Virus record (IMG/VR): IMGVR_UViG_3300023170_000173 | Span: 1 to 23,630 of that record | Source: a virus | Length of the DNA stretch: 23,630 nt | Reading direction: 5' to 3' (one strand) | Shown: piece after piece, positions 1 to 23,630 of the stretch | Layout: each line of letters opens with the position of its first letter | How positions within the stretch are numbered: position 1 is the stretch's first letter | Notes under the pieces: generated by a model | The model's input: only the letters and a program-made list of their open reading frames with translations | The model's database searches: none | What the model was told of the DNA's origin: nothing | Made by a program: the position numbers and the translations under genes

Positions 1-2
1 AC

Positions 3-953
3 AGGGATCCGACAAAGCAAGATAATAAAAATATGCCGTTTGCTTCTATGTATATTTGCATGGAGACAAAGATGATATTGGCAGAGAGTGGTTTCCAGGA
101 ACTGCCTTACGTTGTACCACGCTTCTTGAAGGCAACTGGAGAAGTGATGGGGAGATCTCCAGCAATGGTTGCGTTGCCAGATGTTAAGATGATAAATCTT
201 ATGTCTAAAACAATCATACAAGCAGCACAAAAAATGATAGATCCTCCACTACTTGTGCCTGATGATGGGTTCCTACTCCCTATACGAACCCAGCCTGGGG
301 GTCTCAACTTTTACAGATCAGGTTCTAGGGATACCATTACACCATTACAAACTGGTGCAAATATACCTATTGGATTAAACATGGAAGAGCAAAGAAGGAT
401 GGCTATTCGTTCTGCTTTCTTTGTTGACCAGCTTCTAAGTGGTAGTCAACCTAATATGACAGCGACAGAAGTTATCCAAAGACAAGAAGAAAGAATGAGA
501 GTTATAGGTCCTGTTCTTGGCAGGTTAATGAATGAGATGCTAAGACCTTTGATTGATAGGGCGTTTGCTTTGATGTTGCGTGCTGATATGCTTGCAATAC
601 CACCAGAGATATTGCAGGGAAGAGATATAGATATTGAATATGTATCACCACTTGCAAGGGCACAGAAGTCTAGCTCTGTTAATGGTGTGATGAGAGCATT
701 AGAAATATTGATGCCACTATCACAATCATTACCTGTTGGTGACCATATAGATCCTGATGGATTGGTTAACTATCTAACAGAAGCATTAGGTGTTCCAAAG
801 AAAGTATTACGACCACAATCATCTATTGATGAGGAAAGAGAACAGCGTGCAATGATGCAAGAAGAACAGATGCAAAGACAAATGGAGCAAGAAGATGTTG
901 CTACAGTTGGTCAAGCTGCTCAGGCTGTAAGAATGGTGGGTGCAAATGAATGA
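3..953 (+). CDS. Portal (head-to-tail connector) protein, 3' part only
   Basis: Portal proteins form the dodecameric ring at the capsid vertex through which DNA is packaged and ejected. The reading frame is open to the first base of the window, so the gene begins upstream and the ATG at 33 is internal. The visible 316 residues would be the C-terminal 60% or so of a typical 500-560 aa T7-like portal. Family signatures are clear: FQELPYVVPRF, GEVMGRSPA, a run ending in MIDPPLLVPDDG, then PGGLNFYRSG and a helical stem region rich in Met, Arg and Gln (MAIRSAFFVDQLL, TATEVIQRQEERMRVIGPVLGRL). The C-terminus (from about 255) is a Gln/Glu/Met-rich helix. The next gene overlaps its end by 8 bases. 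The family call is secure from the motifs; the N-terminus cannot be judged. Confidence 0.93.
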   Translation, partial: RDPTKQDNKNMPFASMYICMETKMILAESGFQELPYVVPRFLKATGEVMGRSPAMVALPDVKMINLMSKTIIQAAQKMIDPPLLVPDDGFLLPIRTQPGGLNFYRSGSRDTITPLQTGANIPIGLNMEEQRRMAIRSAFFVDQLLSGSQPNMTATEVIQRQEERMRVIGPVLGRLMNEMLRPLIDRAFALMLRADMLAIPPEILQGRDIDIEYVSPLARAQKSSSVNGVMRALEILMPLSQSLPVGDHIDPDGLVNYLTEALGVPKKVLRPQSSIDEEREQRAMMQEEQMQRQMEQEDVATVGQAAQAVRMVGANE

Positions 954-1149
954 CCAGATAGCACAGCTAAAGGTTATGTATCAGGATACATTTAAGGATA
1001 ATGCAGGGAAAAAGGTATTGGAGGATTTGGAGTTGCGTTGTAACTGGCGTGCTTCAAGTTATGTAGCAGGAGATGCCAATGCTACAGCCTTTGAAGAAGG
1101 TAAAAGGGCAGTCATACTACACATTTATAACATGATGAAAGAGGAGTAA
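946..1149 (+). CDS. Bbp19-like small phage protein
   Basis: A 67-residue protein with the pattern of the Bbp19 family of small phage proteins (named from Bordetella phage BPP-1): YQDTFKDNAGKKVLEDLELRC near the N-terminus, then TAFEEGKRAVILHIYNMM. In many podoviruses a gene of this type sits between portal and scaffold, as here. Its role is not established; the position suggests head assembly. I chose ATG 946 over GTG 940, which would add two residues. The start overlaps the portal stop by 8 bases (ATGAATGA), suggesting translational coupling. No membrane segment or catalytic motif is visible. Confidence 0.75.
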   Translation: MNDQIAQLKVMYQDTFKDNAGKKVLEDLELRCNWRASSYVAGDANATAFEEGKRAVILHIYNMMKEE

Positions 1150-1151
1150 AT

Positions 1152-1997
1152 ATGTCAGAACAAGTTGCTGAACAGGTAGCCGAACCAGTACAGCCTACAA
1201 CGCTGGAAACACCAGCAGAGGTTGCACAAGGTGGGTCTGGTAACAGTTTCATTGAAATGATACCAGAAGAATTAAGGGAGCATCCAAGTTTATCACCAAT
1301 CAAAGATGTTGGTAACTTGGCTAGAAGTTATGTTAACGCACAAAGATTGATAGGCAGTGATAAAGTTCCATTGCCTAAGAATCCAACAGACGAAGATTTA
1401 GATAACATTTACAGTAGGTTAGGCAGACCAGAGACACCAGAAGGCTATGAACTGCCTGTTGATGGTAATGTTATTACTGAAGATATTGCTAAACAATATG
1501 CAGATATTGCACATAATCTAAGGCTTACACCACAGCAAGCACAAGGTGTATTAGATTATTACAAAAGCTCAGTTGCACAAAGTGCAGAATCTGTACAACA
1601 GCAAGCAGAACAGCAGGCTGAAGCTACAGCAGCAGAACTCCAAAAAGAATGGGGTCAAGCTTTTGAGCAGAAGGTAACGGCTGCAAAAGAAGTTGTTGAG
1701 CAGTTTGGTGGAACAGACCTACTGCAAATGAAGTTGGAAGATGGCACAATGATTGGCAATCATCCAGCTTTTATCAAAGCATTTGCTGCTATGGGTGAGT
1801 TTAAGTCTACTGTAACAAGCGAGGATACTGTATCTGAGAACGCTTCAAACAGAGCTTACACACCACAAATGGCACAACAAGAAGTTGATGCAATTATGAA
1901 CGACAAGACACACGCCTATTGGAATAGAAAGGATCCTATAGGAAGACAACGTGCTGTTGAACGTATGCAAGAATTGATGGGATATATTCATGGCTAA
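1152..1997 (+). CDS. Capsid scaffolding (assembly) protein
   Basis: A 281-residue acidic, mostly helical protein directly upstream of the capsid gene. Scaffold proteins fill the procapsid and template capsid assembly before leaving. The sequence matches the scaffold type of T7-like phages: a low-complexity Glu/Gln/Val/Pro-rich N-terminus (1-30), then a conserved stretch with IPEELREHPSL, LARSYVNAQRLIG, LPKNPTDEDL and YSRLGRPETPEGYELP (about 37-102). After this comes a long Gln/Ala/Glu-rich coiled-coil region (about 125-185) and a C-terminal helix. A strong ribosome site, GAGGAG at 1141-1146, overlaps the end of the preceding gene and sits 5 bases before the ATG. The call rests on motif pattern and on the position between portal and capsid. 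Confidence 0.87.
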   Translation: MSEQVAEQVAEPVQPTTLETPAEVAQGGSGNSFIEMIPEELREHPSLSPIKDVGNLARSYVNAQRLIGSDKVPLPKNPTDEDLDNIYSRLGRPETPEGYELPVDGNVITEDIAKQYADIAHNLRLTPQQAQGVLDYYKSSVAQSAESVQQQAEQQAEATAAELQKEWGQAFEQKVTAAKEVVEQFGGTDLLQMKLEDGTMIGNHPAFIKAFAAMGEFKSTVTSEDTVSENASNRAYTPQMAQQEVDAIMNDKTHAYWNRKDPIGRQRAVERMQELMGYIHG

Positions 1998-2208
1998 TGA
2001 AATAACACCACAACAAGATATCCGTTTGGAATGTTTACGGCTTGCAGTTGAGCATGGAACACAAAGAGATGTGTTGCATCCAGAGAAACTTGCTGATATA
2101 TATTACGAATGGGTTATGCAGGGTAGCTTGGCAACAAGTCCTCAAGACAATCGGAAAGACGATAGCCTAAAGTCGGCTCAAAAAACTAGGAGTGTCCGTA
2201 AAGGGTAG
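1990..2208 (+). CDS. Small helical protein between scaffold and capsid genes, function unknown
   Basis: A 72-residue protein. The first 50 residues look like a helical pair (IRLECLRLAVEHG, then LADIYYEWV) and the last 20 are polar and basic (NRKDDSLKSAQKTRSVRKG). Similar LECLRLA...ADIYYEWV proteins recur in the head modules of marine podoviruses, but I know no assigned function. The start overlaps the scaffold stop by 8 bases (ATGGCTAA), so translation is probably coupled. Capsid-assembly accessory or minor head protein is a guess from position only. Confidence 0.65.
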   Translation: MANEITPQQDIRLECLRLAVEHGTQRDVLHPEKLADIYYEWVMQGSLATSPQDNRKDDSLKSAQKTRSVRKG

Positions 2209-2254
2209 CACGCTGCAAACTAAATCAAATGTAACTTTTACGAAGGAGACTTAA

Positions 2255-3118
2255 ATGTCATCACAAGTAACTACAGCATTTGTCCAACAGTATTCTGCTA
2301 ACGTGCAGATGCTATCTCAGCAGATGGGAAGCCGTCTAAGAGATGCAGTTCGTGTGGAGAATATTACTGGTAAAAATGCTTTTTTCGACCAGGTAGGCGT
2401 TGCTACTGCTCAGTTGCGTACCACTCGCCATGCCGACACACCACAGATGGACACACCTCACGCAAGAAGAAGAGTGAGTCTAGCTGACTATGAGTATGCC
2501 GATTTAATTGATGACCAAGATAAGGTTAGAATGTTAATCGATCCTACATCTTCTTATGCACAAGCTGCTGCTGCTGCAATGGGAAGAGCAATGGATGACG
2601 TTATCATCTCTGCTGCACTTGGTACAGCTTTTACAGGCGAAACAGGCTCAACATCAACATCTTTCCAAGCTGCAAATCAAATTGCAAATGGAAGTGCCGA
2701 TATGTCTATTGCCAAGTTAATCGAAGCTAAAAAGATTTTAGATTTAGCTGACGTTGACCCATCAATACCAAGATATATTGCTGTTGGTCCTAATCAGATT
2801 GAAGCTCTATTAAACACAACATCAGTAACAAGTTCTGACTTCAACACAGTCAAGGCACTTGTACAAGGTGATGTGGATACATTCCTAGGCTTCAAGTTTA
2901 TCGTAACAAACAGACTATCGATTGCATCTAATATCAGATCATGTTTTGCTTGGGCAGAAGATGGTATTGCTTTAGGTGTTGGAAAAGATGTTTCTGCAAG
3001 AATAGATGAGAGAGCAGATAAAGGTTATGCGACTCAAGTTTACTACTGCATGAGCATTGGTGCTACTAGAATGGAAGAAAACAAAGTAGTACAAATCGAT
3101 TGTGATGAATCAGCTTAA
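2255..3118 (+). CDS. Major capsid protein
   Basis: A 287-residue protein expected to adopt the HK97 fold and form the icosahedral shell. Visible features are an N-terminal helical segment (FVQQYSANVQMLSQQMGSRL), then QVGVATAQLRTTRHADTPQMD, an E-loop-like region (HARRRVSLADYEYADLIDDQDKVRMLIDP), an Ala-rich spine helix (SYAQAAAAAMGRAMDDVII), and a C-terminal part with VTNRLSIASNIRSCFAWAEDGIALG. This matches the capsid family found with Bbp19-like and T7-like tail genes. It has one of the strongest ribosome sites in the window (AAGGAG at 2243-2248, 6 bases before ATG), as expected for the most abundant virion protein. It follows the scaffold block and precedes a hairpin terminator one gene later. 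Confidence 0.9.
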   Translation: MSSQVTTAFVQQYSANVQMLSQQMGSRLRDAVRVENITGKNAFFDQVGVATAQLRTTRHADTPQMDTPHARRRVSLADYEYADLIDDQDKVRMLIDPTSSYAQAAAAAMGRAMDDVIISAALGTAFTGETGSTSTSFQAANQIANGSADMSIAKLIEAKKILDLADVDPSIPRYIAVGPNQIEALLNTTSVTSSDFNTVKALVQGDVDTFLGFKFIVTNRLSIASNIRSCFAWAEDGIALGVGKDVSARIDERADKGYATQVYYCMSIGATRMEENKVVQIDCDESA

Positions 3119-3132
3119 GGGGAGAGTGAATA

Positions 3133-3612
3133 ATGACTACAAAAAATTCAACACTTGTAGCTAACTTTGAAGCTAGTCCTCAAGTTGCAAGTAATGCCCA
3201 CGAGTTACATGGCGTTGTGCGTGTAGCTCAAGGTACAATCGCATTAGCTGCTGGTGATAGTACAGACAATGATATTGTTATGCTTGCACCAATACCAACT
3301 AACGCATCTATCACATCATTAAAGATAGGTTCAGATGCTTTAGGTGGCTCATGTACATTTAACGTAGGTCTATATACATCAGATGGTACAGTTGTAGACG
3401 AAGATGCTTATGCAACTTTAGTCGCAGACGAAGGTGCTATGACTGACGTAAGAACCGAAGAAGCTAATATCAACACTGTTGGTCAGCAGATTTGGGAAGA
3501 TGGTGGTGCATCATCTGATCCTGGTGGATACTACTATGTAGCTGCAACTTTTTCAGCAACTGGTGGTACAGCAGGTGATATGTCATTCATCATAGAGTAT
3601 GTTGTTAACTAA
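3133..3612 (+). CDS. Probable capsid decoration/head protein
   Basis: A 159-residue protein rich in Ala, Gly, Thr, Ser and Asp with alternating short hydrophobic strands, typical of a beta-sandwich virion protein. It has no signal peptide or catalytic motif. A strong ribosome site (GGGGAGAG at 3119-3126) lies just after the capsid stop, and the gene shares the capsid transcript upstream of the hairpin at 3621-3645, so it should be made in large amounts. Small beta-rich genes directly after a capsid gene often encode decoration or head-fiber proteins. That role is inferred from position, composition and expression signals; a minor tail protein is the main alternative. Confidence 0.6.
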   Translation: MTTKNSTLVANFEASPQVASNAHELHGVVRVAQGTIALAAGDSTDNDIVMLAPIPTNASITSLKIGSDALGGSCTFNVGLYTSDGTVVDEDAYATLVADEGAMTDVRTEEANINTVGQQIWEDGGASSDPGGYYYVAATFSATGGTAGDMSFIIEYVVN

Positions 3613-3620
3613 AACCATTG

Positions 3621-3645
3621 TGAGGAGCAGTTAATCTGCTCCTTA
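3621..3645 (+). terminator. Hairpin after the capsid block, likely (partial) terminator
   Basis: Ten-base arms (TGAGGAGCAG and CTGCTCCTTA) with one G-T wobble surround a 5-base loop (TTAAT). The inner eight pairs are perfect. It lies in the 49-base gap between the decoration-like gene and tail tube A. T7 has its late terminator in the equivalent place just after the capsid gene. The U-tract is short (CTTTC), so partial readthrough to the tail genes is likely. Confidence 0.6.
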
Positions 3646-3661
3646 CTTTCAGGAGTTTGAT

Positions 3662-4258
3662 ATGCCGTCAGTAGTAGATATTTGTAACGAAGCTATGGAT
3701 TTACTTGGTGCAGCTACAATAACTGCATTAACGGAAAACTCTAAAGAAGCACGACTTTGTAATAGAAGATTTGAAACAGTAAGAGATGCCGTTTTAAGGT
3801 CACATACTTGGAATGTAGCTATATCAAGGGCAACACTAGCAAGAGATAGTGATGCACCTGCATTTGGATTTACTTTTCAATATACATTACCAACAGATCC
3901 TTATTGCTTGAGGGTTATTTCTTTTTGGAATTCAAACGTAAACAATGATGTTGCAGCTTATGACAGCAACGTGATGTATAAGATAGAAGGCAGAAAGATA
4001 CTTTCTAACGAAGGTACTTGTTCTATAATATATTTAGCTAGGGTAACAGACACAGAACAATACGATCCTTTGTTAAGTAGCACGATTGCACATAGACTTG
4101 CATCAGAGACAGCTTACGCCATTACAGGCAGTAACGCTTTGGCACAGTCAATGTATTCTTTATATCAGGCAAGATTAAGTGAAGCTAGAAGCATGGATGC
4201 ACTAGAGGGTTATCCAGAACAACTACAGGCAGATACTTACACAAACGCAAGGTTCTAA
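3662..4258 (+). CDS. Tail tubular protein A (T7 gp11-like adaptor/gatekeeper)
   Basis: A 198-residue protein of the T7 gp11 family, whose ring joins the portal to the tail nozzle. Typical features are the N-terminal helix MPSVVDICNEAMDLLGA, then ARLCNRRFETVRDAVLRSHTWNVA, FTFQYTLPTDPYCLRVISF, and the helical C-terminus LASETAYAITGSNALAQSM. Length fits the family (about 190-200 aa). AGGAG at 3651-3655 is 6 bases before the ATG. The gene is followed one base later by tail tube B, the standard T7-like order. Confidence 0.92.
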   Translation: MPSVVDICNEAMDLLGAATITALTENSKEARLCNRRFETVRDAVLRSHTWNVAISRATLARDSDAPAFGFTFQYTLPTDPYCLRVISFWNSNVNNDVAAYDSNVMYKIEGRKILSNEGTCSIIYLARVTDTEQYDPLLSSTIAHRLASETAYAITGSNALAQSMYSLYQARLSEARSMDALEGYPEQLQADTYTNARF

Positions 4259-4259
4259 T

Positions 4260-6659
4260 ATGGCTAGAGTATCGTCTATCATCACCAACTTCAGAGCAGG
4301 TGAGATATCGCCACGATTAGAAGGTCGTATTGATTTACAAAAATATAATGAAGCCGTAAAAGACTTAAGCAATATGATTGTATTTCCACAGGGAGGTACA
4401 ACAAGAAGACCAGGTACATACTATGCAGGTAGTAGTAAAGATGGTGGCAAAGTAAGATTAATTAACTTTGAATTTTCTGACGAACAGGCATATGTACTAG
4501 AGTTTGGTGCAAACTATGTAAGGTTCTTCAAAGATGGTGGGATACTTACAGAAGCAACAACAAATATCACAGCAATCACAAAAGCAAACCCAGCAGTTGT
4601 AACGGCTGCATCACATGGACTAAGCAATGGAGACAGAGTGTTTATTGCTAGTGTTGGTGGGATGACAGAGGTAAATAATAAAGAGTTTACTGTTGCAGGA
4701 GCTACAACAAATACATTTCAGTTGTCAGGTATAAATAGTTCTGCATTTACTACCTATACAAGTGGTGGCACTGTAGGAAAAATAGTAGAAGTTACAACGA
4801 CTTACAGCGTAACTGATATATTTGAGATTAACTATGCACAATCAGCAGATGTATTGTTTCTTGCACATAAAGACCATGCACCTGCGAAGCTAACAAGAAC
4901 TACAGCAACTAGTTTTACTTTAGCAGACATAGACTTTGTTGATGGTCCTTGGTTAGATGAAAACATTACAGCGACAACATTATACGCTTCAGCAGACACA
5001 GGTTCCGTAACGCTTACAGCTTCTGCTAGTTTATTTGCAAGTTCTGATGTGGGAAGATTGGTTAGGTTTCGTGAGATATTAGAGATACACCATGACGAAT
5101 GGGCAGCATCTACGAGTTATGCAGATGGTGTTACAGTTCGTTATAATGGTCATGTATATGAGCAGGTAACAGGTAGCACGCAAACATCAGGTAATACACC
5201 ACCAGTACATTTAGAAGGTACTGAAACATATGGTGCGTTAGATTGGGAATATAAGCATGATGGTACTGGGTACTTAGAGATCACTGCATTTACAAGTGCA
5301 ACTGAAGTAACGGCTACAGTTAAAAATGCCACAGGTGTTTTGCCAGATCATGTTGTTGGTTCAGGAAATGCCACTAAGTTATGGTCATTAGGAGCATTTG
5401 GTGGTGACCAAGGATTTCCTAGAGCTATAGCGTTTTATGAGGAAAGGTTGTATTTTGCAGGTACTGAAGGTCAGCCACAAACAATATTTGGCAGTGTATC
5501 TGCTGACTTTGAGAATCATACACCTGGTACAAATGATGATGATGGAATAAATGTTACCATAGCATCAGATCAAGTTAACGTGATAAAGCATCTATTACCA
5601 GCTAGATTCCTACAGTTATTGACTACAAGTGCTGAGTTTACCTTATCAGGTGGTGCAGGATCAGAACCAGTGACACCTACGAATGTTAACGTATTACGAG
5701 AAACAACTTTTGGTACAGGAACTGTAAGACCACTGAGAGCTGGTAACAGTACAATACTTATACAAAAGGGTGCAGAAAAAGTAAAAGAGATAACCTTTGA
5801 TTTAGACACAGATGGATTATTAGGTGTTGATTTGACTGTTCTTGCAGATCATTTAGCTAGAGGTGGCTTGACTGACATGGTATGGCAGCAAGAGCCAGAA
5901 TTACTGTTATGGTTTGTACACACTGATGGAAGGTTAATAGGTCTAACATATGATAGAGCAAACGCTACAGTGGGTTGGCATGAGCATAGTTTAGGTGGCA
6001 GTGGTATAGTAGAGAGTATTACAGCTATACCTAGTGGTGCAGAAGACCAAGTTTATCTTAGTGTCAAAAGAACAATAGATGGCTCGACTGTAAGACACAT
6101 TGTATATCTTAAGTCATTATATTTTAATGATGATGTAGAAGATGCTTTCTTTGTTGATAGTGGCTTGACATATGATGGATCGGCTACAACGACCATTACA
6201 AGCCTGAATCATCTTGAGGGTGAAACAGTAACTATTTTAGCAGATGGTGCTGCACACGCTGATAAAACAGTCAGCAATGGTACAATTACATTAGACAGGA
6301 GTGCATCTAAGGTTCATGTTGGCTATGGATACACATCATTGCTAGAAACATTGCGTATGGAAGCAGGTGCAGAAGATGGTGTTGCACAAGGTAAAATAAA
6401 GAGGATACATGGTGTGACAGCTAGATTCTTTCAGACTGTTGGTGCAGAGCTAGGTCCTGATACGGATAATCTTGACAGATTGCCATTTAGAGATAGTAGT
6501 ATGGCTATGGATCAAGCTGTTCCTTTATTTACTGGGGATAAAGAAATATCTTTTCCATCAGGCTATGATAATGATGCAAAGATTGTTATAAGGCAAACAC
6601 AGCCATTGCCAATGACAATATTAGCGATTATGAGAAGGTCTAATACGTTTGATGCTTAA
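4260..6659 (+). CDS. Tail tubular protein B (T7 gp12-like nozzle) with inserted domains
   Basis: A 799-residue protein of the T7 gp12 family, which forms the tail nozzle below the gp11 adaptor. The N-terminus is diagnostic: ITNFRAGEISPRLEGRID, YNEAVKDLSNMIVFPQGGTT and RRPGTYYAG. Further family patterns are GDQGFPRAIAFYEERLYFAG (about 380-400), INVTIASDQVNVIKHLLPAR and LTDMVWQQEPELLLWFVHTD. Two inserts stand out. Residues 108-174 resemble the small FCCH-type beta domain often seen in phage tail proteins (PAVVTAASHGLSNGDRVFI). Residues 281-333 have the Trp/Tyr pattern of chitin/carbohydrate-binding modules of the CBM5/12 type (WAASTSYADGVTVRYNGHVY ... PP ... LDWEYKH). The nozzle role is firm; a sugar-binding role for the insert is inferred. 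Confidence 0.92.
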   Translation: MARVSSIITNFRAGEISPRLEGRIDLQKYNEAVKDLSNMIVFPQGGTTRRPGTYYAGSSKDGGKVRLINFEFSDEQAYVLEFGANYVRFFKDGGILTEATTNITAITKANPAVVTAASHGLSNGDRVFIASVGGMTEVNNKEFTVAGATTNTFQLSGINSSAFTTYTSGGTVGKIVEVTTTYSVTDIFEINYAQSADVLFLAHKDHAPAKLTRTTATSFTLADIDFVDGPWLDENITATTLYASADTGSVTLTASASLFASSDVGRLVRFREILEIHHDEWAASTSYADGVTVRYNGHVYEQVTGSTQTSGNTPPVHLEGTETYGALDWEYKHDGTGYLEITAFTSATEVTATVKNATGVLPDHVVGSGNATKLWSLGAFGGDQGFPRAIAFYEERLYFAGTEGQPQTIFGSVSADFENHTPGTNDDDGINVTIASDQVNVIKHLLPARFLQLLTTSAEFTLSGGAGSEPVTPTNVNVLRETTFGTGTVRPLRAGNSTILIQKGAEKVKEITFDLDTDGLLGVDLTVLADHLARGGLTDMVWQQEPELLLWFVHTDGRLIGLTYDRANATVGWHEHSLGGSGIVESITAIPSGAEDQVYLSVKRTIDGSTVRHIVYLKSLYFNDDVEDAFFVDSGLTYDGSATTTITSLNHLEGETVTILADGAAHADKTVSNGTITLDRSASKVHVGYGYTSLLETLRMEAGAEDGVAQGKIKRIHGVTARFFQTVGAELGPDTDNLDRLPFRDSSMAMDQAVPLFTGDKEISFPSGYDNDAKIVIRQTQPLPMTILAIMRRSNTFDA

Positions 6660-7074
6660 ATTTAAGAAGTTTGAAAAAAAAGACTTGGATTTGATTGAAA
6701 CAAATTTTCATTTTCCAGAAAGCTCAAAAGCAGCTATGATGAAGGAAAGTTGTTTAAGTGCGTACACAGCAATGCAGGAAAGTAGAGTATTTATGATTGG
6801 TGGTGTATACGGATTGTGGGAAAATGTAGGTGAAGCCTGGTTTATGATGTCCAAGTATGCTTACGATATGCCGAGATCAGCAGCTAAGTATTCCAGTTTG
6901 CTATTAGATCATGTACAAGAAGACAACGATTTAAAGCGTATACAGGCAAGCGTTCATGCAAATGACAAGCAAGCCATTAGATATGTTGAGTGGTTGGGTT
7001 TTGAAAATGAAGGTTTAATGAAGAAGTATGGTCCTGATGGATCAGATTATTATCGTTTTGCGAGGGTGGCGTAA
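6652..7074 (+). CDS. GNAT-fold protein, T7 gp13-like
   Basis: A 140-residue protein in the position of T7 gene 13, between tail tube B and the gp14-like gene. The C-terminal half looks like the acetyltransferase (GNAT) motif B region: LKRIQASVHANDKQAIRYVE then WLGFENEG. The canonical R/QxxGxG/A acetyl-CoA loop is not evident (PRSAAKY occupies about that place), so activity is doubtful. Phage gp13-like proteins needed for virion assembly share this fold. ATG 6652 is preferred to the TTG immediately before it. The start overlaps the preceding stop by 8 bases (ATGCTTAA). An active acetyltransferase is the alternative. Confidence 0.75.
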   Translation: MLKFKKFEKKDLDLIETNFHFPESSKAAMMKESCLSAYTAMQESRVFMIGGVYGLWENVGEAWFMMSKYAYDMPRSAAKYSSLLLDHVQEDNDLKRIQASVHANDKQAIRYVEWLGFENEGLMKKYGPDGSDYYRFARVA

Positions 7075-7589
7075 TGGCAAACAGTATGTATGCAAATGAT
7101 GCACAGGCTTCTACTTCTAGTGGAGGTGGAGGAGGTGGCTATGGAGGATATGCTGCTGCTTCAGGTCTTGGTGCAATCATGGGATTTAAGGCGAGTCAAG
7201 CTGCTGCCAAGCAAGCAAGATTGACTGCCGAGTATAATGCTAAGGTAGCAGAGAATGAGCGAATATTATTACAGCGTTCTGCAAGAGATGAGCAAGTAAG
7301 ATTGCGTGAAGGCTCAGATAAGTTAATTTCAGCACAAAGAGTAGCTGCTGCTAAATCTGGTGTTGTTGTTGGTACAGGAAGCAACCTGCTTGCGTTGCGA
7401 GATACATATATGAACACAGAGATGGATGCTATAGCTATAAGATATGCAAGCAGTATACAAGAACAAGCAAAGACTGCACAAGCAGCTATGATTAGAGCAG
7501 AAGGTGCATCAAGAGCATCTGCAATCAAAACACAAGCCTATGCTAATTTGCTTGAGTCTGGTGCTAAAACTGCAACTTTGATGGGATAA
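7074..7589 (+). CDS. Internal virion protein, T7 gp14-like
   Basis: A 171-residue Ala-rich protein expected in the internal core and ejected to help form the DNA channel across the envelope. The N-terminus is a glycine-rich flexible stretch (SSGGGGGGYGGYAAASGLG). It is followed by long helices with the gp14-type pattern: QAAAKQARLTAEYNAKVAEN, RLREGSDKLISAQRVAAAKS, GVVVGTGSNLLALRDTY and MNTEMDAIAIRYASSIQEQA. Residues 24-38 could form a short hydrophobic helix. It shares one base with the preceding gene (TAATG). Gene order (gp13-like before, gp15-like after) supports the call. Confidence 0.83.
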   Translation: MANSMYANDAQASTSSGGGGGGYGGYAAASGLGAIMGFKASQAAAKQARLTAEYNAKVAENERILLQRSARDEQVRLREGSDKLISAQRVAAAKSGVVVGTGSNLLALRDTYMNTEMDAIAIRYASSIQEQAKTAQAAMIRAEGASRASAIKTQAYANLLESGAKTATLMG

Positions 7590-7592
7590 GAT

Positions 7593-10202
7593 ATGCCGAA
7601 GATACCTACATATGACCAACTTGGACAAAGAGTAAAAGCACCTACCACACAGTTTGGTGTAAGGGCAGATACGCAAGCATTTGTTGGTGCCCAATTAGCT
7701 ACTGCTGATTTGTTTAAAAAGGCAAGTGATTTAGCTCTCGAATTTGGTATGAAGGAAAAAGAAGAAAATACAAAGGCTGCATTTGCTGAATTGAAGACAC
7801 AGTATAACAATGAAGTAAATGATGTTATCAGAAACAGTAAGGCTAGAAGCACACTAGAAGCTGAAAATGAATTAAAAGACTTTAACAAAAAATTTGAAAT
7901 AAATTACTCAAAAAAGAATTTAACACCTAATGAGTTAAAATCTATTAAAACACAAATGGTTTTGCATCAAGGTGCTAAGATGCAAGTTGGTAAAAATTTA
8001 GCGTTTGATAGAGGTAGAGATTACAATTCTACACTTCATAAAAACGCAAGTGACAATTTGATTATAGAAATTAGCAAACAGCCTATAGGCACTCCTTTGC
8101 GTAATGCAATGGAAGATGAGCTAAGAGAAACAATTAAAATAGCTAACGAAAATGGTGAAACTAAAAACTTAACTTATATAACAGTTGACCAGGCTTTTAA
8201 TGCTATAAAAATAAATGATTTTACCATTTTGTCAGAAAACGCTCAAAGCATTGAAGAAATAGAAGAATTAAAAAATAATCTTGCGAATGAAAGGTTTATG
8301 CCTGAAACAAGCCTTAAATTAAATGCGTTATTAGATGCACAAGAAAAAAGAGTTCATGGCGAATATGCTGATGCTATTACAAGAATGATATTTGTTAGCA
8401 ATGACAAGGCTTTAACGAATGACAAAGAGTTTGATAAAGCAATACAAACTTTAAATAAATCAGAGCCAATGGAATTTGTAAACGACAAAGGTGTTACAAT
8501 TAGAGTCAACCCAAAAACATTACCTGTAAATATTTTAGAAACTATAAAAGCAAAAACACAAACAAGAAGAAACGAATTATTATCCAAAGAAATCAATGAC
8601 ATAAAAGTAAGTCTTAGTGCAGAGGTTCAAGGCAAATCTTTGTCTGAATTAACCCAAATTAGAGATAATATAGATGCCACAGGCAAAGATAGGTACAGAC
8701 CTGAGATTGAAAGTTTTGCTTCTAGGGAGCAAATGAAACAAATTATTAATACAGAAATCAAAGATAAAGCTAAAAGAGCAATAGCAGATTCAATTACAAC
8801 TATAGACAACATATCATCAGACTTGCGTTCTGATGGTGTTATTAGTGATGATAATAAAAAGAAGATAGATGATGTTTATAATACTTTTATTTTGGCAGAA
8901 GAGTATAAAAAAGCAAATGACTTTCAAATGACAGTTAATTCGGAAATAAAAGCATCAAGTGCATTTCAGTCAATTAAATTCAGCAGCAAACAGGCATCAA
9001 CTGATAAACTTAATGAGTTGAAATTTAATTGGCAAAAGTCTGGCAAAAAAGAAGATGAGTTAGTTTACAATAGTTTTAAGGCACAGGTAGCTGTAAGAGA
9101 CAAAGAAATAAAAGATGATTTTATAGGTTACTATCAAAGACAAAATCCTAAAGAGGAAATCACAACAGACAAAATGCTTAGTTTGCAAGCTGAGATGGGC
9201 ATACCTGCTCTTGAGAGAAGGGTTACTTCTAACGCACAATTAACTGCGTTTGAAGCACAGTTTAATGAGCCAGGTATTTCGTATGACCAAAAAGCAAAAA
9301 TTGGAAATGACTTTATAACAAGTTTTGGTGCCCATCAAAACAAAGTTTTACGTCATTTAATAAACACAGGGAAAATAACAACTGTAGATAATCTTTTGCT
9401 TGCATACCCAAATGATGTAAGGATTAAAGGTGTTATAACTGCCAACACACCAGCAAATATAAAATTAAATAAAGATTCAGTACAGGGTGTTCCAAAAGCT
9501 GACAGGGAAACTGTTAGTTCTGAAATGTCTACATTATTCAGTGATTATTCTATAAGTATAGTTGGTGGTGGGTTTGATGATGTTCTGAGTGGTGGTTTTA
9601 CTAAAGGCAGAGCCAATCACATACAAAATCTTAGAGGTATAGCAATTAACACAGCTAACTATTATTTAAGAGAAGGTTTGGTTTCTGATCCTACAGAAGC
9701 AGCAAAAAGAGCATATAATGAAGTTGTTGGAAATCATAACACATTTGTACAGGTAAATAATATTCCAGTTAGGTTTGGTATAGAGTACGAGCCTGTGGCT
9801 AATTCTTTAGCTGATATTTTAGAAACATCTATAATTTATAATGTTGACTATTTAAAAGAAACTGTAGAAGCACCACCTGCACCACCAGGATTAGATGATG
9901 CAGCAAAAAGCAAATGGCAAGAACAATATTATACAGACTTAAAGTCAAGAGGTACTTGGAGAACAACAACAGATGGTACTGGTGTGTATATGGTAGATCA
10001 ACTTGGTAACATGGTAAAAAGAAAAGATACAGCTATGGAACCTGGGGAAACAGGTGGGATGGCTCCATTTATAACTGTTAAGTTTGATAGTTTGGCTTTA
10101 ACATTAGAAAAATATAACGAAATACAAACTGGGCAAGGAACAATACAAGCAAAGAAAACAAGATTGATCGATCATTTTAAAACAACTGGGCAGTTATTCT
10201 AA
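7593..10202 (+). CDS. Internal virion protein, T7 gp15-like
   Basis: An 869-residue helical protein in the gp15 position. It starts with the core-protein style N-terminus MPKIPTYDQLGQRVKAP and has long charged coiled-coil regions, for example around 55-110 and 330-480, rich in Lys, Glu, Asn and Ile. No transmembrane segment or enzymatic motif is evident. T7 gp15 (about 750 aa) forms a hexameric ejection tube with gp16; this protein is somewhat longer. Its codons are markedly A-rich compared with the capsid and tail genes. The ribosome site is weak. The stop shares a base with the next ATG (TAATG at 10200-10204). Assignment rests on order, length and fold character rather than on a distinctive motif. 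Confidence 0.75.
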   Translation: MPKIPTYDQLGQRVKAPTTQFGVRADTQAFVGAQLATADLFKKASDLALEFGMKEKEENTKAAFAELKTQYNNEVNDVIRNSKARSTLEAENELKDFNKKFEINYSKKNLTPNELKSIKTQMVLHQGAKMQVGKNLAFDRGRDYNSTLHKNASDNLIIEISKQPIGTPLRNAMEDELRETIKIANENGETKNLTYITVDQAFNAIKINDFTILSENAQSIEEIEELKNNLANERFMPETSLKLNALLDAQEKRVHGEYADAITRMIFVSNDKALTNDKEFDKAIQTLNKSEPMEFVNDKGVTIRVNPKTLPVNILETIKAKTQTRRNELLSKEINDIKVSLSAEVQGKSLSELTQIRDNIDATGKDRYRPEIESFASREQMKQIINTEIKDKAKRAIADSITTIDNISSDLRSDGVISDDNKKKIDDVYNTFILAEEYKKANDFQMTVNSEIKASSAFQSIKFSSKQASTDKLNELKFNWQKSGKKEDELVYNSFKAQVAVRDKEIKDDFIGYYQRQNPKEEITTDKMLSLQAEMGIPALERRVTSNAQLTAFEAQFNEPGISYDQKAKIGNDFITSFGAHQNKVLRHLINTGKITTVDNLLLAYPNDVRIKGVITANTPANIKLNKDSVQGVPKADRETVSSEMSTLFSDYSISIVGGGFDDVLSGGFTKGRANHIQNLRGIAINTANYYLREGLVSDPTEAAKRAYNEVVGNHNTFVQVNNIPVRFGIEYEPVANSLADILETSIIYNVDYLKETVEAPPAPPGLDDAAKSKWQEQYYTDLKSRGTWRTTTDGTGVYMVDQLGNMVKRKDTAMEPGETGGMAPFITVKFDSLALTLEKYNEIQTGQGTIQAKKTRLIDHFKTTGQLF

Positions 10203-11875
10203 TGGTTGGAATGTATATACCAGAACAGACGGATGATCCTAATTTAACTAATCAATATTTTGATCTAGCCAAAGCTGGTACTTTAGATGTTTTGGGTGCG
10301 ACATTTCAAGAAACAATGTATTACAATCCATTAAACGCCTTAAATAGATTGGCAGAACAGTATACTGGGAAAGCAGATGCAGGAAAAGTAATATCTAAAG
10401 ATGATTGGAAAGAAAGCGAATATTATAGAGATGGTATACAGGTTGATGACAACGGCATCAAAGAAGGATTAGCACAACTCTTAGCCGAAAGAGTTGATAG
10501 AAGGCGTGAGTTTCAAATAACTTTACAAAGGTCTAAAGGTGGTTTTGGCTTGGGTGCTGCTCAGTTTGGTGTTGCTATAGCTGGTAGTTTCCTTGATCCA
10601 TTAAATGTGGCGAGTGCGTTCATACCTGCTGTTGGTCCAGCTAGAGTTGCATCTATGGCAGCTAAAATGGGTAAAAGTGGATCGAGAGCAGTCAAAGGTG
10701 CTGTAGATGGTGCTGTTGGTGCTGCCGTATTAGAGCCATTAATTATAGGTGCTGCTGCTGCTGAGCAAGATGAAAGCTACACTTTATTAGATAGTTTCTT
10801 AAATGTTGCTATAGGTAGTGCATTAGGTAGTGGACTTCATGTGGGATTTGGTAAGATATCAGACAGAATAAACAGAACACCACCACAAACAAGAGCTAGA
10901 GCAGAAAAGACATCAATAGGTCAGGTTCTTACTGATAAACACGTTCAAACAGATCGTATTATTGATGAAGCAGAAACGACAACAGTAAAACCTGAAGCAG
11001 AACAGGCTGACACAATTACAGTTTACAATTCTGATGGTGAGCCAAGAGTAGTAGAAAAAGTTAGGGTTGATGATGAGGGCATCATTACTATTAAAGATAC
11101 TGATGGCACTGAAAAGGTTGTGGATCAGAGTGATGTTGTAAGTAAGTCACCTTATGATGAAGACTTTGTAATTGATATAGATAAAGATGGTAGAGGGTTT
11201 TCTTTAGAGGAAATAAGAAATTATAAAACCAAAAAAGATCGAGTAAAATTTTTAGAAGACTTAGACGAAAGAATAGATTTAGAAATTGAACTTTTAGAAG
11301 AGGGTACCACAGTTACAAGTGGTATTTTCAAAAAAAAGAAAAAGATTATTATAGATGAAACAGAAATATCTAGACTAAAAACTACAAAAAAAGCCATAGA
11401 AATAGAGTTAAAACGATTAAATGGCGAAAAAATTGTAAGACCAAAAGATCCTATAACAAATCAAACCACTGAGCCTGGTGCAAAAGATACAAACACAACA
11501 GAAGAAACTGTAACCACACAAGAAGGTGCAGAGTTAACACCACAGCAAATAAATGACCAAAGAGATTCAGCTAGTATAAGTCAAGACAAGTTAGGTAGAT
11601 TAGATGAGTACGCAGACAAAGTTGATAAAATGGATGCAGACACTGCTGATTTAGGTGAAATAAAAGCTGAAGACATTGAAGCAGAAAACGAAGCTATGAT
11701 GCTTGAGTTAGAGGATCCTGAGATAATAGAATCATTACCTGATGTTGCAAAACAAACATTACAAAAAGCAAAGAAAGCCATGAAGGAAGCAGATGATGCA
11801 GCAGAAAAAGCAAGGGTTTCTTATGACAATGCAACAAAAGTAGGTGCCCAGTGCGTTATTAGGAGTAAAAGCTAA
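10202..11875 (+). CDS. Ejection protein, likely N-terminal part of a gp16-type system
   Basis: A 557-residue protein. Residues 1-110 are soluble (NQYFDLAKAGTLDVLGATFQ; LLAERVDRRREFQI). Residues 113-148 are a Gly/Ala-rich hydrophobic segment (GFGLGAAQFGVAIAGSFLDP), and further hydrophobic stretches lie at about 165-188 and 198-214. The rest is acidic and coiled-coil-like with a strongly charged patch GIFKKKKKIIIDE. Phage ejection proteins commonly carry such amphipathic segments to cross the inner membrane. T7 gp16 is one chain of about 1,318 aa starting with a lytic transglycosylase domain; I see no transglycosylase motif here. With the following 866-aa gene the total is 1,423 aa, so the pair may be a split gp16 equivalent. 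The two are joined by a TAATG overlap. Confidence 0.7.
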   Translation: MVGMYIPEQTDDPNLTNQYFDLAKAGTLDVLGATFQETMYYNPLNALNRLAEQYTGKADAGKVISKDDWKESEYYRDGIQVDDNGIKEGLAQLLAERVDRRREFQITLQRSKGGFGLGAAQFGVAIAGSFLDPLNVASAFIPAVGPARVASMAAKMGKSGSRAVKGAVDGAVGAAVLEPLIIGAAAAEQDESYTLLDSFLNVAIGSALGSGLHVGFGKISDRINRTPPQTRARAEKTSIGQVLTDKHVQTDRIIDEAETTTVKPEAEQADTITVYNSDGEPRVVEKVRVDDEGIITIKDTDGTEKVVDQSDVVSKSPYDEDFVIDIDKDGRGFSLEEIRNYKTKKDRVKFLEDLDERIDLEIELLEEGTTVTSGIFKKKKKIIIDETEISRLKTTKKAIEIELKRLNGEKIVRPKDPITNQTTEPGAKDTNTTEETVTTQEGAELTPQQINDQRDSASISQDKLGRLDEYADKVDKMDADTADLGEIKAEDIEAENEAMMLELEDPEIIESLPDVAKQTLQKAKKAMKEADDAAEKARVSYDNATKVGAQCVIRSKS

Positions 11876-14475
11876 TGAGTTGCGTAGATGAAGTCTTAGA
11901 TGCTGCAAAAAGGGCAGGTATAAATTTAGGAGAAGATGAAGCTCAAGAAATAGTAGCAATACTTGAAAATAAATTAGCAAAAAGAATGGCTAATGCAGGT
12001 GCAGATCAAGACTTAGATCTTTTTAACCTAGCAAAATCAATAGCACAACAAGCAAGAATTAACGCAGCAATAATGAGAAAGACCAGGCTTTTAAATATGA
12101 GAGCCTATACCAAGATAATGACTAAGTTAAAAGACAATCCTGATAATCCAGGACAAGTCTTAGAAGCTATATTAACAGGGGATATTAGAGTTATTGATGA
12201 TGGCTTGGGTAGTATTGATAGAAGACAGCAAGCTATTAGCTTAGAGTATGCAGGTCAGTTAGTTGCTGCATTGAGAAAAAAAGATTTAGAAGCCTTATTT
12301 AAGTCAGGCGATTTAGATGAGTTGATATACAAAGCAATGTTTGATGGTCCTGATTCTCTTGATCTTAATGTTGCTGGTGCAAGAGAAGCTGTAGAAATAG
12401 CTGAAATTGTACAAAAAGTACAAAAACAATTACTACAAAGAAAAAATAGAAATGGTGCCGTAATTGGTGAGCTTAAAAATTACGTTGTTCGACAAGGGCA
12501 TGATCCAATAATCTTGAGGAAAACAGGCAAAGATAACTGGGTTAATTATATGTTGGAGAAAGATGGTAATGGTGTTTATGTAAGATTAAGTGACCAAACA
12601 TTTGAAAGTAAAAGCCAGTTTAAAGATGGCGTAGAATACACAGATGAACAATTTATAGGCGATATATACGATAATTTAGTTTCAGGTCAGCACCAAAAAG
12701 TTGATGGTGGTGACAACATGGGTGACAAATTAGTTGGGTTTTCTGGTCCAGCTAACTTAGCAAAAAAGCTAAGTACATCAAGAGTTTTGCACTTTAAGGA
12801 TGGGCAAGCAGCATATGATTACGCACAAAAATTTACAAGGCAAAGTTTTAGCGAAGCTGTTGTAAATGGTATTTTGCATGATGGTCAAGCTATTGGTCTT
12901 ATGGAAACTTTTGGCACAAATCCAAGAGCTATGTTTGATAGAGTTTTAAAAGATGCACAAGAAATAAATAAAACTAATTTAAAAGCTAGAGAGACAATCA
13001 AAACAAAAAGATTAGAAAATCAATTTAGAGAACTTGACGGCACCACAAGAGCAAGAGGGTCAGGTAGATTATTATTAGGTGGTACTGTTGATTTTGCTGG
13101 TATAAACGCAGCTTGGCGTATGTTACAAAACATGGCAAAACTAGGTGCAGCCACAATATCTTCGTTTTCAGATATAGCAACAAAGGCACATTTTATTAAC
13201 TCAAGAACAGAAAGAAATATATTCACATCCTATTTAAGGGCATTTAGTGACATATTTAGAAACTATAGTGGCAAACAACAAAAAGAACTAGCTTACTTGC
13301 TAAACGTAGGTGTTGAAAACTTTTTAGGTGATGTCCATTCAAGGTTTGGCTCAAACGACAGTTTGCCTGGTATGATGGGTAAAGCACATCAAATGTTTTT
13401 TAGACTAAATGGTATGACATGGTGGAACAATGCACAGAAAACTGGCTTAGCTAGGATGATATCAGCAGATTTAGCCATGTATACGAACAGAGCATTTGAT
13501 GAAATACCAACAAGAACAAGACTAAATTTACAAAGATACGGAATAAATGCAGAAGATTGGGCAGTTTATAGCTCTATGGAAAAGAAAGCATTAGATGGAA
13601 ATGATTATCTAGTTCCTGCTGCTGTTGATGATGTTGATCCTTCTATTTTGGAAGCAGGTGCTTTGAGAGAAGCTAATCTTACAAGAAAAAGAAAACTAAA
13701 GAAAGTTACTGATGTTGAGTTACAGAGATACAAAGATAATCTAAGAACAAAATTATCTTCATATTTAACTGATGCAGCAGATACGGCTATCCCTACACCT
13801 GGTGCTAAAGAACGTGCTATTATGAATCAGGGCACTGAAAGAGGTACAGTGTTAGGTGAAGCAATAAGGGCATTGATGCAATTAAAAGGTTTCCCAATAA
13901 CTTATGTTACCAAGGGGATGTCACAGCAATATCATGCAAAGAAACAGGCAGGTCAAAGTGGTATATATGGTGTGGCACAGATGATGGTCGGCACTACCAT
14001 TATGGGTTACTTGTCAATGACAACAAAAGATATATTAAAAGGCAAAAGTCCAGCAGAAGTTTATGATGAAAGAGAAGGGTTAAATTATAAAACATTTGTG
14101 AGAGCATTTACACAAGGTGGTGGTGCTGGAATATATGGTGACTTTGTTTTTGGTGAATTTAATAGATTTGGCAGATCACCATTAGAAACATTTGCTGGTC
14201 CTACATTTGGAACAGCAGCAGATGTATTAAAGTTATATGCTGCTTTAAGGGATGGCAAAACAGATCAAGTCACAAAAAACGCATTTAGAACCTTGGTATC
14301 CAATACACCATATATTAATTTATTTTATACAAAAACAGCTTTAGATTATTTATTCTTATATGGAATGATGGAAAAAACAAATCCAGGTTACCTTTCAAGG
14401 ATGGAAAGAAAGATAGAGAAAGAAACAGACCAAGAATATTATATATCTCCATCAAAATCAGCAGTTAGGTTTTAA
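11875..14475 (+). CDS. Large ejection protein, likely C-terminal part of a gp16-type system
   Basis: An 866-residue mainly helical protein that closes the core-protein block. The start is MSCVDEVLDAAKRAG. Recognisable phage core/ejection patterns lie in the second half: LLLGGTVDFAGINAAWRML, LGAATISSFSDIATKAHF, FFRLNGMTWWNNAQKTGLAR, and a hydrophobic stretch at about 695-715 (GIYGVAQMMVGTTIMGYLSM). Similar WWxNxQ regions occur in very large phage proteins delivered with the genome. A ribosome site AGGAG at 11861-11865 precedes an ATG that shares one base with the upstream stop. The role is inferred from position directly after the gp15-like gene and directly before the fiber; no enzymatic motif is seen. 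Confidence 0.72.
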   Translation: MSCVDEVLDAAKRAGINLGEDEAQEIVAILENKLAKRMANAGADQDLDLFNLAKSIAQQARINAAIMRKTRLLNMRAYTKIMTKLKDNPDNPGQVLEAILTGDIRVIDDGLGSIDRRQQAISLEYAGQLVAALRKKDLEALFKSGDLDELIYKAMFDGPDSLDLNVAGAREAVEIAEIVQKVQKQLLQRKNRNGAVIGELKNYVVRQGHDPIILRKTGKDNWVNYMLEKDGNGVYVRLSDQTFESKSQFKDGVEYTDEQFIGDIYDNLVSGQHQKVDGGDNMGDKLVGFSGPANLAKKLSTSRVLHFKDGQAAYDYAQKFTRQSFSEAVVNGILHDGQAIGLMETFGTNPRAMFDRVLKDAQEINKTNLKARETIKTKRLENQFRELDGTTRARGSGRLLLGGTVDFAGINAAWRMLQNMAKLGAATISSFSDIATKAHFINSRTERNIFTSYLRAFSDIFRNYSGKQQKELAYLLNVGVENFLGDVHSRFGSNDSLPGMMGKAHQMFFRLNGMTWWNNAQKTGLARMISADLAMYTNRAFDEIPTRTRLNLQRYGINAEDWAVYSSMEKKALDGNDYLVPAAVDDVDPSILEAGALREANLTRKRKLKKVTDVELQRYKDNLRTKLSSYLTDAADTAIPTPGAKERAIMNQGTERGTVLGEAIRALMQLKGFPITYVTKGMSQQYHAKKQAGQSGIYGVAQMMVGTTIMGYLSMTTKDILKGKSPAEVYDEREGLNYKTFVRAFTQGGGAGIYGDFVFGEFNRFGRSPLETFAGPTFGTAADVLKLYAALRDGKTDQVTKNAFRTLVSNTPYINLFYTKTALDYLFLYGMMEKTNPGYLSRMERKIEKETDQEYYISPSKSAVRF

Positions 14476-14476
14476 T

Positions 14477-14505
14477 TTGATTATTTTAGCAAAAAAGATT
14501 ATAAC
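14477..14505 (+). promoter_or_regulatory. Possible sigma-70-like promoter for the fiber block
   Basis: TTGATT at 14477-14482 and TATAAC at 14500-14505 are separated by 17 bases, the ideal spacing, in one of the few true intergenic gaps (47 bases). The two boxes match 4/6 and 5/6 of the consensus. Transcription would start near 14512, only a few bases before the GAGG ribosome site at 14514-14517. In AT-rich DNA such matches arise by chance, so this is a candidate only. Confidence 0.35.
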
Positions 14506-14522
14506 GTAAAAATGAGGTAGTT

Positions 14523-16163
14523 ATGACAGTTAGTAGCACAACCACAAAAAACAGTTACAGTGGAGACGGAAGTACCACTACGTTTGCATACGCTTTCAAG
14601 ATATTCGCAGATGCAGACCTTACTGTCATACTAAGATCGGCTGCTGGTACTGAAACAGTACAAACTCTGACAACAAATTACACAGTTACCAATGCAGGTA
14701 ATGCTAGTGGTGGCAATGTTGAGTTCGTAACTGCACCTGCTAGTGGCGTTACAGTCGTTATAAGACGTAACATGGCACAAACACAGTCTACAGATTATAC
14801 TGCTAACGATCCATTTCCAGCAGAAAGCCATGAAGATGCACTAGATAGGCTTACATTTATTGCACAACAGCAACAAGAAGAAGTCGATAGAAGCATCAAG
14901 CTATCAAGAACAAATACTATGACATCTACTGAATTTACAGTGGGTGCAACAGCTAGAGCAAATAAAATACTAGCATTTGATGGCAGTGGAGAGTTATCAG
15001 TTACGCAAGAGCTAGGTACATTCAAAGGCACAGATGCAACAGTAACAACAGAAGCATATGTTGTAAGGGATATCATCAAATCAACGACTGCTGGTCAATT
15101 AAACAACGTATATATCTGTGTTGCAGATGCAGTTGTGGGTGATTTGCTAACAGACACAGACCATTTTGAGTTATTGGTAGATGCAGTTAGTGCAGCTACG
15201 AGTGCTACAAACGCAGCTAGTTCAGCCAGTGCTGCATCAACCAGTGCAACTAATGCAAGCAACTCAGCATCTACAGCAGCTACAGAAGCATCTAATGCAG
15301 CGACTAGTGCAACAAATGCAGCTACATCAGCAACCAATGCTTCTAATGCTCAGACAGCAGCAGAAACTGCACAAGCAGCAGCCGAAGCAGCTTTAGATAA
15401 CTTTGACGATATATACCTAGGAGCAAAAGCAAGCGATCCATCTGTAGACAATGATGGCGATGCACTTAATGCAGGTGACTTGTATTTCAATACCACCAGC
15501 AATAACCTCAAGGTATATACTGGTTCTGCATGGGCAGATGCAGCACTAACTGCTGCTGATTTTCTAACTGTTGCCAACAACTTATCAGACTTAGGCAGTG
15601 CAGCGACAGCAAGAACTAACTTAGGATTAGGTACGATAGCTACACAGGCATCAGACAATGTATCTATTACAGGTGGTTCTGTGACAGGCATCACAGACCT
15701 TACCATAGCTGATGGTGGTACTGGAGCTTCATCAGCAAGTGCTGCACGAACAAACTTAGGTTTAGTTATTGGTACTGATGTGCAAGCATTTGATGCTGAC
15801 ATTGTAGCTAAAGATGTAAACAATACATTTACTGCTGCACAAAGAGGAAGCACAGACACAGACACAACTAATAGTGGAAGTGTGACTTTGGACTTTGATA
15901 CTAACCAAAATTTTGTTTTGACGCTAACTGGAAATGTCACTCTTGCTAATCCTACTACTGAGGCAGTTGGTCAATCTGGGTTTATTACTTTCATACAAGA
16001 TGGTACTGGTAGCAGAACAGTATCACTAGGCACAGATTATGAAACAGCAGGTGGAGCAGGTTTAACTCTATCTAGCACAGCTAGTACAACGGATATAGTG
16101 CCTTATGTGGTTGTTGCTAGTGGTCGTATATTGTTAGGTACTCCACAATTAGCTTTTAGTTAG
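14523..16163 (+). CDS. Tail fiber protein (T7 gp17-like N-terminus)
   Basis: A 546-residue fiber. Residues 1-130 are the conserved virion-attachment domain of T7-like fibers (YSGDGSTTTFAYAFKIF, TNYTVTNAGNASGGNVEFVT, VVIRRNMAQTQSTDYTANDP, FPAESHEDALDRLTFI). Residues 223-291 are an Ala/Ser/Thr/Asn-rich repetitive coiled coil. Then follow an LGAKASDP...GDLYFNTTSNNLKVYTG segment, two copies of ARTNLGL (363-369 and 408-414) and a beta-rich C-terminal domain (ANPTTEAVGQSGFITFIQDG, then TGSRTVSLGTDY) common at the ends of marine phage fibers. It trimerises and carries or is the receptor-binding tip. GAGG at 14514-14517 supports ATG 14523. Confidence 0.92.
   Translation: MTVSSTTTKNSYSGDGSTTTFAYAFKIFADADLTVILRSAAGTETVQTLTTNYTVTNAGNASGGNVEFVTAPASGVTVVIRRNMAQTQSTDYTANDPFPAESHEDALDRLTFIAQQQQEEVDRSIKLSRTNTMTSTEFTVGATARANKILAFDGSGELSVTQELGTFKGTDATVTTEAYVVRDIIKSTTAGQLNNVYICVADAVVGDLLTDTDHFELLVDAVSAATSATNAASSASAASTSATNASNSASTAATEASNAATSATNAATSATNASNAQTAAETAQAAAEAALDNFDDIYLGAKASDPSVDNDGDALNAGDLYFNTTSNNLKVYTGSAWADAALTAADFLTVANNLSDLGSAATARTNLGLGTIATQASDNVSITGGSVTGITDLTIADGGTGASSASAARTNLGLVIGTDVQAFDADIVAKDVNNTFTAAQRGSTDTDTTNSGSVTLDFDTNQNFVLTLTGNVTLANPTTEAVGQSGFITFIQDGTGSRTVSLGTDYETAGGAGLTLSSTASTTDIVPYVVVASGRILLGTPQLAFS
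15189..15395 (+). repeat. Ala/Ser/Thr/Asn-rich repeat region inside the tail fiber
   Basis: About 69 codons encode degenerate repeats of the type SATNAAS / SATNASN, ending in AQTAAETAQAAAEAALDNF. In phage fibers such regions form the triple-stranded coiled-coil shaft. At the DNA level the region is a mesh of short GCA/GCT/ACA/AGT-type codon repeats, which creates misleading open frames on both strands and is a likely spot for length change. Confidence 0.8.
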
Positions 16164-16166
16164 GAG
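16162..16166 (+). promoter_or_regulatory. Ribosome site overlapping the fiber stop codon
   Basis: AGGAG shares two bases with the TAG stop (16161-16163) of the fiber gene and sits 5 bases before ATG 16172. Ribosomes ending the fiber are placed directly on the next start, supporting coupled synthesis of the fiber and the lectin-like protein. Confidence 0.7.
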
Positions 16167-16171
16167 TAAAA

Positions 16172-18595
16172 ATGCCTTTTGGTTCTTCACAATGGATGTA
16201 CGCTTCTGGTGGTTTTTACAATGGAGTTGCTACTCAGTCATTAAGGTTTGATAGTGGCAGTAGTGCTAGATTAGAAAAAACACCTAGTGCAAGTGATAGA
16301 GTGACTTGGACTTGGAGTGCTTGGGTAAAAAGGTCTAAAATAGGTGTTGAAAGGGCTATTTGGTCAGCAGGAAGTACATCTGGTTTTGCTTTGTTTTTTC
16401 ATAGTAGCGACCAATTAAGATGTTGGACACAAGGTGGTAATGGTGCAATTTATACTAATGCTGTTTTTCGTGATACAAGTGCTTGGTATCATATAGCCTT
16501 AACTGCAAAATCCTCTGGTAATTATTTTGAATTATACATAAATGGTGTTAAGGAAACATCTTTTTCATTTGATGGTAGGTCAACAAATCCTGGGGGTAAT
16601 GATACTGAAGTAAACAGTAATGCTATTCATTATTTGGGTGCTTGGAACAATGGTGGCTTACAATATTTTGATGGATACTTAGCAGATGTACACTTTATAG
16701 ATGGTACTTGTGTTGGTGATACTGGTGGTATTTTAGATGAATTTATAGAAATAAAAAATGGTGTTTGTATTCCCAAAGCATATACTGGCTCATATGGAAC
16801 TAATGGATATAGATTGCAATTTAATCAAACTGGAACTGGTACTGGCTCATCTAGCACAATAGGTGCTGATACTAGTGGTAATGCTAATCACTTTACATCT
16901 AGTGGTATAGTTGCTTCTGATTGTGATATGCCAGATAGTCCAGAGAATAATTGGTCAACAATGAACTCTCTAATAAATGGCTATGGCACAAACATTACTA
17001 TGTCAGAGGGTAATCTTGCAGGAACTGGAACATCTTCTCAATATAATAATACTTTAGGCACTATCTTGATGACTAGTGGCAAATGGTATTGGGAAATTTC
17101 AAGTGCTGATTTTAACAACTATGATATGTTAGGTATTGCAATAGAAACAGCAATACAAACTACAGATAGTACACCTTATGGACAAACTGGTGTTATAGCT
17201 TATGCTACTCAAGGTGCAGTTTATAATGAAAGTGCTAGTGGAACTGGTTCATATACAGATTTTCTTGATTCTGAAATTATAGGTATTGCAGTTGACTTAG
17301 ATTCTAGTCCAAGAACATTTAAATTTTATAATAATAATACTTTACAAGGAACAATAAATTTAAGTTCTAATTTTGATGATGTTGGCATATTGCCTTTTTT
17401 CTGCATAGGAAATACAGACACAATAAAGGTTAACTTTGGGCAGGATAGCTCTTTTGCAGGATTAAAAACGGCACAAGGCAACACAGATGATAATGGCATA
17501 GGTGACTTCTATTACAGTCCACCAACTGGCTATCTAGCATTATGTTCAGTCAATCTTCCAGAGCCTACTATTAGTCCTAATGCAGATACACAAGCTGATG
17601 ATTATTTTAATACAGTTATTTATGATGGTAATAACGATGCAACAAGAACTTTTGATGTTGGCTTTGTAAGTGATTGGTCTTGGTTTAAAGCTAGAAGTGG
17701 AGCAGGTTATGGACATCAATTATATGATAGTGTTAGAGGTGTACAGTTAACATTAAGAAGTAATACTTCTGATTCAGAAGCTACAAACTCAGAGGGCGTT
17801 CTTGATTTTGATGACAATGGATTATTAAAAATAGGAACTGATGCTTTCTTAAATGAAAGTGGCACTACTATGGTTATTTGGAACTGGAAAGCAGGAGGAA
17901 CTGCTGTAAGCAATACAGATGGTACTATAACAAGTTCAGTAAGTGCAAATACAGATGCAGGGTTTAGCATTGTTAGTTATAGTGGGAATGGTGTTAGTGG
18001 TGCAACGTTAGGTCACGGATTATCTCAAGCACCTAATTTTGCTATCTGCAAAAAAAGAAGTGCTACTGCAAATTGGAGAGTAGGTACTGACGGAACTGGT
18101 ACATTAATTGATGGTTATTTTAATTTAACTAATTCAATGGCAGCAGACAGCACAACCTATCAAGCCTTTAATTCATCAACGATTACTCTTGGTGATTCTC
18201 AAGATGTTAATGGTTCTGGTGTAACTACTTATATAATGTATGTATTTCATGATGTAGAAGGCTACAGTAAATTTGGTAGTTATACTGGTAATGGTTCATC
18301 AGATGGCACGTTTGTTTATACTGGATTTAGACCTGCTTGGTTGATGGTTAAGGTAACTAATATCTCTGGTGAAAATTGGCATATGTTTGATAGCGAAAGA
18401 GCACCATTTAATGTTGTTGTGCCAAGATTAATTGCAGATGATAGCACAGCAGAAAACAACAATGATAATATTTTAGATTTTACATCAAATGGGTTTAAAT
18501 GGCGAGATAGTAATGCAGGATATAATGGTAGTGGTAACACCTACATCTTCATGTGTTTTGCTGAAAATCCTTTTAAATATGCTAATGGAAGATAG
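16172..18595 (+). CDS. LamG/SPRY-domain virion protein with C-terminal triple repeat, likely host-surface binding
   Basis: An 807-residue protein directly after the fiber. It has a short start tag (MPFGSSQWMYASGGFY) of a type recurring in marine phage fiber-associated proteins. A LamG/concanavalin-type jelly roll follows (about 21-180: SLRFDSGSSARL, WTWSAWVKRS, AWYHIALTAK, FELYINGVKE, QYFDGYLADVHFIDGT). A SPRY-like domain spans about 300-425 (GKWYWEIS, MLGIAIE, IIGIAVDLDSSPRTFKFYNN, IKVNFGQ). Three related beta-rich units lie at about 476-573, 595-695 and 698-807. There is no signal peptide or hydrolase motif. Such domains bind glycans or proteins, so a receptor-binding or tail-tip role is likely. 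Codons are more T-rich than in the fiber, which may reflect separate ancestry. Confidence 0.82.
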   Translation: MPFGSSQWMYASGGFYNGVATQSLRFDSGSSARLEKTPSASDRVTWTWSAWVKRSKIGVERAIWSAGSTSGFALFFHSSDQLRCWTQGGNGAIYTNAVFRDTSAWYHIALTAKSSGNYFELYINGVKETSFSFDGRSTNPGGNDTEVNSNAIHYLGAWNNGGLQYFDGYLADVHFIDGTCVGDTGGILDEFIEIKNGVCIPKAYTGSYGTNGYRLQFNQTGTGTGSSSTIGADTSGNANHFTSSGIVASDCDMPDSPENNWSTMNSLINGYGTNITMSEGNLAGTGTSSQYNNTLGTILMTSGKWYWEISSADFNNYDMLGIAIETAIQTTDSTPYGQTGVIAYATQGAVYNESASGTGSYTDFLDSEIIGIAVDLDSSPRTFKFYNNNTLQGTINLSSNFDDVGILPFFCIGNTDTIKVNFGQDSSFAGLKTAQGNTDDNGIGDFYYSPPTGYLALCSVNLPEPTISPNADTQADDYFNTVIYDGNNDATRTFDVGFVSDWSWFKARSGAGYGHQLYDSVRGVQLTLRSNTSDSEATNSEGVLDFDDNGLLKIGTDAFLNESGTTMVIWNWKAGGTAVSNTDGTITSSVSANTDAGFSIVSYSGNGVSGATLGHGLSQAPNFAICKKRSATANWRVGTDGTGTLIDGYFNLTNSMAADSTTYQAFNSSTITLGDSQDVNGSGVTTYIMYVFHDVEGYSKFGSYTGNGSSDGTFVYTGFRPAWLMVKVTNISGENWHMFDSERAPFNVVVPRLIADDSTAENNNDNILDFTSNGFKWRDSNAGYNGSGNTYIFMCFAENPFKYANGR
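17597..18592 (+). repeat. Three diverged protein repeats of about 100 residues
   Basis: Units at residues 476-573, 595-695 and 698-807 of the LamG/SPRY protein share one pattern: aromatic-x(3-4)-Y-x-G-N, then an aromatic-containing segment before a Lys (SDWSWFKARS; APNFAICKKR; PAWLMVKVTN), a W or H plus D segment, and a closing SGxTxYI/V-type strand (SGTTMVIWNW; GVTTYIMYVFHD; SGNTYIFMCFAE). Identity is low, so this is an old duplication visible mainly at protein level. Confidence 0.65.
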
Positions 18596-18604
18596 GAGAC
18601 AATA

Positions 18605-19156
18605 ATGGCTTGGTTATACAATGGAAGAACTCTAAAAGTTGGCAAGAGTTGGACTGATGATAATGGATATAAACACCCTTATAATTGGGCATCAGCTTGG
18701 TCAGCAGAAGACAAAGAGCAATGGGGTGTAACGTGGCAAGATGACGTAGATACTAGCTATGATGAACGATTTTATTGGGCAAGAGATGTAGAACGTAGCC
18801 TAACAGATGTTAATGCAGTTGACGAAGACGATAATCCAATACTAGACCAAGATGGAAATCAAGTTGTTACTAAGGGTCTAAAAACTATTTGGATAGAAAG
18901 AACAAAAGCTACAGCACAAGAAAAATTGAATAAACACGATTGGCTGATTATTAGAAATGCAGAAAAGTCGACTGCTATACCATCAGAGATAAGCACTTAC
19001 AGAGATGCTGTAAGGACTGCAAGTGGAACAATAGAAACAGCTATAAATGCTTGTGCAGATTTAGATGCTTTCAAGGCTTTATTTGTAGTGCCTACAGATG
19101 ATGATGGTAATCCTACTGGCAATGCTCCCATATATGATTTCCCAGAGGAGGTGTAA
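18605..19156 (+). CDS. Probable tail fiber assembly chaperone
   Basis: A 183-residue protein after the receptor-binding genes. Its second half carries the pattern of small phage tail assembly chaperones: RTKATAQEKLNKHDWLIIRN followed by IPSEISTYRDAVRTASG (R..A...L...DW......P.....YRxAxR). The N-terminal half (WLYNGRTLKVGKSWTDDNGY) may recognise the fiber. Such proteins assist folding or trimerisation of the fiber encoded just upstream. The TAGGAGAC at the end of the LamG gene provides the ribosome site. A minor tail protein is the alternative. Confidence 0.68.
   Translation: MAWLYNGRTLKVGKSWTDDNGYKHPYNWASAWSAEDKEQWGVTWQDDVDTSYDERFYWARDVERSLTDVNAVDEDDNPILDQDGNQVVTKGLKTIWIERTKATAQEKLNKHDWLIIRNAEKSTAIPSEISTYRDAVRTASGTIETAINACADLDAFKALFVVPTDDDGNPTGNAPIYDFPEEV
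19146..19151 (+). promoter_or_regulatory. Strong ribosome site that fixes a TTG start
   Basis: AGGAGG, a perfect anti-16S match, lies inside the last codons of the chaperone gene and 5 bases before the TTG at 19157. No ATG or GTG is available at that spacing, so it identifies TTG as the start of the small membrane protein that follows. Confidence 0.75.
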
Positions 19157-19318
19157 TTGGTCAAAGCATCAGAAGTAAAAGCACAGATAGATACACATGA
19201 AGCAGTATGTGCTGAAAGATGGAAAGAAACTATTTTACGCATCAAACGTATAGAACATATAATGATTGGTACAGCAGGTACTATGATAATTATGATGGCA
19301 GGCTTATTACTGAGGTGA
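19157..19318 (+). CDS. Small XhlA-like membrane protein (TTG start)
   Basis: A 53-residue protein read from a TTG start with a perfect Shine-Dalgarno. Residues 1-33 form a charged amphipathic helix (EVKAQIDTHEAVCAERWKET, then ILRIKRIEH), and residues 36-52 are a hydrophobic membrane helix (MIGTAGTMIIMMAGLLL). This helix-then-TM layout resembles haemolysin XhlA-type proteins, which act beside holins in phage lysis cassettes. It opens the membrane-protein cluster upstream of the holin, which suits a lysis role. The start directly follows the chaperone stop with no gap. The lysis role is inferred. Confidence 0.72.
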   Translation: MVKASEVKAQIDTHEAVCAERWKETILRIKRIEHIMIGTAGTMIIMMAGLLLR

Positions 19319-19322
19319 CACT

Positions 19323-19793
19323 ATGCTTGAAATGCTAGTGGTTGCTAATTCTGCCTTTGCAATAATCAAACAAACTATACAAAATGGCAGAGAACTATCT
19401 TCAGCAGGTGCTGCAATCGCTAACTTTGTAAGTGCAGAAGAACAACTCAAACAAGATTTACATAAAAAAAAGAACAGTATTTGGACTAACTTTTTAGGTA
19501 AAACAGACAATGACCTAGAAGAGTTTATGGCTTTGGAAGAGATACGAGTTAAGAACGATCAGCTTAGAGAGTTCATGCAGCTATACGGCAGACCAGGTCT
19601 ATATAATGACTATGTTTCTTTTTGTGCAGAAGCTAGGAAGAATAGAAGGCAAGCTAAGATAGATGCTGAGAAACGTAAAGAGAAGATCAAAGACACAGTA
19701 TTGAAGGTAATACTAGCTATATTAATTACTGCTTTGTTGTCAGGTGTAGTTACTGTACTGGCAATCATAGCTAAGAAGAAAGGTATCATATGA
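19323..19793 (+). CDS. C-terminally membrane-anchored protein of the lysis module, function unknown
   Basis: A 156-residue protein. Residues 1-48 are helical (VVANSAFAIIKQTIQNGREL), 49-124 are charged and helical with LREFMQLYGRPGLYNDYV, and 126-150 form one clear membrane helix with a basic tail (KKKGII), so the bulk should face the cytoplasm. Proteins of this type are common in marine phage lysis regions, but I know no assigned role. The ribosome site GAGGTGA overlaps the preceding stop. The ATGA overlap with the next gene suggests coupling. Holin-accessory or inner-membrane virion protein are both possible. Confidence 0.68.
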   Translation: MLEMLVVANSAFAIIKQTIQNGRELSSAGAAIANFVSAEEQLKQDLHKKKNSIWTNFLGKTDNDLEEFMALEEIRVKNDQLREFMQLYGRPGLYNDYVSFCAEARKNRRQAKIDAEKRKEKIKDTVLKVILAILITALLSGVVTVLAIIAKKKGII

Positions 19794-19987
19794 CAGCTTT
19801 CTTACTTGCTTGCACAATGAATGGCATAGCTACTGGTGGTATATACTTCCAAAACGTAAACCATTGCATTGATTACAAAGACAAACTTAATCAACAAACC
19901 TTTATGAAAGATGATAAGCCACAAACATATGAGTGTATATGTAAGCTCGTACCTTTTGTGGATACAGAGAAAGTGAGGGTATACTAA
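19790..19987 (+). CDS. Small four-cysteine protein, function unknown
   Basis: A 65-residue protein with cysteines at 8, 26, 49 and 51 (FLLAC near the start; YECICKLVPFVD near the end). FLLAC resembles a lipobox, but only seven residues precede the Cys and none is basic. No earlier in-frame start exists because a stop lies at 19772-19774. A lipoprotein o-spanin role is therefore doubtful. The cysteines suggest disulfides in the periplasm or metal binding. It is flanked by membrane-protein genes with ATGA and TAATG overlaps. Confidence 0.62.
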   Translation: MTAFLLACTMNGIATGGIYFQNVNHCIDYKDKLNQQTFMKDDKPQTYECICKLVPFVDTEKVRVY

Positions 19988-20196
19988 TGGTTACAGTAGA
20001 ACAATTCCTTAAATGGAAGATACTACCAAGATGTATGATGCTTGCTAGTACAGTCATGTCATGGAGATGTGCTGAATGGTTTATGGATTTAGATGCACCA
20101 ACAGCAGCACAATCAGCATTTGTATCTGTGGTTATGGGTGTAATGACAGGTGTCTTTGGTATATGGATGGGTCACGAACATAAGGAGCATAAGTAA
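19987..20196 (+). CDS. Small two-TM, holin-like protein
   Basis: A 69-residue protein with two predicted membrane helices (about 12-33, PRCMMLASTVMSWRCAEWFM; about 43-61, SAFVSVVMGVMTGVFGIWMG) and a charged His/Lys tail (HEHKEHK). Size and topology resemble class II holins or antiholins, and the gene lies immediately upstream of the 3TM-superfamily holin and three genes before the endolysin. It shares a base with both neighbours (TAATG). It could tune lysis timing as a second holin or antiholin, or be a membrane protein unrelated to lysis. Confidence 0.62.
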   Translation: MVTVEQFLKWKILPRCMMLASTVMSWRCAEWFMDLDAPTAAQSAFVSVVMGVMTGVFGIWMGHEHKEHK

Positions 20197-20591
20197 TGTT
20201 AACAGCATTGATAGGACCAGTTACCAATTTAGTTGGTAAGTTTATAGAAGATAAAGATGCCAAGAATAAGTTGGCACATGAGATAGCAACTATGGCTGAA
20301 AAGCACGCCCAGGAGTTAGCTAAAGGACAACTAGAGATAAACAAGGCAGAAGCACAACATAAGTCAATCTTTGTTGCTGGTTGGAGACCTTTTATTGGCT
20401 GGACTTGTGGTGTAGCTTTGTGTTGGCACTTTGTCCTGGCACCAGTAACAATGTTCTTGTGTGCTTACATAGGTGTAACAATACCTGATCTCCCAACATT
20501 TGACATGGGATCACTTATGACTGTATTAATGGGTATGTTAGGATTAGGTGGTCTTAGAACTTATGAGAAGCAAAAAGGATTGACAAAATGA
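20196..20591 (+). CDS. Holin of the 3TM superfamily
   Basis: A 131-residue protein with the layout of the phage/GTA 3TM holin superfamily: an amphipathic N-terminal helix (LTALIGPVTNLVGKFIEDKD), a charged helix (LAHEIATMAEKHAQELAKGQ), then the hallmark WRPFIGWTCGVAL leading into membrane helices at about 65-92 and 104-121, with a basic C-terminus. Holins open the inner membrane to release or activate the endolysin, here an M15 enzyme without a signal peptide encoded two genes downstream. The ribosome site is AAGGAG at 20182-20187. TAATG and ATGA overlaps join it to its neighbours. Confidence 0.85.
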   Translation: MLTALIGPVTNLVGKFIEDKDAKNKLAHEIATMAEKHAQELAKGQLEINKAEAQHKSIFVAGWRPFIGWTCGVALCWHFVLAPVTMFLCAYIGVTIPDLPTFDMGSLMTVLMGMLGLGGLRTYEKQKGLTK

Positions 20592-20764
20592 GGTCAAAAT
20601 CTACAGTAAACAAATCAGGTAACTACACCAAGCCTACTATGAGAAAGCAGTTATTCCAAAGGATAAAGGCTGGTGGTAAAGGTGGTAAGCCTGGTCAATG
20701 GTCTGCAAGGAAAGCACAAATGCTTGCCAAGCAGTACAAAGCTAAAGGTGGTGGATATAAGTAA
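20588..20764 (+). CDS. Small basic protein with GGKPGQWSARKAQMLA motif
   Basis: A 58-residue, strongly Lys/Arg-rich protein. Its core reads RIKAGGKGGKPGQWSARKAQ then MLAKQYKAKGGGYK. This pattern recurs in many marine phages and, from memory, as the first half of larger proteins in giant DNA viruses (a DUF5872-like region). The function is unknown; charge suggests nucleic acid binding. The start overlaps the holin stop (ATGA), and the stop shares a base with the next, also basic, gene (TAATG). No cysteines, membrane helix or enzyme motif. Confidence 0.72.
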   Translation: MRSKSTVNKSGNYTKPTMRKQLFQRIKAGGKGGKPGQWSARKAQMLAKQYKAKGGGYK

Positions 20765-21024
20765 TGGCACTAACAAAGCGACAAAGATCCCTGAAATCGT
20801 GGACAAAACAGAAATGGCGTACTAAAAGTGGTAAACCTAGTACACAAGGGCGTAAAGCAACAGGTGAGCGTTATCTACCTGAGAAAGCGATTAAGGCTCT
20901 TAGTGCCAGTGAATACGCCAAGACTACGGCTGCTAAACGAAAAGCAACTAGAGCAGGTAGACAAGTATCTAAACAACCCAAAAAGATTGCAGCAAAAACG
21001 AAAAGATATAGAAAGGTTAAGTAA
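20764..21024 (+). CDS. Small basic protein with SGKPSTQGRKATGERYLP motif
   Basis: An 86-residue protein of high positive charge. Conserved-looking parts are LTKRQRSLKSWTKQKWRTKS, TGERYLPEKAIKALSASEYA, TTAAKRKATRAGRQVSKQP and a basic tail (KTKRYRKVK). I recognise this as a recurrent marine phage family, often adjacent to the WSARKAQ-type gene. A DNA-binding or virion role would suit the charge but is unproven. TAATG junctions on both sides link it to the preceding small gene and to the endolysin. Confidence 0.72.
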   Translation: MALTKRQRSLKSWTKQKWRTKSGKPSTQGRKATGERYLPEKAIKALSASEYAKTTAAKRKATRAGRQVSKQPKKIAAKTKRYRKVK

Positions 21025-21473
21025 TGTCAAAGCTGAGTCCAAACTTCTCTCTGAACGAATTAACGAAGAGTCAAACAGCAGAACGTAAAGGCATTGTCAA
21101 TGCTCCTAATGCTGATGAGATATATAACTTGAGGTTGTTAGCTGAGAATATCTTGCAGCCAATACGAGATAAGTTTGGTTCATTCATAGTATCAAGTGGT
21201 TACAGATGCCCAGAGTTATCTGTTGCTATAGGAAGTTCTGAGAATAGTCAGCACTGTAAAGGACAAGCAGCAGACTTTGAGGTAGCTGGTGTAGATAACT
21301 ACGAGCTTGCCAAATGGATAGAAGAAAACCTGGACTTTGACCAGTTAATCTTAGAATGTTATACTGGTGGTAACAGTGGCTGGATTCACTGTAGTTATGT
21401 TGATAAAGGAAGAAAAGAAACACTAACTTATGACAAGATTAACGGCTATAGAAGTGGTTTGATTAATGGCTAA
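21024..21473 (+). CDS. M15-family peptidase, endolysin
   Basis: A 149-residue zinc peptidase of the M15 (D-Ala-D-Ala carboxypeptidase-like) group that would cut peptidoglycan cross-bridges. Zinc-site residues are visible: His77 and Asp84 in SQHCKGQAADFEV, and His122 in GWIHCSYV. Upstream lie NFSLNELTKSQTA, a helix (NLRLLAENILQPIRDKFG) and VSSGYRCPELSVAIG, all usual for this family. Glu111 lies in the strand before the last zinc ligand. Length is normal for a single-domain phage M15 enzyme. There is no signal peptide, so release through the holin is expected. It overlaps the next gene by 8 bases (ATGGCTAA). Confidence 0.9.
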   Translation: MSKLSPNFSLNELTKSQTAERKGIVNAPNADEIYNLRLLAENILQPIRDKFGSFIVSSGYRCPELSVAIGSSENSQHCKGQAADFEVAGVDNYELAKWIEENLDFDQLILECYTGGNSGWIHCSYVDKGRKETLTYDKINGYRSGLING

Positions 21474-21771
21474 GACACCAGCATGGCAAAGAAAAGCAGG
21501 TAAGAATCCCAAGGGTGGATTAAATGCTAGGGGTAGAGCTTCTGCTAGAAAGCAGGGAATGAATCTAAAGGCACCAGTTAAGAAAGGTGACAATCCAAGA
21601 AGAGCAAGTTTTTTAGCTAGAATGGGAGGTATGCGTGGACCTGAAAGAGATAGTAAAGGAAAGCCTACAAGGTTATTGCTCTCGCTTCGTGCATGGGGTG
21701 CGAGTAGTAAGGCTGATGCTAAGCGAAAAGCTGCTGCAATTAGCAAACGTAACAAAGCCAAGAAAGGATAA
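21466..21771 (+). CDS. Small basic protein (DUF6321-like), function unknown
   Basis: A 101-residue, very basic protein. Its pattern, from memory, matches the DUF6321-type family of phage proteins: PAWQRKAGKNPKGGLNARGR, ASARKQGMNLKAPVKKGDNP, RRASFLARMGGMRGPERD and TRLLLSLRAWGASSKADAKR. No function is known; RNA/DNA binding or a packaged basic protein are possibilities. The 8-base overlap with the endolysin stop suggests coupled translation. It is third in a run of four lysine/arginine-rich small genes interleaved with the endolysin. Confidence 0.72.
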   Translation: MAKTPAWQRKAGKNPKGGLNARGRASARKQGMNLKAPVKKGDNPRRASFLARMGGMRGPERDSKGKPTRLLLSLRAWGASSKADAKRKAAAISKRNKAKKG

Positions 21772-21775
21772 AGAT

Positions 21776-21922
21776 ATGCCAATGGGAAAAGGAACTTATG
21801 GTTCTAAAAAAGGAAGACCAGCTAAGAAAAAGATGGCTGGTAATGGTTTAACTGCAAAGCAAAAGACATTGCCTAGTGCTTTGCAAAAAAAGATAATGAA
21901 GGCTAAGAAGAAAAAGAAGTAA
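21776..21922 (+). CDS. 48-residue polybasic protein at the end of the late operon
   Basis: MPMGKGTYGSKKGRPAKKKM, then NGLTAKQKTLPSALQKKI and a poly-Lys tail (AKKKKK). About a third of the residues are Lys. Short proteins beginning GKGTYGSKxGRP recur in marine phages; function unknown. I chose ATG 21776 because AAGG at 21764-21767 lies 8 bases upstream and the frame fits the neighbour spacing. The frame is open further back to 21635, but that part would overlap the preceding gene out of frame. The stop abuts the stop of the opposing operon, and the poly-Lys codons form the left arm of the palindrome at 21907-21938. Confidence 0.68.
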   Translation: MPMGKGTYGSKKGRPAKKKMAGNGLTAKQKTLPSALQKKIMKAKKKKK

Positions 21923-21938
21923 TTACTCTTTCTTTTTT
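21907..21938. terminator. AT-rich palindrome, probable bidirectional terminator
   Basis: Two 16-base arms (GAAGAAAAAGAAGTAA and TTACTCTTTCTTTTTT) pair at 14 of 16 positions counting G-T wobbles. The centre falls exactly between the two convergent stop codons (TAA at 21920-21922, TTA at 21923-21925). Either transcript would end in a U-rich arm. The stem is weak in GC, so efficiency is uncertain. Confidence 0.5.
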
Positions 21939-22282
21939 CGGTATCTGTATCGAACTCCGTCTCTTGATGGTCCATGTTTATGGTCATAGCTAGATCCACC
22001 AGTGACTAATTCAGATAAACTAGAGTGACCAGTATATACTTGTGTTGGTTCTCTAAAGACCCTGCCGTACTCTTTTTCGTTTACGGCTCTTGGATCATCA
22101 AGCACACTCCAATCTTCTAATTCTTCTTCAGTATCAACTACAACTGGTTTTAACTGTCCAACACCATGATAGATGCAGCTTTTGCATCTCCTTTGCAGGT
22201 TTCTCTTAGTGGTAACTTCTTTTAGTTTAGCACCACAAACATAGCAGTTCTCAAAGTCAATTCCAGCCTTGTTGTACTTCAT
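21923..22282 (-). CDS. Zinc-ribbon protein, function unknown
   Basis: A 119-residue protein with a CxxC-16-CxxC pattern (CYVC at 13-16, CKSC at 33-36) in a basic N-terminal region, then an acidic middle (VVVDTEEELEDWSVLDDPRA) and a basic C-terminus (RDGVRYRYRKKKE). The pattern fits a zinc ribbon that binds nucleic acid or protein. I chose the ATG ending at 22282 because GGAGAG (22287-22292) lies 4 bases upstream. A start at 22294 would add four residues but would sit on that ribosome site. It is last in the minus-strand operon and overlaps the end of the HTH gene by 26 bases. A transcription or DNA-metabolism factor is a guess. Confidence 0.68.
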   Translation of the reverse strand: MKYNKAGIDFENCYVCGAKLKEVTTKRNLQRRCKSCIYHGVGQLKPVVVDTEEELEDWSVLDDPRAVNEKEYGRVFREPTQVYTGHSSLSELVTGGSSYDHKHGPSRDGVRYRYRKKKE

Positions 22283-22460
22283 TATTCTCTCCATTTATTT
22301 CGCTTGCATAAACAAACCAACGCTTCCCAAACTTTTTACCTTTGACCTCTCCGTTTTGTAACAAACGAAGAAGTCTTTTTCTATTGCTTGGTGTATCTCC
22401 AAACATCAGTTCGGTAGCTTCTTGAGTAGAATAATACGCTTTAGAATGGTATGTCATCAT
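22257..22460 (-). CDS. Small helix-turn-helix protein (excisionase/MerR-like HTH)
   Basis: A 67-residue protein whose whole length fits the HTH_17/excisionase type: YYSTQEATELMFGDTPSNRK, then RLLRLLQNGEVKGKKFGKRW and FVYASEINGEN (helix-turn-helix, a wing, and the closing aromatic strand). Such proteins bind DNA as small regulators or directionality factors. No integrase is in the window, so a regulatory role is more likely than excision. Two adjacent ATGs (22460 and 22457) could start it. Both lie inside the codons for the acidic tail of the ssDNA-binding protein, so the two genes overlap by 17-20 bases. Confidence 0.72.
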   Translation of the reverse strand: MMTYHSKAYYSTQEATELMFGDTPSNRKRLLRLLQNGEVKGKKFGKRWFVYASEINGENNEVQQGWN

Positions 22461-22779
22461 TTAACTCATCTTTTAGTGCTGAAATAGGACTAGGCTTTGG
22501 TGGATCAATAGACTGAGCTAGTGATTTCATGCCTGGTTGTGACACACCATCTGATATACTATCGGTGTATTGACCTTGCACTACCTCTGATATGGCAAGA
22601 CCAAGTGATCCGTCATCATTACCAAATAACTTTACACTATACCTAGCATCTTTTCTTAGATAGATATCTGCTGGACTGCCGTCTTTGTATGGTGTCCACT
22701 TTGAGTTACCATGTGTAGCTTTGCCCTCTGAGTTAGGGAATAGCGTTATGTTTACTACTTTTCTATATTGATTAGCCAT
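22441..22779 (-). CDS. Small ssDNA-binding-type protein with DDIPF tail
   Basis: A 112-residue protein. Residues 1-70 look like a compact beta-rich domain (YRKVVNITLFPN, ADIYLRKDARYSVKLFG, LGLAISEVVQG), 75-100 are a flexible Pro/Ser linker, and the end is LKDELNDDIPF. The acidic DDIPF tip is the hallmark of bacterial-type SSB, used to recruit partner proteins. I do not recognise a canonical OB-fold signature, so the core may be a divergent one. It directly follows the annealing-protein gene with an 8-base overlap (ATGGCTAA) and has a good ribosome site (AAGGA). It would coat single strands during recombination or replication. Confidence 0.72.
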   Translation of the reverse strand: MANQYRKVVNITLFPNSEGKATHGNSKWTPYKDGSPADIYLRKDARYSVKLFGNDDGSLGLAISEVVQGQYTDSISDGVSQPGMKSLAQSIDPPKPSPISALKDELNDDIPF

Positions 22780-23491
22780 TTAATTTCCTTTCTAGTTGGT
22801 CTAAATACTTTAGAAATACCTGACTTGCCTTCTTAAACAAGTCAGGGTTATGTTGTTTCATCTCATTTAAGGTAGTTTGAGATTCAGTGTAGAATGAATT
22901 TAATTGGTCAGTTGTTCTTTTTTGCTGACACCAATGCTCAAAATCTTCTACTTTTTTAGCGTGTATTTGTCTCCTTTCTTCGTCTGTTAATTCTCTAGGT
23001 TGTGGGGGTTTAGGTGGAATACTCTTAACATCTTCTTTTGTCAAAGGTTGAGGAGCCTGGGGTTTTGGGGATACGAGTTTGTTCGGCTCCTCTTTCATAG
23101 CTTGCGTTTTTCTCTGAACTGCGTCAAGTTCATTCGCACTAGCATACTCTCCACCAGCTAGTCCAAGACTAGCCAAAGCTCTACCTATTGCAGAAGTCTC
23201 AGCGTTTTCCAAAGCAGATGTTGTATTGACCATGCCTTGTCCTCGTATCTCTTCTGCCATACCAGCACCTACACTTCGACCATCTTTATCTGTGATGATA
23301 GCTTTGATAACAACTCGCTTGCCATCATTGACTAGTATCTCAGTATTAAGACCAAAGTCTGTGCCATGTATACGTCTAAAGGCTTCCATTCTATGCACCA
23401 CTTGTGTGTATAGCTTGCCACCTTTTTGTTTGACACCATGAGACTTGTGTAAGTCTGCAATGGTATCCATAGTTTTAGCTAAGTTACTCAT
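22772..23491 (-). CDS. Single-strand annealing recombination protein (ERF/Rad52-like)
   Basis: A 239-residue protein. The N-terminal domain (about 1-128) carries the annealing-protein pattern: LYTQVVHRMEAFRRIHG, VVIKAIITDKDGRSVGAGMA and the key stretch SALENAETSAIGRALASLGL followed by AGGEYASANELDAV. Then come a Pro-rich linker (PKPQAPQPL ... PPKPPQPREL) and a helical C-terminus. Such proteins anneal complementary strands in phage recombination and work with an SSB, which is the next gene. Exact family (ERF, Sak or Rad52-like) cannot be fixed by eye. The ribosome site GAGAGGA precedes the ATG, and its start overlaps the upstream gene by 8 bases. Confidence 0.8.
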   Translation of the reverse strand: MSNLAKTMDTIADLHKSHGVKQKGGKLYTQVVHRMEAFRRIHGTDFGLNTEILVNDGKRVVIKAIITDKDGRSVGAGMAEEIRGQGMVNTTSALENAETSAIGRALASLGLAGGEYASANELDAVQRKTQAMKEEPNKLVSPKPQAPQPLTKEDVKSIPPKPPQPRELTDEERRQIHAKKVEDFEHWCQQKRTTDQLNSFYTESQTTLNEMKQHNPDLFKKASQVFLKYLDQLERKLNG

Positions 23492-23630
23492 TGTTTCCTC
23501 TCATTAACTTACTTAACATTTCCATAAGCACTTCGTTTTGTTTGGTAACAACTTCGTGCTTACTCTCTAGTTTAGCTATACGATCCTCTAATATATCTAT
23601 AGCTTGTGCATGATACTGCTCAGTATCACT
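23484..23630 (-). CDS. 3' end of a coiled-coil protein, partial
   Basis: An open frame enters from beyond the window on the minus strand and ends at 23484. The 48 visible residues are helical with hydrophobic spacing typical of a coiled coil (AIDILEDRIAKLESKHEVV, then NEVLMEMLSKLMRG). The stop overlaps the annealing-protein start by 8 bases (ATGAGTAA), matching the style of real junctions in this genome. The N-terminal part, and so the function, is not visible. Confidence 0.6.
   Translation of the reverse strand, partial: SDTEQYHAQAIDILEDRIAKLESKHEVVTKQNEVLMEMLSKLMRGNNE

Follow-up and report, generated by a model that had tools for sequence, protein, structure and literature searches.

The window analysed here, a 23,630-base virus record of a marine phage, encodes an 807-amino acid (aa) protein directly after the tail fibre gene, and the question is what such a protein does there. 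The capsid protein of this phage is closest to those of the Pelagibacter phages HTVC035P and HTVC010P (77% identity), and the tail tube protein also places it near this group; on sequence grounds, the host may be of the Pelagibacter type. HTVC010P-type pelagiphages are a widespread group for which, to our knowledge, no receptor has been described. A preliminary description, made from the window alone, had noted the position of the gene beside the fibre, and the two genes are indeed consecutive, with a spacer of 8 bases between them. We consider it fairly probable that the protein is a distal fibre adhesin whose N-terminal peptide attaches it to the end of the fibre and whose recognition domains can be exchanged, followed by a gene for a chaperone-like protein (Table 1).

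Table 1. Features of the fibre and adhesin region of the window
Feature	Positions	Strand	Basis
Tail fibre gene, 546 aa	14523..16163	+	N-terminal ~118 residues match phrog_1640 and phrog_13893 (tail-protein families)
C-terminal module of the fibre, residues 443-546; putative socket of the adhesin N-terminal peptide	15849..16163	+	Comparison across relatives
LamG-SPRY-DUF7483 adhesin candidate, 807 aa, ATG start	16172..18595	+	ORF, Pfam, AlphaFold model
N-terminal residues 1-15 (contain FGSSQWMYAS), putative docking peptide	16172..16216	+	Model and alignment
LamG/pentraxin-like jelly roll, residues 17-261 in the model, 34-177 in Pfam	16220..16954	+	Pfam and model
Conserved linker 1, residues 190-265; holds several recombination breakpoints	16739..16966	+	Comparison of relatives
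SPRY domain, residues 256-462 in the model, 304-425 in Pfam; most variable part of the protein	16937..17557	+	Pfam and model
Conserved linker 2, residues 431-475; pelagiphage relatives split into two genes near its end	17462..17596	+	Comparison of relatives
DUF7483, residues 476-800, three repeats	17597..18571	+	Pfam, model and HHalign
DUF7483 repeat 1	17597..17911	+	HHalign
DUF7483 repeat 2	17951..18262	+	HHalign
DUF7483 repeat 3	18257..18577	+	HHalign
Tail-fibre-assembly (chaperone)-like protein, 183 aa	18605..19156	+	Profile matches

The preliminary description had proposed that one protein joins a LamG jelly roll, a SPRY-like domain and three diverged beta repeats of about 100 residues, and Pfam, the modelled folds and HHalign agree on this. 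Laminin_G_3 (PF13385) is matched with 57.4 bits (cut-off 27.6), SPRY (PF00622) passes narrowly with 28.1 bits (cut-off 26.3), and DUF7483 (PF24299) is matched with 350 bits over positions 3-330 of its 330-position profile. By sequence the protein is thus a member of the DUF7483/phrog_19943 marine phage proteins (phrog_19943, E 9e-193), and phage isolates carry relatives over most of its length. Sequence searches of the PDB and NCBIfam gave no match, and a search of a viral structure library recovered relatives, few of them named. An AlphaFold model built from 64 relatives (the structure alignments held 64 and 71 sequences) has a mean pLDDT of 89.7 and a pTM of 0.90, with residues 1-12 as the sole stretch below a pLDDT of 50. 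In this model the SPRY region superimposes on the SPRY domains of human DDX1 (4xw3_A; Z 24.1, rmsd 2.5, 184 residues aligned) and Ash2L (5f6k_B; Z 23.3), and as modelled it is a true SPRY fold. The LamG region is similar to the carbohydrate-binding protein 4dqa (Z 20.3) and to pentraxins (Z about 18; C-reactive protein 1gnh, Z 18.4), so structure prediction bears out both domain calls.

Laminin_G_3 lies within the concanavalin A-like lectin/glucanase superfamily, as would suit a virion enzyme of the concanavalin-like glucanase type that degrades or binds carbohydrate, instead of an adhesin. However, the best structural neighbours of the LamG region include the carbohydrate-binding protein and the pentraxins, and the metalloproteinase PAPP-A and dimethylformamidase are also among the neighbours via their lectin-like domains. 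Two glycosidase motifs were searched for: the GH16-like motif E.D..E is absent from the window protein and occurs anywhere in just 3 of 76 relatives, and the Asp box, a sialidase motif, was not found. No enzyme family was matched in Pfam, PHROGs or NCBIfam, and we regard an enzyme as very improbable.

The three DUF7483 repeats, each of about 100 residues, align with one another with HHalign probabilities of 98.6% (repeats 1 and 2), 98.1% (2 and 3) and 98.7% (1 and 3), against less than 2% for all six control pairings with LamG and SPRY. In the model, all three repeats have their strands and one short helix in almost identical order. When single sequences are compared, repeats 1 and 3 alone stand out (z 11.2; the other two pairs have z 1.7 and 2.0). 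Modelled alone, DUF7483 reaches a pLDDT of 92.8. A Foldseek search of the PDB returned no match at E 0.001 (0 of 708 at E<=10), and the best result of a fold comparison was VIA, with a Z of 5.6. All matches were weak, and they include PCSK9, an adiponectin trimer in a single chain, a phage tailspike and the T7 fibre tip; we claim no fold from them, and a single-chain pseudo-trimer would be speculation.

Matches to the adhesin were found in 69 of 50,697 phage records, 43 of which cover at least 80% of the protein, and they include phages of Pelagibacter, Synechococcus, Roseobacter and OM43. Judged by sequence, the LamG-SPRY-DUF7483 architecture is therefore not unique to the window phage. SPRY had been described as best known from eukaryotic proteins, but it is not new in those of phages: the SPRY part alone has matches in 39 of these 50,697 records (DUF7483 part, 69). 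In HTVC010P no adhesin match was found in the part searched (base 10,000 onward). Of 436 candidate stretches in viral contigs, 430 were confirmed, of which the best 80 were used, and an alignment of 76 rows was made from the window protein and 75 distinct ORFs longer than 650 aa, including those of CRP-811 and MEP301. DUF7483 was detected in 58 of 58 relatives scanned (E 0.001), SPRY in 36 and LamG in 27; we think that the two lower counts come partly from divergence. One contig carries a tandem pair of different full-length adhesin copies (L060:5851-10919).

Our literature search found no paper that names DUF7483, and nothing on-topic for SPRY phage adhesins or for the pairing of SPRY with LamG in phages; a lone mention of SPRY was in a conference report. 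The available portions of three papers on marine phages (PMC6487183, PMC5628999 and PMC9004378) and of the MEP301 paper (PMC8024684) do not mention SPRY. A study of metaviromic islands of marine phages, which covered HTVC010P relatives, describes in the portion available lectin-like, tail fibre and fibre-assembly genes as among the most frequent identifiable ones in variable islands (PMC3909814), and the word SPRY has 0 occurrences in that paper. What is new here is the anatomy of the LamG-SPRY-DUF7483 architecture, its mosaic at the level of domains, and the pairing of peptide and fibre.

Where in the virion would the protein sit? The family phrog_19943 is filed under head and packaging as 'virion structural protein', which would fit a protein that decorates the capsid and helps virions adhere to surfaces. 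In the window, however, the gene lies between the fibre and assembly-like genes, away from the capsid genes, and in CRP-811 the adhesin gene comes after a fibre gene, where the tail genes end. Moreover, one kind of fibre-end module is found directly upstream of the adhesin or its relatives in both podo- and siphophages. Fibre ends of the window kind occur in 11 phage records, and the next gene encodes a DUF7483 protein in CRP-811, SS120-1 and PSS2. The siphophage CRP-811, a cultured Roseobacter phage, has the same order of fibre and adhesin as the window, and in SS120-1 and PSS2 a LamG-DUF7483 protein comes immediately after a fibre that carries this end module. A place on the capsid is thus very improbable in our judgement. 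Gene order, the pairing with the fibre end described below and the chaperone-like neighbour suggest instead a position at the fibre tip and a role in receptor binding.

The 183-aa protein encoded downstream could aid folding or assembly of the adhesin. The tail fibre assembly family phrog_4912 is matched by 31 of 47 downstream homologues (47 of 66 sequences, selected by us, form the alignment) and by the window protein weakly (E 9e-4). Pfam Phage_tail_APC was detected in 1 of the 47 homologues and is absent from the window protein. In CRP-811, the gene after the adhesin (L082:10418-10960) encodes a protein 52% identical to the window 183-aa protein and is annotated as N-acetylmuramidase/lysin, and one of the two names, assembly-like or muramidase/lysin, is probably wrong.

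The adhesin gene had also been described as T-rich in a way that differs from the preceding fibre gene. Taken over whole genes, this holds: third-position T is 0.53 against 0.40, and at fourfold sites it is 0.52 against 0.39. The T-rich style of the adhesin gene, however, is already present in the final 105 fibre codons (0.50, and 0.53 at fourfold sites), and the contrast does not extend to them.

Across relatives, the fibre end varies together with residues 1-15 of the adhesin (Mantel test; Spearman 0.58, partial 0.47, 0/999 permutations, and 0/1999 after removal of near-duplicates), and its correlation with LamG, SPRY and DUF7483 is about 0. Of the 76 rows, 59 entered these tests, since the others lack the N-terminus, an adjacent upstream gene or a downstream one; the set cleared of near-duplicates has 57. 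Smaller links of the fibre end were found with linker 2 (partial 0.20, 1/999) and the assembly-like gene (0.26, 2/999); those with residues 1-15 and linker 2 persist without near-duplicates. Relatives with a WMY peptide have a median fibre-end similarity to the window of 0.88, against 0.26 for the others, in a class split that is imperfect (lowest member 0.51, highest non-member 0.73).

Because peptide and fibre end are neighbours in the DNA, part of this co-variation could be mere linkage. Linkage could even account for all of it, in an adhesin that makes no physical contact with the fibre through its peptide: the two stretches are adjacent, both lie upstream of common crossover sites and would move as one block, and several shared blocks start only after residue ~20-25. 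Yet in distant pairs the proteins are alike and the codons largely are not. The peptide of L079 has 10 of 10 motif residues and 1 of 8 codons in common with the window, that of L019 has 2 of 7 codons in common, and the fibre ends of the window and CRP-811 are identical at 83 of 95 residues (87%), of which only 23 of 83 have identical codons. Thus, the two elements appear to be old and constrained, kept by selection and not by recent transfer. In addition, residues 1-12 are predicted to be disordered on their own. Linkage as the sole cause seems to us rather unlikely. A second correlation, between the assembly-like gene and linker 1 (partial 0.42, and 0.40 without near-duplicates), involves stretches that are not adjacent in the DNA; we do not claim contact between their products, since shared ancestry of a conserved frame explains it equally well.

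In the docked adhesin that we favour, the disordered N-terminal peptide would dock on the C-terminal module of about 100 residues in the upstream fibre, and LamG, SPRY and the three-repeat DUF7483 would face outward to the host and carry recognition. If so, peptide and socket would predict from sequence which fibre and tip belong together.

The preliminary description had suggested a modular, fast-changing protein, and comparison with the nearest full relative, in the phage of contig L002, supports this. The major capsid proteins of the two phages are 98% identical; identity is 82-98% for the run of genes that begins with the portal and ends with the acetyltransferase, and 81-100% for the genes past the adhesin. 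The fibre is at 77% and the adhesin at 52%, against 77-100% for most other genes if the internal-virion block is set aside. The adhesin is nevertheless not the gene that varies most near the fibre, as had been thought possible: the three internal-virion (ejection) genes just upstream (7593-14475) have no detectable match in the L002 phage, and the gene at 7074-7589 is only 53% identical. Relative to that phage, the internal-virion genes at window 7074-14475 are replaced as a block, with flanking genes mostly at 77-100%.

Within the adhesin, identity to the L002 protein is 87% in residues 1-15, 32% in LamG, 79% in linker 1, 31% in SPRY, 64% in linker 2 and 60% in DUF7483. The last value arises because repeat 3 is nearly identical (~96%; from about residue 701, 86-100% per block and 89-97% in DNA), unlike repeats 1-2, which mostly are not highly identical. 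Other pairs share different parts. L024 and L062 are at 99-100% DNA identity from residue 1 to about 210 and at 44% past linker 1; L009 and L010 have SPRY in common (92-100%), L053 and L054 LamG (87-96%), L030 and L039 the LamG core (99-100%), and L072 and L074 repeats 1-2 (84-99%). With thresholds that we set ourselves, one domain is alike and another is not in 19 of 1711 pairs, and breakpoints fall mostly within the conserved linkers.

In most pairs LamG, SPRY and DUF7483 are about equally distant, as ordinary fast divergence of a single gene, with no exchange of domains, would produce. This is hard to reconcile with the pairs alike in one domain, where the shared block has 87-100% DNA identity and its surroundings about 35-60%. 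The members of each of the five pairs named above come from different samples (L020 and L024 are from one sample), and divergence alone is highly improbable. Under the docked-adhesin reading, phages would alter their host specificity by trading individual domains, crossing over for the most part in the conserved linkers; the socket, the peptide and the linkers themselves would be kept. If this is right, the mosaic map indicates which domains to test for receptor binding. We also considered that SPRY variation might be confined to loops and rejected this, since strands vary as much as loops (entropy 2.59 and 2.47); SPRY thus does not look like a rigid frame bearing hypervariable loops, a point against the reading favoured here. 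As a sign of a diversity-generating retroelement target we looked for direct repeats of at least 40 bases, and none were found in the window with 14-base seeds, in a fragment where template/variable pairs can break a seed.

In pelagiphages the adhesin is split. Among the matches listed, the match spans at least two annotated genes in 24 of 24 Pelagibacter records (26 Pelagibacter records overall), and a single feature in 15 of 16 non-Pelagibacter matches. In the two pelagiphages inspected closely, HTVC011P (gp36/gp37; L083:5998-8360) and Greip (gp3/gp2; L085:5986-8309), the genes are adjacent and divided at the border of SPRY and DUF7483. The stop and start of the two HTVC011P genes overlap as TAATG, and the first product lacks the N-terminal peptide, its sequence starting with the LamG domain. 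Since this form is in two genes and has no peptide, another mode of attachment must exist.

Among known systems, the closest analogy is with T2-type gp38 (PP01, S16), a separate fibre-tip protein whose N-terminus joins gp37, with mismatched pairs incompatible; it is a polyglycine sandwich with variable loops, its variable regions lying between conserved motifs (PMC12892980, as far as its available portion goes). The adhesin would resemble it in being a separate tip protein joined to the fibre by its N-terminus, here through the proposed docking, with variable parts between conserved ones. It differs from what that portion describes in consisting of LamG, SPRY and a three-repeat domain and in exchanging whole domains. 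No gp38 family appeared in the Pfam, PHROGs or PDB sequence results, nor among the structural matches listed. The adhesin may thus function like gp38, by analogy, and we do not claim kinship. In Alteromonas phages, fibre and chaperone form a host recognition unit common to different morphologies (PMC10579305, available portion); the recognition part described there consists of the fibres' own distal domains, whereas here it would be a separate mosaic protein.

A wider reading, which we put forward tentatively and are more inclined to doubt than to accept, is that ocean phages share a combinatorial adhesin system. Through a conserved peptide and socket, podo- and siphophages that are unrelated could carry one kind of tip, and at least four separately exchangeable modules (LamG, SPRY, repeats 1-2 and repeat 3) would recombine at fixed linkers. 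DUF7483 would have a new fold, which might be a pseudo-trimer in a single chain, and in pelagiphages the tip would have been divided between two genes that cooperate.

Some other features of the window were also recorded. A tRNA search found none. A GNAT acetyltransferase-like gene (6649-7074) is weak (E 0.006, below the cut-off) and overlaps the tail tube B gene, and in pelagiphages an acetyltransferase is annotated at the equivalent place. The lysis genes encode a GTA_holin_3TM holin (20196-20591) and an M15-type peptidase endolysin (21024-21473). Both the direction of the genes and the GC skew switch at about 21900, and the main ORFs beyond are on the minus strand.
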